The notes under the pieces: generated by a model
Database searches by the model: none
Seen by the model: only the letters and a program-made list of their open reading frames with translations
Told to the model about the DNA's origin: nothing
NCBI RefSeq assembly: GCF_038396765.1
Contig: NZ_CP150096.1
Span: 5,067,001-5,131,000 of the forward strand
DNA from: Chitinophaga caseinilytica
GTDB taxonomy: Bacteria > Bacteroidota > Bacteroidia > Chitinophagales > Chitinophagaceae
Reading direction: 5' to 3'
DNA: 64,000 nt
Position numbers and translations under genes: made by a program
Part shown: positions 1-64,000 of the stretch, piece after piece
Layout: the number at the start of each line of letters is the position of its first letter
How positions within the stretch are numbered: position 1 is the stretch's first letter

Positions 1-1
1 C

Positions 2-1225
2 AGCAAACCGCTGGAAATCAATCTTCAGCAGGTAAAAGGCGGGATCGTGGAAGGCTCCTCGCGCCAAAGCGTCAACGCCGCCAATACGGTCTTCAAAGAG
101 ATCACCGGCAACGATCTGCCGCAAAATGTGCAGGACGTCATTTTCAAATCGTCCGAAAATATCATCAACGCCGTTTACCCCGACTACAACCCGGCCCTGG
201 CCAAACAAAGCTATTTCGTGGCCGCGCTCGCGTTGCGCCAACCCATCTACCTCGGCGGCAAGCTCGCCACTGCCCGCAACATCGCCAAAGCGCAGTACGA
301 CGCCGGGATCGTGAACCTGGAACTGGTGGAAAAACAGATGGACTTCGCGCTGGCCGCGGCTTACCTCAAAATTCTCTGGGTCAACGGCATGATGGCTTCG
401 CAGGAACGCATCGTGGCCGCCATGGAACGTAACGAACGGTTCGCCATTTCGCTGGTAAAAAACGAGATCATCCCGCCCTACCAGCGAAACTGGGCCACCG
501 TGGCACTGACGTACGCCCGCAGCCGTATGCATAACCTGGAACTGGAAAAGATCAACGGCATGGTGGAACTGAAACGTTTGATGCAACTGCCGCAGGATAC
601 GGTCCTCATCCTCACCGACACCCTCCGCTACCAACGCCTCCCCGACCCTGCGCCGCCGCCGGGCTTCTGGCGCGGCAACCCGGCGTGGAAAGCCGTAGAC
701 ACCAAAACCGCCCTCGCCGAAACCACCGTCAAAGCCAGCAAATCGCTGCAACTGCCCAATATTTTCGGCATCGCCAGCCTGAACCTCTATCAGCGCGACC
801 TCCCCGTAACCACGCCGCCATGGCTCGTGGGCGTGGAAATGCAGTGGAACCTCTTCAGCGGGTTCTCCCGCGAAAAACGCGTGAAAGCCACCCGGCAACT
901 CGTGGAAGAAGCCAAAATCGCGTCGGAGAACACACAGGCCCTCCTGGAAGCCGCCGCCACGGTAGTCCGCAATAAAGTCACCGTGCTGGAGCGCGACCTC
1001 CAAAGCCTCCTCCAGGCCCGCGACCAGGCGCAACTCACCACCACACAGGTCCAGGAGCGCCTGGCCGAACAGCTTTCCTCCGTCAAAGACGTGAACGAAG
1101 CCCTGCTGGTAGAAGAAGAGCTCGGGAAAGCCTATTACACCGCACTTTTCGGCTACATGCTCGCAGCCGCCGAATATTATAACATTCTTGGAACGCCTCA
1201 ACAAATCTCCGCTTTGATACAATGA
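2..1225 (+). CDS. TolC family outer membrane efflux protein (5' end outside window)
   Basis: The reading frame is open from the first bases, so the true start and signal peptide lie upstream; 407 residues are visible. The long amphipathic helical stretches rich in Ala, Gln, Glu and Leu (for example AVYPDYNPALAKQSY then helices, and a second helical half near the C-terminus) are typical of the TolC/OEP fold, in which a trimer forms the outer-membrane exit duct of a tripartite pump. Its stop overlaps the HlyD start by 4 bases (ATGA), indicating translational coupling with the membrane-fusion protein and permeases that follow. The family call is firm; the exported substrate is unknown. Confidence 0.85.
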   Translation, partial: SKPLEINLQQVKGGIVEGSSRQSVNAANTVFKEITGNDLPQNVQDVIFKSSENIINAVYPDYNPALAKQSYFVAALALRQPIYLGGKLATARNIAKAQYDAGIVNLELVEKQMDFALAAAYLKILWVNGMMASQERIVAAMERNERFAISLVKNEIIPPYQRNWATVALTYARSRMHNLELEKINGMVELKRLMQLPQDTVLILTDTLRYQRLPDPAPPPGFWRGNPAWKAVDTKTALAETTVKASKSLQLPNIFGIASLNLYQRDLPVTTPPWLVGVEMQWNLFSGFSREKRVKATRQLVEEAKIASENTQALLEAAATVVRNKVTVLERDLQSLLQARDQAQLTTTQVQERLAEQLSSVKDVNEALLVEEELGKAYYTALFGYMLAAAEYYNILGTPQQISALIQ

Positions 1226-2211
1226 AAAAATTCATCACGCAATACTGGGCCCTCCTCATACCCGTGATCATCCTCCTGATCGCCGTACTGTTCCTCGTTC
1301 GCCAGTCGCCCGCGGCCGGCGATCAATTCCTCGGCATGGTAGACGCGAAGTATGTTGACGTAGCCGCAGAATTCCCCGGCCGGCTGGATTCGCTTTTCGT
1401 GGAACAGGGGGATACGGTGCGGGAAGGCCAGCTCCTCGGCGTACTGCGCACCACCGAGATCAACGCCATCCGCAATCAGGCCGAAGCGGCCATTGAAGCG
1501 GCGCAGTCGCAGGTGAAGCTCCTGGAAAAGGGCGCCCGGCCGGAGATCATCAAGAACGCCGGCAATTTGTACAAGATCGCGCAGGACCAGTACGACCTGG
1601 CCCGCAAAACCTACGAGCGGATGGAAAGGCTCTACAACGACAGCGTGGTTTCCGGCACCGAGCGCGACGTGATCCATTTCCGGTTCCAGGCCGCCAAGAA
1701 AGAAATGGAGATCGCCCGGCTGAACCAGCAGATGCTGGAAAAAGGCACCCAACCAGAGATCATCCAAACCGCCACCGCCATTCTCAAACAGGCGGAACAG
1801 GGTTATGAACTGACGAAAGCCCTGACCGACAATACCCGCATCCATGCACCGGCCGACGGCATCATTTCCAACCTGGTCATCCACCAGGGCGAGATCGTGA
1901 GCATCGGCTACCCCATGATGACGCTCCAGAAGAATATGTCGTATTTCATCCGGTTCAACATCCGGCAGGATAAGGCCGCGGCTTACCCGCTCGGCGCCAA
2001 AGCCAGGGTGAAAGTACCCGGCTGCGACCCGGAAACATTCGATGTGCAGGTGTCTGCCGTGGCGCCATCCCTCGAGTTCGCCAATTGGGTACCTACCAAG
2101 GAGAAAGGGGCGTTCGAACTGCGGACCTTCACCATCGAGATGAAACCCGTTACCGTCAACACCATACAGGGCCTGCGGCCGGGTATGACAGCCTCGCTCC
2201 TCACGCCATGA
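1222..2211 (+). CDS. HlyD family membrane-fusion (periplasmic adaptor) protein
   Basis: A 329-residue protein with one N-terminal membrane segment (about residues 8-27), then a biotinyl-lipoyl-like half (DAKYVDVAAEFPGRLDSLFV), a long alpha-helical hairpin (about 85-200), the second lipoyl half (IHAPADGIISNLVIHQGEIV) and a beta-barrel region. This is the classical HlyD/EmrA layout that bridges an inner-membrane pump to TolC. The ATG overlaps the upstream TolC stop by 4 bases, and its own stop overlaps the next ATG by 4 bases, so it is translationally coupled on both sides. The partner could be the ABC-2 permeases, the MFS pump further down, or both. Confidence 0.9.
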   Translation: MKKFITQYWALLIPVIILLIAVLFLVRQSPAAGDQFLGMVDAKYVDVAAEFPGRLDSLFVEQGDTVREGQLLGVLRTTEINAIRNQAEAAIEAAQSQVKLLEKGARPEIIKNAGNLYKIAQDQYDLARKTYERMERLYNDSVVSGTERDVIHFRFQAAKKEMEIARLNQQMLEKGTQPEIIQTATAILKQAEQGYELTKALTDNTRIHAPADGIISNLVIHQGEIVSIGYPMMTLQKNMSYFIRFNIRQDKAAAYPLGAKARVKVPGCDPETFDVQVSAVAPSLEFANWVPTKEKGAFELRTFTIEMKPVTVNTIQGLRPGMTASLLTP

Positions 2212-3392
2212 TTCGCGCCACCGCACAGATAGCACTCCGGGAATGGAAACGCATCCTCACGCGGAAAGACCATTACATCGTTCTCCTCGTACTGCCAGCG
2301 TTCCTGTTCTTCTTCTACGCCTTCATCTTCGACAAGCAACAGGCGGAAGACCTTCCCGTGGCGATTTGGGACGACGACCGGTCGGCCGTGTCCCGCCAGA
2401 TCACTTTCCTGCTCGAACAAACGGCCAGCATCCACATCACCGCTTCCGTTTCCAGCGAAACCGAATTGCGGCAGCTGATGCAGGAAAAGAAGATCATCGG
2501 CGCGGTGCATTTCCCGAAGAACATGGAGAAAGACATCAAGAGCCGTCACCCCGTGAAAGTGGCCGTGTACACGAATGCGTCGGCCCTCATCCCCAGCAAA
2601 CTGGTGTACAAGGATGCCGCCGGGGTCATCATCACGGCGGGGTCGGGCGTCAACCTGCAGAAATTCATGAAAACCGGGATGACGGAAGGAAAGGCCATGG
2701 CGCTCATCATGCCCGTCAAACTGCAACTTTTCACCTTATACAATCCAACATACAACTATCAAAACTACCTCGTTCCCGGACTGGTGACCGTGGCCATGAT
2801 GATGATGATCATTATGGTGACGGTGCTTATTTTCAACAAGGAATGGGAAGAAGGGACGGAACAGGAACTGGCTGAAATAGGGAGAGGCAATGCCGGCGTG
2901 GTTTTCACAGGAAAGGCACTCGCGCACCTCACTGCGTCGTGGATCAATTTCGCGCTGGTGTTCGGGATCATTTTCCCTATTTTTTCCATGTATCATGCCG
3001 GAACGTGGTGGAGCCTTTTCGTGATGTTCAACCTCATGTCGCTCGCCTGTATCGGGATCGGCGCGATGGTTTCGGTGATCATGCTGGATGTGATGCTGGC
3101 GCTGGATTTCGGGATATTCTATACCTCCCCGGCCTTTGTGTTCAGCGGGTTCACTTTTCCGAGATGGGGCATGCCGTGGTACGACCAGTATTACGCCGCC
3201 ATCATGCCCTACACGCCTTTCCTGGACGCGTTCTTCAAACTGTATTTCATGGAGCTGCCGCTGCGGTACGCCGGCCCGGAAGCGTTGCGGCTCCTGCTGT
3301 TCATAGGGTTTACATTCTTCATCGCCGTGTTCTTCCTCCAGAAACGGCTGGATAAAACGCAAACGCATGCTGCTCCGGTTACTGCTTCGTGA
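2208..3392 (+). CDS. ABC-2 type transporter permease
   Basis: 394 residues. The start chosen is the ATG at 2208, which gives MIRATAQIALREWKRILTRK and a 4-base overlap with the HlyD stop; the frame stays open further upstream, but that would overlap HlyD heavily. One N-terminal membrane helix (about 22-40) precedes a large extracytoplasmic domain beginning VAIWDDDRSAVSRQI, and five to six C-terminal helices follow. This is the YhhJ/DrrB-like ABC2_membrane_3 architecture. No ATP-binding subunit lies in the window. Its end overlaps the next permease by 26 bases. Confidence 0.85.
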   Translation: MIRATAQIALREWKRILTRKDHYIVLLVLPAFLFFFYAFIFDKQQAEDLPVAIWDDDRSAVSRQITFLLEQTASIHITASVSSETELRQLMQEKKIIGAVHFPKNMEKDIKSRHPVKVAVYTNASALIPSKLVYKDAAGVIITAGSGVNLQKFMKTGMTEGKAMALIMPVKLQLFTLYNPTYNYQNYLVPGLVTVAMMMMIIMVTVLIFNKEWEEGTEQELAEIGRGNAGVVFTGKALAHLTASWINFALVFGIIFPIFSMYHAGTWWSLFVMFNLMSLACIGIGAMVSVIMLDVMLALDFGIFYTSPAFVFSGFTFPRWGMPWYDQYYAAIMPYTPFLDAFFKLYFMELPLRYAGPEALRLLLFIGFTFFIAVFFLQKRLDKTQTHAAPVTAS

Positions 3393-4527
3393 AGTGAAAA
3401 GAATTGCGGCAGACCATAGCCTCGTGCTGACGCTGCTGCTCGCGCCGCTGGTGTACGTATTTTTCTACGGCAGTATTTACCAGTACAAAGCCGAAGAAGA
3501 AGTGCCCATCGCCGTGGTGGACGATGACCGTACGGGCCTTTCGCAAACGCTCATCACGCAGATCGACAATTCGCAGATGGTGAACGTAGCCCTCCGCACC
3601 ACGCTCGAAGGCGCGAAGGAAAGCATGTACCAGGGCCACACACAGGGATTTTTGTACATCGAAAAAGGCATGGAACAAAAGGTGCTGTCGCTCCAGCAGG
3701 CGGATATGGTCCTGGCCGTGAATGCCGCGCGCTTCCTCCCTTCCAGCGAAGTGGCGGGCGCCATTACGCAGATCGGGCTCACGGTGGGCGCGGGCGTGCG
3801 GTTGCAGTACCTGCAGAAAAAGGGGATGAACACGGAGATGAGCATGCAGGAAGTGATGCCGGTCAACGTCGACTACAGGCCCATGTTCAACAGCCGGTCG
3901 GATTACGGCACGTTCCTGCTGCCGGGCCTCATCGCCATGATATTGCAGCAAACCCTGCTCATCGGCCTGGCCGGCGGTTCCGCGGCCGAAAGGCAGCGCG
4001 GCTCCATCTCCGAATGGATGCAGATGGCCGGCGGCAATGCTTCCGTGGCGCTGTGGGGAAAGGGGCTGTTTTACTTTCTGCTGTTCTGCGCCTATGCTTA
4101 TTTCTTCCTGACCGTCAATTTCCGCGTGCTGGAGCTGGAGATCCTCGGCAGCGGCTGGGAACTGGCCATCATCACGGTGATCTTCCTGCTGTCGCTCATC
4201 CCCATGGGCATTTTCACCGGCCTGCTCTTCAAATCGCAATTGCTGGCCACGCAGCTCATGGTGTTTTCGACCTATCCCATCTTCCTCATTACCGGGTATA
4301 GCTGGCCGCTTTCGGAAATGCCGCCATTCGTCAAAGCCGTATCGTACCTGTTGCCCATCACGCCGTTTTTGGGATTGTACCAGGGCGTTGTGCAACAGGG
4401 CGCGCATATTACCGACAGGCTGCCCGACCTCTACCACCTCCTGGGGCTCTGGTGCTTCTATGCCGCCATCTGCCTCTGGAAAATGCGTTCCCTTTATAAA
4501 CCCAACGCCGTAGCCCATGCGGTCTAA
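3367..4527 (+). CDS. ABC-2 type transporter permease (second subunit)
   Basis: 386 residues with the same design as the preceding permease: an N-terminal helix (LVLTLLLAPLVYVFFYGSIY), an extracytoplasmic domain starting with the matching VPIAVVDDDRTGLSQTL, then a cluster of C-terminal helices. The two proteins look paralogous and probably form a heterodimeric channel. The ATG at 3367 lies inside the end of the upstream gene (26-base overlap), and the stop overlaps the MFS start by 11 bases. A separate nucleotide-binding protein would be needed for ATP-driven transport and is not encoded here. Confidence 0.85.
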   Translation: MLLRLLLREVKRIAADHSLVLTLLLAPLVYVFFYGSIYQYKAEEEVPIAVVDDDRTGLSQTLITQIDNSQMVNVALRTTLEGAKESMYQGHTQGFLYIEKGMEQKVLSLQQADMVLAVNAARFLPSSEVAGAITQIGLTVGAGVRLQYLQKKGMNTEMSMQEVMPVNVDYRPMFNSRSDYGTFLLPGLIAMILQQTLLIGLAGGSAAERQRGSISEWMQMAGGNASVALWGKGLFYFLLFCAYAYFFLTVNFRVLELEILGSGWELAIITVIFLLSLIPMGIFTGLLFKSQLLATQLMVFSTYPIFLITGYSWPLSEMPPFVKAVSYLLPITPFLGLYQGVVQQGAHITDRLPDLYHLLGLWCFYAAICLWKMRSLYKPNAVAHAV

Positions 4528-5935
4528 GGCCGGCATACTCGTTACCCTCATGCTGGGCACCATCATGGCTTCGCTGGACAGTTCCATCGTGAACATCTCC
4601 CTGCCCATCATGCAGGAGCAGTTCGGCAGCCGGATGGACGAAGTGCAATGGGTGGTAACGGCTTACATGATGGCTTTTTCCGTGTTCATGCCGCTGACCA
4701 ACTGGTTGAAGAACCGCATCGGGTTCTTTAACTTATATGTGGCCAGTCTGAGTATTTTCACGATCGGGTCGTTGCTGTGCAGTTTATCGCATTCGCTGGA
4801 AGACCTGGTGGTGAGCCGGGTGATCCAGGCCATTGGCGGCGGCGCCCTGCAACCTACGGTGCTGGCCATGCTGACGTATATCTTCCCGCCGGAAATAAGG
4901 GGAAAGATGATGGGCTGGTGGGGATTCGGCGTCGTGATCGGGCCGGCGCTCGGGCCTACGCTGGGCGGCGTGCTCACGGAGCACCTGGGCTGGCCGTCTA
5001 TCTTCTGGATCAACGTGCCCATCGGCATCCTCACCCTGGCGATGTGTTATGTGTATCTCGGTTTCATGCGGCACCAGGAAAAGGTGAAGCAGCGGTTCGA
5101 TACGCCGGGATTCCTGTTGTTGACCACCTTCCTCGTGACGCTGCAGCTGGGGATTTCGCGGCTGGAAAAGGATAGTACCACGGTATACGGGTTCGTGCTG
5201 TATTTCGCGGTGGCGGTGCTGGCGCTGGTGTTTTTTATTTTGTGGGAAAAGGGCCGGCGGGACGGGATTTACGACATCCGTATTTTCCGCAACTGGACGT
5301 TCGTTTCCGCTTTGATGGTGACCGGCGTGCGATCGGCGGCGCTTTTCGGCGGGGTGTTCCTGTTGCCATTCCTGCTGCAGCGGCATATGCATTTTTCCGA
5401 AATGAACGCCGGGCTGCTGCTCCTCCCCGCCTCCCTCACGCTGGCGGCGATGATGCCCCTGGCCGGCAATTGGGTAGACCATCATAGTCCACGGGGCATT
5501 GCCATTGCAGGATTATTGCTTTTATCGCTGACGATGGTGCTTTTCGGGCGGATGGACGTGGGCAGCAGCGTAACGTTTATCGTGATCACGATGCTCATCC
5601 GCGGGATGGGGCTGGGCTGCCTGATGACGCCGGTGACGGTGGCCACGGTGAACGCGGTGCCGCGCCCCCTCATCACCCAGGCTTCTTCGCTGAACAACCT
5701 GGTGCTGCAGGTATCGGGCGCTATTGGCGTGGCGGTGCTGTCTGTTGTGCACCAGCAAGCCGGCGATCACTTCCTGGGCCGGGGGTATACCGAACCCGCG
5801 GCCGAGCATCTGGCGTTGCAATACAGTTTCAGCGTATCGGCTGCGTTGCTGATAGTTGCCATCATTCCCGCGCTTTTCATTTCCAACCGCCGGGCGCAGC
5901 ACCATCCGCAGGCCGCAACGGCAAAAATTCCGTAA
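4517..5935 (+). CDS. DHA2 family MFS multidrug efflux transporter (EmrB/QacA type)
   Basis: 472 residues, very hydrophobic, with the 14-helix DHA2 pattern. Visible signatures are the helix-1 motif ending ASLDSSIVNISLP, the antiporter motif C in helix 5 (GVVIGPALGPTLGGVL) and a motif A-like loop (GNWVDHHSPRG). Such pumps export drugs or toxic lipophiles using proton motive force and work with EmrA/HlyD adaptors and TolC, both encoded in the same operon. The start at 4517 overlaps the upstream permease by 11 bases. Having both ABC-2 permeases and an MFS pump share one adaptor and one TolC is notable. Confidence 0.88.
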   Translation: MRSKAGILVTLMLGTIMASLDSSIVNISLPIMQEQFGSRMDEVQWVVTAYMMAFSVFMPLTNWLKNRIGFFNLYVASLSIFTIGSLLCSLSHSLEDLVVSRVIQAIGGGALQPTVLAMLTYIFPPEIRGKMMGWWGFGVVIGPALGPTLGGVLTEHLGWPSIFWINVPIGILTLAMCYVYLGFMRHQEKVKQRFDTPGFLLLTTFLVTLQLGISRLEKDSTTVYGFVLYFAVAVLALVFFILWEKGRRDGIYDIRIFRNWTFVSALMVTGVRSAALFGGVFLLPFLLQRHMHFSEMNAGLLLLPASLTLAAMMPLAGNWVDHHSPRGIAIAGLLLLSLTMVLFGRMDVGSSVTFIVITMLIRGMGLGCLMTPVTVATVNAVPRPLITQASSLNNLVLQVSGAIGVAVLSVVHQQAGDHFLGRGYTEPAAEHLALQYSFSVSAALLIVAIIPALFISNRRAQHHPQAATAKIP

Positions 5936-5943
5936 ATTGGCGC

Positions 5944-6771
5944 ATGCAGAAAAAACCAGGGCCCATCGGCGTTTTTGATTCGGGATATGGAGGATTGACC
6001 GTTCTGAAGGAGATCGTTAAATCATTGCCGGAATACGATTACATCTACCTGGGCGACAATGGGCGGGCGCCCTACGGCGGCCGGTCTTACGAAACCGTTT
6101 ACCATTATACCCTCGAATGCGTGCAGCACCTGTTCCGGATGGGATGCCACCTGGTGGTGCTGGCCTGCAATACCGCGTCTGCCAAGGCGCTGCGCACCAT
6201 CCAGCAGAACGATCTGCCGAAGATCGACCCGGAGCGCCGCGTGCTGGGCATTATCCGGCCTACCACCGAGATCGTGGGCGATTATTCCAAAAGCCGCAGC
6301 GTGGGGATCTTCGGGACGGCAGGCACCGTCAATTCCCAAAGCTATCCCATCGAGATCGAGAAATTCTTCCCCGATATCACCGTATTCCAGCAGGCCTGCC
6401 CCATGTGGGTGCCGCTGGTGGAAAATGCGGAGTACGAAAGCGAAGGGGCCGATTTCTTCATCAAAAAATACATCCGGCAGCTCATGGTGCAGTCGGAAGA
6501 CATCGATACCATCGTACTGGGATGCACCCATTACCCGCTGCTGGCCGACAAGATCAGGAAGTACCTCCCGCCCGACGTGACCCTGCTTTCCCAGGGTACC
6601 ATCGCCGCGGCGAGCCTGGCCGATTACCTGGCGCGGCACCCCGAAATCCGGGAGAAATGCAGTACTGGGGGAACGCGTGTGTTTTATACGACAGACGATA
6701 CGCAGACCTTCGACCGCGCCGCCGGAATTTTTTTCGAGCAACCGGTGGAGAGCCGTCATCTCGCATTGTAG
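5944..6771 (+). CDS. murI: Glutamate racemase
   Basis: 275 residues, the usual size. Converts L- to D-glutamate for peptidoglycan in the cytoplasm. Both catalytic cysteines sit in standard motifs: ACNTAS (Cys75) and LGCTHYPLL (Cys194). The N-terminal GVFDSGYGGLTV and the substrate-contact LGDNGRAPYG are also present. The start at 5944 is 8 bases after the MFS stop, so the gene may be read from the export operon, although a promoter-like TAAATTGG lies at 5933-5940 right before the ATG. Confidence 0.95.
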   Translation: MQKKPGPIGVFDSGYGGLTVLKEIVKSLPEYDYIYLGDNGRAPYGGRSYETVYHYTLECVQHLFRMGCHLVVLACNTASAKALRTIQQNDLPKIDPERRVLGIIRPTTEIVGDYSKSRSVGIFGTAGTVNSQSYPIEIEKFFPDITVFQQACPMWVPLVENAEYESEGADFFIKKYIRQLMVQSEDIDTIVLGCTHYPLLADKIRKYLPPDVTLLSQGTIAAASLADYLARHPEIREKCSTGGTRVFYTTDDTQTFDRAAGIFFEQPVESRHLAL

Positions 6772-6795
6772 GGTTGTAAAAATTCCGTACATTGG
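6766..6795 (+). promoter_or_regulatory. Candidate Bacteroidota-type promoter of the ferritin gene
   Basis: TTG at 6766-6768, a 19-base spacer, then TACATTGG at 6788-6795, a 7 of 8 match to the Bacteroidota -7 consensus TAnnTTTG. The ferritin ATG follows about 33 bases later. Prediction by eye only. Confidence 0.4.
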
Positions 6796-6827
6796 AATCA
6801 GTACTTTTCATCTAAATTCACTTCACT

Positions 6828-7337
6828 ATGCTAAGTAAAACCATTCAGGAAGCACTGAACAAACAAGTGACGCTGGAAGCGGCGTCTTCGCAGGCGTATC
6901 TGGCGATGGCTTCCTGGGCAGATATCCAGCCGGGGCTCCAGGGTGTGGCCGACTTTTTCTACCAGCAGTCCGACGAGGAAAGGGTGCATATGCTGAAGCT
7001 CCTCAAGTTCGTGAACGAGCGTGGCGGGTTCGGTGTGGTGCCGGAGTTGAAGCAGCCCATCATCACCTTCCTGTCGCTCAAGCGCGCGTTCGAAGAATTC
7101 CTGGCCCATGAGATCAAGGTGTCTGAAAGCATCAACGACCTGGTGCACCAGGCGCTGCAGGAAAAAGACTATGCCACCCATAACTTTCTGCAATGGTACG
7201 TTTCTGAACAGATCGAGGAAGAGCGCCTCGCCCGTACGCTGAACGATAAGCTAGAGCTCATCGGTGAAGACAAGAGCGGCCTCTACCTGTTCGACCGCGA
7301 CATTATGAACTATCGCGCCCAGATTTCCAAGGGCTGA
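6828..7337 (+). CDS. ftnA: Ferritin (non-haem, FtnA-like)
   Basis: 169 residues, normal for bacterial ferritin. It stores iron as a mineral core inside a 24-subunit cytoplasmic cage. Ferroxidase-site residues are visible: Glu17 in TLEAASSQAY, the helix-B motif SDEERVHM (Glu50/51 and His54), and the later Glu and Gln residues in ESINDLV and EQIEEERLAR. No haem-binding Met typical of bacterioferritin is apparent. It has its own candidate promoter and a strong terminator directly downstream, so it is probably monocistronic. Confidence 0.93.
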   Translation: MLSKTIQEALNKQVTLEAASSQAYLAMASWADIQPGLQGVADFFYQQSDEERVHMLKLLKFVNERGGFGVVPELKQPIITFLSLKRAFEEFLAHEIKVSESINDLVHQALQEKDYATHNFLQWYVSEQIEEERLARTLNDKLELIGEDKSGLYLFDRDIMNYRAQISKG

Positions 7338-7361
7338 TAAGGGAGCACATAAAATCATGTT

Positions 7362-7391
7362 GGGGCCGGCAATGCGACCGGCCCCTTTTTT
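7362..7391 (+). terminator. Rho-independent terminator after ferritin
   Basis: Perfect 8-bp stem GGGGCCGG / CCGGCCCC (7362-7369 and 7378-7385) with an 8-base loop, followed by six T residues, 24 bases after the ferritin stop. Confidence 0.9.
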
Positions 7392-7408
7392 ATGTCTGGA
7401 GGTAAATG

Positions 7409-7433
7409 AAAAAACCACGCAGACGCGTGGTTT
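7409..7433 (-). terminator. Rho-independent terminator on the minus strand
   Basis: Perfect 9-bp stem AAACCACGC / GCGTGGTTT (7412-7420 and 7425-7433) with a 4-base loop. Read on the minus strand it is followed by a run of T (A residues 7409-7414 on the plus strand). It would end transcripts coming from the AraC/ChrB gene, about 170 bases past that gene's stop. Confidence 0.8.
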
Positions 7434-7603
7434 CGCTGTTCTACCCGGCGTAGAAGCTCGCCGGGGTAATGCTAACTATTTCGCGGTTAGCGTGCATTTT
7501 AGATGCAAGACGAATGATAAACGGCGGACAGAAGTGGATAAGCTGAAACGCGGAGTGGATGGGATGCTCCGCGGAATACCCGATTTCCCATGCAAACGTT
7601 TTC
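7434..7603 (-). other. Multi-hairpin 3' untranslated region or small RNA candidate
   Basis: Between the AraC/ChrB stop and the minus-strand terminator there is no credible gene, but several inverted repeats occur in a row: TACCC-GGCG / CGCC-GGGTA (about 7441-7468), GCTAAC / GTTAGC (about 7471-7491) and CGCGGAG / CTCCGCG (about 7549-7573). This suggests a structured 3' UTR or a small RNA sharing the terminator. No known RNA family was recognised. Confidence 0.3.
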
Positions 7604-8494
7604 TTAATCTTCTTCCTCTTCTTCGACGGTTTCGGCGACTTCCCGGTTCTTTTGGGCGCGGATGGTTTTGAGGTGGCCGGTGGGTGTTTTTCCGAAGTGG
7701 CGGTTGAAGATGCGGGAGAAGTGCGTTTGGTCGGAGAAGCCCGTCATATAGGCGATTTCGGTGAGTGAATATTTTTCTTCTTCCATGAGCTCGAGTGCTT
7801 TTTCGATCCGTTTTTTGCGGATGTATTCGCCGAAGGTCATGTCTTCGAATTCGCGGGAGAACTCGTTGGACAGGTATTCGGGGTTGGCGTTGAGCTTGCG
7901 CGACAGTTCGGGCAGGCTCAGGGCGAGGTTGGTATCGATCTGGTCTTGCACGATGGCGGCGATTTCCTGTACCCACATGGGTTTGCGGACGCGGTCGGAA
8001 TATTTCTGGGTGACGAATTTGTGGAACACTTCCATGAGCACGTGCTCGGAATATTCGGGCGGCTGGCTGATGCCGGGGAGCTGGGAGGCCCAGGCATGGA
8101 GGGCTTCGAAGAGGATGATGCCCTGGCGGGTAAGCTCATCGCCCGGAGGGATAGAGATCGCGAGGCCTTCGGCCACGGCGCGGAACCCGGCGGCGTACGG
8201 CGAGGGGTCGGGTTTATTGAGGGCCATGCTGCGGATGATGGGCGACATAACGGCCAGTGCGGGATCTGGCAGGCGGTGTTTGCGCAGGAATACATCGAAG
8301 AGACATTGTTCTCCCCAGGCGAAGTAATCGGAGCCGGACATGTCGAACGCGATGGCCCCTTCGTTCCTGGAAATGGGGATGACGCGGTGTTCGGGAACGT
8401 ATTGTATATCTGCTTGTTGGTCGATCAGCTTACGGATGAGCCAGATACAGGCGATCCGGTCCAGCTTCGGATGTAATCGGGTGACCCATTTCAT
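7604..8494 (-). CDS. Transcriptional regulator: ChrB-type chromate-resistance domain fused to an AraC HTH domain
   Basis: 296 residues. The first half resembles the C-terminal (Chrome_Resist) domain of ChrB: WVTRLHPKLDRIACIWLIRK, then VIPISRNEGAIAFDMSG and GEQCLFDVFLRKH, which match conserved positions of that family. The second half (about 185-280) is an AraC-type double helix-turn-helix with LSLPELSRKLNANPEYLSNEF and YSLTEIAYMTGFSDQTHFS, followed by an acidic tail. The protein may sense an oxyanion or oxidative cue and regulate transcription. No chrA transporter lies nearby and the target genes are unknown. It is transcribed divergently from the susC operon. Confidence 0.85.
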   Translation of the reverse strand: MKWVTRLHPKLDRIACIWLIRKLIDQQADIQYVPEHRVIPISRNEGAIAFDMSGSDYFAWGEQCLFDVFLRKHRLPDPALAVMSPIIRSMALNKPDPSPYAAGFRAVAEGLAISIPPGDELTRQGIILFEALHAWASQLPGISQPPEYSEHVLMEVFHKFVTQKYSDRVRKPMWVQEIAAIVQDQIDTNLALSLPELSRKLNANPEYLSNEFSREFEDMTFGEYIRKKRIEKALELMEEEKYSLTEIAYMTGFSDQTHFSRIFNRHFGKTPTGHLKTIRAQKNREVAETVEEEEED

Positions 8495-8682
8495 AATAAG
8501 ACGCGGTTTATGATATGATTTGAATATGGTTGATGGGTAGAAAATGGAACTTTTCCTGCAGAATCCCTGTTAAGCGATTCCTAATCCAGGAAATTCTTCC
8601 CGGAAGCGGCCACGATGCAGGGGTTGGGCGACTTATTGTCTTTGGAACACAATCCCACACAGCTAATTTTCTGTAAAAAAAA

Positions 8683-8713
8683 TTTGGGAATCCGGGATTA
8701 ATTTTATTATTTG
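8683..8713 (+). promoter_or_regulatory. Candidate promoter of the susCD operon
   Basis: TTTG at 8683-8686, exactly 19 bases, then ATTATTTG at 8706-8713, which keeps the TTTG end of the Bacteroidota -7 box TAnnTTTG. The twin operators begin 9 bases downstream, where the transcription start would fall. Prediction only. Confidence 0.4.
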
Positions 8714-8721
8714 GCCTAAAA

Positions 8722-8758
8722 TGCAAACGATTGCACTTTTTCCGTGCAAACGATTGCA
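8722..8758. promoter_or_regulatory. Two identical LacI-family-like operators
   Basis: TGCAAACGATTGCA occurs twice, at 8722-8735 and 8745-8758, with starts 23 bases apart. Each is an inverted repeat TGCAA-N4-TTGCA and resembles LacI/PurR-type half-sites (GCAAACG). The placement at the likely +1 of the susC operon suggests a repressor that blocks initiation. No LacI-type gene is in the window. Confidence 0.65.
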
Positions 8759-8982
8759 TCCTGAAAGGGGTCAACCAAAATTACACGTTATCTGAAAAGT
8801 TAAAAAAGCATCAGGACAGCTGAATTCCATACCAATGTTGTGACGATCTCCGACGTAGCGTTATGAAGAAGAGTTCCCGGTAAAATACACTTTCAGGAAT
8901 CTATGAAATATACGCCGGTACCGCGTTCCGGCCCAACAAGCTATACAATGCAATCACAATCACCAGTCAAAACTGATTATTG

Positions 8983-11900
8983 ATGAGAAAATTTCACGTT
9001 AGAAAGCTGCTGCTGCTACCCGGCGCAGGCTTCCTGGCTGCCGGCCTCTGGGCCTTCCCCGCAACGGCGGTCCCTAACAGCCCCGGCACCCCCTCTGGCT
9101 CCAGCGCCCGGTGGGCCGCCATCAAGGGCTCCGTTATCGACGACTTCGGTAAACCTGTAGCCGGCGTGCTCGTTCGCCGCAAATCCGGCGCAGGGAACGC
9201 CATCACAGACGCCAACGGGAATTTCTCCCTTTCCGCAGACCCGGGCGAAACGCTCGTGTTCTCCCATCCCGGGTTCCGCGCCGTAGAAGCCACCGCAGGT
9301 GAAGATCTCCGCGTCAGGATGCTCCCTTCCCTGCAAGACAGCGATTCCCTTTACCACATCCTTTACGGACAGCAACGGAAAGCCACATCGGTAGCCGCCA
9401 TCGCCCAGATCGGGCAACGCAGCCTCAACCGCACCTTTTCCACCAGCCTCCACGGAATGATGGCCGGCAGGCTCGCCGGGTTCAACCTCAGTTATGTGCC
9501 CGGCATCCCGGGAGATGAATCCTTCTCCCCCGAAATGCGCGGCTCATCTCCCATGATCATGATCGACGGCGCACCGGCCCGGAACATGACCAACATCAAC
9601 CCGGAACAGATCGAGTCCGTCACCCTGCTCAAAGACGCGCTTTCCACCGCCATGTACGGTATGCGCGCTTCCAACGGCATCCTGCTCATCACCACCCGCA
9701 AGGGCGAGCAAACTTCCGGCCAGCGCATCTCCTTCACCGCCGGCGTCGGCACGTCGCAGATGCTCAAAAGCTACAAAGAGCTCAGCGCCTACGATTACGC
9801 CAGGTTGTATAACGAAGCACAGGCCAACGACGGCATTCCAGCCACCTACTCCCAGCAGGACCTCGATCATTACCGCAACGGCACCGATCCCATCGGCCAC
9901 CCGGACGTAGACTGGCGCAATGAAGTGCTGAAGAAAAACGCCCTCATGCAGCGGTACGACCTCAATATCTCGGGCGCCCGCGGCAATGCGCGCTATTTCG
10001 TAGACCTGAACTATACCAACCAGGCCGGCCCTTTCAAAACCGACGCCGTCAATAAATACAATACCAACGCCGACATGCAGCGTTACCTCGTACGCTCCAA
10101 CGTAGACGTGCAGATCAACCGCAGCATTTCCGCCTCGCTGAACCTTTCCGGCCGTATCCAGAACAACAACGAGCCGGGCGGCTTCGGCCCCAATATCATG
10201 CAGGAGATCCGCAATACGCCGCGCAACGCGTACCCCGTGTTCAACCCCGACGGTTCCCTGGGCGGCAACAGCACCTACTCCGAAAACATCTACGGCATCA
10301 CCATGAGAAGCGGCTACGCCAACCGGTATGCCCGTGAAGTGAACGCAGAACTGAACATCCGTGCAGACCTCAGCGATATCACCCCCGGCATGTGGTTCCG
10401 CGTGGGCGGTTCGTATTATACCAACTTCGCCGAGTACATCGTCCGCATCAAGCGGAACGCCGTGTACCAGCAGTACACCGATCCCGTGACCGGAGAAACT
10501 TCCTATCTCAAAACCGGTGAAGATACCGATATGAGCAACTCACGCGAATCCAGCAGCACCGAGCGCTTCTTCAATACAGACGCGCAACTGGGCTGGACGC
10601 GCGGCTTCGGGCAGCATCACTTCAACGCCATGCTGGGCCTCAATTACGACAACCGTATCCTCGGATCGCAACTGGCGCAGTTCTTCCTCGGAGGGGCCGC
10701 ACGCCTGCAATACGATTACGCGGAAAAATATATGTTCGAAGCCGTCGTGGGCCGCAACGGCACCAACCGTTACCACCCCGACCGCCGCTATGGCACCTTC
10801 CCCGCGTTCGGCATCGGATGGAACCTCGCCAAAGAGGATTTCCTGTCCGCCGCCAACTGGCTCAATATGCTGAAACTGCGCGCCACCTACGGTCTTACCG
10901 GAGACGCGTTCAACTCCACCCGGACTTCCGGCTCCGGGGAATCGTACTTCGTGTATAACCAATACTACGTAGGCGGCACCGGATACAGCTTCGGCACATC
11001 GCACTCGGCCGTTTCCGGCGTTCGGGAAGGCACGCTCAACAATCCTTTCATTTCCTGGGAGAAAGCGCGCAAATTCAATGTAGGCCTGGATGTAGAGGCG
11101 CTCGACAATCGCGTTGCATTTACCGCCGACTTCTACAACGACCTCTACACCGATCTGCTGCTGACCCGCGGTACCGCCACCGCCCTGCTGGGCATCGGTT
11201 ACCCGCAGGAGAACCTGGGCAAGTCGCGCGTGAAAGGCATGGAATTCACCGCCACCTACCGCGGAACGGCCGGCGCGCTGAGCTATTATGTAACCGGCGT
11301 ACTGTCTGCGCAGCATGGCATCAACGTATATCTCGACGAAACCGCCCGTCCTTATCCCTGGCTCGTGCGCACCGGCAATTACGCCGGCATGCAGTACGGC
11401 TACCAGGCCGATGGTTTGTACCGGTCGGAAGATGAGATCGAGCGGGGCACCTGGATCGACGGGTACCGTCCCAAGCCCGGTGATATCCGGTATAAAGACC
11501 TGAACGGCGACGGTCGCATCAACCAGTTCGACCAGTCGCTCATCACGCCCGAGAAACCGCGTGTGAACTATGGCCTGAACCTGGGCTTCGGCTGGAAAGG
11601 GCTCGACCTTTCCATATTGTTCCAGGGAACGGGGAACCGTTACAGCAGCGTGGCCATTTACGAGTTCGCTGAAAACGGCAAGGGCAACGCCTTCGAGCAC
11701 CACCTCGGCCGCTGGACGCCGGAAACGGCCGCTACCGCCACCTATCCCCGTCTCACCATCGGTTCCAACTTCAACAACTCGCAGGCATCCAGCTACTGGA
11801 TCAGGAATACTTCCTACCTGCGGTTGCGGAATGCGGAGCTGGGGTACAATGTGCCGGAGCGCTTCGCCCGTCGGTTCCGCCTCGCATCCGCCCGCTTCTT

Positions 11901-12018
11901 CCTGAACGGCACCAACCTGCTGACATGGTCGAAGTTCAAGGATACCGATCCCGAGAACCTGAACGGCAACTACCCCGTATCCCGTGTCATGTACGCCGGT
12001 ATCAACATCAAACTCTAA
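8983..12018 (+). CDS. SusC/RagA family TonB-dependent outer membrane receptor
   Basis: About 1011 residues; ATG 8983 is preferred over the TTG one codon earlier. A signal peptide is followed by a carboxypeptidase-regulatory-like domain (SVIDDFGKPVAGVLVRRKSG, about residues 50-110), a plug domain with the conserved pattern IESVTLLKDALSTAMYGMR and GILLITTRKG, then a large beta-barrel ending in a hydrophobic residue (INIKL). It imports a large nutrient, usually an oligosaccharide or peptide, across the outer membrane with TonB energy. Its SusD partner starts 11 bases downstream. The substrate cannot be told from sequence; no adjacent glycoside hydrolase points to one. Confidence 0.93.
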   Translation: MRKFHVRKLLLLPGAGFLAAGLWAFPATAVPNSPGTPSGSSARWAAIKGSVIDDFGKPVAGVLVRRKSGAGNAITDANGNFSLSADPGETLVFSHPGFRAVEATAGEDLRVRMLPSLQDSDSLYHILYGQQRKATSVAAIAQIGQRSLNRTFSTSLHGMMAGRLAGFNLSYVPGIPGDESFSPEMRGSSPMIMIDGAPARNMTNINPEQIESVTLLKDALSTAMYGMRASNGILLITTRKGEQTSGQRISFTAGVGTSQMLKSYKELSAYDYARLYNEAQANDGIPATYSQQDLDHYRNGTDPIGHPDVDWRNEVLKKNALMQRYDLNISGARGNARYFVDLNYTNQAGPFKTDAVNKYNTNADMQRYLVRSNVDVQINRSISASLNLSGRIQNNNEPGGFGPNIMQEIRNTPRNAYPVFNPDGSLGGNSTYSENIYGITMRSGYANRYAREVNAELNIRADLSDITPGMWFRVGGSYYTNFAEYIVRIKRNAVYQQYTDPVTGETSYLKTGEDTDMSNSRESSSTERFFNTDAQLGWTRGFGQHHFNAMLGLNYDNRILGSQLAQFFLGGAARLQYDYAEKYMFEAVVGRNGTNRYHPDRRYGTFPAFGIGWNLAKEDFLSAANWLNMLKLRATYGLTGDAFNSTRTSGSGESYFVYNQYYVGGTGYSFGTSHSAVSGVREGTLNNPFISWEKARKFNVGLDVEALDNRVAFTADFYNDLYTDLLLTRGTATALLGIGYPQENLGKSRVKGMEFTATYRGTAGALSYYVTGVLSAQHGINVYLDETARPYPWLVRTGNYAGMQYGYQADGLYRSEDEIERGTWIDGYRPKPGDIRYKDLNGDGRINQFDQSLITPEKPRVNYGLNLGFGWKGLDLSILFQGTGNRYSSVAIYEFAENGKGNAFEHHLGRWTPETAATATYPRLTIGSNFNNSQASSYWIRNTSYLRLRNAELGYNVPERFARRFRLASARFFLNGTNLLTWSKFKDTDPENLNGNYPVSRVMYAGINIKL

Positions 12019-12029
12019 CGCGCATCATC

Positions 12030-13709
12030 ATGAAAAAACTCATCTATATCATACCCGCATTTGCACTGTTCGCCACAGTGGGATGCAACAAGAACATGGA
12101 AGAAGGGCCGCTGGAAAACCTCGACTCGTCTTTCATCTTCGACCCGGTAGACAAGAACGGTTCGTATGCCGACCAGTTCCTGAACGATATTTACGGCAAC
12201 ATGCCCAACGGCTGGAACCGGATCGGCAACTCCATGCTCGACGCCGCCACGGATGACGCGGTACCGTCTATGCGCGGCAGCTCCATCGAAGACCTCCGCT
12301 TCGGCCGCATCGACGCCTTCGGCAATCCGGACGATGTATGGACTTCCCGCTACACCGTTATCCGCAAGGTGAACGTGTTCCTCGCCAATGTAGACCGCGT
12401 GCCGATCGAGAACGAAGTGAAAGGATATTGGAAAGCGGAAGCCCGGTTCCTCCGCGCCTTTGCCTATTTCGAACTGATGAAACGCTACGGTGGCGTGCCT
12501 TTGATGGGTGAAAGGATCGGTACCCTGGCCGAAGACCTCCAGGTTCCCCGCAGCTCTTTCGAAGCCTGCGTGAACTACGTTTCCGGTGAACTGGACGCCA
12601 TCAAACCCCTCCTGCGCACCGGCCCCGCCGCCGGCGGCGATTTCGGCCGCATCACCAATACCGCGGCGCTTGCCCTCCAGGCCAGGTTGCACCTCTACGC
12701 CGCCAGCCCCCTGTTCAACGCCGGCAACCTCGGCACGCAAAACAAGGAACTTACCGGCTACACGGACGTTTCCGCAGCCGCCGTGAAAGCCCGCTGGCAG
12801 AAAGCCGCAGACGTGGCCAAGGAGCTCATCGATCTGAACACCCACATCATCGAGCCCAATAACCGTTATATCAACATCTTCATCACGCGCGACAGCAAGG
12901 AGATCATCCTTTCCTACCTACGCGCCAACACGAGCGATGTGGAGCAGAACAACGGGCCCGTGGGCTTTACCAAGTTCAGCCACAGAGGGTATACCAGTCC
13001 TACCCAGGACCTCGCCGAAGCGTTCCTCATGACCAACGGCAAGCCCATCACCGATCCTACTTCCGGGTACGATCCGGACAAACCCAACGTGAACCGCGAC
13101 GCCCGTTTCAACCTCGTGTTCTTCTTCAACGGCAGCAAATGGCTGAAAAGGACCGTGGAAACGTTTGATGGCGGCCTCGACCGGCCGGGCGGCAACATCA
13201 CGCAGACGCAGACCGGCTATTACCTCCGGAAATTCATGTACAACGCCGAAACCGCCAGCTCGCTGGGCGCACAGCCGCACAACTTCCCCCTGTTCCGGTT
13301 TGCGGAAGTGTACCTCAATTACGCCGAAGCATTGACGGAAGCCAGCGATGCCACCCAGGCCGATGCCGTGGCGGCGCTCAACAAAATCCGTTCCCGCGGG
13401 GGCATGAAAACCGCCGTACCGAATTCCGTACCGAAAGATGAGCTGCTGACGCTGATCCGCAACGAGCGCCGTGTGGAACTGTGCTTCGAGGAGCACCGTT
13501 TCTGGGACATCCGCCGATGGATGATCGCCAAGCAACTGTTCACCGGCGACCTCCACGGACAGAAAATCGTTCGCGCAGACGACGGTTCGGTTTCATATAC
13601 CAAAGTTGCCGTAGGAAAAGTAGCATTCAACGACCGGATGCACCTCTATCCTATCCCCCAGACTGAGTTATACAGAAACCGCAACCTGGTACAAAATCCC
13701 CTTTGGTAA
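12030..13709 (+). CDS. SusD/RagB family nutrient-binding outer membrane lipoprotein
   Basis: 559 residues. The ATG at 12030 gives a clear lipoprotein signal with Cys19 in FATVGCNKN; the frame is open upstream but overlaps susC. SusD features are the N-terminal helical TPR-like region (YTVIRKVNVFLANVDRV, KAEARFLRAFAYFELMKRYG), and the C-terminal segments EVYLNYAEALTEA and LIRNERRVELCFEEHRFWDI, which are highly conserved. It forms the lid of the SusC transporter on the cell surface. It is followed after 18 bases by a second susC, so all four genes likely form one transcript. Confidence 0.93.
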   Translation: MKKLIYIIPAFALFATVGCNKNMEEGPLENLDSSFIFDPVDKNGSYADQFLNDIYGNMPNGWNRIGNSMLDAATDDAVPSMRGSSIEDLRFGRIDAFGNPDDVWTSRYTVIRKVNVFLANVDRVPIENEVKGYWKAEARFLRAFAYFELMKRYGGVPLMGERIGTLAEDLQVPRSSFEACVNYVSGELDAIKPLLRTGPAAGGDFGRITNTAALALQARLHLYAASPLFNAGNLGTQNKELTGYTDVSAAAVKARWQKAADVAKELIDLNTHIIEPNNRYINIFITRDSKEIILSYLRANTSDVEQNNGPVGFTKFSHRGYTSPTQDLAEAFLMTNGKPITDPTSGYDPDKPNVNRDARFNLVFFFNGSKWLKRTVETFDGGLDRPGGNITQTQTGYYLRKFMYNAETASSLGAQPHNFPLFRFAEVYLNYAEALTEASDATQADAVAALNKIRSRGGMKTAVPNSVPKDELLTLIRNERRVELCFEEHRFWDIRRWMIAKQLFTGDLHGQKIVRADDGSVSYTKVAVGKVAFNDRMHLYPIPQTELYRNRNLVQNPLW

Positions 13710-13727
13710 TCCGATAAAGCCTCCGTT

Positions 13728-16700
13728 ATGAAAAAAATATTTTCCACCCTTATATTGATCTGCCTGCTGATCCCGGCCATGGCCCAGGAAGTGCGCAGAA
13801 ACGTGAGGGGCACCGTCAGGGACGCCAACGGGGCGGTTCCCGGGGTAGTCATTTTCGAAAAAGACGTGCCGAGCAACGGCACCGTTTCCAACGAAACGGG
13901 CGGTTTCAACCTGACCGTCCGCGGGAAAGCCAATACACTCGTTTTCAAATTCGTGGGATACCTGCAACAGGAAGTGGTGGTTACCGGCAAAAGCGAGATC
14001 AACGTCATCATGCAGCAGGACGTGAAAGGCCTGGAAGAAGTGATGGTAGTGGGATACGGCCGCACCACCAAACTGAGCAACACCGTAGCAACCAGCTCCG
14101 TGACCGGAGATGAGATCCGCCGCGTGCCGACCGCCAGCCTGCAGAACGCCCTCGTGGGCAAACTGCCCGGCTTCCTCGCCATGCAGCGTAGCGGCCAGCC
14201 CGGTAAAGACGGGGCGGAATTCCTCATCCGCGGCGCTTCTACCTTTTCCAACAACCGGAACCTCACGCCGCTCATCATCGTGGACGACGTCGAATTTACC
14301 GGTAACTTTTCCGATATCGATCCCGAACAGGTGGCCAACGTGACCATCCTGAAAGATGCGGCTTCCGCCGCCGTGTACGGGATCAAGGGCGCCAACGGCG
14401 TAATCGTGGTAACCACCATCCGCGGCCAGAGCGGCAAGGCGCAGATCCGCCTCACGAGCAACTACGGCCGCCAGGGCAACAGCATCCGCCCGGAATTCCT
14501 CAGTGCATACGACCATGCCCGCCTCCGCAACGCCGCACTGGTGAGCGACGGCCTGCCGAAAGAATATTCTGATGAAGACCTCGAAGCCTGGCGAACCGGC
14601 AGCGATCCCTACGGCCATCCGGACATCGACTGGTGGGACGTGCTCATGCGCAAATCCACCACGCAGACCAAGAACAACCTCAGCATCACCGGCGGTTCCG
14701 ACAAGATGAAATACTTCGTATCGGTAGGCCATCTGTTCCAGAACGGTATCCTGAAAGATTTCCGCGAGCCCGGCTCCTCCGTAAACCCGAACTACTACCT
14801 GAAACGCTATAACTACCGCTCCAACCTCGACTTCCAGGTGACGCCTTCGCTGGACCTGGGGCTCGACGTATCGGGGTATTTCGGGGAAGAAAATGAGCCC
14901 AACACCCGCGGCCGCGCCAACCGTAACCGGATCTGGTTCGAGCTGTACGATTACAAGGCATTGCCGCCCATGGCCTATCCCATCTACAACCCCGACGGTA
15001 CTTTCGGCGCTGCGCCCGAAACCGTGGTGACCGGTAACGGTGCGGGGAACAACATCGTGGGCAGGCTCATGAAAGGTGGCTACCGCCGGGATTTCGAGAA
15101 CGATATGCAGGTGAACATCCGCGCCTCTCAGAAACTGAACTTCATCGCCAGCGGCCTCAAACTCTCCGCCCTCGTGAGCTATTCCAGCAACCAGGGCTTC
15201 GGCCGCGACCTCGGCAGGACCAACTTCCTGTCGTTCATCTACAACAGCAAAACGCAAACCTACACCCCGCTGCTGCCCAATACTTACCGCGACGAAAAGT
15301 ATACACTCGGCAGCACCACCACTACCGTTGAGAAACGACTCAACACGCAGTTGTCCCTCAACTACGACAGCACTTTCGGCCAAAAACACCACGTTTACGC
15401 CCTGGTGCTGCTGAACCAGTTCTCCGAAACGGAAGGCGCGGCATTGCCGGAAAACTTCCGCGGCTACACGTTCCGCCTCGGATACGACTACCGCAAGAAA
15501 TACCTCATCGAGTTCAACGGCGCCTATAACGGGACGGACCGCTTCAAGGCCAGCAACCGCTACGGCTTCTTCCCCGCAGTGTCTGGCGGCTGGAACATCG
15601 CAGAGGAGCCGTTCTTCAAGGAAAATGTCAAATTCATGGACCTCCTCAAGATCAGGGGCTCCGTGGGTATGACCGGCACCGATGATATCGACAATACTTA
15701 TCAATACCTCTACGAGCACGTATACCTGGAAGGCCTTGGTTATAATTTCGGCGAAAACCAGAAAGCGTTCTCCGGCATTTACGAAGGTATCCTCGGCAAC
15801 GAGAACGTTAGCTGGGAAAAGGAGCTGCAATGGAACGTGGGAACGGACATGAACTTCTTCCGCAACAAACTTTCATTCACCGCGGAAGTCTTCAAAAGGA
15901 AAAGGACCGACATCCTGCTGCCGCGCCAGAGCCTCAGCGCCATCATCGGCATCGGCCTGCCGCCGTCTAACCTCGCGCAGGTTTCCAACCGCGGGTTCGA
16001 GATGAACCTCAATTACAGCAACAAGCTCAACAAGTTCAACTATCGCATCAACGCGAACATGTCTGTCGCCAAAAACCGGATCGAATATATGGACGAAGGG
16101 AATCCCCCTTACGCCTGGCTCCGCCAGACCGGCGGGCCTACCAACCGTGAACTGGGTTACGTGACGGAAGGTTTTTATTATGACGACGAAGATATCGCCA
16201 AAAGCCCCCTGCCCGTGGGCCCCAAACCGAAGCCCGGCGACCTGAAGTACAAAGACCTGAACGGTGACAACAAAATCGACCCGTACGACATGGCTTACAA
16301 CAAATATTCTAACACGCCCACCACGCAATACGCCATGACCCTGGGCGGGGATTGGAAAGGACTGAGCTTCTCCATCACGTTCCAGTCGGCCACCAACTTC
16401 GTGCTCAGCCAGTTCGCCGAAGCGGTGACGCCGTTCTTCGGGAACCTCCGCCAGGTGCACCTGGACGCGTGGACGCCTGAAAACCGCGACAACGCCAAGT
16501 TCCCGCGGATTTCCACCATGGACAATATCAGCAACGCGCTCAGCAACCCGTCAGACTTCTGGACCGTGAAAGGCGATTACATCAAGCTGCGCAACGCCGA
16601 GATCGGCTATACGCTGCCCCGCCGGATGGTGAGCTCGCTGCACCTGCAACAGGTGCGCGTGTACCTGAACGGCTCCAACCTGCACACCTGGATGCTCGGC

Positions 16701-16802
16701 CCGAACCTGTACGACCTGGACCCCGAGGTAAGCTCGCGGACCGAAGGCGGGGTGTACCCGACACAGCGCGTATTCAACGTAGGCCTGAACGTTAACTTTT
16801 AA
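13728..16802 (+). CDS. SusC/RagA family TonB-dependent outer membrane receptor (second)
   Basis: 1024 residues. Signal peptide (MKKIFSTLILICLLIPAMAQ), carboxypeptidase-like regulatory domain (VRGTVRDANGAVPGVVIFEK), TonB-box-like segment before EEVMVVGYGRTTK, plug domain (VANVTILKDAASAAVYGIKG and GVIVVTTIRG), and a barrel ending LNVNF. It is clearly homologous to the first SusC but divergent enough to suggest another ligand rather than a recent duplicate. The gene starts 18 bases after the first susD and ends 14 bases before the second. Confidence 0.93.
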   Translation: MKKIFSTLILICLLIPAMAQEVRRNVRGTVRDANGAVPGVVIFEKDVPSNGTVSNETGGFNLTVRGKANTLVFKFVGYLQQEVVVTGKSEINVIMQQDVKGLEEVMVVGYGRTTKLSNTVATSSVTGDEIRRVPTASLQNALVGKLPGFLAMQRSGQPGKDGAEFLIRGASTFSNNRNLTPLIIVDDVEFTGNFSDIDPEQVANVTILKDAASAAVYGIKGANGVIVVTTIRGQSGKAQIRLTSNYGRQGNSIRPEFLSAYDHARLRNAALVSDGLPKEYSDEDLEAWRTGSDPYGHPDIDWWDVLMRKSTTQTKNNLSITGGSDKMKYFVSVGHLFQNGILKDFREPGSSVNPNYYLKRYNYRSNLDFQVTPSLDLGLDVSGYFGEENEPNTRGRANRNRIWFELYDYKALPPMAYPIYNPDGTFGAAPETVVTGNGAGNNIVGRLMKGGYRRDFENDMQVNIRASQKLNFIASGLKLSALVSYSSNQGFGRDLGRTNFLSFIYNSKTQTYTPLLPNTYRDEKYTLGSTTTTVEKRLNTQLSLNYDSTFGQKHHVYALVLLNQFSETEGAALPENFRGYTFRLGYDYRKKYLIEFNGAYNGTDRFKASNRYGFFPAVSGGWNIAEEPFFKENVKFMDLLKIRGSVGMTGTDDIDNTYQYLYEHVYLEGLGYNFGENQKAFSGIYEGILGNENVSWEKELQWNVGTDMNFFRNKLSFTAEVFKRKRTDILLPRQSLSAIIGIGLPPSNLAQVSNRGFEMNLNYSNKLNKFNYRINANMSVAKNRIEYMDEGNPPYAWLRQTGGPTNRELGYVTEGFYYDDEDIAKSPLPVGPKPKPGDLKYKDLNGDNKIDPYDMAYNKYSNTPTTQYAMTLGGDWKGLSFSITFQSATNFVLSQFAEAVTPFFGNLRQVHLDAWTPENRDNAKFPRISTMDNISNALSNPSDFWTVKGDYIKLRNAEIGYTLPRRMVSSLHLQQVRVYLNGSNLHTWMLGPNLYDLDPEVSSRTEGGVYPTQRVFNVGLNVNF

Positions 16803-16816
16803 AACACCGGAAGCAC

Positions 16817-18556
16817 ATGAAAAGCATTTATAAATACTGTTTCGCCGCCGTGGCCAGCGCGGGCCTGCTTGCATCCTGCGCGAAGAAAGACCTGCTCGAC
16901 CCCACGGTAGTGCGTTCCCTGAACGAAGAACTGACCTTCGGCGACAGCGTAAGGACGATGGCGTTCGTGACGTCTATCTACAGCGAGCTGGGCGCCAATT
17001 CCTTCAACAGCCGGTATGGCAACGGGGGAAGCCTCGCCGAGGGGTCTGACGAGTCCGTTTCCCGCCTCTTCGGCGCTACGCAGGCCTGGGTGCCGCTCAT
17101 GATCGGCACGCTCAACGCCACGCGCACCACGCCTTACGAGAAAGTCTACAACAACGGATGGAACAACATCCGCCGCGTCAATACCTTCCTGAAGAATTTC
17201 GGCAAGCTGCCGCTGGCCGGAGAAACCAAAAACCAATTGCTCGGTGAAGTGAAATTCCTCCGCGCCTGGTACTTCTGGACGATGGTGCAACACTTCGGCG
17301 GCCTGCCGCTCATCGGCGACAAGCTCTATACCCTCGACGATACCATCCTGGAGCCCCGCGCTTCGTACGCAGACTGTATCGATTACCTGGTGAAAGAGCT
17401 GGATGAAGCGGCCGATCTCGTGGTAGCGCCCACCGAACAACGCCCGGAAGATTATGGCCGGGTGAACAAAGGCTTCTGCATGGGCCTCAAGGCCCGCATC
17501 CTCCTCAATGCGGCCAGCAAGCTGTATAACGGCGGACAGGAATCCATCGCCTCCGCAGCGCAGAAACCGCTGGTGGGTTATATGGACAACAAGCCCGAAC
17601 GCTGGACGACCGCACGCGAAGCGGCCGAAGCGCTCATCAACACCGGATGGTATTCTCTGGTGGAAAACGGTACGGCAGGAAAGGGTTTCTACGACCTGTT
17701 CATCGAACGTAAAAACAGCGAATTCATTTTCCCTGCGATGGCCGGTCAGAACCGCACCATGGAAGCCAACTTCCTCCCCCGCTCCCGCAACGGCAACGTG
17801 AACGGATGCCCCAGCCTCAACGCCGCCAAGCGTTTCGGGATGAACAACGGTTTGCCCATCACCGATCAGAATTCCGGGTACGACCCCGCCAATCCTTTCA
17901 AAGACCGCGATCCCCGGTTCAAATACACGATCCTCAACAACGGCGATAAATGGCGCACCAACGCCAGCAGCACCGCCGTCCCCATCTGGACCCACATCGG
18001 CGCGGAAACCGATGGCGTAGACGCCAGCCTCGTGTACACCGGCATGTTCTTCCGCAAGTTCTGCAGCGAAGCCACCACCGGCAACGGCGGGTCGCAGACA
18101 GACCGCGTGATGCCCATCATCCGGTATGCAGACATCCTGCTCATGTATGCGGAAGCATCCATCGAAGAAGGACAGTTCGAGAAAGCCGCGGAAAAGATCA
18201 TCATGGTCCGCAAACGCGCCGGCATCAAGCCCGGCGGCGATGGACGGTACGGCCTCAAAGCCTCGGGCGACAAAGCCTACTGGACCAGTGTGATCCAGAA
18301 CGAGCGCGCAGTGGAACTTTGCCTGGAAGACTCCCGCTTCTGGGACGTGCGCCGCTGGAAAACGGCACCGGTAGACCTCAACACCACCATCTACCGCCTC
18401 ATGATCACCAAGGTGGCAGACAATCAGTGGACGTATGCGGAGCTGCCTGTAGACAAGAACCCCATTCGGGTGTTCCAGTCGCTCCACTACTTCTTCCCGC
18501 TGCCCATGGCCGAAGTCATGAAAAACACCGCCATGGTCCAGAACCCGGGATACTAG
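16817..18556 (+). CDS. SusD/RagB family nutrient-binding outer membrane lipoprotein (second)
   Basis: 579 residues with a lipoprotein signal (Cys21 in LLASCAKKD). Typical SusD segments: YNNGWNNIRRVNTFLKNFG, GEVKFLRAWYFWTMVQHFGG, ADILLMYAEASIEE and VIQNERAVELCLEDSRFWDV. It pairs with the upstream SusC and ends the operon; a strong hairpin terminator follows within 20 bases. Neither pair is accompanied by a GH, PL or sulfatase gene, so the substrate is unassigned. Confidence 0.93.
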   Translation: MKSIYKYCFAAVASAGLLASCAKKDLLDPTVVRSLNEELTFGDSVRTMAFVTSIYSELGANSFNSRYGNGGSLAEGSDESVSRLFGATQAWVPLMIGTLNATRTTPYEKVYNNGWNNIRRVNTFLKNFGKLPLAGETKNQLLGEVKFLRAWYFWTMVQHFGGLPLIGDKLYTLDDTILEPRASYADCIDYLVKELDEAADLVVAPTEQRPEDYGRVNKGFCMGLKARILLNAASKLYNGGQESIASAAQKPLVGYMDNKPERWTTAREAAEALINTGWYSLVENGTAGKGFYDLFIERKNSEFIFPAMAGQNRTMEANFLPRSRNGNVNGCPSLNAAKRFGMNNGLPITDQNSGYDPANPFKDRDPRFKYTILNNGDKWRTNASSTAVPIWTHIGAETDGVDASLVYTGMFFRKFCSEATTGNGGSQTDRVMPIIRYADILLMYAEASIEEGQFEKAAEKIIMVRKRAGIKPGGDGRYGLKASGDKAYWTSVIQNERAVELCLEDSRFWDVRRWKTAPVDLNTTIYRLMITKVADNQWTYAELPVDKNPIRVFQSLHYFFPLPMAEVMKNTAMVQNPGY

Positions 18557-18573
18557 CAGTTTCCCTTCCAACA

Positions 18574-18613
18574 TAAAAAAAGACCGGCCTCCGAAAGGGA
18601 GCCGGTCTTTTTT
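18574..18613. terminator. Bidirectional terminator between susD and hxlR-like gene
   Basis: A-run then stem AGACCGGC / GCCGGTCT with loop, then T-run. The A/T flanks make it usable from both sides, fitting the convergent susD (+) and HxlR (-) genes. Confidence 0.85.
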
Positions 18614-18628
18614 CGTTATTCAGTTTCG

Positions 18629-18997
18629 TTATTTGGATTTTGATTGCAACCGCCTGTGCGCGAGGCCCCATGCTTCCAGGGCTTCCGTGATCGTTTTGAG
18701 CTGCTTTCCGATGGCCGTCATTTCGTATTCCACGCGCGGCGGCACTTCCGGATACACCTTCCGCGTCACCACCCCGTTTTCTTCCAACCGCCGCAGCTGG
18801 ATGGTGAGCATCCGTTCGGTAATGCCTGGCATCTTCTTGCGGAGCTCGCTGAACCGCATCTTGCCGTTAATGAGGAAGCAGCAGATCGCCAGCGACCACT
18901 GATTGCCGATGATGCTCGCGGCATACACCTCCGGGCACCAGTCTTCCATCATTTTCTTGTTGGCGTAATTGGTCGAAGTTTCCTTGATCCTGGTCAT
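18629..18997 (-). CDS. HxlR family winged-helix transcriptional regulator
   Basis: 122 residues, the usual HxlR size. Conserved features are an N-terminal Cys (DWCPEVYAASIIGNQWSLAI), the recognition region MRFSELRKKMPGITERMLTI with RRLEENGVVTRKVYPEVPPR, and EYEMTAIGKQL. HxlR proteins often respond to aldehydes, quinones or redox stress through the conserved cysteine and control a divergent oxidoreductase; here an NAD(P)H-quinone-reductase-like gene diverges from it with a 93-base gap. It probably represses that gene and itself. Confidence 0.9.
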   Translation of the reverse strand: MTRIKETSTNYANKKMMEDWCPEVYAASIIGNQWSLAICCFLINGKMRFSELRKKMPGITERMLTIQLRRLEENGVVTRKVYPEVPPRVEYEMTAIGKQLKTITEALEAWGLAHRRLQSKSK

Positions 18998-19090
18998 TAC
19001 TTACTTTTTTTATAGTACCGCACAATTGGATTGCAATATACATAATCATCGCTACCTGCTTTAGTTTTGTAATCACAAATCAACAGTAAC

Positions 19091-19660
19091 ATGAAAACAC
19101 TCGTGATCGTAACCCACCCCACCATCGAAAAATCCGTCATCAACAAAAGATGGACCGCCGAACTGGAAAAACACCCGGAAAAATACCATGTGCATTCGCT
19201 GTACGAAGTGTACCCGGACGGCAAGATCGACGTCAACAAAGAACAGGAACTGCTCGAACGGTTCGACCATATCGTATTCCAGTTCCCTTTTTACTGGTTC
19301 AACTGTCCGCCGCTGCTGAAACAATGGCTGGACGAAGTGCTGACCTACGGCTGGGCCTATGGTAAATCCAGCGGGTACAAACTGGGCGGCAAGAAAATGG
19401 CGCTGGCCATCACGGCGGGCATCGGAGAAGAAGGCTATCGCCCGGAGGGCAAATACAAATACACCATGGAAACGCTCACCACCCCGTTCGAGCTCACCTT
19501 CCAGTACATCCACGCCGATTACAAGGGCATTTACGTGTACTACGACATGGAACAAAATGCGTCCGACGAATGGGTGGAAGCCAGTGTGGCGCCTTTCCTG
19601 GGGTTCCTGGAATCGCTGAAAGCAGAATGCCCGTCCCCGGCAGTGCAGGAACGGGCATGA
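19091..19660 (+). CDS. NAD(P)H oxidoreductase with flavodoxin-like fold (KefF/MdaB type)
   Basis: 189 residues. Motifs of the Flavodoxin_2 family: N-terminal MKTLVIVTHPTIEKSVINKR (FMN/FAD phosphate loop), DHIVFQFPFYWFNCPPLLK, WLDEVLTYGWAYG and KKMALAITAGIGEEGY. It likely catalyses two-electron reduction of quinones or similar electrophiles. The start at 19091 is 22 bases downstream of a perfect TAnnTTTG promoter -7 box (TAGTTTTG, 19062-19069); no good -33 box was seen. The divergent HxlR gene is its likely regulator. Confidence 0.9.
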   Translation: MKTLVIVTHPTIEKSVINKRWTAELEKHPEKYHVHSLYEVYPDGKIDVNKEQELLERFDHIVFQFPFYWFNCPPLLKQWLDEVLTYGWAYGKSSGYKLGGKKMALAITAGIGEEGYRPEGKYKYTMETLTTPFELTFQYIHADYKGIYVYYDMEQNASDEWVEASVAPFLGFLESLKAECPSPAVQERA

Positions 19661-19679
19661 AGATAAAATTACAGCCGGC

Positions 19680-20126
19680 TCAGGATGCGGGCGGAACTTT
19701 CACGGCCTGCCGGCCGATCAGTTTCCACTGCTTGCCGGATTTGGCCCACACCAGCATCACGTAGAGGTTCACTTTACCGGGCTTTCCGCCATCTGCCGTA
19801 TCGCCCTGGAGCGTATGCCGAACGATAGCGGTATTGCCGTTCATGATGATGGTCTGGTTGGAAAGGTCTATCGTGACGAAGTCGCCTTTGCCGCTCACGA
19901 GGTAATCCACGAACTCGGCCTGGTTTTCGATCCGGCCGTTGGAATGGCCGTAGGTGAGCGTGGGCGCGGTGAGCGATTCCAGGGCCGACTTATCGGCCGA
20001 AACCATCGCTTCCCGCAGCTTCAGCACGGCAGCAGCTACGTCTTGTTCGTCTTTGGATTGCGCCTGGCTCAATTGGCTGAAAGCCACGAGCGCCAGCAGG
20101 GATACAATTTTTTTCATCGTTTTCAT
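19680..20126 (-). CDS. Secreted SnoaL-like / DUF4440 (NTF2 fold) protein
   Basis: 148 residues with a cleavable signal peptide (VSLLALVAFSQLSQAQS). The remainder fits the NTF2-like cone fold of DUF4440: AAAVLKLREAMVSADKSALE, LTYGHSNGRIENQAEFVDYL and LVWAKSGKQWKLIGRQAVKV. Some members are enzymes, many have no known activity. An alternative start three codons in (MKKIV) is equally good. It converges on the oxidoreductase gene with only 19 bases between stops. Confidence 0.8.
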   Translation of the reverse strand: MKTMKKIVSLLALVAFSQLSQAQSKDEQDVAAAVLKLREAMVSADKSALESLTAPTLTYGHSNGRIENQAEFVDYLVSGKGDFVTIDLSNQTIIMNGNTAIVRHTLQGDTADGGKPGKVNLYVMLVWAKSGKQWKLIGRQAVKVPPAS

Positions 20127-20170
20127 ATTGGTGGAAGTCCCATCAAAATACGAATTCTCCGATTAAAAAT

Positions 20171-21700
20171 TTACTGCGGCGGGAAGTTGTACGGCATCCA
20201 TCCGGGGAGGGAAGCCAGTTCCTTTTCCACGTCGTCGCTGATGGGAATGCCCCATTTCTCGAAAAATGGTGCGATGTTGCGGCCGCTTACTTTCGAGAAG
20301 GTTTTGGCCCAGAGGTCGCGCTTCTTCTGATCGCCGCGCGCATATTCCCCGGAAGGGTCGGCGATGGCGAGGGCCTGGTATTCGCGGAAGAATTTTTTAT
20401 ATGTTTCCCATCCAAATGCTTCCTGCAGCTGGCGGAACATGATGAGCCCCAGGAAAGGGCTTTGCTGCCACTTCTGGTAAGCCGGCCCCTCCGCGAAATA
20501 ATTTTTCATGGCTTTCTGGGTTTCGTCGTTCGAAACACCGGTATGCGCATCGTCGCGGCCACCGAGCAGGCGGTCGAACATATACAGCGAAAAGAAATTG
20601 CAGCTTACTTCGGTGGTGCCGCCGAATACCCAGTCGTTATTCTGCATGTTGTGCCCGATCTCGTGGAAGAAACCCCAGTTGGCGCCGCCTTTGCTGCCTT
20701 TCATGAGCTTCGCCGGATCGGCGATCACGTCGGCGGAAAGCATCCTGCTCGAAGGCGAATGATGGATCATGATCGGATATCCGCTGTGCATGAACCCTCC
20801 GCCAATGTGCTCGTCTATCACCATGCGCTGCGGCCGGTAATAGGGTTGCGGGATCTGCGCGAGCTCCATTTCGCCGCCCACGATCAGATCCCAGAGCTTC
20901 AGCACATTTTCAGGATCGTTCACCTGCCGGAGGATGGAATCGGGAATGGTGAGGATGACCTTATCGGTGGCCAGTTCTCCCCAGGGCGCCTTGCTGGCGG
21001 CGAGTTGCTGCTTCCACTGCTCCGCGGTCGTTTTTCCGGCGATGAAGAGCGGGGCTTTCACGGCCCGGGCGATTTTCACGTCGGCCGTCCACGAATCGGA
21101 TTTGGGCGATGCGGTGATGTAAATGAGGCCGCCGAAAGGAGATGCGATGCGGGTCGTCTTTTTGCGGACCGTGTCTACCCGCACGATGTCGGGCATCCGG
21201 CGCCAGTCTTCCCCACCGGCCACCCAGCGCGTGAGGTTGTCTGAATGCGCGCCGATCTGGATGCTCACGTCTTTACCGATAAGCGATTCGGGAACGGTTA
21301 CCTCGATGTATTCCCCCGCCACGGCGTATAATCCGGTGCTGTACATGTTGTTGCGCCAGGGTTGGGAATAATGCAGCGTGGCCACCACGGGCGCCAGCGC
21401 GTCGCTGATCCTGTTGTGCGTGATGGAAACGGTTTCCGTTACCCGCGCCGCGCTTTTGTCTACGCTACCGGGAAACACCGCAGCCGAAGGGTGCGCAACG
21501 ATCTTCGCGTAGTTGGTGGAAGCGAGTTGCTCCCTGCTCCAGTCGCGGATCGCATTGCGCATGTCTTTGTCCTTTACGGAAAGCCGGTTTTCGGGTGTAA
21601 TGAGGATGTTGCCGGGCGCGAGCTGTTGCGCCCCGGCCGTCAGCGCGGCCAGCATAAGGGCGCAGCTGATAGTGGATTGCCTGATCATAAGAGTAGTCAT
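20171..21700 (-). CDS. M60 family zinc metallopeptidase (secreted)
   Basis: 509 residues with a signal peptide (about 1-25; the ATG at codon 5, giving MIRQST, is an alternative start). The gluzincin motif HEIGH (346-350) is followed by a downstream Glu (Glu364 in GGTTEVSCN). Other M60 landmarks are ASPFGGLIYIT (about 187-197) and an N-terminal jelly-roll-like region with YAVAGEYIEVTVP. Family members cleave O-glycosylated proteins such as mucins or are enhancin-like. A sialidase-type gene lies 2.6 kb away, which might indicate glycoprotein use, but they are not in one operon. Confidence 0.88.
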   Translation of the reverse strand: MTTLMIRQSTISCALMLAALTAGAQQLAPGNILITPENRLSVKDKDMRNAIRDWSREQLASTNYAKIVAHPSAAVFPGSVDKSAARVTETVSITHNRISDALAPVVATLHYSQPWRNNMYSTGLYAVAGEYIEVTVPESLIGKDVSIQIGAHSDNLTRWVAGGEDWRRMPDIVRVDTVRKKTTRIASPFGGLIYITASPKSDSWTADVKIARAVKAPLFIAGKTTAEQWKQQLAASKAPWGELATDKVILTIPDSILRQVNDPENVLKLWDLIVGGEMELAQIPQPYYRPQRMVIDEHIGGGFMHSGYPIMIHHSPSSRMLSADVIADPAKLMKGSKGGANWGFFHEIGHNMQNNDWVFGGTTEVSCNFFSLYMFDRLLGGRDDAHTGVSNDETQKAMKNYFAEGPAYQKWQQSPFLGLIMFRQLQEAFGWETYKKFFREYQALAIADPSGEYARGDQKKRDLWAKTFSKVSGRNIAPFFEKWGIPISDDVEKELASLPGWMPYNFPPQ

Positions 21701-21756
21701 CTTTCAGGTAATATACATTGCCGGCCATTTCCATTCCGGATTTTCCGGATGAACGG

Positions 21757-21790
21757 CAAAAAAAAGCCGGCCACTTTTCGGCGGCCGGAC
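21757..21790 (-). terminator. Rho-independent terminator after metY
   Basis: Read on the minus strand: CCGGCC stem, 10-base loop, GGCCGG, then eight T (A residues 21758-21765). It lies 20 bases past the metY stop. Confidence 0.85.
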
Positions 21791-21810
21791 TTTCCTTGTT
21801 TGTATTACAG

Positions 21811-23165
<1,355 letters not shown>

Positions 23166-23289
23166 TAAAACAACCATAAAAATAACGGTTCGTCAAGCCG
23201 ATGGAACGGTACATCAAAGGCTTTTGCGCGACTGGCGTGGATTTGCGTGTTTTGGGGCAACGATATTTCCTCATTCTAAAATCCTACCC

Positions 23290-23769
23290 ATGCAACACAA
23301 ATTCCTGTTCAGCGCCCTTGCCACCCTGGCCGGCCTGTTTACCATCGCCTCGCTGTACGCCGGTGGCGGGTCAGATTCGTTCAAAGTGTATCTCAACAAC
23401 AAGTTGATCGTTGAAAAGTGGCTCAGCGAGAAGATCACGATCGATGAATTACCGCTGGATGAAAGCAATCTGAACGATAAGCTGACATTCCATTACAGCC
23501 ATTGCGGCCGTATCGGGACAGACCGTAAGGTGGTGGTGCGCGATGCGAAGGGGAAAACCCTGCGCGAGTGGGCCTTCGCCAATGCCGAAGGCAAGCAGTC
23601 GGGCATGGTGATCCCCGTGAAGGAGATCCTCCAGCTCCGCCAGCAGAACGTTTCATTCGTCTATTCCGCCAACGAGCTGCCGAAGGGGCAGCTGATGGCC
23701 TCCTTCCGCCTGCATGCGTCCACCACTTCCTGGGTCCCCGGGCAATCGGTTTTGACGTTATTGTGTTAG
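23290..23769 (+). CDS. Secreted hypothetical protein
   Basis: 159 residues from ATG 23290; the frame is open earlier but only this start gives a signal peptide (FLFSALATLAGLFTIASLYA). The mature part is short and beta-rich: FKVYLNNKLIVEKWLSEK, LTFHYSHCGRIGTDRKVVV, and a C-terminal half with EWAFANAEGKQSGMVIPVKE. I recognise no family. It is followed after 9 bases by the SRPBCC gene and may be co-transcribed with it. Confidence 0.7.
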   Translation: MQHKFLFSALATLAGLFTIASLYAGGGSDSFKVYLNNKLIVEKWLSEKITIDELPLDESNLNDKLTFHYSHCGRIGTDRKVVVRDAKGKTLREWAFANAEGKQSGMVIPVKEILQLRQQNVSFVYSANELPKGQLMASFRLHASTTSWVPGQSVLTLLC

Positions 23770-23778
23770 ATTTACGGT

Positions 23779-24252
23779 ATGTCGCGCACATACCGCATCC
23801 GTAAATCGCAATTATTACCGGTAAGCCTGGACGCCGCCTGGGATTTTTTCAGCGACCCGTCCAACCTCCGGCGCATCACGCCGCCCCAAATGGGGTTCAC
23901 CGTCACCAGTGAGCCTCACCAGGGGCGGATTTATGCAGGGCAGATCATCGAATACCGCCTCAAACCCGTTCTCGGCATTCCCGTCTACTGGATGACCGAA
24001 ATCACGCGGGTAGAACAGGGCCGCATGTTCATCGACGAGCAGCGTTTCGGCCCCTACAGTTTCTGGCACCACCAGCACCATTTCGAGCAACAGGGCAATG
24101 GCACGCTCATGACCGACATCGTACATTACCGCATTCCCCTCGGCTGGCTGGGCGACGTGGCCAATTCCCTCTTCGTGCAACGCCAGCTGGAAGGCCTTTT
24201 CCGCTTCAGGACCACCGCCGTGGACACGCTCTTCGGAAACAACGGGGCATAA
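23779..24252 (+). CDS. SRPBCC (START/Bet v1-like) ligand-binding protein
   Basis: 157 residues. Begins with YRIRKSQLLPVSLDAAWDFFSDPSNLRRITPP and continues with GQIIEYRLKPVLGIPVYWMTEITRVEQG and FWHHQHHFEQQGNGTLMTDIVHYRIPLG, a pattern familiar from the SRPBCC proteins sometimes annotated as cell-division inhibitor-like. These are cytoplasmic hydrophobic-pocket proteins; the ligand is unknown. Confidence 0.85.
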   Translation: MSRTYRIRKSQLLPVSLDAAWDFFSDPSNLRRITPPQMGFTVTSEPHQGRIYAGQIIEYRLKPVLGIPVYWMTEITRVEQGRMFIDEQRFGPYSFWHHQHHFEQQGNGTLMTDIVHYRIPLGWLGDVANSLFVQRQLEGLFRFRTTAVDTLFGNNGA

Positions 24253-24299
24253 TGCTGGCATTTTCCCGAGATATTGCCTATTTTCATGGGTCTTAGTTC

Positions 24300-25367
24300 A
24301 TGAAAACTGATCGTATGTTCCGTTCCCTACTGGCCTTGTCCCTCCTCGCCTGCTCCGCGGCCCGCGCCCAGGAGAAGGAATTGGTGCCGCAGATGCACAC
24401 CCGCATTTTTATCATGGAAAATCCCCCCGTGCCCGAAGTCCACGCGTCCACCATCGTGGAGCTCGACAAAGGAAGGCTCATGGCAGCCTGGTTCGGCGGC
24501 ACCGAGGAAGGTAAAAAAGACGTCGGCATTTGGACGTCCATCTATCAGCACGGCGAATGGAGCCAACCGAAAGAACTGGTGAACGGCGTGGTCGACGCAT
24601 CTACCCGCTACCCTTCCTGGAACCCCGTGCTGTTCCGCACCAAAGCCGGAAAACTGTTCCTGTATTACAAAGTAGGCCCCAATCCGCGTGAATGGTGGGG
24701 AATGATGATGAGCTCGTCCAACAACGGAAAAACCTGGTCTGCACCGCAACGGCTGCCCGATGGCATGCTCGGCCCCATCAAAAACAAACCTTTCCAACTG
24801 GAGAACGGCGACATCCTCTACCCTACCAGTACCGAAAGCGTAGATAAAAACATCTGGAAAATACATCTCGAAAAATCGGATAAGAACGGCGGCAACTGGT
24901 CGCGCATCGAAATACCGAACGATACTTTCCAGGCGATACAGCCCAGTATTTTACGGTATCCGCACGATAGCCTGCAACTCCTCTGCCGCAGCAAAAACGA
25001 TCATGTGGTGCAGAGCTGGTCGGCCGACAACGGTAAAACCTGGAGCCCCGTAACCGCCACGAAGCTGCCGAATCCCAATTCCGGGACGGATGCGCTGACG
25101 CTGGACAACGGGTACAAGCTCATCGTGTACAACCCCGCCGTGCGCGGCGGCAATTGGTCTGCAGGGCGCGCCAAACTGTATGTGGCCATCAGCCGCGACG
25201 GCATCAACTGGAAAGATGCGGCCGTGCTCGAAAACGGCGACAAAGGCGAATTCAGCTACCCCGCGGTGATCCAGGGGAAAGACGGGCTCATCCATATCAC
25301 CTACACCGCCGACCGGAAAAACATCCGCTACTGCATGATGCGGATCGCCCCGCTCACTGCGGAATAA
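24300..25367 (+). CDS. Secreted sialidase-family protein (BNR/Asp-box, COG4692-like)
   Basis: 355 residues with an N-terminal signal peptide (LLALSLLACSAARAQ). A six-bladed propeller is indicated by Asp-box-type repeats SSNNGKTW, SADNGKTW and SRDGINW, and by VHASTIVELDKGRLMAAWFGG near the N-terminus, the hallmark of the BNR_2 group of predicted neuraminidases. Members may be exo-alpha-sialidases, but some relatives act on other sugars, so the substrate is uncertain. No other nan genes are adjacent; a YhcH-family gene is far away at 63.1 kb. Confidence 0.82.
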   Translation: MKTDRMFRSLLALSLLACSAARAQEKELVPQMHTRIFIMENPPVPEVHASTIVELDKGRLMAAWFGGTEEGKKDVGIWTSIYQHGEWSQPKELVNGVVDASTRYPSWNPVLFRTKAGKLFLYYKVGPNPREWWGMMMSSSNNGKTWSAPQRLPDGMLGPIKNKPFQLENGDILYPTSTESVDKNIWKIHLEKSDKNGGNWSRIEIPNDTFQAIQPSILRYPHDSLQLLCRSKNDHVVQSWSADNGKTWSPVTATKLPNPNSGTDALTLDNGYKLIVYNPAVRGGNWSAGRAKLYVAISRDGINWKDAAVLENGDKGEFSYPAVIQGKDGLIHITYTADRKNIRYCMMRIAPLTAE

Positions 25368-25381
25368 ACCGGGCTTCACGT

Positions 25382-25414
25382 AAAAAAATGGCAGCGCCGG
25401 GAACGGCGCCGCCT
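25382..25414 (-). terminator. Rho-independent terminator after the RND/MFS operon
   Basis: On the minus strand: GGCGGCGCCG, loop, CGGCGCTGCC, A, then T7 (A residues 25382-25388). It lies 30 bases beyond the MFS stop and 14 bases past the convergent sialidase gene. Confidence 0.85.
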
Positions 25415-25444
25415 TCGATATTCTGCTATATCAACTTTCAACTG

Positions 25445-26884
25445 TTAGTTATTTTCAGGCTGCGGTGCTTTTTTAATGCCCGCGGCCGCAACGATCGCGC
25501 CGGCGAAACTGATCACCGCCGCCACGAGGAACGCCGTTTGGAAACCGCCGTTCAATGCCGCAACATCCCCTTCTCCAGACAATTTCAGGCTGCCCGTTTT
25601 CGCAGAAGAAATGGCGACGATCACCGCCAGGCCCAATGCCGACCCGATCTGGTAACTGGTGTTGACCAGGCCGGATGCCAGGCCCGACTCCTCGGGCCGC
25701 GCGCCCGAAATCGATGCCACCGTTCCCGGAATATACGCCAGCGACATCCCGATGGCGCCCAGCAACGACGCCGGCAGCACATGCATAATAAAGCTCCCGT
25801 CCACCGGCGCCACGCTGAAAATGAGCAACGAAAGGCTCAATACCAGCAAACCCGCTACCAGATTCGGCTTGATCCCGAACCTGCCCATCAGTTTCCCGGT
25901 AATGACCATCATGAAAATCATGATCGTAACCGTCATGGGCAGCAATGCCAGTCCACTGTTGAACGCCGGCAACTGCAACACCTGCTGTAAATAAAGATTG
26001 AGGAAAAACCACAATGGGATCCAGGCCGCGGCCATCAACGCCATTACGATGTTGCCGGCCGAAAGGTTGAACGCTTTAAAAATGGACAGCGGCATGAGCG
26101 GTTCTTTCTTCGTTTTCTGCAAAACGATGAACGCGATCAGCAGCAGCACGGAAAACGCGAGCAGCCCCCAGGTTTTCGCGGAGCTCCAGCCATTCCCTTC
26201 CGCCGCCACGATGGCGTAAACCATGATAACGAACGCCGCCGTGGCCAGGATGGCGCCTGAAAAATCGATGCTCCCTTTGCGGTGGGCGCCTTTCAGCAAC
26301 AGCGACGGACTTAATACCAGCACGATCAGCCCCACGGGAATGTTGATGAGGAACACCCATTCCCACGACAGCCATTGCGTGATGGCGCCACCCAGGAACA
26401 CGCCCGCCGAGCCGCCCGCTGCGGCCGCTGCGCCCCAGAACCCCAGGGCCTTGTTCAGCTCTTTGGGATCGGTGAATTTGGTGAGCAATAATGTGAGCGC
26501 CGATGGCGCGATCAGCGCGGAACCCAGGCCCTGCAAAGCCCTGCCGATGTTCAGCGAAGCTTCCGACCAGGCCATGCCCGCCAGCAAGGACGCGGCAGAC
26601 AGTACGGCGAATCCCCACATAAAAATCTTCCGCGCGCCGAACAGGTCAGACAGCCGGCCGCCCAGCAGCAGGAACCCACCGAACACGATCACGTACGCAT
26701 TGAAGATCCATTGAAGGCCGGACTGCGAATAGCCCAGGTCGCTTTTGATGGCAGGCAACGCCACGCCGATGATCGAAGTGTCCATGATGACGATGAACTG
26801 GGCGGTGCAAAGCAATGCGAGGGCAGACCAGCGTTTTTTATAGGGAAGCGCCTGTTTGGGCGATTGTACGGTTTCAGTAAGCAT
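25445..26884 (-). CDS. DHA2 family MFS efflux transporter (EmrB/QacA type)
   Basis: 479 residues with about 14 predicted helices. Visible motifs: helix 1 QFIVIMDTSIIGVALPAIKS, motif A GGRLSDLFGARKIFMWG, motif C region GGSAGVFLGGAITQW. It exports lipophilic compounds by proton antiport. It is the last gene of the minus-strand operon, starting 24 bases after the TolC stop. It resembles the MFS at 4.5 kb in type but is not closely similar. Confidence 0.88.
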   Translation of the reverse strand: MLTETVQSPKQALPYKKRWSALALLCTAQFIVIMDTSIIGVALPAIKSDLGYSQSGLQWIFNAYVIVFGGFLLLGGRLSDLFGARKIFMWGFAVLSAASLLAGMAWSEASLNIGRALQGLGSALIAPSALTLLLTKFTDPKELNKALGFWGAAAAAGGSAGVFLGGAITQWLSWEWVFLINIPVGLIVLVLSPSLLLKGAHRKGSIDFSGAILATAAFVIMVYAIVAAEGNGWSSAKTWGLLAFSVLLLIAFIVLQKTKKEPLMPLSIFKAFNLSAGNIVMALMAAAWIPLWFFLNLYLQQVLQLPAFNSGLALLPMTVTIMIFMMVITGKLMGRFGIKPNLVAGLLVLSLSLLIFSVAPVDGSFIMHVLPASLLGAIGMSLAYIPGTVASISGARPEESGLASGLVNTSYQIGSALGLAVIVAISSAKTGSLKLSGEGDVAALNGGFQTAFLVAAVISFAGAIVAAAGIKKAPQPENN

Positions 26885-26908
26885 ATTTCGTATTTGAGTG
26901 GTAAAGGA

Positions 26909-28246
26909 TTATTGTAATTGCAGCAGGCCCTGCGCGCGGCGCAGTTGTACCTGGACCACCTTGTGCCGGTAGATCGCCTGCAGGTAGTTGATTTTCGACT
27001 GTGTGAGGGCAAGCTCCGCGTCGGTGAGCTCCAGCCGCGTGCCGAGCCCGTTGCGGTAACGCTCGTCCATCATCGCATAACTGACTTCCGCCAGCTCCAC
27101 CGTTCGCTGCTGTATGGCCAATTGCCGCACCGCTTCCTGCCGCTGCGAAACGAGCGCCGCGATTTCCGCCTTCACGGAACGATGCAGATCGTCGAGCCCG
27201 ATGCTTTCCTGTTTGGCGCGGATGGCCGCCTGGCTGATCTGCGATTTGACGCGGTTGCCGTTGAATACCGGCACCGCTACCTGCACGCCGATGAACGACG
27301 TCCGCGGCCACACATATTGACCCAGTTTCACATTATCTGCCTGCGCCTGCAATTGGTATTGCCCGATCGCCATCACTTTGGGGATACGTTCCGATTTTGC
27401 GACGGCAAGCGCCACCTGGCTTTTTTCGACAGTCAGCTTACGGATGGCGATATCGTTGCGGCTTTGCGCGGCCGTTGCCTGCGCCTGCGCCAGTTCGGAA
27501 GCGCCCGCATCTTCACCGGAAATACCGAGATTGTCGGTAAGGGCGATGACGTCTGCCTCATCGAGCCCGATGAGCCGCTTCAGCCGGATGCCCGTTACTT
27601 CGACCTGATTATCGAGATAGGAAATGGAGGACCTGAGATTCTCAACGGAGATGAAAGCCCGCAGGGTATCGGCTTTCAGGCTTCTGCCCTGTGCATAGAG
27701 CGAGCGGGTATCAGCCAGCGCCTTCTCGTTCCTGGCGAGGCTTTGCCGCTGCAATCCGATCTGCGACTGCATGAACAGCATATCGAGATAAGTGATGGAA
27801 ATCTGTTCGCCGAGGGCGCTTTGCAGTTCGGCGGATTTTTCCTGCTGGATGCGCTCGTCGTACAGCGCGGCTTTCGTTTGCCGCCTCGCTGTTTCGTTCA
27901 GCAAAGGCTGGCTGGCGGAAATGAGCCCGTTGACAGCGTTCTTCCCGCCAACGGCCACGTCCTGCACCGGTTTCGTCGTTCCGGCGAAATACCCCGGCAG
28001 AAAAATCACCTGCCGGTCGAAGTAATGCTGATACCCGGCGCCTGCATTCACGCTGGGCAGGAGCTGGCTGCGCACTTCGCGGGTCACGCTTTGCTGGCGC
28101 GCCTCTTCCAGCGTTTGTATCTGCACCTGCCGGTTGGCCGTTGCGGCGAGCGACAGGGCTTCGGAAAGACTCATCTTTCTTACCGCCTGTCCCCGGCTGC
28201 CAACCGCCAGCAGCAGCAAGGGTATGATGTATGTTATCAGTTTCAT
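26909..28246 (-). CDS. TolC family outer membrane efflux protein
   Basis: 445 residues from ATG 28246 (MKLITYIIPLLLLAVGSRGQ signal peptide); a longer frame adds a basic stretch that would bury the signal, so it was rejected. Helical TolC repeats are seen in both halves (SLSEALSLAATANRQVQIQT; ERIPKVMAIGQYQLQAQADN; YRNGLGTRLELTDAELALTQ). It forms the exit duct for the RND pump encoded 25 bases upstream, and perhaps also for the MFS pump downstream. Confidence 0.9.
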   Translation of the reverse strand: MKLITYIIPLLLLAVGSRGQAVRKMSLSEALSLAATANRQVQIQTLEEARQQSVTREVRSQLLPSVNAGAGYQHYFDRQVIFLPGYFAGTTKPVQDVAVGGKNAVNGLISASQPLLNETARRQTKAALYDERIQQEKSAELQSALGEQISITYLDMLFMQSQIGLQRQSLARNEKALADTRSLYAQGRSLKADTLRAFISVENLRSSISYLDNQVEVTGIRLKRLIGLDEADVIALTDNLGISGEDAGASELAQAQATAAQSRNDIAIRKLTVEKSQVALAVAKSERIPKVMAIGQYQLQAQADNVKLGQYVWPRTSFIGVQVAVPVFNGNRVKSQISQAAIRAKQESIGLDDLHRSVKAEIAALVSQRQEAVRQLAIQQRTVELAEVSYAMMDERYRNGLGTRLELTDAELALTQSKINYLQAIYRHKVVQVQLRRAQGLLQLQ

Positions 28247-28271
28247 GATTGGATTATTTGGATATGATGGA

Positions 28272-31200
28272 TCAGGCGTATATGGTTTCCGCTTCAACCG
28301 GCGCTTCTTCTTCAACCGGTTCTACCCTTCGTTTGCTGCCAGACAGGTAGGAATACACCGCCGGGATGATGAACAGGGTGAGGATCCCAGCGAAAATGAG
28401 CCCTCCCGCGATAACGATCCCCAGCGATTGCCGGCTGTTGTGCGTCATGGCGATGGGCAGCGCCCCGAATATCATGGCCAGCGAGGTCATCAGAATGGGC
28501 CTGAAGCGCTGCTCCGCGGCCTGAATGGCGGCTTCGTACTTCGAAAGGCCGGTGTCCTTCAGATGGTTGGCGAATTCGACGATGAGGATGCCGTTTTTGG
28601 TGATAAGCCCCACCAGCGTAATGATCCCGATCTGGCTGAATACGTTCAGGCTCTGGCCGAACCAGCTCAGGCTGAGAATGGCGCCGGTTACCGCCATGGG
28701 CACCGTGAGCATGATGATGAGCGGATCGCGCAGGCTTTCGAATTGCGCCGCGAGGATCATGTAAATGAGCAGGAGCGCCAGTATGAGCGTGAACCGGATG
28801 TTCCCCTGGCTTTCTTCATAATCCCTCGACTGCCCCGCCAGCGATGTCTTGAAATTGGCGCCGAGCACGGTTTGCTGGATGTGTTTCATCTCTTCGATCC
28901 CTTCGGCCAGGCTCACTCCGGGCGCCAGGCCTGCGGAAACGGTAGCGGAAGTGTATTGGTCGTAGCGGTAGATCGCCGCCGGACTGATGCTCTCCCGGAT
29001 CGTTACCAGGTTATCCAGCGAAATCATGTCGCCGCTGGCGGAACGGACGTAGATGGAGCGAAGGTCCCCGGTCTTGCTGCGGTTTTCCTTCTCCAGCTGG
29101 CCGATCACTTCGTATTGACGGTCGTTCCGCAAAAAGTACCCGTACCGCTGGCCAGACAATGAAAGCTGCAGCGCCCTGCCCACTTCCTGGATGGAAACGC
29201 CCATGAGCGCTGCCTTCTGCCGGTCGATGCTGATTTGCAGTTCGGGTTTGTTGATCTTGAGGTCTGCATCCACGAACATGAGCTTTTTACTTTGCCGGGC
29301 CGCCTGCAGGAATTTGTTCAATGCGCCGGAAACCGTGTCGAGATTGGCGCCCTGCAGCACGAACTGCACCGGCATCCCGCCACCGTACCGCGTACCGATG
29401 GTCGGCGGTAAATATGGGAATAACAAAAGCCCCCGGAAATTACCGGATGCGGCCGCATATTGGTTATACAGGTCTTGCACGGAAGCCTTGCGGGCTTTGG
29501 GCTCTTTCAGGTAAATGCTCTGCACAGCGAAACTGGTGGGCGCCGGCGCCGGAATGAAGGAAACGGCCACCATGGAATAGGTTTGATACAGCCCGTCCGT
29601 AGAATCGTTGACGTATTTGCCCACGGCGGTCATCTGTTTTTTCATATAGTCGAACGAAACGCCTTCCGGGGCAATGGCGATCAGGCTCATGTTGGAACGG
29701 TCTTCCACCGGCGCCAATTCCGACGGCAGTTTTTTACCGACAAAATAAATCAGCACGCCGGCGCCAACGAGGAACACCCAGGCCAGCCAGCGCGCTTTCA
29801 TAAAGCCTTTCAGCAAATGTGCATAGCCATTGTTGAGCCAGAGGAAGAACGGTTCCGTTTTACGGTGCAGCCAGTTGGGGCGGTCTTGCTTCTTCAGCAA
29901 ATATGCGCTCAGCATGGGCGACAGCGTCAGCGCCACGAAAGCCGATACCAACACTGATCCGGATACCACGATAGCGAACTCCTTGAACAATTGTCCGCTG
30001 ATACCGCCCATGAACACGATCGGCAGGAACACCGCGGCGAGCGTGATGGTGGTCGATATCACCGCGAAATAGATCTCCTTCGATCCCTTGAACGCCGCCT
30101 GAACGGGCGTCATCCCCTCTTCCACCTTTTTATAGATGTTTTCCAGCACCACGATCGCATCGTCGACCACCAGTCCGATGGCGAGCACCAGGCCCAGCAG
30201 CGTGAGCACGTTGATGGAAAACCCGGCCACGTACATGATGAAAAACGCAGACAGGATAGACACGGGAATGGCCAGCACGGGGATGATGGTAGAACGCCAG
30301 TCGCGGAGGAACAGGAAAATGATCAGCACCACGAGCCCGAAAGCGATGAAGAGCGTTTCTTCCACTTCCTTGATCGACTCGCGGACGGGTTTCGTGAAAT
30401 CGAACCCTACGATGAGCCGGTAATCTTTCGGCACTTCTTTCCGCAACTGATCGAGCCGGCGGTAGAATTCATCTACCACTTCGATGGCATTGGCGCCCCG
30501 CTGGATCTGGATAGCGATGCCCACGCCCACGCGGTTGGCGTTCCCGGTTTCGTTGATGATGGCCGTACGTTCGTTCAGTTCGCCGAGCTCGGCGTAACCG
30601 ATGTCTTTGAGGCGGATGACGGAAGCGCCGGTCTGTTTGACGATCATTTCGTTGAACTCGGCAGTGGTGGTGAGGCGGCCCATGGTGCGCACGCTCAGTT
30701 CTGTGCTGCTGCCTTCAATCTTTCCCGCCGGCAGGTCCATGTTCTCGCGCAGCAGCGCCTGGCGGATATCTTCCGGCGACAGTTTATATGCCGCAAGTTT
30801 TACGGGATCGAAGCGGAGGCGCATGGCGTATTTATGTTCGCCGACCACGGCCACGCGGTTGATGCCGGGGATGGATTGCATTCGGTCTTTGATCACCGTA
30901 GACGCGAGGTGGCTGACTTCTTTAATGTCTTTGGTATCGCTTTCCACTTCGAGGAAAGCCACGAGGTTATCGGGCGAGCTGGCTTTTTCCACGATGGGCG
31001 GATCTACGTCGGCGGGCAATTGGCTGCGCGATTTGGCGACTTTGTCGCGGACGTCGTTCAGCGCGTCTTCCAGGTCTACTTCCCGGTTAAATTCCACGGA
31101 GATGATGCTGGCCTGTTCGCGTGATTCGGAGGAAATGGTGCGCACGCCGCCGGCTTCCGCCAGCGATTCTTCGATGGGCCGGGTGATCTTGGAGGCGATC

Positions 31201-31373
31201 ACGTCCGGACTGGCGCCGGGGTAAAAAGTGACGACCGAGATCACCGGGGCTTCCGTGAGGGGGAATTCGCGGATGCCGAGCTGTTTGAGGCCAACGAGCC
31301 CCAGGATGACGATGAGTAAGGAAAATACGCCTCCCAGCACCGGCTTTTTTATACTAAGCGATGGTAAATTCAT
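28272..31373 (-). CDS. RND efflux pump inner membrane subunit (AcrB/HAE1 family)
   Basis: 1033 residues. The N-terminus (SIKKPVLGGVFSLLIVILGLVGLKQLG), the periplasmic porter regions, the proton-relay aspartates in helix 4 (AIGLVVDDAIVVLENIY), and the internal two-fold repeat of six helices each are typical. It pumps drugs or other lipophiles from the inner membrane/periplasm through TolC. It sits between the adaptor (21 bases upstream) and TolC (25 bases downstream) in one operon. Confidence 0.95.
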   Translation of the reverse strand: MNLPSLSIKKPVLGGVFSLLIVILGLVGLKQLGIREFPLTEAPVISVVTFYPGASPDVIASKITRPIEESLAEAGGVRTISSESREQASIISVEFNREVDLEDALNDVRDKVAKSRSQLPADVDPPIVEKASSPDNLVAFLEVESDTKDIKEVSHLASTVIKDRMQSIPGINRVAVVGEHKYAMRLRFDPVKLAAYKLSPEDIRQALLRENMDLPAGKIEGSSTELSVRTMGRLTTTAEFNEMIVKQTGASVIRLKDIGYAELGELNERTAIINETGNANRVGVGIAIQIQRGANAIEVVDEFYRRLDQLRKEVPKDYRLIVGFDFTKPVRESIKEVEETLFIAFGLVVLIIFLFLRDWRSTIIPVLAIPVSILSAFFIMYVAGFSINVLTLLGLVLAIGLVVDDAIVVLENIYKKVEEGMTPVQAAFKGSKEIYFAVISTTITLAAVFLPIVFMGGISGQLFKEFAIVVSGSVLVSAFVALTLSPMLSAYLLKKQDRPNWLHRKTEPFFLWLNNGYAHLLKGFMKARWLAWVFLVGAGVLIYFVGKKLPSELAPVEDRSNMSLIAIAPEGVSFDYMKKQMTAVGKYVNDSTDGLYQTYSMVAVSFIPAPAPTSFAVQSIYLKEPKARKASVQDLYNQYAAASGNFRGLLLFPYLPPTIGTRYGGGMPVQFVLQGANLDTVSGALNKFLQAARQSKKLMFVDADLKINKPELQISIDRQKAALMGVSIQEVGRALQLSLSGQRYGYFLRNDRQYEVIGQLEKENRSKTGDLRSIYVRSASGDMISLDNLVTIRESISPAAIYRYDQYTSATVSAGLAPGVSLAEGIEEMKHIQQTVLGANFKTSLAGQSRDYEESQGNIRFTLILALLLIYMILAAQFESLRDPLIIMLTVPMAVTGAILSLSWFGQSLNVFSQIGIITLVGLITKNGILIVEFANHLKDTGLSKYEAAIQAAEQRFRPILMTSLAMIFGALPIAMTHNSRQSLGIVIAGGLIFAGILTLFIIPAVYSYLSGSKRRVEPVEEEAPVEAETIYA

Positions 31374-31394
31374 AACAGAGATGATTAGAAATGA

Positions 31395-32459
31395 TTATTT
31401 GGACGCAACCGCCACGGCCGCTGCGCCGTTGCCCAGCCGAAGCGTGTTCGACACGATGATGCTGTCGCCGTTTTGCAGGCCGGATGTAATAATGGCCTGT
31501 GATTCCGTTCTGTTACCGATGGAAACGGGGGTGATCTGTGCCGTTCCGCCTTTCAGCACGTACACGGCATAGCCATCTCCGCCGGGCAGCAAAGCCTCCG
31601 TGGGTATAGCGATCCCTTTCGTGCCGGCATCGGCGGTAGAGAAGAGGATTCTGGCGGAAAGGCCCGCCCGCAGCCGGTTCCCGGCGTTATTCGCAAGTGC
31701 CTGTACGAGCATGCTCCGGTTGGCGGCATCTACACCGGGCTCGGTGGCTTTGATGGTGGCTATGTGCTCATCCGGACCGAGCTCTGTCGTGAAACGCACC
31801 GTGGCGCTGGTTTTGATAAGGGGAAGATATTTCTCCGGCACGGAAAAATTGATCTTGACCTGCTGCTGGTCTTGCAGGCTGACGAGCTCCGTATTCGGCG
31901 CCACGTAAGCACCGGCCACTACTTTCGTGATACCGATCCTGCCGCTGAAAGGCGCGGTGACTAATGTTTTGGCGAGACCGGCCTTCAGTATTTCCTGCTG
32001 TGCTTCCAGCACCTGGAGGCGGGTGGCCACTTCGTCGTACTCCTGCTGGCGGACGGTCTCCGTTTTGAGGAGCGCGGCCAGGCGGCGTTCGGTCAGTTGC
32101 GCCATTTTCAGTTCGGCCGTCAATTGTTTAAGCCGCGCCTGCAGATCGGCGTCGTTCAGTTTATAGAGCACCTGCCCCGCAGATACCATCGAGCCGTCCT
32201 GGAAACCCACTTGCAGCACGCGTTCCGCCACTTCACTTTTGATCGTCACTTCCCGGAAAGGGACCGTGGTGCCGGTGATCACTTCATGCTGCGCGATGTC
32301 TTGCTCCTGCGCAACGATGACATCGACCGGGAGCGCCGGCGCGGCGGAAGGGCCGGCAGCAGCTTGCGCAGCGGCGGATTTGCCATCGCCGCAGGCGGTG
32401 AGCAGGGTCATGAGGGCTGCCGATGAAAATATGACCGGATAGATTATTTTTTGAAACAT
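31395..32459 (-). CDS. RND efflux periplasmic adaptor lipoprotein (membrane-fusion protein)
   Basis: 354 residues with a lipoprotein signal (Cys23 in LLTACGDG). Order of domains: lipoyl half (VTIKSEVAERVLQVGFQDG), helical hairpin (about 100-165), second lipoyl half (LVTAPFSGRIGITKVVAGAYV), beta-barrel and membrane-proximal domains (RLRAGLSARILFSTADAGTK). First gene of the RND-TolC-MFS operon. A 7-bp inverted repeat ACATTTG / CAAATGT flanks its promoter region at 32461-32499. No TetR-type regulator is next to it. Confidence 0.92.
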   Translation of the reverse strand: MFQKIIYPVIFSSAALMTLLTACGDGKSAAAQAAAGPSAAPALPVDVIVAQEQDIAQHEVITGTTVPFREVTIKSEVAERVLQVGFQDGSMVSAGQVLYKLNDADLQARLKQLTAELKMAQLTERRLAALLKTETVRQQEYDEVATRLQVLEAQQEILKAGLAKTLVTAPFSGRIGITKVVAGAYVAPNTELVSLQDQQQVKINFSVPEKYLPLIKTSATVRFTTELGPDEHIATIKATEPGVDAANRSMLVQALANNAGNRLRAGLSARILFSTADAGTKGIAIPTEALLPGGDGYAVYVLKGGTAQITPVSIGNRTESQAIITSGLQNGDSIIVSNTLRLGNGAAAVAVASK

Positions 32460-32800
32460 AACATTTGCGATTAACGTGATGATTTATGATCACAAATGTA
32501 GATGTCGGGAAAGCCCTTCCCATTACACAATAAAAGGTAAGGTTTATAAAATTTCCATGGCGAACGGTAAAAAGTGCTGCAACAGCAAACCCTTTACCAC
32601 AGGCACTTACAGCAGATATAACAATAGCAGTACCGCGCCGATTTTTTAAATCAGCGCGGCGTGTTCGTCCGTCAATAATTACCGGTGTAAATTACCCCGC
32701 TTCGAAAAGCGGCGGTTGCATTATTATGGAAAAGACTTGCATAATTCGGGAAACCACGTCCCGTTACATAAATAATAAAGGCAAGGTTTTCGCCTTGCCT
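32460..32800. other. Intergenic region upstream of the RND operon
   Basis: About 340 bases with no credible gene. Holds the inverted repeat ACATTTG...CAAATGT (32461-32467, 32493-32499) just upstream of the adaptor ATG, a 27-base hairpin with 11 of 12 paired positions per arm at 32633-32659, and the terminator of the haem-binding gene at its far end. Confidence 0.55.
32633..32659. repeat. Strong isolated hairpin (imperfect palindrome)
   Basis: CCGCGC-C-GATTT, three-base loop, AAATC-A-GCGCGG: twelve-base arms with a single C/A mismatch. It has no T-run on either strand, so it does not look like a terminator; an operator or a structural element in the RND operon leader is possible. Confidence 0.5.
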
Positions 32801-32802
32801 TT
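32771..32802 (-). terminator. Hairpin terminator of the haem-binding gene
   Basis: Ten-base stem AAAGGCAAGG / CCTTGCCTTT (32777-32786, 32793-32802) with a 6-base loop, reaching into the stop codon of the minus-strand gene and followed by an A/T-rich tract. Confidence 0.7.
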
Positions 32803-33265
32803 ACTTCCGCGCATTTGCGGAATCGATCTTTTCATTCAGCCAACGGATCATCATTTGTCTGTCGCCGGGCGACAAATCCGCGGAATCGTGCATCCAGATA
32901 TACGACCGCAGCGGCATCCCGCCGGTTTCCAGCTGTTCCCGGATCCTTTTCAGCTTGGTGCGCCGGCGCTTGGCGGAATAAGTTCCGTACTCGTGGAAGT
33001 TCAGGTCGTCCTTGCCTTCCCTGACGTGATGGTCGAGGAACCAGGTAACCGGCTGAACGCGGGCGTACCACGGGTAGCGGGTGTTATTGCTGTGGCAGTC
33101 GTAGCATGCGGCCTGTAAGATGGCGTGTATTTTCGGGGGAACTTCGTATACGTTCGTGAAATCGTCCGGAAAAGGTGGATTCGCCTTGTTGGGTGCCGGC
33201 TTGAAGAACTGGATGATCAAAAACGCGACCAGCACCCCTATTAATGATAGTTTCAATATGCGCAT
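32801..33265 (-). CDS. Haem-binding domain protein (Haem_bd, c-type CxxCH)
   Basis: 154 residues. An N-terminal membrane anchor (KLSLIGVLVAFLIIQFF) is followed by a periplasmic domain with CYDCH (Cys54, Cys57, His58), the c-type haem attachment motif, in the setting AACYDCHSNNTRYPWYARVQP that marks the Haem_bd family. The C-terminal part (GGMPLRSYIWMHDSADLSPG) carries possible distal ligands. Probably an electron-transfer or redox-sensing protein. It is followed upstream on the same strand by a DUF3347 lipoprotein. Confidence 0.88.
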   Translation of the reverse strand: MRILKLSLIGVLVAFLIIQFFKPAPNKANPPFPDDFTNVYEVPPKIHAILQAACYDCHSNNTRYPWYARVQPVTWFLDHHVREGKDDLNFHEYGTYSAKRRRTKLKRIREQLETGGMPLRSYIWMHDSADLSPGDRQMMIRWLNEKIDSANARK

Positions 33266-33336
33266 GCGTTGCCGTTTGCCATCGTCCCGGGTGGCTGTCT
33301 TCTGTTTGACAGCTCCCCGGGATGACGGATGATGGA

Positions 33337-33963
33337 TTATTTGATCACTTCTTCTACGCTTCCGCAGGTCAACATTTTGCTGCCGAAGTACGGGTTCTTA
33401 ATGTCTTTCACTTCGCTCAGCCAGCGTGCGCCTTTGTCTTCGTTAGCCATTGGGCAAAAATCGCGGTACAGCGGGCGGCCGCCGCCGAAGGCTTTCACGA
33501 GTGCGTATACGTCTTCGCTCATGTCAACGAAATGTTCGCGCTGGTGGTGGATGTTTCCGGCGTTTTCGCTGATATGTTCGGCGTGTTCTTTCAATTCGTC
33601 TTTATTCTCAGCGAATACAGGTTGCTGTGCGGTGGTGAGGAGCGATGCGTCTACCCCGGCCAGCGCCGCGGCCATGGCTTTGCCGGCTTTGGCGGTTTCT
33701 TCGGCGTTATCGGCGGCGAGCCCGTTCTTAATAGCCAGGTACTGATCGATCACGGTGTTCAGCGAAGCGGCAACTTTTGAGTCGATGTCTGTGAACTGCG
33801 GGGTGATCTCCGTTACGGCCTTTTCGTCTGTTGCGGCCGGTGTTTGAGCAGTGGCACCGGAGTCGGCGGTGCTTTGTCCTTCTTTAGAGGTTGTGCCGGA
33901 ATTGTTACATGCGGCGAAAGTTAAACTGGCGATAGCCAGGGCACCGAAGATGCTTTTTTTCAT
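33337..33963 (-). CDS. DUF3347 domain lipoprotein
   Basis: 208 residues from ATG 33963, giving a lipoprotein signal with Cys19 in LTFAACNNSG; the longer frame adds eight residues and spoils the signal. The domain features VIDQYLAIKNGLAADNAEETAKAGKAM and, at the C-terminus, FCPMANEDKGARWLSE and NPYFGSKMLTCGSVEEVI, are diagnostic of DUF3347. The conserved Cys, Met and His residues suggest metal, probably copper, binding; members often sit by Cus-type efflux genes. The neighbouring HYC_CC_PP protein points the same way. Confidence 0.88.
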   Translation of the reverse strand: MKKSIFGALAIASLTFAACNNSGTTSKEGQSTADSGATAQTPAATDEKAVTEITPQFTDIDSKVAASLNTVIDQYLAIKNGLAADNAEETAKAGKAMAAALAGVDASLLTTAQQPVFAENKDELKEHAEHISENAGNIHHQREHFVDMSEDVYALVKAFGGGRPLYRDFCPMANEDKGARWLSEVKDIKNPYFGSKMLTCGSVEEVIK

Positions 33964-34175
33964 TTTCTCTGGTTTGATGTTGAACAATTGTTGTTATGAA
34001 GAAGATTTGGGATGAAAAGCACGATGGAACACGCCATCATGAGCGCATGTTATTTGCGCGATGACAATTAGCAGGAAGGAACGCTTCCTGGGATTCGATC
34101 AATGATGTTTCGGGAATTACCGGCGCGGCGACAGTATGCCGCTACAACGAACGCGCGGTTGGTTTCGGGGAGAGT

Positions 34176-34574
34176 TTAAATCCGGAAAGTGCAGTGCAGC
34201 ACGTGGGTAAGTACTTTTTGACTTCGTGGAGGGGCATGGCCGACGGGCACTACCCTATCCTGTAAAATGGGCCGAACGGTATGGGAAAAACAGGCCGGGA
34301 GCGCCGTAGCGGCTACATCCCAATGTAAAAAAGCGAAAGCGAACTCAACCCTTTTCTGGTCTTTCTCCAGTTTTACGGTTTTGTGGACATCCTTGCAGCA
34401 GTCTTTGCTGCAGGCGTCTCCCGGGGCGGATGCGCATTTGCTGCAAGGCCTGGCTTCATCATGCCAAAGCGCAACATCCACGAGCTCCCCCATACAATAA
34501 TGCATGTGCAACGTAGCGCCGGTAGAGGTACCGACGTAGAGGACAGCCAATATCAGGGTGAGCAGCTTTTTCAT
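34176..34574 (-). CDS. HYC_CC_PP family small secreted protein
   Basis: 132 residues. A signal peptide is followed by the family landmarks: HMHYCMGELVDVALWH (HYC), CSKDCCKDVHKTVKLEKDQ (CC) and HAPPRS (PP). The cysteine/histidine-rich face suggests metal binding; the family is common in Bacteroidota, often near copper or heavy-metal transporters. It is transcribed alone, 212 bases from the DUF3347 gene. Confidence 0.82.
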   Translation of the reverse strand: MKKLLTLILAVLYVGTSTGATLHMHYCMGELVDVALWHDEARPCSKCASAPGDACSKDCCKDVHKTVKLEKDQKRVEFAFAFLHWDVAATALPACFSHTVRPILQDRVVPVGHAPPRSQKVLTHVLHCTFRI

Positions 34575-34664
34575 CCGGAATAAAAGTAATGGGAATTCCT
34601 GAATGGATTGTTACATAATTTCGAAACGCTGGCTACGTTTCAAACACCAATAATTGTTTGAAAA

Positions 34665-35126
34665 TTACCGGGCCGCGTGCTTCCACATATCCCGGACCGG
34701 CCACAGCGCCCGGAGGTACAGCACAAGGGCAAGAAGCAAAAATGCCATGATCGAAAACAGCATCAAATCCACACTGAAAATCAGGACCGCAGGCGCCAGC
34801 AGCACAACGTCGACCACGGAAACCACCAATGCTAGGCTGATGGCTCGGCGGGATCGAAGGAATAGTGCCACCGAGGCCACCATATTACATAATATTAACA
34901 GCAACAGGAAAACCAAAATCAGGTCTACCCACTCTAGTGAATGGGAAGGCCCGCCATTCTTATGTACCCAGCGGTTGAAAAAAAGCCCTTCGGCGATGGT
35001 CCATCCATGGTATCCTGCAGTTAACAGAATGATTCCTGCAATGAGATAAGCCCAGGGCGGCAGCAGGTTTCGCCGGCGCAGGTTATGCGATTCAGTCGGA
35101 CAATCAGACATCATGCGTATTTTCAT
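34665..35126 (-). CDS. Small four-helix membrane protein, tandem family member 1
   Basis: 153 residues from the ATG at 35126, which overlaps the upstream stop by 4 bases (ATGA); starts at 35114 or 35111 are also possible. Four predicted helices follow the motif NLLPPWAYL and the protein ends LYLRALWPVRDMWKHAAR. The LLPxW entry and the R-x-x-W exit recur in the four genes upstream, which identifies a tandem paralogous family. I recognise no named family and can assign no function. Confidence 0.75.
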   Translation of the reverse strand: MKIRMMSDCPTESHNLRRRNLLPPWAYLIAGIILLTAGYHGWTIAEGLFFNRWVHKNGGPSHSLEWVDLILVFLLLLILCNMVASVALFLRSRRAISLALVVSVVDVVLLAPAVLIFSVDLMLFSIMAFLLLALVLYLRALWPVRDMWKHAAR

Positions 35127-35593
35127 TTGTCGGGAACCTCGCTCTGCGGCGCAATATCCCAATCCCGGCGTATTTTCCAAAGACCGCGGAGGTATAGCAG
35201 GGTAATCGTCAACACGAACACATCGATCCCCACGAGCGTCCAGATTTTCATCCGGTAAAAAAACAAGTCGTATGCCAGTAGTGTGATAAAAACAAGAAAA
35301 ACGCCGGCAGAAGTCAGCAACGACCACCATACAGCCCAATCAGATTCCATGAGGAGCCCTGCCGCGGCCACGCCACAACACACGCCCAGTATCGAACAGA
35401 TCAACATCACACCTTCGTCGACCCCGAATGCAGACCTGAACAGCATACTAAGCCCTATGATGAGGAACAGCAGCGATAGCATAACGATAATAGTTGCGAG
35501 GCCTCGCATCCATTTCGGCAACAGGTCTGCCCGGCAATTGGAATCACCGAAAGAATTGGGCAGCAAATCGTCTGTATGCATGTAGTTGGTCAT
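35123..35593 (-). CDS. Small four-helix membrane protein, tandem family member 2
   Basis: 156 residues. N-terminal DDLLPNSFGDSNCRADLLPKW, then four helices, and a C-terminal VLTITLLYLRGLWKIRRDWD that matches member 1 closely (LYLRxLWxxRxxW). The 4-base overlap with member 1 indicates co-translation. Function unknown. Confidence 0.75.
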   Translation of the reverse strand: MTNYMHTDDLLPNSFGDSNCRADLLPKWMRGLATIIVMLSLLFLIIGLSMLFRSAFGVDEGVMLICSILGVCCGVAAAGLLMESDWAVWWSLLTSAGVFLVFITLLAYDLFFYRMKIWTLVGIDVFVLTITLLYLRGLWKIRRDWDIAPQSEVPDK

Positions 35594-35626
35594 AGTCTGG
35601 GATATGCAGGGATGAGGGGAATCAGG

Positions 35627-36115
35627 TCATTTCCATGCTCCGGGCCGCCCGTTCCGCCAGCTTTTATGGATTCGAAAAACGTGGATCAGCCATGCGGAAA
35701 CAGCCAGCGCCCAAAAGATCATTATAAATATAGTAAATAATTCATATACCCCAAAGCCTCCGATGATATTAAATAGCATGGCGATCACCAGCAGGGCTCC
35801 TGTTGCCATTCCCCAACGCGTCGCGGATTTTTGAAAAACGAAAAACAGGCATGCGGGAATGATGGGCAAAATATGGAATGCCTGTTGAAAAACGACATAG
35901 TACAACCAGTCATCCGGCAAATAGCGCAGAATAGGGTCCATATCCTGATCATGATAAATGATGCTCTGCTGGATGATCGTAAATATGCCGTGGATGCCTG
36001 AAAGGATGATTATAACATTGATAATCAGAAACCACCCCGGCATGAGTTGTCTGCGTATTGCGGGCGTGACCGTATTAATCGCAGAAAGCACTTCCACTTC
36101 CTTATTTACTTTCAT
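35627..36115 (-). CDS. Small four-helix membrane protein, tandem family member 3
   Basis: 162 residues from ATG 36115 (MKVNKEVEVLSAINTVTP); the frame is open further but would overlap member 4 more. Motif RQLMPGWFLIINVIIILSG opens the first helix, and the end WLIHVFRIHKSWRNGRPG shows the family R-x-x-x-x-W signature. The start overlaps the end of member 4 by 14 bases. Confidence 0.72.
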   Translation of the reverse strand: MKVNKEVEVLSAINTVTPAIRRQLMPGWFLIINVIIILSGIHGIFTIIQQSIIYHDQDMDPILRYLPDDWLYYVVFQQAFHILPIIPACLFFVFQKSATRWGMATGALLVIAMLFNIIGGFGVYELFTIFIMIFWALAVSAWLIHVFRIHKSWRNGRPGAWK

Positions 36116-36611
36116 ACTTATCGCTTTTTGTACGTGGACGCAGTTTCCACTGCCCCTGGATGAGGAACAGGCGAACACTGAAGGCCAGTTGCAGTATGGT
36201 AAACGGAAGCACTACATAGATCGCACGCCACGAACCCTCGTCCGTAAAGCAAACAACGACGGACAATAACATGAGCAACGACACCACCACCGCAGGCGCT
36301 ACCGTGAAATTGACAGCCTGCCGCCAACTGCACCAGATCAAAACACAACCCGCCACCAGGGCGGCAAACATGAAAACGACAAGCGACATGACAAACGAAA
36401 ACCATTTTTTGTATATCGCATCTTCCTTTCCCTGCAATGTTTCCTGAATCGTAAAAATGCCGATGCACATGCACAGCACATACAATAAAACCAGGAGCCC
36501 CATCAGCAGGTGCATCCACAGCGGCACGAGCGTGGCGCGCGGCGGTACCTGGAGCCGTATACTGGCCAGGAGGTCGCGGGTCAACATACCTGTAGATTTA
36601 CATTCTTCCAT
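36102..36611 (-). CDS. Small four-helix membrane protein, tandem family member 4
   Basis: 169 residues. RATLVPLWMHLLMGLLVLLY opens helix 1; the later helices and the C-terminal end RLFLIQGQWKLRPRTKSDKY follow the family plan, though with a more divergent tail. Overlaps member 3 by 14 bases. Function unknown. Confidence 0.72.
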   Translation of the reverse strand: MEECKSTGMLTRDLLASIRLQVPPRATLVPLWMHLLMGLLVLLYVLCMCIGIFTIQETLQGKEDAIYKKWFSFVMSLVVFMFAALVAGCVLIWCSWRQAVNFTVAPAVVVSLLMLLSVVVCFTDEGSWRAIYVVLPFTILQLAFSVRLFLIQGQWKLRPRTKSDKYESK

Positions 36612-36691
36612 GATGTGAGATACTTGATGTCGTTCAACGGCTACGTTCCTTTCCTGCTTTTCAGCACATGAACAGCCGGCGTAAAAATTGG

Positions 36692-37177
36692 TTATCTAAC
36701 AACGATCGCTTCGGCCCATTGCTTCCGGATACGGAAACAATGTACGACCGCAGCAGTAACGGCCACGAAGTGGAGCATAACGAATATCAACAGCCAGTCG
36801 CTGGTCACGGGAGCTAACATGCAACCCACTGCCGACAAAACCGCCACCAGCAGCACCGCGATCAGTACCGGAAGCCCAAGCTTCATGGCGTAAGCGGATT
36901 GCATGAAAAACAAAATGGATGCGGCAATCGTGGCCCCGGCGTATAGCATATACACCGCATATATGATCATCGTGACGTTGTAGTCGACATTGAACATCGA
37001 CTGATTGCCACGCAAAGCCACCATGCCAAACAGCACTCCGAAAAACTGGAGCAGATATACAAAGCCGAGAAAACCCAGGCTGAGCTTAAACCAGCCGGGC
37101 ATGAGCGTGGATCGGTAGGTAAAATCCAGGAGATCGTCTCCCTGGAGCAAGTCTTCGGTAGGATTCGTGTCCTGCAT
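36692..37177 (-). CDS. Small four-helix membrane protein, tandem family member 5
   Basis: 161 residues. N-terminal TEDLLQGDDLLDFTYRSTLM runs into PGWFKLSLGFLG, four helices follow, and the end VVHCFRIRKQWAEAIVVR resembles member 3. It is the first gene of the tandem set, 80 bases before member 4 and 39 bases after the DeoR stop, so all six genes may share a transcript. Confidence 0.72.
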   Translation of the reverse strand: MQDTNPTEDLLQGDDLLDFTYRSTLMPGWFKLSLGFLGFVYLLQFFGVLFGMVALRGNQSMFNVDYNVTMIIYAVYMLYAGATIAASILFFMQSAYAMKLGLPVLIAVLLVAVLSAVGCMLAPVTSDWLLIFVMLHFVAVTAAVVHCFRIRKQWAEAIVVR

Positions 37178-37216
37178 GTCTATTCGGTATAAGGGATAAA
37201 AATTCGTCGGGGGAAA

Positions 37217-37987
37217 TTATACAATTACGACTTCGATGCCCATGTCTTCCAGCAATTTCACCATGTGCTCGGAAATTCCTTTGTCGGTAATGATCTGATC
37301 TACTTCTTCGAGACGGCAGATCCGGCCGAAACCGCGTTTCCCGAATTTGGAAGAGTCTGCCAGTACGATAGTTTTCTGCGCGGCGCGGATCATCTGCTGA
37401 TTGAGATGCGCTTCCGCGATGCTGGTGGTGGTGAGGCCGAATTCCACGTCGATCCCGTCTACCCCCAAAAAGAGTTTGGAGCAGGAAAAGTCTTCGAGGA
37501 TTTTTTCGGCATAGGGCCCGGCTACAGACGATGAATTATTGCGGATGACGCCGCCGAGCTGCACCACTTCGATCTCGTGGTAACGGTTCAGTTCCAGCGC
37601 CACGTTCAGGGCAGAAGTAATGATCATGAGCGGCCCCCTGGGCTGGATGTGCTTGGCCAGGGCCAGCACAGTAGTCCCCGATGCAATGATGATGGCATCG
37701 CCAGGAACAATAAGAGAAGCGGCCATTTTGCCGATGTTGTGCTTCTCCTCCCGCTGGATCTTTTCCTTTTCGTTAACGGGCTTGTCGTTCGTATAGGGAT
37801 TCTGGATGGTGGCGCCGCCATGGGAACGGTAGAGGAGCGACTTATCTTCCAGCAGCTTCAGGTCCTTTCGGATAGTTACGCCCGAAACGTCCAGTTCCTT
37901 GCACAGTTCCACGACATTAACATATCCTTTTTCATACAATCTGCCCAAAATGAATTTGTGCCGCTCCGCGATATTAATTATAGACAT
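37217..37987 (-). CDS. DeoR/GlpR family transcriptional regulator
   Basis: 256 residues, standard size. Winged helix-turn-helix at 6-58 (VNVVELCKELDVSGVTIRKD, then LLYRSHGGA) and a sugar-phosphate sensor domain (IIASGTTVLALAKHI, VAGPYAEKILEDFSCSKLFL, LADSSKFGKRG). DeoR proteins repress sugar-catabolic genes and are relieved by a phosphorylated sugar. No sugar operon is adjacent; the genes downstream are the small membrane proteins, so its target is unclear. CGAAA-type repeats at 38297-38306 in the long upstream gap could be an autoregulatory operator. Confidence 0.92.
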   Translation of the reverse strand: MSIINIAERHKFILGRLYEKGYVNVVELCKELDVSGVTIRKDLKLLEDKSLLYRSHGGATIQNPYTNDKPVNEKEKIQREEKHNIGKMAASLIVPGDAIIIASGTTVLALAKHIQPRGPLMIITSALNVALELNRYHEIEVVQLGGVIRNNSSSVAGPYAEKILEDFSCSKLFLGVDGIDVEFGLTTTSIAEAHLNQQMIRAAQKTIVLADSSKFGKRGFGRICRLEEVDQIITDKGISEHMVKLLEDMGIEVVIV

Positions 37988-38292
37988 TGGGTATTTTATT
38001 TCGGTTAAACGTAGAACATCCAGTTACGGTATATTGAATATCAATCTTTTCTCGTCTGATAGCTGGTTGAAGATGGCCCAAATTACGGCAGTTTTTCCGA
38101 ATTACGGCCATGCCCTCCGCGGCGTAATATAACTTAATATTCGCTTAACCAGCAGGAATCAAGCACTTACGTTGCCCAATTTTTCCTGTGACCTCCCTTT
38201 CATACCGTCATCGTGATCTTCCCCCGGCTCCCGGGTTTATTTCGTAAAATACTTTCAATTTATTTACTTTTATTTTATTTTTACTAGTTTTG

Positions 38293-38545
38293 AAGCGAAA
38301 CGAAAGCAACTAAAGCTAAAATCGAACTTATATACAATACCGGGTCACCGGTTGAGGGAAACGGGAATCATGCTTATGAGAGAATAATAATCAGTTTTTT
38401 TGTGAAGACCGACGCCCCGGGGCGAGCCTGGTGAACAGGCGGCGTGCAGATGCGCCCCCGGTTAAATTGTATCCGTTCTATTGATCATACATAGATTGGA
38501 GTAACGTGGAAAAAAGAAAAAGCGGAGTGTTCCCACTCCGCTTTT
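38293..38545 (+). ncRNA. Candidate structured small RNA
   Basis: The region follows a perfect -7 box (TAGTTTTG, 38285-38292) and ends at an intrinsic terminator. Inside it, ATACAAT plus CCGGG (38333-38345) can pair with CCCGG plus ATTGTAT (38458-38472), closing a domain of about 140 nt. Within this are two hairpins: GCCTG / CAGGC and GGCG / CGCC (about 38428-38459). No coding frame of note exists. It matched no RNA family I know (not SRP, tmRNA, RNase P, cobalamin or TPP motifs). No good -33 box is present, so this remains a proposal. Confidence 0.35.
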
Positions 38546-38552
38546 CGTGTTT
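38517..38552. terminator. Bidirectional terminator after the amidase gene
   Basis: A-run, stem GCGGAGTG / CACTCCGC (38522-38529, 38534-38541) with loop TTCC, then TTTT and a further T-run. It works for the minus-strand amidase and for any plus-strand transcript arriving from 38.3 kb. Confidence 0.85.
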
Positions 38553-39374
38553 TTACAGCGCCTGTTGCATGACGCCGACCAGTATTTTCTTTGCACCGTC
38601 GGTAAGGGAAGCGGGCGCCGTCAGCGAATCGCCCGGCACGAAGTGCCGCTTGAAGGCCTGGATGGCGGCTGTGGTATCCTGGAGATCGTACCCTATCAGG
38701 CGGAGCGCCTGTAAATGGCTGAAGTTCTCCGGCACTGCGATGCGCGCGGTATCGCCGTACCATAACCCGAATCCTTTATCCGCGAGCCGGTTCCAGGGGA
38801 ACTGGGCGCTGGGGTCGTTTTTCCGGCGGGGCGCAATATCGCCATGACCGATGAAGTTGGCAGCAGGGATGTTGTAGCGATGCTTCAGGGTATCGAGCAC
38901 CACCAGCAGGCTGCGTACCTGCAGACTGTCGAACGGTTCGAACCCGTTATTGTCCAGCTCGATGCCGATGGAAATGGAATTAATGTCGGTGATGCTGCCC
39001 CATTTCGATAATCCGCCGTGCCATGCGCGGAGATAATCGTTGAGCATGTGATGCACGGTGCCGTCCCTGCAAATCACGTAATGCGCGCTTACCTGCGTGC
39101 GCTCGAGCGTGAACGTGCGCAGCGTTTGCTCGCAGGAATTCTGCGCCGTATGATGGATGATAACGTAATTGGGTTTGCGCAGGTTGAAGTTGACGGTGCC
39201 CGCCCATACTGGCGGTGCAACGGCCGATACGGCGATATTGTCTGGCTGGGCTTTCACTACGCCCGACCAGCGTTTCGCTTCCGTGCGGTATACTTTATTG
39301 GTGGCTTTGTAAGGCTGCGGCGAACAGGCACCTATAGCCGTTACTGTTGTTACGATCAGTAGTTTTTTCCACAT
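38553..39374 (-). CDS. N-acetylmuramoyl-L-alanine amidase (Amidase_2 / AmpD type), lipoprotein
   Basis: 273 residues with a lipoprotein signal (Cys17 in TAIGACSPQ). The amidase_2 domain begins at NYVIIHHTAQNSCEQTL (zinc ligand His74 or His75), continues with SAHYVICRDGTVHHML and AWHGG, and has the second zinc region FIGHGDIAPRRKNDPS (His and Asp ligands). The tail HLQALRLIGYDLQDTTAAIQ AFKRHF is typical of periplasmic AmpD-like enzymes. It cleaves the amide between MurNAc and L-Ala in peptidoglycan recycling or remodelling. Confidence 0.92.
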   Translation of the reverse strand: MWKKLLIVTTVTAIGACSPQPYKATNKVYRTEAKRWSGVVKAQPDNIAVSAVAPPVWAGTVNFNLRKPNYVIIHHTAQNSCEQTLRTFTLERTQVSAHYVICRDGTVHHMLNDYLRAWHGGLSKWGSITDINSISIGIELDNNGFEPFDSLQVRSLLVVLDTLKHRYNIPAANFIGHGDIAPRRKNDPSAQFPWNRLADKGFGLWYGDTARIAVPENFSHLQALRLIGYDLQDTTAAIQAFKRHFVPGDSLTAPASLTDGAKKILVGVMQQAL

Positions 39375-39466
39375 CCCTAAATCTACGAAAATTAACAGAG
39401 AACCGTTGTTAACTATGGCCCCGGGTATTGTCCGGATGGCGATAATTTCCGTTCTTTGAGGCCTCT

Positions 39467-40117
39467 ATGAGAACTTTTACTTTGTATACCCTGAAAATCT
39501 GGCTCATTGCTGCGCTACCCCCATCTTTGTATGTCTGCTGGTATTATGGTGCATTTACGATCGCGCTGGAGCAGCAGGACAAATTCCTTTTCAACACCTT
39601 TACGTATATGGGGCCGGCTGCCGTATTCGCGGGCTTTTGCATGAAACAATTGTATGCTGCCCACATCGGCGAATATCAGCGCAAGGCTATGATCTGGCTT
39701 TGCAATGTGATGGGCCTCGTTCCGGTAACGGTGCTCGCGGGCAATTCGGAGCCCGGTATGGTGACCATTTTCCTGTTGTACCTTTCCTCTACCGTTGCCA
39801 TACTGGCCGTAAAAGCCCCCTCGGCCCGGCAAACCCCGCTCCAGCTGCCGCTCCACGGCCGCCACATCACCCTCAGGCCCGATCACGAGATCAATCCCTG
39901 GCGCGGGATGGTCGTTTCCGGCATCCACACCCTTCCCATCCGCCTCAAGCTCGACCGGAACGCCCCCTACCCCCAGCTCGAATGCCATTCCCTCGAAAAA
40001 GAAGATATTTTCCACCTCATCGCAGATTTTGTACCCGTCAGGGTCAGCGCCTGCCTGCCGGGAAAAAGCGAGCCCCTCTTCTCGGCCATCCTTGAAATCG
40101 ACCATTCCCTCAACTAA
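39467..40117 (+). CDS. Hypothetical membrane protein
   Basis: 216 residues. Four hydrophobic helices in the first 125 residues (IWLIAALPPSLYVCWYYGAF; YMGPAAVFAGFCM; MIWLCNVMGLVPVTVLAG; MVTIFLLYLSSTVAILAV) are followed by a soluble C-terminal part of about 90 residues (RHITLRPDHEINPWRGMVVS). No family recognised. Divergent from the amidase and 96 bases upstream of the PAS sensor gene, with which it may be co-transcribed. Confidence 0.7.
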   Translation: MRTFTLYTLKIWLIAALPPSLYVCWYYGAFTIALEQQDKFLFNTFTYMGPAAVFAGFCMKQLYAAHIGEYQRKAMIWLCNVMGLVPVTVLAGNSEPGMVTIFLLYLSSTVAILAVKAPSARQTPLQLPLHGRHITLRPDHEINPWRGMVVSGIHTLPIRLKLDRNAPYPQLECHSLEKEDIFHLIADFVPVRVSACLPGKSEPLFSAILEIDHSLN

Positions 40118-40213
40118 GCGGCGCATTTTTTGCGGCATACGGCTGCCAGACGCCGGTCCCACCGAATTTTTCTGTAATTTCCGGGGTCTGATCGTCTTGA
40201 TAAACAGCTGAAT

Positions 40214-41767
40214 ATGTCTCACCTACTGTCGCCCCTTCGCACCGTGCTCATCTATTTTGCAGCCGGCGTACTTTGGATTTTGCTGACGGATTCCCTCCTG
40301 CAATGGCTTGCGGAGCATTCGCCCGCGCTCTTGCTGGGCGGTCAGTATGCCAAGGGCTTCCTTTTCGTGCTCCTTTCTTCCATCATGCTGTTCTGGCTCC
40401 TGTCCAAATCGCGCGGCTCGGTGCGCCGGCTGGAAATGGCCTACATCCGCGTGTTCCGCGAAAGCCCCCAGCCCATGTGGATCTACGACCGTAAAACGCT
40501 CGAATACGTGGATGTGAACGACGCCGCCATTCACCTGTACGGCTATACGCTGGAAGAATTCCTGAATATGACCATCCTCCAGGTACGCCCGAAGGAAGAA
40601 ATCCAGAAAGTGCTCGACGCCACGCGTTTCGCCACTACCGGCTTCCAGAACTTCGGCACCTGGAAGCACCTGAAAAAAGACGGCACCCTCATTTTCGTAG
40701 ACATCCGCACCTTCGGCACGCACTACAAAGGCCGCGAAGTGGAGATCGTTTCCATTTCAGACGTTACCGACAAACACATCGCCTTCGAAGCCCTTTCGCG
40801 CCAGGAGCTGCTGCTCAATTCCATCATGAACAGCACCGACGATCTCATCTGGGCGGTAGACGACCGCAAGACCTACACCGCTTTCAACAATTCTTTCCGC
40901 GACATCATCCACCAATACACCGGGCACGAAGTACATGTGGGCGACCCGCTCCTTCCCGGCGCCAATGAAGCCGAAGCCCTCCGCTGGCAACAGTATTACG
41001 ATCGCGGCCTCCAGGGCGAGGCGCACACCGTGGAGGAAACGCGCGAACTGAATGGGATCGGCGTGTCCGTCGCGGAAATCCATTTCCGGCCCATGCGCAA
41101 ACAGCAGCGCGTGGTGGGCGTATCGTGCTTCGCGCGGGACATTACCGAGCGCAAACAACAGGAACTGAGCCTGCAAAAGGCGCTCGACCGCTACGACATG
41201 GTTTCCTTTGCCACCAGCAACGTGATCTGGGATTACGATCTGGTCACAAACTCCATGCACTGGAACAACAACCTCGCCACCAAGTTCGGCCACCGGAAGG
41301 CGGATGAAACGGAAGACTGGTGGGAACGGCATGTGCATCCGGAAGACGCGCCCATGATCATCAGCGGCCTGAAACTGGCCATCGCGGAGAAACGCACGAC
41401 GTACGCGGCGGAGTACCGCTTCCTTTGTGCCGACGGGCAATACCGGCACGTTTTCGACCGGGTGTACATCAGCTATGGCGAAGAAGGCCATCCCATCCGA
41501 ATGATCGGCGCGATGGAAGATATCGAAGACAAAAAACTGTACGTGGAAGAGCTCCAGAAAGTGGCACATATGAGCTCGCACAGCCTGCGCCGGCCCGTGG
41601 CGTCGATGCTGGGCGTGGTAGGCCTCATCAATAAAGACAACCTCACCGATCCCGCCAACCTCCCGCTGCTGGCGGGTATCGAAAAAATAGCGAAAGAGAT
41701 GGACGAGATCATCCATACCGTGGCGGATAAATGCAACCGTATTTTCCAGGGCGTGGAAGATAAATGA
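40214..41767 (+). CDS. Membrane-anchored multi-PAS sensor with a HisKA-like end but no ATPase domain
   Basis: 517 residues. Two N-terminal helices (about 9-26 and 46-64) precede three PAS/PAC units: about 75-190 (VFRESPQPMWIYDRKTLEYV), about 200-315 (LNSIMNSTDDLIWAVDDRKT, ending VSCFARDITERK) and about 325-435 (VIWDYDLVTNSMHWNNNLAT, ending IGAMEDIEDKK). The last 75 residues look like a HisKA dimerisation segment: HMSSHSLRRPVASMLGVVGL. The gene stops there, with no N, G1 or G2 ATP-binding boxes. It could hand a signal to a separate kinase or act as a dimeric sensor. Confidence 0.85.
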   Translation: MSHLLSPLRTVLIYFAAGVLWILLTDSLLQWLAEHSPALLLGGQYAKGFLFVLLSSIMLFWLLSKSRGSVRRLEMAYIRVFRESPQPMWIYDRKTLEYVDVNDAAIHLYGYTLEEFLNMTILQVRPKEEIQKVLDATRFATTGFQNFGTWKHLKKDGTLIFVDIRTFGTHYKGREVEIVSISDVTDKHIAFEALSRQELLLNSIMNSTDDLIWAVDDRKTYTAFNNSFRDIIHQYTGHEVHVGDPLLPGANEAEALRWQQYYDRGLQGEAHTVEETRELNGIGVSVAEIHFRPMRKQQRVVGVSCFARDITERKQQELSLQKALDRYDMVSFATSNVIWDYDLVTNSMHWNNNLATKFGHRKADETEDWWERHVHPEDAPMIISGLKLAIAEKRTTYAAEYRFLCADGQYRHVFDRVYISYGEEGHPIRMIGAMEDIEDKKLYVEELQKVAHMSSHSLRRPVASMLGVVGLINKDNLTDPANLPLLAGIEKIAKEMDEIIHTVADKCNRIFQGVEDK

Positions 41768-41909
41768 AAAAAGCCCCCGCACGGGAGCCTCGTTCACTTG
41801 TACGATTAGCCGGCCATCAGGATTAAAGAAAGAATTGGTTAAAATCGTACAATTGTGGGATGCCGCGGCGCCGGCCGAATGGTTAATTTCCGGCTGCAAA
41901 ACTTCCACT

Positions 41910-42488
41910 ATGCGTAATTGCAGTTTCCTGTGCCTGATCGTCGCATTTTGCAGCCTGGGATGCAACAGCGGCACAACTCCGGCCAATTTTCAGCAAGAAA
42001 TATTGATCAATGATCCGGGAATGCACCTGTCGGCAGTCTACCCCGATTCCACCCAATTCCATTTCGAATATCAGGCGGGCGGGATTTCCGGCAGATCACA
42101 ATCGCTTACATTGTTACCGGCGATTATGCGTGTAAGCTGGTATGATCGCGATTTTGCGTTCGTGACCGTCAGCTGCGGCACTTCCTGCGTTCTTGGGTAC
42201 CTTCAGCCGTTGAACGGCAGGGATAGCGCACAGCTTTATTTCCAGCCATTGTTTACCGACCGGGAAAAGCAACTGATCGTGAACACGGATGATGGAAAAC
42301 TGCAGGTCGAGAACTACAGGACACGCCGTCGTGTCTTTTACAAGCATGAACTACCGCCACCTTATGACATGGCATTCATCGACAGCATCCGGCTGGAAGG
42401 CCCCTACGCCGTGGTTTATTACAATATCGAGGGGGAACACCGGAAAACTGTCCGTATCAACGTATCGGCGCTCCTGGCCCCTCATTAG
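41910..42488 (+). CDS. Hypothetical lipoprotein
   Basis: 192 residues from ATG 41910, which gives a lipobox (CLIVAFCSLGCNSG); the longer frame would bury it. The mature part is a beta-rich stretch without recognised domain (LSAVYPDSTQFHFEYQAGGI; FAFVTVSCGTSCVLGYLQPL). Its stop overlaps the convergent DUF983 stop by three bases. Confidence 0.7.
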   Translation: MRNCSFLCLIVAFCSLGCNSGTTPANFQQEILINDPGMHLSAVYPDSTQFHFEYQAGGISGRSQSLTLLPAIMRVSWYDRDFAFVTVSCGTSCVLGYLQPLNGRDSAQLYFQPLFTDREKQLIVNTDDGKLQVENYRTRRRVFYKHELPPPYDMAFIDSIRLEGPYAVVYYNIEGEHRKTVRINVSALLAPH

Positions 42489-42925
42489 CTGGCGGGGGTG
42501 TGGGCGGTCAGCCGTTCGCTGCGCCAGTTGCGGTCGTAATACACGAAAAAGTACAGCCAGATGGTGCGGCTCAGGCGCATGAGGAGCGGTTGCATGAATA
42601 CCAGCAGCACGGCGTTGACGCCCAGCCAGTAGAGCACGCTGTTATCGTGGAGACTAAACCCCAGCAAAACCCACCAGGCCACAAAGGTGGCTACGGACAG
42701 GGCGATGGACAGCGCATAGCTGACGTAGCCCGTTCCGAAAAAGAAGCCGGTTTCCGGTTCACTGAGCTGGCCGCATTCGGGGCAGCGTTCGTTCATTTTC
42801 ATGAAAGCGCCCAGTTTGTAGGGGTTGGATTCTACGAAGAGCCGGCCCCTGCGGCAGCGGGGGCATTTGTTCTGCAGGGCGCTGAGGATTACGTTCGGTT
42901 TATGGTCGTTTCTTTCGGCACACAT
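42485..42925 (-). CDS. DUF983 family membrane protein
   Basis: 146 residues. An N-terminal zinc-ribbon-like pair of cysteine motifs (NKCPRCRRGRLF and ERCPECGQ) is followed by FFFGTGYVSYALSIALSV and two helices, which is the DUF983 pattern. Function unknown; family members are widespread in aerobic bacteria. It starts 5 bases after the AraC-type gene upstream, so the two likely form an operon. Confidence 0.88.
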   Translation of the reverse strand: MCAERNDHKPNVILSALQNKCPRCRRGRLFVESNPYKLGAFMKMNERCPECGQLSEPETGFFFGTGYVSYALSIALSVATFVAWWVLLGFSLHDNSVLYWLGVNAVLLVFMQPLLMRLSRTIWLYFFVYYDRNWRSERLTAHTPAS

Positions 42926-42930
42926 ATTTT

Positions 42931-43797
42931 TCAGTTTAGACTTTTTCTGAATTCTTCCGGCGATTGCCCGGTGTATTTTCTGAAGAACCGCGAGAAGTAG
43001 CTGTTATCGGGGAAATTGAGCTCCCCGGCTATTTCGGAGACGGACTTCTGTTCGTTGGTGAGGAGGCGTTTGGCTTCCAGCAGTACGCGTTCGCGGATCA
43101 CGTCTCCGGCCGTTTTGCCGAGGAGGTCCTGACAGAGGGCGTTGAGGTGGTTGGGTGTGATGTAGAGCTGTTCGGCATACTCGCGGGGCAGGCGCATGGA
43201 GCGGTAATGGCGGTTGATGAGCGCCATGAAGTTCCGCAATACGAGCTGTTTTTGCTGGGGAACGCCGGGCTCGCCGTCGCGGGCGATGTGGCGGTCTGTT
43301 TCCAGGAACAGTTGGAGCAGCAGGGCGCGCACGAGATCGGGCTCGTTATCGTCTCCCGCCTGCAGCACCTGTTCGAATACCGAACGGATGGCGGGGCGGA
43401 GCTTTTCGGGGATGGCCATTACCTGGTCTGCGCTTTGTCCGGAAAAGAACGGGAAGCGGTCGAGGTAATCCGGGTTGGCGAGGAAAGAGCGGAAGAACGC
43501 GGTCGAAAAATGGACGACAAACCCGTCGGTTTCCGGGCCAAAGTGCCAGGAATGGACCTGGCCTGGGGCCATGAAGTACATTTGCCAGGGCTCTACGGGA
43601 TAGCGGGTGAAATCCAGTGTATGGGAGCCGCTGCCGCCGGTAAAAAGCACCAGGTGGTAAAACGAGTGGCCGTGCTGCTGGTGAACGCGCTGGTAGTTCT
43701 TCTTCAGGTAGGAACCGAGGCGCTCCGTGAGCAGGTCCGGGTGGCTGTGACCGTCTGAAACGGTGCAAATATCGTATACCGGGATGGAAGGTTTCAT
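42931..43797 (-). CDS. AraC family transcriptional regulator (cupin N-terminus)
   Basis: 288 residues from ATG 43797 (MKPSIPVYDI); a start 7 codons earlier is possible. N-terminal AraC-binding cupin (HSFYHLVLFTGGSGSHTLDF, PGQVHSWHFGPETDGFVVHF) and a C-terminal double HTH (MRLPREYAEQLYITPNHLNA; KSVSEIAGELNFPDNSYFSR with FFRKYTGQSPEEFRKSL). It resembles Bacteroidota regulators that sense small aromatic or sugar ligands. Co-transcribed with DUF983. Confidence 0.92.
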   Translation of the reverse strand: MKPSIPVYDICTVSDGHSHPDLLTERLGSYLKKNYQRVHQQHGHSFYHLVLFTGGSGSHTLDFTRYPVEPWQMYFMAPGQVHSWHFGPETDGFVVHFSTAFFRSFLANPDYLDRFPFFSGQSADQVMAIPEKLRPAIRSVFEQVLQAGDDNEPDLVRALLLQLFLETDRHIARDGEPGVPQQKQLVLRNFMALINRHYRSMRLPREYAEQLYITPNHLNALCQDLLGKTAGDVIRERVLLEAKRLLTNEQKSVSEIAGELNFPDNSYFSRFFRKYTGQSPEEFRKSLN

Positions 43798-43936
43798 GAC
43801 ATCACAAAGGTACGGCACAGTCGTTAGCGGTACTTTTCACATTTGGGGCTTTTATGGTACTTTTTACCGGAAGCGGAGAAATTACCCGTTTGGTAGCGGG
43901 GAAATGGTATCATTGCGGCCTAAATCCGTTACCTGC

Positions 43937-44374
43937 ATGAATGCATATAAAGAAGTTACCATATACTTTGGGCTTACCGATGAAAAAGACATTTCCCTGG
44001 CCGATATCCTGACTTGCATCCCATTGGGGGAGCGGCGGGAATGGGCGTTGCTGCATATGGAGGCATTGGGGCACCCGGAGGATCTGGATGTACTGAAGTT
44101 CCAGTCGGAGGCCGAGATCCATGGGATCGTTTATGGGTGGGATGCGTTGCAGCAGATGCAGGACCGTTTTGCGCAGGTGATTGAAATGATGGTTGTGGGC
44201 GGGGAACGGGTGAGCCATTTGAGGAAGGCGATGCCTTTCGAAGAGATATTGGAGGCGGCCGAATATGTGGTGGAGTTGGTGGACGGAGGGTTCTGGGTGG
44301 TTCATACCCGGAATGAGCAGGTTGTCAACAATATCTGTGGGAGGTTCCCGCGCGTGGAGGTGGTGGAGATCTAG
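43937..44374 (+). CDS. Hypothetical protein whose 3' end is tandemly duplicated downstream
   Basis: 145 residues from ATG 43937 (MNAYKEVTIYFGLTDEKDIS). Soluble, acidic, with helical segments (GWDALQQMQDRFAQVIEMMV; FEEILEAAEYVVELVDGGFW). No family recognised. The last 30 codons (DGGFWVVHTRNEQVVNNICG) reappear, decayed, in the DNA that follows, showing that this gene end seeded a tandem repeat. Base composition is G-rich on the coding strand compared with neighbours. Confidence 0.65.
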   Translation: MNAYKEVTIYFGLTDEKDISLADILTCIPLGERREWALLHMEALGHPEDLDVLKFQSEAEIHGIVYGWDALQQMQDRFAQVIEMMVVGGERVSHLRKAMPFEEILEAAEYVVELVDGGFWVVHTRNEQVVNNICGRFPRVEVVEI

Positions 44375-44880
44375 TGGCTATGGGAGTTGGGGACGGAGGG
44401 TTCTCGCTGGTTCATACCAGGAGTGAGCAGGTTGTCAATAATAACTGTGGGAGATTCCCGCGCGGAGGTGGTGAAGCTTTGATGCCCAGGGCCTTAGTTG
44501 CTATAGAAATCGAAGGGATAGAGGGTTCAGCCTGGTTCATTTCTGAAACAAAACGGCGATCGGAAATTTTTGTGGGAGATTGTTATTATAGGAAGACTTA
44601 GGGTTTGATATATGAGACACTTACCTTTCTATGGAAATTGGAGTTCAGGAAAGGGCTGGTCAATTCATTTCCGAATCGAACCAGCGCTCGGAAATTTCAG
44701 GGGAAGATTACCAAAGGCGGAGATCTTGGGAGTTTGATACAAGCGGAACTTACCTTTCTATGGAAATTAGAGTATAGAAAGGGACTGATCAATTCATTTC
44801 CGAATCGAACCGGTGATCAGCAATTTCAGAGGGAGATTGCATCGAGCGGAGGTCTTGGGAAATTGAAATTCGAGGAACCT
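44282..44880 (+). repeat. Five-copy decaying tandem duplication of a gene 3' end
   Basis: Copy 1 is inside the preceding gene (from 44282, GACGGAGGGTTCT). Copy 2 starts at 44392, copy 3 about 44517, copy 4 about 44645 and copy 5 about 44774; successive spacings are about 110, 125, 128 and 129 bases. Copies 4 and 5 are the most alike (CTTACCTTTCTATGGAAATT at 44620 and 44749). Copies 2 to 5 carry stops and frame changes, so they are not functional genes. Confidence 0.75.
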
Positions 44881-45014
44881 GGATGTCTAATTCCATGAAA
44901 ACTGAACGAATGGATGGAAATAGCTTGACTCCTACCTTTGAAGACGGTGTTAACCCAATATCCAACGGGCCCATTTTTCCAACTCCGCGGGAATTCGCTA
45001 AATTCACGGTAGTT

Positions 45015-45593
45015 ATGGATATTAAAGAACAGCTCCGCCAGCATTTTTTACAGATCGTCAGCCTCACGGATGAGGAGTTCGAATACGTATGGACACACTT
45101 CACTTTTAAAAAGTACAGGAAAAGGCAGTTTCTCATCCAGGAAGGCGATACCGTCAAGTACCATTACTGGGTGGCGAAGGGCCTGATCAAGTCCAGCTAT
45201 ACCGATGAATCGGGTAAGGAACACATTCTCCAGTTTGCCATGGAAGATTGGTGGATATCCGACTACCAGGCGCTTTACAACCATTCTCCCGCTTCTTTGA
45301 CGGTAGATTGTATTGAGGACAGCGAGGTGCTGGCGCTTTCCGACGAAGACCGTCAAAAACTAACCCGGGAAATACATGCTTTCTCGAATTTCTTCTTACA
45401 GAAGAAAAACGGCGGATATGTCGGTCTCCAGCAACGGATATTGCTGCTGCTATTCAAAAATCCCCGCGAACGATACGAGCGATTGCAGCAATTACAGCCG
45501 CGCCTGTTGCAAAGGGTTCCGAAGGTATTGCTGGCTTCTTATCTGGGTGTTTCCAGGGAAAGCCTTAGCAGATTGTATCAGGGCGAGTTGTGA
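45015..45593 (+). CDS. Crp/Fnr family transcriptional regulator
   Basis: 192 residues from ATG 45015 (MDIKEQLRQHFLQIVSLTDE), the usual length for Bacteroidota members; the open frame further upstream runs into the repeat region and lacks family similarity. cNMP-binding beta-barrel (FKKYRKRQFLIQEGDTVKYH, VAKGLIKSSYTDESGKEHI) and a short C-terminal HTH (RVPKVLLASYLGVSRESLSR). The usual phosphate-binding Arg of CRP is not obvious, so cAMP is probably not the ligand. Confidence 0.85.
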   Translation: MDIKEQLRQHFLQIVSLTDEEFEYVWTHFTFKKYRKRQFLIQEGDTVKYHYWVAKGLIKSSYTDESGKEHILQFAMEDWWISDYQALYNHSPASLTVDCIEDSEVLALSDEDRQKLTREIHAFSNFFLQKKNGGYVGLQQRILLLLFKNPRERYERLQQLQPRLLQRVPKVLLASYLGVSRESLSRLYQGEL

Positions 45594-45699
45594 GCTAATT
45601 GACTTCAAATCATGTCTTCTATGACCCATCAAGCTAATCTATAACGATAGGAATCAGCTAAGCGCAAAATACAATCACCCCTGGTGATTGGCGATTTTC

Positions 45700-47440
45700 G
45701 CCCTAAAAGAAGCACCAAACACAGGACATTTTTCACACATTAAGCTGTTCCCCTGATTGCTGGAAGCAGCGAAGCACGAAACTCGACCACATCTCGTTCT
45801 TGCGCAATCTCTTGGCAAGAAACTCCGGACACGGTACGATTCTCCCCTCTCCTGATGCAGAAAGCAGCCAACCTTGAAAGCCTATCGTGCAGCCTGTCGT
45901 TCCCAAAATTACAGGAAGCAGCGAAGCATGAAATCCCACCATACCAAACTACAAACCTCCTTTCCTACTGCTGGAAACATCAAGCCGGGGGCACCAATCA
46001 ACTAACACCCTCGCACACCAAACCAATCCATTAATTAAAGAATGCCGCGAAGTTGAAAAACGACCGCCACTACATCCCCTACTCTGCAGGAAGTAACAAA
46101 TACCCAAATACTACGCGCACCAAGCCATTCCCATAACTATTGGAAACTGCGCAGCTTGAAATACGGCCACACCTTACTAAAATACCCTTCCGTCTTACAG
46201 AAAACTCCAAACACCGAACTTCTACCGCACACCAAGCCGTTTCCACAATTAATGGAAGCGGGGCAGCATGAAACATGTCCATACCTAACTATAAGGTCAT
46301 TCTTTCTCACTGGGAGCACCAAACACCGAAATGCTATTGCACACCAATCCGTTTCCGTCAATAATGGAAGCTGGGCAACATGTAATACGTCTACACCTTT
46401 CTATAAGGTCGCTCCTTCTCACAGGAAGCACCCAAACACCGAACCTCTACCGCATACCAAGCCGTTTCTATAATTAATGGAAGCTGGGCAGCATGAAACG
46501 CGGCCACACCTTCCTATAAGCCCCTTCCGACTTACAGGATCCACCAATAACCGAATTTCTACCACACACCACACCGTTTCCATAATTAATGGAAGCTGGG
46601 CAGTCTGAAACATGTCCACACCTTCCCATAAAACCCTTCCGACCTACAGGAAGTACCAATCACCGAACTTCTACCGCACGCCAAGCCGTTTCCATAATTA
46701 ATGGAAGCTTTGCAGCATGAAACACGTCCATACCTTACTATCAGTTCACTCCTTCTCACAGGAAGCCCCCAAACACCGAACTTCTACCGCACACCAAGCC
46801 GTTTCCATAATTAATGGAAGCTAGGCTGCATGAAACACGTCCACACCCTCCTATAAGACCCTTCCGACCTACAGGAAGCACCAAACACCGAACTTCTACC
46901 GCACGCCAATCCGTTTCCATAATTAATGGGAGCTTTGCAGCATGAAACACGTCCATACCTTACTATCAGTTCACTCCTTCTCACCGGAAGCCCCCCAAAC
47001 ACCGAACTTCTACCGCACACCAAGCCGTTTCCATAATTAATGGAAGCTAGGCTGCATGAAACACACCCATACCTTACTATAACGCCCTTCCTTCTCACAG
47101 GAAGCCCCCCAATCACCGAACTTCTACCGCACACCAAGCCGTTTCCATACTTAATGGAATCTAGGCTGCATGAAACACGTCCATACCTTACTATCAGTTC
47201 ACTCCTTCTCACAGGAAGCCCCCAAACACCGAACTTCTACCGCACACCAAGCCGTTTCCATAATTAATGGAAACTGGACAGCATATAACATGCCCACACC
47301 TTACTATCAGTTCGCTCCTTCTCACAGGATGCCCCCAAACACCGAACTTCTACCGCATACCAAGCCGCTTCCATAATCAATGGAATCTGGGCAACATGAA
47401 ACTTGTCCAAACCTACTAATCGCCCTCCTGACCTCACTGT
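45700..47440. repeat. Array of about 15 tandem repeats of about 112 bp
   Basis: The word GTTTCC(A/G) within each unit falls at 46240, 46351, 46464, 46576, 46688, 46801, 46913, 47027, 47141, 47254 and 47367, giving periods of 111-114; earlier, more diverged units can be followed back to about 45700. Each unit carries CCGAACTTCTACCGCAC, a palindromic core TTCCAT-AATTA-ATGGAA and a closing ACAGGAAGC. Seven units keep the palindrome arms intact. Two sub-types alternate (one with CTATCAGTTCACTCCTTC, one with CCCTTCCGACCTACAGG). Varying unit length breaks every reading frame, so the array is judged noncoding. Confidence 0.9.
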
Positions 47441-47694
47441 ATGCACTCCAATTTTAACTGCCGGGCATTCATCGCGCGACATAGCATTCCCAGTGGCAGC
47501 AGCATCGTAGGGCAAACATTACAACATTACGTTTCACGCCAACGATCGCCCTCGCCTCATAGTGCAACCCCGGGTTGTGAGCCAGATCACAGCTTTTTAG
47601 TGCGTCACCGCAACTATTGCCTTTTAGCGCTGTTCTATTTTTGTGTAGCCACAACGGCCAAACCAAACACCCTAATTCAGCAAAAAACAAAATC

Positions 47695-48384
47695 ATGAAC
47701 GTCCTCAAAATTCTCATCGTACTAACTTCCCATAGCCAGCTCGGCGATACGGGCCATAAAACCGGGTTCTGGGTTGAAGAATTCGCCGCGCCCTATTATG
47801 CACTGGCTGATGCAGGCGCACAAATCACCATTGCCTCCCCGCAAGGAGGTCAGCCACCAATTGACCCGAAAAGCGAATCGCCTGAATCGCAGACCGATGC
47901 CACCCGCAGGTTTTTCGCTGACAAAGCGCTCCAGGAGAAACTCGCCTCCTCCATTCCTTTGACACAGATCAACCCGGCAGAATATGATGCCATATTCTAC
48001 CCCGGGGGCCACGGGCCGCTTTGGGATTTAACAAACAATAGGACTTCCATCGCGCTAATTGAGCAATTCTACAACAACGGGAAGCCTGTAGCCGCTGTGT
48101 GCCACGCTCCCGCCGTGCTCCTGCACGCTAAGAAAGCCAACGGCGAACCGCTGGTGAAAGGCCTTACAGTAACCGGCTTCTCCAATAACGAAGAAGAAGC
48201 CGTACAACTAACGAAAGTTGTTCCCTTCCTGCTGGAAGACGAACTCAAGAAAAACGGCGGTGTTTATAGCAAAGGTCCCGACTGGAGCAGCTATGTCCTG
48301 AAAGACGGGCTACTCATTACCGGCCAAAACCCGGCATCTTCAGAGGAAGCTGCAAAGCAATTACTTGAACTATTGAAAAAATAA
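47695..48384 (+). CDS. DJ-1/PfpI family protein (Hsp31-like, class I glutamine amidotransferase fold)
   Basis: 229 residues from ATG 47695. Catalytic elbow AAVCHAPAVLL (Cys136, His137), an upstream acidic pair GFWVEEFAAPYYALADAGA (Glu28/Glu29), and IASPQGGQPPIDPKS are characteristic of the Hsp31/YhbO-like branch, reported as glyoxalase III or protein deglycase/chaperone. It sits directly after the tandem-repeat array with about 255 bases of other sequence between. A terminator follows. Confidence 0.9.
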   Translation: MNVLKILIVLTSHSQLGDTGHKTGFWVEEFAAPYYALADAGAQITIASPQGGQPPIDPKSESPESQTDATRRFFADKALQEKLASSIPLTQINPAEYDAIFYPGGHGPLWDLTNNRTSIALIEQFYNNGKPVAAVCHAPAVLLHAKKANGEPLVKGLTVTGFSNNEEEAVQLTKVVPFLLEDELKKNGGVYSKGPDWSSYVLKDGLLITGQNPASSEEAAKQLLELLKK

Positions 48385-48879
48385 TTAAACCCAATGGGTT
48401 TCATACTCGGTAGTATATGCCCGGAGACATTCGCCTCCGGGCTTTTGCATTACCAGCATCAACCCACATCTATCACGCATCACTAACCACTTTGCATTGA
48501 TAGTAACTACCAATAGCGTCAGTATTCCTCTTCGCTCAGAAAATCCAGGCACCAGCCAGCGCTCCCACAAAAAACCGAACCTATAATCTATTCAGGTTTA
48601 CGCAACCTGTAAAAACCAGCAACACGCACCAATATTGAATGAGACACCCTGATACGGGCCCATTTCACAAATCAAGCACCATAATCCATCTGCAACAATA
48701 TGAGTGTCAATCCCTTTCAGGAAGCATAATCAAGCGACCAACACAAACATTACCACCAACGAATACATACTTAAATATAACCCATCACAGCCCTTATGAT
48801 CAGTCATTCGCATCATCAGCGAAACATGAATTGCGACAGAACGTCAGGGATTGCTAACATCCGTGTTATCTTAACACGA
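48385..48879. other. AT-rich intergenic region after the DJ-1 gene
   Basis: About 495 bases with no gene supported. Apart from the terminator at 48419-48446 I see no structured or repeated element. Confidence 0.6.
48419..48446 (+). terminator. Rho-independent terminator after the DJ-1 gene
   Basis: Stem GCCCGGAG / CTCCGGGC (48419-48426, 48435-48442) with an eight-base loop, then TTTT, 35 bases after the stop. Confidence 0.8.
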
Positions 48880-49368
48880 CTAAGCCCTATCTCCTTCGGC
48901 GCCCCTGCCTGCAATAGGCAAATGCCTTCCTCCACCACTCCACAGCTCCTTTTTGATCCAGTCAGACACCATTTTCCGTCCCATTGGCGTGGAAAGCAAT
49001 GATAATGGTGATAAATACCCCATGGATGCCCGCTCCTGCCGCATCCACATATTAAACAAACCTGGCATTCCACGACGCGAATATCCCATTCCATAAATGG
49101 CCAACACTTCCAGGAGTTGCTGATGCACTTTGTCTTCCAAATCGACCGAGGCCAGGTATTTCGGCACCTGCAACGCATCGAGCCGAAACACATAGCTCAG
49201 CTCCAGCCAGGAAATTTCCGACATCTTTACAAATTCACGGAACTGCTCAGTAGTCAGTTTCTTTTTACCCAGTGCACGCTTTGGGTTAATAGCTTTGGTG
49301 GCGAGATCAATCACTGAATCCACACAAACATGGTAACAGGAGTTCTCGTCTAAAGGCTTCTGTGGCAT
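48880..49368 (-). CDS. DUF2384 (MbcA/ParS/Xre) antitoxin-like protein, orphan
   Basis: 162 residues. The N-terminal half is an Xre-like helical region (LTTEQFREFVKMSEISWLEL, DALQVPKYLASVDLEDKVHQ) and the C-terminal half matches the toxin-binding DUF2384 pattern: VLAIYGMGYSRRGMPGLFNM, then RASMGYLSPLSLLSTPMGRK. Such proteins normally neutralise a RES-domain NAD-consuming toxin encoded next to them, but no RES gene is found on either side. It may be a decayed pair or act in trans. The last residues may be an extension beyond the usual fold. Confidence 0.6.
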   Translation of the reverse strand: MPQKPLDENSCYHVCVDSVIDLATKAINPKRALGKKKLTTEQFREFVKMSEISWLELSYVFRLDALQVPKYLASVDLEDKVHQQLLEVLAIYGMGYSRRGMPGLFNMWMRQERASMGYLSPLSLLSTPMGRKMVSDWIKKELWSGGGRHLPIAGRGAEGDRA

Positions 49369-50346
49369 TTAGCTTTCTTTTTGATTGTTAATAAAAGTGT
49401 ATTCGAACTTAAATGAAAGGGAATTATGAAAAACCGGGATTACAAAGTTTCAACCCAATACGCATAGGCACAATCACGCCTTTAATAGCGTTAATTCGTA
49501 AAATGCAACAGATTAACATGATAGTTACATTCTACCTCTTCCCCAATTCGGGCCTTACTACATCATCTCAATTATCACTCCCACAAGTATGAGAAGTTAC
49601 GCCATTGCTCTTTGATCTAAACCGTCTACAATTACGTAGGCAGTAATGATATTCTAATATTAAATCCTATCAACTTCCATGCTTTACTTTAAGTATCGCT
49701 TCCAGAATACTCAAGTACGCATGTAAATCTTATATCTTCTAAAATAGTGCCTCCACATACATGCTTGCGAAATAGTTTTTATCCGGGATTAACATGAAAC
49801 AAAATTAAGCAAATGGAAAATACGAATGACATTTTTAGTGAAATATTTCACCGATAATTTCTCGCTTTTTCGGAGAATTCAAACTTGTTAGTGATCCTGC
49901 CATTTTTTCTTCAATATTCCTTTACCAACACCTCAATAACCATAACTATAAAGAATACTACAAAAACAGATAAATAATTCAATAGTCAATGTTCAACAAA
50001 AAAGCACCTGTTATTTTCATTTTTTTTGTGTTTAAAAAACTGATCCCAATTTCCACACTATTTTTCTCATCTACTTTCTACTTACTTTTATGTCGTCACG
50101 AATTCAAGACAACGTTTTTTACATCAAATTCATTTATAAAAAATGATAAAACTACTTAGTCAAGAGACAACTATTTTAGCTACAACTGGTTTTAAATAGT
50201 TCCCCAAATTCCGCCAATCGCTATCATATCAAATCTCTCAACACAGCGCTGTAGTGAAGCTTTCTAATGTCAGGAAAATTCACTTTCGCATTGTTGTTAA
50301 CCAATCCAATCTAATAATATCATCCATTGCCCTTAAAAACATTATT
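49369..50346. other. AT-rich gene-free stretch upstream of the RHS gene
   Basis: About 980 bases, markedly AT-rich compared with the rest of the window, with many short poly-A and poly-T runs and no open frame of note. I see no clear promoter, repeat or RNA. It probably holds the regulatory region of the RHS gene and the antitoxin-like gene, and may be horizontally acquired DNA. Confidence 0.6.
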
Positions 50347-53154
50347 ATGAGATTACGATTCTTTGTTAACCTGTTACTTTTCACTTCGGCCGCTTTTAGT
50401 CAGCAGCCAGACAATAGCATGCCTCCAGCAAAAACGGCACGCGCCATTCCGCAACCATTGCCTTCTGGCGCGAAAGTGAATTTTGTTCGTACCTGGTCAC
50501 CCAACCAGCCAACTACCGACCGCGCGATTGCATACCGCGCTACTGACATCGGAGCCACTCCCGAGTCTACCGACTACTTCGACGGCCTGGGGCGCTTATT
50601 ACAAACGGTCAACAGGGGCGTTGCTCCGCTCGCAAAAAAGGATCTTGTAACACCGGTACTATACGATGCGTACGGCCGGGTTGCTTTCCAATACCTGCCA
50701 TATATAAGTCCCTCGGCCGATGGAGCCCTTAAGAAAAATGCGTTTGCAGAACAGAAAGCATGCTTTGACGCGTTGCTTACCACCGCCGACAACAACAAGG
50801 AAGACATCTATTATGGCAAAACGGATTTTGAAAACTCGCCGTTAAATCGCGTCGTCAAAGCCATGTCGCCGGGCAATAATTGGGCAGGCTCCGGCCGCGG
50901 AATTTCCAAAAGATACCTGGTAAACGCCGCCAGCGATGAAGTAAGGCGATGGAATGTAACTACTATAATTACTGGTAACGTGCCCTTTTCAAATGTCGCC
51001 TCGCCGGGAATTTATCCCGCCGAAGAACTACAGAAGAACATAACGATTGATGAGCTAGGCAAGCAAACGGTTGAATATCTTGACAAAGATGGCCAAATGA
51101 TCCTGAAAAAAATTCAGATCGCGCCTGCACCAGGTGCCAACCATACCGGGTGGCTTTGCACCTATTACGTGCACGACACCCAGGGAAACCTGCATTTCGT
51201 AATACCACCCAAAGCAGTTGAAATGCTACCATCTGCAGGTTGGACGATCAGCCCTGCATTAAGCAAATCCCTCTGTTTCCGGTATGAATATGACAGCCGA
51301 AACAGAATGATCATCAAAAAAATACCGGGTGCGGATTCCATAGAAATGGTATACGATCAACGGGACCGACTCGTATTGCTGCGCGACGGCAACCTCCGCG
51401 CCGTGGGCGGCAAGTGGCTGGCAACGCTCTACGACAACCTGAACCGGCCGATTATGACCGGCATATATGCCAGTACAAACACTCATGGCCAACTGATCAT
51501 TGCCCAAAGTACATCACCCGGTACCAATTCCATCCTGCCAGCCCATCTCGACCCGCTGACCTACACCTTCTACGACAACTACACTTATCCGGGAGCCAAG
51601 GCCGCCCAATCCAGCTATTTCACCAAGCCCCAACCGGGTACCAACCCGTATCCGGAAGCCATTACCGTTAATTCACAGGCCAAGGGGCTAGTTACCGGCA
51701 CGAAAGTCCGCGTGCTGGAAACGTCCCAATTCCTCATGACCACCCAATACTATGACCCCAAAGGCCGGCTGATCCAGACAATCAGCGACAATCATAATAA
51801 CGGGGTGGACATTACGACCAACCTTTATGACTTCTCCGGGAAGCTGCTCAGCACCTACCAATATCTAAATAATCCTTCTGCCGGCGCTGCTGGCGTCATC
51901 CGTCTGCTGACAAACCGAACATACGATCATGCCGGTCGCCTTATCAAAGTGACCAAACAACTCAACGATAACGCTGCCTTTAGACGGGACATCGCTACGA
52001 ATTACTACGACGCCCTCGGCCAGCTACAGCGGAAGGAATTCAGGCGCGCTTCAGGCAACATTGTAGAAAGCATGACCTACACGTACAATATCCGTGGATG
52101 GCTCAAAGGAATTAACCGCAACTATGTGAAAGGCGCTGAAACCCGGTATTTTGGACAGGAACTGCATTACGATGCAGGGTTCACCAACAGGGAATACACC
52201 GGCAATATCGCGGGAACCACCTGGAGGGGCACCAAAATCAGTACCCCCAATGCCTATGGCTATCTTTATGATGCGGCGGGCCGGCTCCTCAGGGCGAACT
52301 TTACACAATCCACCAGCACAAATACATGGGGAAAAACCCTCCATAATTACGATTCGTGGATGGGCGATGGCACCAATTACACCACCGCTTATGATGCCAA
52401 TGGAAACATCCGGCGGATGCAGCAATGGGGCGCGAAAGGAACCAGCACCAATTCCAAGATTGATGATCTAACCTACACAATTTATGATTCGACGGGATTG
52501 ACAGCCTCAAACAAACTGTATAAAGTTGTGGATGCCGTCAACGATCCAAAGTCGACACTGGGTGATTTTACCGACCAGCAACCTGCCGCTGCCTTCGATT
52601 ATGCTTATGACAGGAACGGGAACCTGACACGGGATGAAAACAAGAAAATCTCAGCGATTCGCTACAACCACCTAAACCTGCCGAAATCCATCACTTTAAC
52701 AAGCAAAGGCTCCATTAGTTACATGTATGACGCCAATGGTCGCAAACTTGCCAAAATAGTCACCGACAATACCGTTACGCCTGCGCGCATCACACGGACC
52801 GACTACCTCGGGCCCGCGGTATTCGGAAACAACATCCTGCAGCTGATCACCCATGAAGAGGGCCGCATAAGACCGCTTGCCAGCGGGGGCTTTACTTACG
52901 ACTATTTCCTCAAAGATCACCTCGGCAATGTACGCATGGTATTGGCGGAAGATAATCCGTCGAAGCAAGCCTACGTCGCCAGCATGGAACCTAAGCAGGC
53001 CGTTGTTGAAAACTCCCTCTTCAGTAATATCGATGACTCCAGGTCAAACAAGCCCCCGGCTATCCGGACGATCCGCAATCCAGCACCAATACCGCCGTGG
53101 CACGGCTCAACGGCAACGATCCCCGCAGGAGGATCGGCCCCAGCCTTGTCCTGA
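50347..53154 (+). pseudogene. RHS/YD-repeat protein, N-terminal part (DUF6443-type), frameshifted
   Basis: 935 residues from ATG 50347, which gives a signal peptide (RLRFFVNLLLFTSAAFSQQ). DUF6443-like opening (STDYFDGLGRLLQTVNRGVA) and many YD-type repeats: YDSRNRMIIKKI, YDPKGRLIQTI, YDHAGRLIKV, YDAAGRLLRA, YDRNGNLTRD, YDANGRKLAK, up to the RHS landmark LKDHLGNVRMVLAED. After SNIDDSRSNKPP the frame turns into a nonsense tail; the sequence that belongs next (GYPDDPQSSTNTAVARLNG) is in the -1 frame. One C lost from a C6 run (now C5, 53053-53057) explains it. Confidence 0.8.
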
Positions 53155-54593
53155 AAGTGCAGACCGGAGATACGATAAACCTGGGCGCAAGGGCATTTTA
53201 TAAATCCGCAGCGATCGGAAAACAGCAAAATACCTCCGTAACCGCCGCCGACATGGCCACGGCGCTACTGAGTGCCTTTGGGAAGACGACCATCCCGGCT
53301 CCGGGGACCCATGGTTCCGGCGGTGGTCCACAAAGCCCTCCATTCGGGAATGATTTCGTCAGCAACAGTTGGCAACGGCTCCGGGACAAAGAGCCACAAA
53401 GTCCCCCCAATACCAACCGCCCGAAAGCATATCTCAATTTTGTGCTGTTCGACGAACAGTTTAAACTGGTAGAAGGATCCAGTGGCGTTCGGCAGGTTGC
53501 AGCCAGTCCCGACCAATTGCAGACGCTGGCTGTAAATAACCTGGTCATGAAACAATCTGGCTTCTTGTATGTTTATACCAGCAATGAAGCGCCCCAGGAT
53601 ATATTCTTTGATAATATTATCCTAGTATTGGCAGGTACCCCCGTGCTGGAAGAAACACATTATTATCCGTTTGGGCTCGTCATGGAGGGCTTAAGCGAGA
53701 AAGTCTTGTATAACCCAGTAAATAAAGAACAAAAATTCCAGGGGCAACCATTTGACGATGATCTGGGGCTAAATTGGTATGGATTTAAATTCAGGAATCA
53801 CGATCCGCAAATTGGTAGATTTATCCAGGCAGATCCTTTATCTGACAAGTACGTGTATAACTCCACGTACGCTTTTTCCGAAAATCATGTGACGGCACAT
53901 GTTGAGTTGGAAGGATTGGAGAAAATAAGTATACAGGGGTTGTGGCAAAAGGCAGGAATTTCAAGCAACACAGATGTAAAAGAATTTGCAAAAGGAGTCG
54001 GTAAAGCGCTAAAAGACTCGGACAATCTTTCTAAGGCTAGCATTTTGTTGGGACAATTTTCCGTACTCACTATTGTCGGAGTTGCAACGAGTGGAATAGG
54101 TTCTGGAACTTTGTTCTCACGGGGATTACAAGGCATGAGAAACGCGTCTTTTAGAATAGGCCGCATGCCTCTTACTATAAATAGTGACGTATCGGGCACA
54201 GCAATTAGTACTAACACCGAAATTGCAATAGGGATTGAAACTAGTACTGCTAAGACCAGTAGTACTACGATGGCATTAACAAACTATTGGCCGAGAAATG
54301 GAGGTGCGTTAAATGAATGGAGCAATGAGTTCTTGACACCTGGGGCTCAAATAGATCGATTTGGATCAGGATTTGGAAAATACTTGTCTCCAAGGTACAC
54401 ACCTATTGAAATGAGGGCTTTACCTCCAGATAATACAGGAGTTTACAATGCCTTTAAAGTTGTCAAACCATTTGAAGTTCAATCGTCGACCATAGCGCCA
54501 GCATTTAACCAAATAGGCTTAGGGAAGCAATATTTATCCCCTGTTAATGTCAACACGCTGCTAAAAAAAGGTATTATTATTCCAGTTCAATAA
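53058..54593 (+). pseudogene. RHS protein, C-terminal part with TNT-like NAD+ glycohydrolase toxin domain
   Basis: Continuation of the upstream RHS gene in the -1 frame; the first in-frame start codon (GTG) of the separated frame lies at 53097. It finishes the RHS core: HYYPFGLVMEG, LGLNWYGFKFRNHDPQIGRF and QADPLSDKYVYNSTYAFSEN. Then comes a lower-GC variable tail. The final 106 residues (54273-54593) resemble the TNT domain of CpnT: NYWPRNGGALNEW, LTPGAQIDRFGSGFGKYLSP, MRALPPDNTGVYNAFKVVKP, and TIAPAFNQIGLGKQY. The conserved Arg and Gln of the NADase site appear to be present. If expressed as full-length, it would be a polymorphic toxin. Confidence 0.8.
54273..54593 (+). other. TNT-like toxin domain (within RHS C-terminus)
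   Basis: Key positions by comparison with the known TNT fold: Arg in IDRFGS, Arg in EMRALPP, and Gln in FNQIGLG or GKQYLSP, all in the expected order. Known TNT enzymes hydrolyse NAD+ and kill cells unless bound by an immunity protein. Confidence 0.7.
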
Positions 54594-54600
54594 ATTTATT

Positions 54601-54858
54601 ATGACATTGTTAGAATTAGATTTGAAATTGCGGGATTTAAAAATTAATCCTAAAAACTACTCCTTGAACGGCGACTTAAAAAGTGATGCAATTATCTTAT
54701 TTCACAATTTTGAAAATTGGAACGTATTCTATTTGGATGATCGTGGTGGTAGAAGCGAAGAGAAGATATTTGCAACAGAAGGAGAAGCTTGCTTGCATAT
54801 CTATAAACACTTTTTAATAGAAAAAGATATTGCCGATAAATTCAACTTGAATACGTAG
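54601..54858 (+). CDS. Candidate immunity protein for the TNT-type toxin
   Basis: 85 residues starting 7 bases after the toxin stop, on the same strand and with the same low-GC character. Soluble, acidic, alpha/beta: MTLLELDLKLRDLKINPKNY, then DAIILFHNFENWNVFYLDDR with GRSEEKIFATEGEACLHIY. Small size, spacing and position directly after a toxin C-terminus are the usual marks of an immunity gene. I do not recognise a specific Imm family with certainty. Confidence 0.7.
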   Translation: MTLLELDLKLRDLKINPKNYSLNGDLKSDAIILFHNFENWNVFYLDDRGGRSEEKIFATEGEACLHIYKHFLIEKDIADKFNLNT

Positions 54859-55342
54859 GAGAAGCAGCATAAAAGTAAGGTCATAAAGCAAATTTGAAAA
54901 ACATCATAAAAATTTCAACATGCGTGTGTGTGTGTGTGTGTGTGCGTGAAGATCCTAAACAAACACAAAACAATGTACTTCTGACAAAAAACTAGAAGTA
55001 ATTAGTAGAATTATCTCCATTAGAGTTATCATTCATTGCCCAACATAAGCTTATTAAGGCAAAACGGCACCAATCCCTATTTTCACGGGGCCGATTCGGC
55101 TATTTGATAGTCTCCAAATATTGGACTCCTATGTTTTTCCCGAAAATCAACAACTAACCCCAATGAAACAACCACCCTTTCATTTTAAACGCCTACCCAA
55201 GTTCCAAAGTTGTTTCTTAATTTAGATTTCCGAAAAGTAAAATAACACTGTCAGAAAAGGAGCTTCCGGCTCTCTTAGCTATTTGACAACAATAGAACAA
55301 CTATTTAAAAGCGAATTTAAAACTGGAGATCATCATATACCC
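54859..55342. other. Intergenic region with a GT microsatellite
   Basis: About 480 bases, AT-rich, no gene supported. Contains a (GT)10 tract at 54924-54944 and hairpin-prone sequence around 55070-55090. No promoter was firmly identified for the membrane-protein gene that follows. Confidence 0.55.
54924..54944. repeat. (GT)10 dinucleotide microsatellite
   Basis: Twenty-one consecutive alternating G and T (54924-54944), followed by CGTG. Long dinucleotide tracts are rare in bacteria and prone to slipped-strand change. Confidence 0.95.
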
Positions 55343-55864
55343 ATGAAATTAAAAATTATCAACATTTATCTGCTACTCGCAAACGCCGCCAGTCTTTTCT
55401 TCATATTAAGAACCTTGATGGACAGCATAAGCGCAGTAAGCCCGGCCCAGCTATTCCTCACCATACTTGTCATTGCTGCGATCCTGTACAGCGCCTATGC
55501 AAGCCACATGCTACTGATGAAAAGAAGGGAAATGAAACAGCTTCATTTTATCCGTTACAATTTTTGGTACAACATCGTTCAAATCCCCAGTATTTCGTTG
55601 TATGGGTTTATATACATGTCTAAGCTGGGCGTAATGTTTATCGCCACGCTCGCTAACAAAAACAGTATAATCAATCTTGACTTAAAACTCGACCTGTTTC
55701 AAGTGGAAGTGAATTTCCTATACAATCCGGAAGCGCACATCTACTTCCTTGGGATCAACATCGTACCCCTGGTAATCGCAATTTTGCTGAACGGTAGTAT
55801 CGAAAAGATCGAAAAGGAGAAACAGGATGACGAAGTACGTGCATTCGCATCACAGATAAACTAA
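55343..55864 (+). CDS. Hypothetical four-helix membrane protein
   Basis: 173 residues from ATG 55343; a TTG start 20 codons earlier is possible but less likely. Helices: IYLLLANAASLFFILRTLM, LFLTILVIAAILYSAYASHM, IVQIPSISLYGFIYMSKLGV and YFLGINIVPLVIAILLNGSI. No family recognised. In overall shape it is like the tandem family at 34.7-37.2 kb but shares none of its motifs. Followed by another membrane protein 34 bases downstream. Confidence 0.7.
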   Translation: MKLKIINIYLLLANAASLFFILRTLMDSISAVSPAQLFLTILVIAAILYSAYASHMLLMKRREMKQLHFIRYNFWYNIVQIPSISLYGFIYMSKLGVMFIATLANKNSIINLDLKLDLFQVEVNFLYNPEAHIYFLGINIVPLVIAILLNGSIEKIEKEKQDDEVRAFASQIN

Positions 55865-55898
55865 CAATGACGCCGGTCAACATTTACAACAGCTCGCC

Positions 55899-56387
55899 AT
55901 GCACCTGGATTTACCATTGATCGAAGCAAGGAATACCCTGCTCATCCGCTGGCTGATCTTAGCTGGGATAGCCATTCTGGTCCTCACTGCATTAGATCTG
56001 ATGTTCTTCTCCGGAAACCTTGCCATTTGGGCAATTGCCGCCTCCATCTGTTTCGGGATAGCAGTTTCCATGAAGGATTATCGTATTACAGGCAGCATTA
56101 CCCTTTCGGCAAATGAGATCATTCTTAATGCCCCGTCCGGCAGCGCCAGTTTTCCGGTAACCCAATTGGAAAACCTCGAATTACAGCTGGCAGGACGTAA
56201 AGGAAAAGCATTCGCTTTTAATAGCTTGGCCACACAACAAGGGTCTGGCAATTCGATAGACTTTCGATATAAAGGTGAAAATGTAAAAATCAGCTTCCTG
56301 CTGGAACGGGAAACCCAGGCAGCACTAACAGCTGTAATTCACGAATGGTCGCAAATCACCACCATCAAATGTTTTAACCCCGGATAA
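55899..56387 (+). CDS. Hypothetical membrane protein with a PH-like soluble tail
   Basis: 162 residues. Two close helices (LIRWLILAGIAILVLTALDL and NLAIWAIAASICFGIAVS) then a beta-rich domain (RITGSITLSANEIILNAPSG, FPVTQLENLELQL) reminiscent of bacterial PH-like domains. No firm family. Probably co-transcribed with the upstream membrane protein; a terminator follows. Confidence 0.65.
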   Translation: MHLDLPLIEARNTLLIRWLILAGIAILVLTALDLMFFSGNLAIWAIAASICFGIAVSMKDYRITGSITLSANEIILNAPSGSASFPVTQLENLELQLAGRKGKAFAFNSLATQQGSGNSIDFRYKGENVKISFLLERETQAALTAVIHEWSQITTIKCFNPG

Positions 56388-56418
56388 AATAAAACGGGCG
56401 CCTCAAAAGGCGCCCGTT
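56388..56418. terminator. Bidirectional hairpin terminator
   Basis: Eleven-base perfect stem AACGGGCGCCT / AGGCGCCCGTT (56393-56403, 56408-56418) with loop CAAA, between convergent genes; AT-rich flanks on both sides. Confidence 0.85.
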
Positions 56419-56441
56419 ATTGTAAATTCCAATTAGAGCTA

Positions 56442-56840
56442 TCAGTCTTGTTCGTTAAACACTTCTTTAATCGTAAACTTTTTCTTCCCGCCGGGCACCT
56501 GCCACATCACTTCCTGGCCTTTTCCAAAACCAATGAGGGCAACGCCCACGGGCGCCATAACGGATATTTTTCTTTGTTTGATATCGGCTTGTTCAGGTAA
56601 AACAACGGTCACTTCCATTTCCTTGGGCTTATCCGTTTCCTGGATAACCACCCGGGAATTGAGCCGCACTACGTCTGCGGGGAACGCTTCCTTGCTCACC
56701 AGCCTGCCTTTCTTGAAATCCGCCAGCAGCGATTCCACGACTGCCGGACCGAAAGTACTCTCTCTCGCGCCTTCCTGCAGGCAGGTCTGGATCACTTCAT
56801 AGTCATCCTTCCTGAAAATAGGTTGCTGTTTCTTTTGCAT
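56442..56840 (-). CDS. Rnk/GreA C-terminal domain protein
   Basis: 132 residues. C-terminal FKBP-like GreA/Rnk domain: VVRLNSRVVIQETDKPKEME, VVLPEQADIKQRKISVMAPV, GVALIGFGKGQEVMWQVPGG. The N-terminal part is a short helical segment, not the full coiled coil of GreA, which matches the Rnk-type regulators that bind RNA polymerase. Monocistronic, beginning about 60 bases from the small membrane protein gene. Confidence 0.85.
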   Translation of the reverse strand: MQKKQQPIFRKDDYEVIQTCLQEGARESTFGPAVVESLLADFKKGRLVSKEAFPADVVRLNSRVVIQETDKPKEMEVTVVLPEQADIKQRKISVMAPVGVALIGFGKGQEVMWQVPGGKKKFTIKEVFNEQD

Positions 56841-56899
56841 GGTAAAAGATTTAAATAAAATAAAATAAAATGAATGATAATGGCCTTCCGGCGCGGTTC

Positions 56900-57085
56900 T
56901 TATGGCTTCGCACCGGGCTTTCGGAACATTCCGACAATAACTATCAGCAGCAATGGCAGGGATATGTATAAAGCCCGGTACCAGCCCGCGTTAGTGGTCA
57001 ACGCAGTGCGCAGTATCAGCGCGTTGGCGATCACCAAAACGAGCAAAATCATGCCGCCGATGGAAACCTTTTCTCGATTTCGCAT
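56900..57085 (-). CDS. Small two-helix membrane protein
   Basis: 61 residues: MRNREKVSIGG then two hydrophobic helices (MILLVLVIANALILRTALTT and YRALYISLPLLLIVIVGMF) and a basic end RKPGAKP. The hydrophobic pattern with positive flanks looks real, not random, but no family is recognised. It lies just upstream of the Rnk-like gene on the same strand. Confidence 0.5.
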   Translation of the reverse strand: MRNREKVSIGGMILLVLVIANALILRTALTTNAGWYRALYISLPLLLIVIVGMFRKPGAKP

Positions 57086-57393
57086 CTGAGCAATTCAATT
57101 TAGCATCGAAATAAAAGCTGTAAGAAAAACCCCTGAACCCGGAGACACATTTTTTAGCGGTTCAGGGCAAGCGTATTGAAGTCCTTAAAATTTGAGAAGT
57201 AATACAACTTCTTGCAAAATGTTCGGAATGATACGCTGTTGCAGGCATACGTCGGCCCTGCAACCGGTGTAGCGTACCGGGCGATGCGGAGAATGGGCTG
57301 TATGATCAATCCTGACATTCAGCAAATATAGTAAAAATACCGGGAAAGAAAAACCGGCGGCCCAACGAACCGCTTGCGCCGCCGGCAAAATCA
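57086..57393. other. Gene-free region between small membrane protein and outer-membrane protein
   Basis: About 310 bases with a terminator at its far end (57349-57386); otherwise nothing recognised. Confidence 0.5.
57349..57386 (-). terminator. Rho-independent terminator after the outer-membrane protein
   Basis: On the minus strand: CCGGCGGC, 16-base loop, GCCGCCGG, then TTTTT (A residues 57349-57353). It lies just past the stop of the outer-membrane protein gene. Confidence 0.75.
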
Positions 57394-58398
57394 TCAGAAT
57401 TTGATGCGAACACCCGCATTCAAGCCCAAACCTCCTATATTAATGTACGACTTCAGGTCGTTGGCAGGGGCATTATCGTTCTTATAAGTCGTTTTGGAGC
57501 CGGATGTGCCCGTAGGCGTATTGGAACCTTCATCCAGCACGGTCACGTATTTGGTTTCGCGCTCGGCCGTACTGAGGTCGCTGATCGACCGGCCCGGAAG
57601 CTGGCTTAATTCCTGGCCCGACTGCAAATTCACCACTTTGTTGGTTTCGTTGTATTCGGTAACCTCCTTGCTCTTGCTCCTGACCGGCACATTGCGGTAT
57701 TCCGCCTCGGCAAACACGTCTATCCGGCGGGAAACGTTGTAGTTAAAGCCCATCGCCCCCTGGAAACCAATGGTAGGGTTCGGCTTGATCTCCTCTTTCC
57801 GGGAAATATCCGTGCGCACCATGGCGCCCGCAGGCAGCGGCAGCCCCGCAGGACGGCTTATCCGCATGGCTTCCGTTTCGATGAACAACCGGCCCCACAG
57901 CGGCACCACGAACCCGAAGCGCACATAAGGGTTAAATTTCTCATAACCCGGGCTCAACACGAGGCTCGGCGCAAAATCGACCGCATTCACGTGTCCGTCC
58001 GACTCAATGCGGGCCGCGTCATTGTTCAGCCCCTCGAACACGCTGACGTTCCGCGTCATGAGGTTGTTCTTACTGTGGTAATAGTTGAACGTACCCTCGA
58101 TGGCCACATTCTTGTTAAAATTATACCCAATGGAAATGCCGCCGCGCACCCCTTCGCCGTAAGACCCCGTCAACACCTTCTCGAATACTTCCGTAACCGC
58201 GCCCGTAGCCGGGTTCACGTTGTTACGGATGTCTCTGGGAGGATATGGACCAACATCCGGGAACTGGCCGGGCGAAACACTGAAAAAGTAACCGCCGGCT
58301 ACCTTGAGATACATCTTTTGGGGGATATTCTGGGCTTGTGCGCCCTGGGCCAACAATAACGCTGTCAACCCCAGGATTGCATGGTTTATCCGGTTCAT
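57394..58398 (-). CDS. Outer membrane beta-barrel protein
   Basis: 334 residues with a signal peptide (AILGLTALLLAQGAQAQ) and a C-terminal Phe (NAGVRIKF), as expected for Bam-assembled barrels. Alternating beta-strands such as GEGVRGGISIGYNFNKNVAI, FNPYVRFGFVVPLWGRLFIE and RIDVFAEAEYRNVPVRSKS support an OmpA/OmpW-type barrel of 8-10 strands. Function unknown; a long loop rich in Thr, Ser and Gly precedes the last strands. Confidence 0.85.
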   Translation of the reverse strand: MNRINHAILGLTALLLAQGAQAQNIPQKMYLKVAGGYFFSVSPGQFPDVGPYPPRDIRNNVNPATGAVTEVFEKVLTGSYGEGVRGGISIGYNFNKNVAIEGTFNYYHSKNNLMTRNVSVFEGLNNDAARIESDGHVNAVDFAPSLVLSPGYEKFNPYVRFGFVVPLWGRLFIETEAMRISRPAGLPLPAGAMVRTDISRKEEIKPNPTIGFQGAMGFNYNVSRRIDVFAEAEYRNVPVRSKSKEVTEYNETNKVVNLQSGQELSQLPGRSISDLSTAERETKYVTVLDEGSNTPTGTSGSKTTYKNDNAPANDLKSYINIGGLGLNAGVRIKF

Positions 58399-58494
58399 AT
58401 GCGTGGTTGTTTTGGTGACAGTCTAAGCGTACTCCTCCTAAGTTAAGGATTTTCAGTCGATTATCTGTCATTCCACACGCATATAACAACCCTT

Positions 58495-60255
58495 CTAACG
58501 GTCCGTCAAACTTTCGAGGAAGCGCACGAGATCCTGCTTTTCCAAAGGCGTGAGCCGCAGCGAATCGGGCGGCAGGGTCTGGTTGGGAAGCGATATTCCG
58601 ATGCCGGCAGCACCACCCGTATCGTAAAAATCCACCACTTCCGCCAACGTACGATAAGCCCCGTTATGCATGTAAGGTGCCGTTTTCGCGATGTTGCGCA
58701 GCGTAGGGGTTTTGAAAGCGAAAAGCAATGGCTCCAGCGGCACATGCACATAGCGGCCGCTGTCGCCGTCGAGCCGGCGGATGTTGGGCGATGTCAGCAC
58801 ACCCAATACTTCGGATTCCGTGGAAGTGAACGCCGGCGCCGCCGTTCCGTTGAAAAGCGGCAAAAAGTGACAGGTGGCGCATTTCGCTTTGCCCATGAAT
58901 ACGTTGAACCCTCGGCGCTCCTCCTCCCCGATCTCCCCATCGCCCCGCATGAACGCATCGAACGGCGAAGAGAACGGCTGCAACGAACGGATGTAAGCCG
59001 CTATGGCCGCCATCACGAAACGCGGCCGCACGGAATCCCCCATTTCCGGGAACGCCTGTACGAACATCCTGCGCATCACCGGATCGCGGGAAATCCATTG
59101 CGCTACGTTTGCGGCGGAAGATCGCATTTCATGGGGATTCTGCAGCACATCCATCACCTGGTTCTCCAGCGTGGGCGAGCGCATATCGTAAAACTGGCCC
59201 TGTTGCAGGCCCGCATACATCACCGTCGGCGTATTCCGCGCAATGGGCATACCGCCGTGCAGCGATACGTTCCTGGCCAGGCCGTCCGTAAACGCTTTTT
59301 CCGGGTTGTGGCACGATGCGCAGCTGCGGTTTCCGGTGCCGGCGAGTTTCGGGTCGTGGAATAGCAGCTTTCCCAGCGCGATCTTTTCCGGTGTAGGGAT
59401 AGCATCCGGCTGATGGACGAAAAACGCCGCCCGGATTGCGCCGCTGTCAAACAACGAGCCCGCCAGCGGATCGATGGCCAGTAATTCCTTCACCTGCGTA
59501 TGCCCGGAAACGTTATACCAATTCGTCATCGCGCGCGACAACGGATGCAGCTGCGTGGCATAATATCCCGCGAAATCGAACGCATCCGGCGAGCCCGTCG
59601 CAGTGGCAGTCACTGTCTCGAAGCGGCGAAGTAACGTATCCGGCGCGCCGATCATCCCCATGAGGAATTTCACGGACAACAGCGTTTCCCGCGCTTCGGC
59701 GATGCCCTGCCGGCTGAGGGGTGTATCGAACCCGCTCAAACCCAGCGCCGCCAGGCGGAACATCGCCATGCGCGCCGCGTCGAACACGTGGGCGGTATCG
59801 AAAAGGGTATTATTGGCCGTCCGCCGAAGGGCGATGATAGACGCCGCGAAAGAACGGACCGCAGGCGCGAGGGATTCCCTTTCCAGCGGGTACAAAGCTT
59901 CTTCCACCACTTGCAACCCGGCAGGATCGGACATTTTCGTTTCTTCCGTTTCCACTTCCGGCAACGGCGGCCCGTTCAGCAACCGCGACGTGCCGGGCGC
60001 GTAGTATTCACTGAACCACTCGAGCTGCTTGTACGCCCGCCGGCAATCCAGGAAAGCCGCCTGCAGCGCCGTTTCGCTTTCGCCCCGCTCGGCCATGGCC
60101 AGCAAACTGTCTGTCCGCCGCTGCAAAGTATCTGTCTGCACCAGCAGCATCGTACGGATGCGCGCGTCGAAGGTCTCCGGCTTCCGGCCGCAGGCCGCCC
60201 AGCAGATCATCCATCCCGCGCAAAGCGCCAGAATAAGAGTTACGGATTGTTTCAT
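58495..60255 (-). CDS. Cytochrome c peroxidase / MauG-like protein with N-terminal imelysin-like domain
   Basis: 586 residues. A signal or lipoprotein leader (LALCAGWMICWAACGRKP) is followed by a helical region of about 220 residues (CRRAYKQLEWFSEYYAPGTS is typical), resembling imelysin/insulin-cleaving peptidase domains. The C-terminal 330 residues form a di-haem peroxidase with two c-type haem motifs: CASCH (312-316) and CATCH (459-463), plus ARNTPTVMYAG and FKTPTLRNIAKTAPYMHNGA. It probably acts in the periplasm on peroxide or a substrate presented by the N-terminal part. Confidence 0.9.
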   Translation of the reverse strand: MKQSVTLILALCAGWMICWAACGRKPETFDARIRTMLLVQTDTLQRRTDSLLAMAERGESETALQAAFLDCRRAYKQLEWFSEYYAPGTSRLLNGPPLPEVETEETKMSDPAGLQVVEEALYPLERESLAPAVRSFAASIIALRRTANNTLFDTAHVFDAARMAMFRLAALGLSGFDTPLSRQGIAEARETLLSVKFLMGMIGAPDTLLRRFETVTATATGSPDAFDFAGYYATQLHPLSRAMTNWYNVSGHTQVKELLAIDPLAGSLFDSGAIRAAFFVHQPDAIPTPEKIALGKLLFHDPKLAGTGNRSCASCHNPEKAFTDGLARNVSLHGGMPIARNTPTVMYAGLQQGQFYDMRSPTLENQVMDVLQNPHEMRSSAANVAQWISRDPVMRRMFVQAFPEMGDSVRPRFVMAAIAAYIRSLQPFSSPFDAFMRGDGEIGEEERRGFNVFMGKAKCATCHFLPLFNGTAAPAFTSTESEVLGVLTSPNIRRLDGDSGRYVHVPLEPLLFAFKTPTLRNIAKTAPYMHNGAYRTLAEVVDFYDTGGAAGIGISLPNQTLPPDSLRLTPLEKQDLVRFLESLTDR

Positions 60256-60270
60256 TTTCTTTCATTTACG

Positions 60271-60298
60271 AAAAAAGTTCCCCTGGAAACAGGGGAAC
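60271..60298 (-). terminator. Rho-independent terminator after the PhoX-type gene
   Basis: Perfect 9-base stem GTTCCCCTG / CAGGGGAAC (60277-60285, 60290-60298), loop of 4, T6 on the minus strand (60271-60276). It separates the phosphatase gene from the peroxidase gene. Confidence 0.9.
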
Positions 60299-60349
60299 CC
60301 TTCGTGCTTATGATGCTAAGAATAAAAGGGGGACTATTCGATCATAGGT

Positions 60350-61819
60350 TTAACGAGGTACGCCGGTCACGATAACGGTCTGCCCGCCTTCCCTGTTGGT
60401 GGTAATGCCGGAGCCGTCTGCGTTGCGGAATTTATCGTCTACCCAGGTATGGGGATGAATATTTACGATGAACGTGTTGGGCCGGCCGGTAAGGTCGGAG
60501 ATATCGTACATGGCGCCGTATTCCCAGCTGCTGAGGCGGAGATCGTTCCCGGGATTGTATTTGCCGTTGAACGTGGCATCATCCCTGCGATGGTTCATTT
60601 CCAGGAAAGGCTTCAGCTCTTTGGTGGTCAGGTTATACTGCCAGATACGGCCGTCGTGCTTGTTGGCTTTGTAGTAGGAGTCGCCGTCTTCCTGGATGTA
60701 CACGAAGTTCTGCGTTACGCACAGGTTGTCCGGGTTCACGATGCTGTTGCCGGGGTCTGAATTCCCGTCTACCATAGCGGTGAGCTTGCCTTTCAGGGGA
60801 TCGGCGGCATCCAGCTCCAGCTGGTACACGCGGCCCCACATGGTGAGCCCTTCTACCGGCGTGGTTTTGTCGGCCTGGCTTACACCGGTTGCCGTGAAAT
60901 ACAGCTTGCGGTTGTTGGCGGCGCTGCCTTTGCCGTAATCCAGGTCTTCCACACGGGCAAACTGGATGGCTTTCTTATCGACCGTTTGCGCGGCGAGCTG
61001 CGCGCCGGTGCTGGCGGCCACGTTTTCGTAGGGTACAAATTCCACATCGTAGGTTTTGCCGACTTCCATATCGGTTTCTACGGTTTTGAGGTCTTTACGG
61101 CGCAGCATGTACAGCGTGCCGTTGGTCATGTTACCAGTGGAAGCGGTTACGTAGATATTCACCTGGCCCAGGCCCTGGCGGGAGCTTTCGTCTTCGCCGA
61201 TGAAGATGACGGTTTTACCGGGATAAACAGTCTTGGGCAAAGGCACGGCGTTTTCGGCGCTGCATTTGCCCAGTGCGGGCAGGGTACGGTCGGTTTGTTT
61301 GTCGCCCGCCGGAGCGAACGGCGGAATGCCGTGGATCATGGATTCCCCGTCGGTTTCACCGGCGGTGAGGAACAGGGGGCCGAAGCCATGTTCTTCAGGT
61401 GTGGCCATGGTGGCCGAGCAGAGGCGCATCTTGCCGCCTTTTGCGTCTACGATATATTCGCCGCGGAGCGGTTTGAGGTTATTGTCGAGATACACGCGGG
61501 ATACGGAGAACAGGATCTCATGGTTCTGTACCATGACAAAACCCTTGCCGGAAGGGTCTTTCAACATGCCGCCACCGTCGGGCTGCGCGCCGTACACGAA
61601 ATTGGGAGTGCCTTCCAGTTTATCGTCGGAGCTGATGAGGGGAATGATCTTCACGTCGCCGAAACCCGGCATCGTTTTCACGAGCGAGGGCGTTACGGAG
61701 TAAGATTTCAGCTCGGGAAGCTGGGGCTGTTCGTTAGGATTGTCGTTGTTGTTACAGGCGCCCAGCATGGATGCGAAGGCTAAAGGAAACAGGGGAAGCT
61801 TCCGGCGGTTCAGATACAT
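60350..61819 (-). CDS. PhoX / DUF839 family phosphatase-like lipoprotein
   Basis: 489 residues from ATG 61819 (MYLNRRKLPLFPLAFASMLG, then lipobox ACNNND); the open frame before it has no signal. PhoX-like features: PGFGDVKIIPLISSDDKLEG, VMVQNHEILF, GETDGESMIHGIPPF, IGEDESSRQGLGQVNIY, NPDNLCVTQN and YIQEDGDSYYK. In PhoX the active site uses Fe and Ca ions held by Glu, Asp and Cys residues. Phosphate-ester hydrolysis at the cell surface is likely but unproven. Confidence 0.8.
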   Translation of the reverse strand: MYLNRRKLPLFPLAFASMLGACNNNDNPNEQPQLPELKSYSVTPSLVKTMPGFGDVKIIPLISSDDKLEGTPNFVYGAQPDGGGMLKDPSGKGFVMVQNHEILFSVSRVYLDNNLKPLRGEYIVDAKGGKMRLCSATMATPEEHGFGPLFLTAGETDGESMIHGIPPFAPAGDKQTDRTLPALGKCSAENAVPLPKTVYPGKTVIFIGEDESSRQGLGQVNIYVTASTGNMTNGTLYMLRRKDLKTVETDMEVGKTYDVEFVPYENVAASTGAQLAAQTVDKKAIQFARVEDLDYGKGSAANNRKLYFTATGVSQADKTTPVEGLTMWGRVYQLELDAADPLKGKLTAMVDGNSDPGNSIVNPDNLCVTQNFVYIQEDGDSYYKANKHDGRIWQYNLTTKELKPFLEMNHRRDDATFNGKYNPGNDLRLSSWEYGAMYDISDLTGRPNTFIVNIHPHTWVDDKFRNADGSGITTNREGGQTVIVTGVPR

Positions 61820-61881
61820 AATTTGCAATTTTGATGCAATATCCCCGCCGGATGTTTCCCCTGTGTTACTACAAGATGAAA

Positions 61882-63075
61882 TTAATGTGAAAACTGCGTT
61901 CCCGGTTCCGGCCAGCGCAGGAACTTCCGCGAAAGCACCTGGTACACGATGAGCAGCCACAAAATAAGACTGGGCATCGCTTTTGCCGCGTAAGGCACTA
62001 CCAGGTTGCGTTTCACCCAGGCCGTCACCAGGTCGGAATGCGAGAAACTGGTGCCGATGAGCAGGTACACGAAGAATATATTCGCCGCCGTGCTCCGCGG
62101 TTGCAGCATGAACCAGATGCAGGCCGCGGGGAATGCGATGATGTAGGTGGGCGATTCGGAGCTGCTGGAATACAGTACCGTGAACAGCAGCGTGGAGCAG
62201 AGGATCAGCAGCTGGTAGCGCACGTCATGGCAGTATTTCAGCCAGATGTACTGCGCGGCGAAGAGCACCAGCGCCGGGCCCATCACTACGATGTTCGGCA
62301 AATAAGGCAGGCGGAACGTGCGCTTGATGAAGCCCATAGCGGAAATATCCTGCAACACCACGCCATGGTCGATCTGCGCGTTCTTGTCGTTCTTCAGCAC
62401 CAGCGCCTCGTACCACTCGCGGTAACTGCGGAGCACAAATTCCGGCGAAGAGATCGCCATGGGCAACACGAGCCATATCGCGCTCCAGAGTATTAAACTG
62501 CCGATTAATTTGAGCTTGTGGCGGGAAAAGAAGAAGAACGCCAGCCCCACGATCCCGTAGAGCTTCGTAAATGCGGCGAACATGATGAAGCACGCGGCCC
62601 AGAAATCCTTTTCCTTCCGCATCAGCGTATAGCCGAAAATGATACACGCGGCCACGATGGGGTTGAACTGGAAATAACTGCTCGCCGCCATCAGCTCATG
62701 GCTCGCGAAGATCATGATGAGGTTCTGCTGGATACGCCCCAGCGGCAGGGTCCGGATGGCCAGCATCAGCACCGCCGCGTTGGTGAGCACCCACAGCACG
62801 CTCCCCAGCCAGTCGGGCATGAGGGCAAACGGCGCGATCAGCACACTGAACAGCACACCGTAGTTGTTCACGTCAAAATAAACGTCGGGATAAGGCCCAT
62901 AGATCGTTTGACCGTTGATGGTATGCAGGTATACGTGCTTGAAGATCGTATAGTTGTTATAATTATGGACAGCGAATTCCTTGATGCCCACCACCATAGA
63001 CAACCCGAACCAGAGCAGCATCGCCAGCCACTCCTTCTCGCCCAGCCAGGCCAGTGTGAACCGTTTTTTAGACAT
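61882..63075 (-). CDS. Membrane glycosyltransferase, GT87-like (DUF2029)
   Basis: 397 residues with about ten helices. The GT87 pattern is seen in YLHTINGQTIYGPYPDVYFD near the N-terminus, NYGVLFSVLIAPFALMPDWL, FQFNPIVAACIIFGYTLMRK, and AAFTKLYGIVGLAFFFFSRH. Family members transfer mannose or other sugars from polyprenyl-phosphate donors on the outer face of the inner membrane. No other glycan genes are adjacent. Start at 63075 (MSKKRFTLAWLGEKEWLAML). Confidence 0.8.
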   Translation of the reverse strand: MSKKRFTLAWLGEKEWLAMLLWFGLSMVVGIKEFAVHNYNNYTIFKHVYLHTINGQTIYGPYPDVYFDVNNYGVLFSVLIAPFALMPDWLGSVLWVLTNAAVLMLAIRTLPLGRIQQNLIMIFASHELMAASSYFQFNPIVAACIIFGYTLMRKEKDFWAACFIMFAAFTKLYGIVGLAFFFFSRHKLKLIGSLILWSAIWLVLPMAISSPEFVLRSYREWYEALVLKNDKNAQIDHGVVLQDISAMGFIKRTFRLPYLPNIVVMGPALVLFAAQYIWLKYCHDVRYQLLILCSTLLFTVLYSSSSESPTYIIAFPAACIWFMLQPRSTAANIFFVYLLIGTSFSHSDLVTAWVKRNLVVPYAAKAMPSLILWLLIVYQVLSRKFLRWPEPGTQFSH

Positions 63076-63116
63076 GATAATTTTTTAGATACGGGCGCAA
63101 ATTAGTAAAAGCCCCG

Positions 63117-63578
63117 CTATTTTTTATCCGTCGCGATCTTGATGACGATCTTCCGCACGGGAACGGACTTCCCGGAGATCAGATTGGGCATGTGCAGATC
63201 GGTAGGATAGAATATCGCGAAATCGCCTGCGGCGAGCTTGGTGTAGAAAGAAGGACGGTCGGCGTACAACATGAAATCGTCGTTATCGTCGTAAGGCCGG
63301 CTCACCTGCTGGCTGCGGAGCATATCGTGCCCTACCTGCTCTTCCCCCGAAACGATGTATTGCACATCGATATGTTTACGGTGGGATTCCATTTGTTCGC
63401 CTTCGGCGGGAATGGTATCGTATTCGTTGACGATGGCGAAGATACGGTCGCCCTCGATGCTGTGTTTCCCTTTTTCCAGGCTGGCGAGGTCGGTTTCCCG
63501 GAGCCAGCGGAAGGCGGTTTGAAAACGGTCGCCCAACCCGGCGTATAATTCTGCGTTCGCTAATGTGTCGATGATCAT
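63117..63578 (-). CDS. YhcH/YjgK/YiaL family protein
   Basis: 153 residues from ATG 63578 (MIIDTLANAELYAGLGDRFQ); the frame is open seven codons more but this start fits the family. Characteristic cupin-like features: EYDTIPAEGEQMESHRKHID, VQYIVSGEEQVG, AAGDFAIFYPTDLHMPNL and VRKIVIKI. Related proteins occur with sialic-acid or sugar-acid catabolic genes and may act as anomerases or isomerases. It is next to an AraC-type regulator upstream. Confidence 0.9.
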   Translation of the reverse strand: MIIDTLANAELYAGLGDRFQTAFRWLRETDLASLEKGKHSIEGDRIFAIVNEYDTIPAEGEQMESHRKHIDVQYIVSGEEQVGHDMLRSQQVSRPYDDNDDFMLYADRPSFYTKLAAGDFAIFYPTDLHMPNLISGKSVPVRKIVIKIATDKK

Positions 63579-63633
63579 GAATATATAATTGGCGGGCAAG
63601 ATACACCGTTTCCCCGTTCCGCAAAACCCCGTT

Positions 63634-63999
63634 TCAGCCGCCGCGCCGCAAACGATATTGCTGGGGCGCCACGCCCATGAGCTTGCTGAACATCCGCGAG
63701 AAATAATACGGGTCTTCCACTCCCACCGCCCAGGCGATCTCCTTGATTCGCATATCCGTGAAAAGCAGGTATTGACACGCTTTCTGCACTTTCAGGTGAT
63801 GGAAATACTCCAGCGGCGAATACCCCGTGCGCTTGCGGAACACAGCGGAATAATGGCTGGCCGACAGGTTGACGGCCCCCGCCAGGTCGGCCAGGGTGAG
63901 CGTGGCCGACAGATTTTCGCGCATATGGCTGATGGATTGCTCCACGGCGTCGCGGCTGGTGCGGTTTTCGGAAAGACTGAACGGCTCTTCGTACAGGAA
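63634..63999 (-). CDS. AraC family transcriptional regulator (5' end outside window)
   Basis: The frame is open to the window edge, so the N-terminal ligand domain is missing here; about 121 residues are visible. Clear double HTH: LTLADLAGAVNLSASHYSAV with FRKRTGYSPLEYFHHLKVQK, and MRIKEIAWAVGVEDPYYFSR with MFSKLMGVAPQQYR. Likely regulates the YhcH gene downstream (56 bases away) and other genes upstream. Confidence 0.9.
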   Translation of the reverse strand, partial: FLYEEPFSLSENRTSRDAVEQSISHMRENLSATLTLADLAGAVNLSASHYSAVFRKRTGYSPLEYFHHLKVQKACQYLLFTDMRIKEIAWAVGVEDPYYFSRMFSKLMGVAPQQYRLRRGG

Positions 64000-64000
64000 G

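Follow-up and report, generated by a model that had tools for sequence, protein, structure and literature searches.

A tandem array of about 112-bp units separates a Crp/Fnr-family regulator gene (crp) from a DJ-1/PfpI-family gene (DJ-1) in the genome of Chitinophaga caseinilytica (G000), and we propose that it is probably a largely neutral intergenic bacterial satellite, grown by local tandem duplication and shaped by concerted evolution. The genome is a single contig of 6,517,700 bp, and the window, by which we mean the whole 64-kb stretch of DNA that was analysed, covers positions 5067001-5131000. An orthologous array occupies the same junction in C. rhizosphaerae (G092), and we found no evidence that the array has a specific job. 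The features are listed in Table 1.

Table 1 Features at and around the array (window positions)
Feature	Position	Strand	Evidence or remark
Small gene without Pfam family	43937-44374	+	Longer in-frame reading from 43763 scanned
Second tandem array, period 110-129	44375-44900	+	Repeats the 3' end of gene 43937-44374 in decaying form
crp, Crp/Fnr-family regulator (cNMP-binding domain), 5' of the array	45015-45593	+	PF00027, E 1.9e-12; coding score
Whole lineage-specific insertion, crp stop codon to TGTGA-N6-TCACA site	45594-47575		Flank alignments against relatives
Tandem array	45733-47446	+	15 unit-model matches; TRF
Older, strongly diverged units, crp side	45733-46113	+	Unit model gives three weak matches (E 1e-10 to 2e-4)
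Homogenised core	46114-47418	+	TRF period 112 (also 225 and 337); unit identities
Ten dyads TTCCAT-N5-ATGGAA, 0-2 mismatches to TTCCATAATTAATGGAA	46241-47385		One per anchored unit, none in the unit at 46349
TGTGAGCCAGATCACA, putative operator	47576-47591		Pattern search; sole TGTGA-N6-TCACA in the 64-kb window
DJ-1/PfpI-family gene, 3' of the array	47695-48384	+	PF01965, E 8.8e-19

A first, sequence-only reading of this DNA had described about 15 units of about 112 bp in a row and had suggested tandem-repeat detection, and the array was indeed recovered in this form. TRF run on the window found the homogenised core as 11.6 copies with periods of 112, 225 and 337, and with relaxed parameters it placed the array at 45992-47451. 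A unit model of ~112 bp, built from units of both species, gave 15 matches of 66-123 bp in G000, where scoring covered 150 of the 1454 candidates from a first look, all of the matches being within the limits of the array in Table 1 (5112733-5114446 on the contig). Eleven unit anchors between 46237 and 47365 are spaced at 112, 113, 112, 112, 113, 112, 114, 114, 113 and 113 bp, in agreement with the eleven anchors of the earlier reading, whose anchor word begins 2-3 bases later. By these counts the array falls under the definition of prokaryotic satellites as at least four tandem repeats of 10-200 nt (PMC6749651; Subirana and Messeguer 2019). Its regularity was gauged here by core unit length, which is 112-114 bp, and by the mean identity of the ten units at 46237-47364, which is 0.83. 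It is not a CRISPR array: entire 112-bp units are homologous, without a class of spacers. The claim that two sub-types alternate is weakly supported. Core units A4, A6 and A8 are mutually 0.94-0.98 identical, but the period-2 excess in unit similarity over the ten core units is weak (p=0.12), as is the result for A3-A8, a block picked post hoc (38 of 720 permutations). A dimeric origin from half-units of ~56 bp, considered from the occurrence of GGAAGC twice per unit, was unsupported (p 0.82 and 0.67).

The array forms the bulk of an insertion that breaks in at the crp stop codon. The distance between crp and DJ-1 is 2,101 bp in G000 and 1,589 bp in C. rhizosphaerae, compared with 109 bp in G078, 113 bp in G098, 144 bp in both G035 and G006, and 388 bp in G081; a related same-orientation pair in G016, G017, G022, G023 and G075 has 151-210 bp between the matched ends. 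When the two flanks were aligned to G035, G078, G006 and G098, they overlapped by 5 bp or lay 11-33 bp apart. The insertion consists of the array with ~140 bp before it and ~130 bp after it, and no gene is predicted within it. At its far edge stands the TGTGA-N6-TCACA site, likely an operator as judged from its sequence, which remains with DJ-1 after the insertion. The loci L160, L040, L041, L042 and L161 each carry one such site at the junction, and in the C. rhizosphaerae locus (L155) TGTGC replaces TGTGA. In G035 (L040, 8840-8960), two successive TGTG-N-CACA-like sites occupy the space between crp and DJ-1; it looks as though the junction had been duplicated in this genome as well.

The surroundings had been described as an otherwise accessory block. 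The small upstream gene and the downstream RHS/TNT genes do look accessory, but the array itself splits a crp/DJ-1 pair that is found in other genus genomes. Of 60 genus genomes, G000 included, 39 contain a match to DJ-1 at E <= 1e-60. Farther downstream, a pair of ORFs that overlap in different frames (50254-54593) carries DUF6443/RHS and a C-terminal TNT domain; they form an RHS-type polymorphic toxin locus, which a frameshift has possibly broken. A blastn comparison of G035 with window positions 48446-56390 gave no match.

Among 79 genus genomes, the array was matched at E 1e-5 only in C. rhizosphaerae besides G000 itself (71% over 1,063 bp, E 2.6e-126). The other 77 had no match, and some of them keep the crp/DJ-1 pair. 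The C. rhizosphaerae array, at the same junction, comprises 9.9 copies of 110 bp by TRF and 11 unit-model matches, against 15 in G000. The junction is free of an array in G098, G035, G006 and G078 and holds a different, 76-bp array in G081. On this comparison of sequences, the array most likely arose before G000 and C. rhizosphaerae split. The unit model was also searched for elsewhere in ten genomes, with 150 of 1200-1587 first-look candidates scored per genome. In G000 and G092 it matched nothing beyond the array, and in the eight further genomes nothing better than E 0.04. Within these searches the sequence is therefore unique to its locus, as in the noncoding unique type of satellite, and it lacks the outside copies that define REP, BIME or MITE repeats. 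The finding of the array at one junction in two separate assemblies, together with the lack of dispersed copies, makes an assembly artefact, which the earlier reading had named as a way in which it could fail, unlikely, and a mobile family likewise.

Units are more alike within each species than between the two. The units of the window array share a mean identity of 0.828 (45 pairs, ten units) and those of the G092 array one of 0.811 (36 pairs, nine units), compared with 0.705 for pairs taken across the species (90 pairs), in a set that omits the weak edge units (5 of the 15 G000 matches and 2 of the 11 in G092). In a tree of units, those of the window were grouped (support 0.89), joined next by B0 (0.88) and B8 (0.69), which stand first and last among the G092 units in the set. 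This is the pattern expected if the middles of the arrays have been homogenised and the edges have lagged. The distance between the two consensus sequences is 0.245 (Jukes-Cantor), comparable to the synonymous divergence of five flanking genes from G092 (dS 0.17, 0.22, 0.26, 0.40 and 0.74), suggesting that, taken whole, the unit diverges at about the pace of unconstrained DNA. Among these genes, dS shows a local peak around the arrays, the two highest values belonging to crp (0.74) and DJ-1 (0.40) and the range of 0.17-0.26 to the three upstream genes. Counting against a neutral satellite, the array has been kept at no fewer than 10 copies in both species since their split.

From these data we infer that a stretch at the 3' edge of crp would have been tandemly duplicated in the common ancestor of the G000 strain and C. 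rhizosphaerae. The array would then have expanded and contracted by replication slippage or by unequal recombination between misaligned copies, a process that would keep units alike within each species while each consensus drifts at about the neutral rate. The one physical effect that can be foreseen for it is a separation of crp from the DJ-1 promoter by ~2 kb. In a search for the founder, no match to the unit came up in the crp 3' end or at the empty site; among the 24 comparisons, a lone nominal p of 0.017 was taken as chance. The G081 array compared with the window unit gave p 0.06.

The earlier reading had also noted a near or perfect inverted repeat in most units, and this is borne out by the ten dyads of Table 1, seven of which have exact arms. 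Sites within two mismatches of TTCCATAATTAATGGAA number ten in the 64-kb window, all inside the array, and none was found in 100 shuffles; across the 6.5-Mb genome, exact arms around a 5-base spacer occur at the seven exact-arm dyads only. A search for inverted repeats of at least 12 bases within 60 bp found none, the arms of the dyad being shorter than this. Over 22 units, the dyad arms are conserved at 0.87 against 0.70 for the rest of the unit, and 3 of 107 circular shifts, the arms themselves included, reach this value. Between species the arms stand at 0.85 and the remaining columns at 0.65 (2 of 105 circular shifts), and the signal is weaker for the window units alone (8 of 112 circular shifts). 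The better conservation of the arms than of the rest of the unit counts against pure neutrality. We propose that the dyad would have been carried along with the founding unit and perhaps mildly retained; it is possible that it is under mild constraint as a DNA dyad, or that it has been kept since hairpins favour slippage.

For the iterated palindrome, three interpretations had been put forward: a binding array, a source of repeated small RNAs, or selfish DNA. In the first, a regulator or nucleoid protein would recognise the dyad, and the array, placed close to crp and DJ-1, would work as a decoy or looping element. What speaks for it is that few parts of the unit are as conserved as the arms, both within and between species, that exact-arm dyads occur nowhere else in G000, and that the adjoining gene encodes a DNA-binding-type regulator. 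The same confinement also tells against it, a binding protein having no exact site in the G000 genome beyond the array. The C. rhizosphaerae array contains no exact-arm dyad, and most of its units have a mismatch within the dyad. In a fixed alignment, the inner dyad pair (columns 29/44) is broken in 11 of the 22 units, all ten from G092 included. One of these ten (L155:9746-9855) has an additional G that restores a perfect 7-bp stem (TTCCCAT/ATGGGAA), a hint of compensation that a count over fixed columns does not credit. Moreover, the dyad is unlike the TGTGA-N6-TCACA site retained beside DJ-1, and 77 of the 79 genus genomes do without the array, some of them with the gene pair in place. Judging from sequence comparison, we consider a binding array unlikely. 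A bolder version, in which the dyad would be selected in both species and the array would be a lineage-specific multi-site decoy or looping element that rewires crp/DJ-1 control, appears doubtful indeed; if true, the array would have arisen by tandem duplication at the crp stop codon and would be a bacterial satellite with a regulatory role.

Repeated small RNAs, in which each unit would be a hairpin RNA gene or a processed piece of a long transcript, fared worse and are very unlikely. An 8-pair stem on the + strand has standard pairs in 89% of cells, and the mean fold z on this strand is about -1.1 for the window units; however, it is about -0.1 for the sister units and about 0 on the - strand (19 units). 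None of the eight pairs shows a two-sided change, and the covariation score (0.071) does not exceed that of shuffled alignments (0.080), so that the array lacks the conserved, covarying structure of a structured-RNA array. Terminator-like sites are in excess in 44300-48600 (10 against 5.2 expected, sd 1.9), but just one of them lies within the array (46653-46636, - strand), and promoter-like sites are at chance level (4 against 4.8 expected). No Rfam family was matched at its gathering score; the best sub-threshold match, SAM-Chlorobi with E 0.38, was taken as chance.

It is highly improbable that the array began as a mobile element, that is, as a REP- or MITE-like insertion with target-site duplication that was amplified afterwards. 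The insertion is clean relative to the relatives, and TTGTGAGC is present at both of its edges; the duplicated half-site, however, also follows from tandem duplication. The outer 200 bp lack a terminal inverted repeat (141 of 300 shuffles were as good), and the insertion is without a predicted gene. Neither G000 nor nine relatives yielded a convincing dispersed copy. A 225-bp query against 59 genus genomes added one weak 33-bp match, in G021 (E 0.0025), a plasmid collection gave no match to the array, and the exact 20-bp core was absent from wider genome contigs, the own and very near records being possibly missing from both collections. The suggested search of relatives for other loci thus brought up the orthologous array at the same junction and nothing else that convinces. 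Among the three interpretations, selfish DNA comes nearest to the outcome, but as a satellite grown in place and not as a mobile one.

The array was also taken from the start to be noncoding, with changing unit lengths that speak against a conserved protein, and our results agree. Coding scores were negative for all array ORFs of at least 120 nt, and genes were called with a home-made hexamer model. A relic of a repeat-bearing protein gene could draw on the longest array ORF (133 aa, - strand; equalled or exceeded in 19 of 200 shuffles) and on one + frame of the sister array that is free of stops for 204 codons, longer than in any of 200 shuffles, but it is scarcely credible given unit lengths that are not multiples of three, 16-39 stops in every frame of the window array, a sister stretch that passes through units in three phases with a coding score of -0.36 per codon (compared with +0.15 for crp and +0.18 for DJ-1), a longest sister ORF with a start of 79 aa, sister - frames open for at most 48 codons, and the absence of one conserved frame in the two species compared.

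A satellite grown in place at the end of a gene has parallels close by. The second array in the window begins directly after the stop codon of the small gene. Its copy 1 is 91% identical to the gene 3' end over 94 bp, and the copies at 44501 and 44761 are 65-68% identical to it (0 of 300 shuffles for each, copy 1 included); the copy at 44631 is reached by 11 of 300 shuffles when compared with the gene and is 77% identical to the preceding copy (0 of 300). The sequences thus demonstrably point to the 3' end of gene 43937-44374 as the founder of the second array. C. rhizosphaerae has the small gene, followed by just a short repeat with a period of 25 bp. In the G081 array at the crp/DJ-1 junction (L042, 1602-1952), three stretches were tested, and each matches the crp 3' end at 79-82% identity (0 of 300 shuffles in every case). 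Taken together, at least three tandem expansions appear to have begun at gene 3' flanks hereabouts, two of them demonstrably, by sequence identity, from the gene end itself. Such duplication is not a general tendency of the genome: of 521 sampled gene 3' ends, one had a strong downstream copy, and it was that of the window's small gene. Lower-scoring 3'-end copies (score >=34) numbered 8 in the real sequences, 6 in reversed and 1 in swapped ones.

Arrays of other sequence are present elsewhere in G000. With a cut-off of period >=30 and length >=120 outside predicted genes, 14 were counted in 1.204 Mb of G000; two of these, in L094, are perhaps missed genes, their periods (30 and 54) being divisible by three. 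The same census gave two in 0.42 Mb of G035, and the stretches covered in G078 (0.22 Mb) and G007 (0.20 Mb) had none. The 14 G000 arrays show no similarity among themselves at E 0.01; the array L094:8239 has a 41-bp match in L048. When two other G000 arrays were compared with the 79 genus genomes, one was private and one partly common to G092 only. Several side observations were made on other loci. A 130-bp repeat in G035 (L120, 1919-2168) has copies in L127, L128 and L131, forming a dispersed REP/MITE-like family. An intergenic 85-bp repeat at L046 (5258-5441) has a GC skew of -0.95, being nearly free of G on the + strand, and strand bias is strong in some other G000 arrays as well, for example +0.61 at L048 5427. 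In G007 (L136, 1435-1578), a gene 5' end is strongly copied in the preceding intergenic DNA (score 96).

Eukaryotic satellite DNA is known for concerted evolution, a species-specific consensus, lagging edge units and higher-order repeats. The array resembles it in its homogenisation within species, its species-specific consensus, its lagging edges and a hint of a two-unit period, and differs in having ~15 copies at a single locus of a bacterial chromosome. Bacterial VNTR or minisatellite loci are likewise tandem and variable in copy number, as is the array between species (15 and 11 model matches); its units, however, are longer and more diverged, and the copy numbers compared here are those of species. 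With REP/BIME and MITE-type repeats, which have a palindromic core and are intergenic and dispersed, it shares the palindromic core in intergenic DNA, whereas it is not dispersed and no outside copies were found.

Bacterial satellites are usually regarded as isolated oddities. Here, an empty site, an orthologous array and two arrays founded by gene 3' ends make the birth, growth and homogenisation of a satellite traceable at one junction. They also indicate that a compact gene pair whose junction shares a stop codon and an operator-like site can be separated by 2 kb of repeats, with the operator-like site staying downstream.

The sequence-only reading knew of no described element of this kind, and this view has to be given up: a survey of prokaryotes has described intergenic satellites whose long repeats are unique, and has attributed them to DNA replication anomalies (PMC6749651), even though a literature search over titles and abstract openings found nothing that concerns this particular array. 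Like the unique noncoding satellites outlined in that survey, which counts 32 bacterial satellites longer than 1.5 kb, the array is tandem, intergenic and confined to one locus. It differs from those the survey outlines in being longer than most, and in having an orthologous array in a sister species by which birth, growth and homogenisation can be put in order. This readable ancestry is the unusual aspect of an otherwise known kind of satellite.
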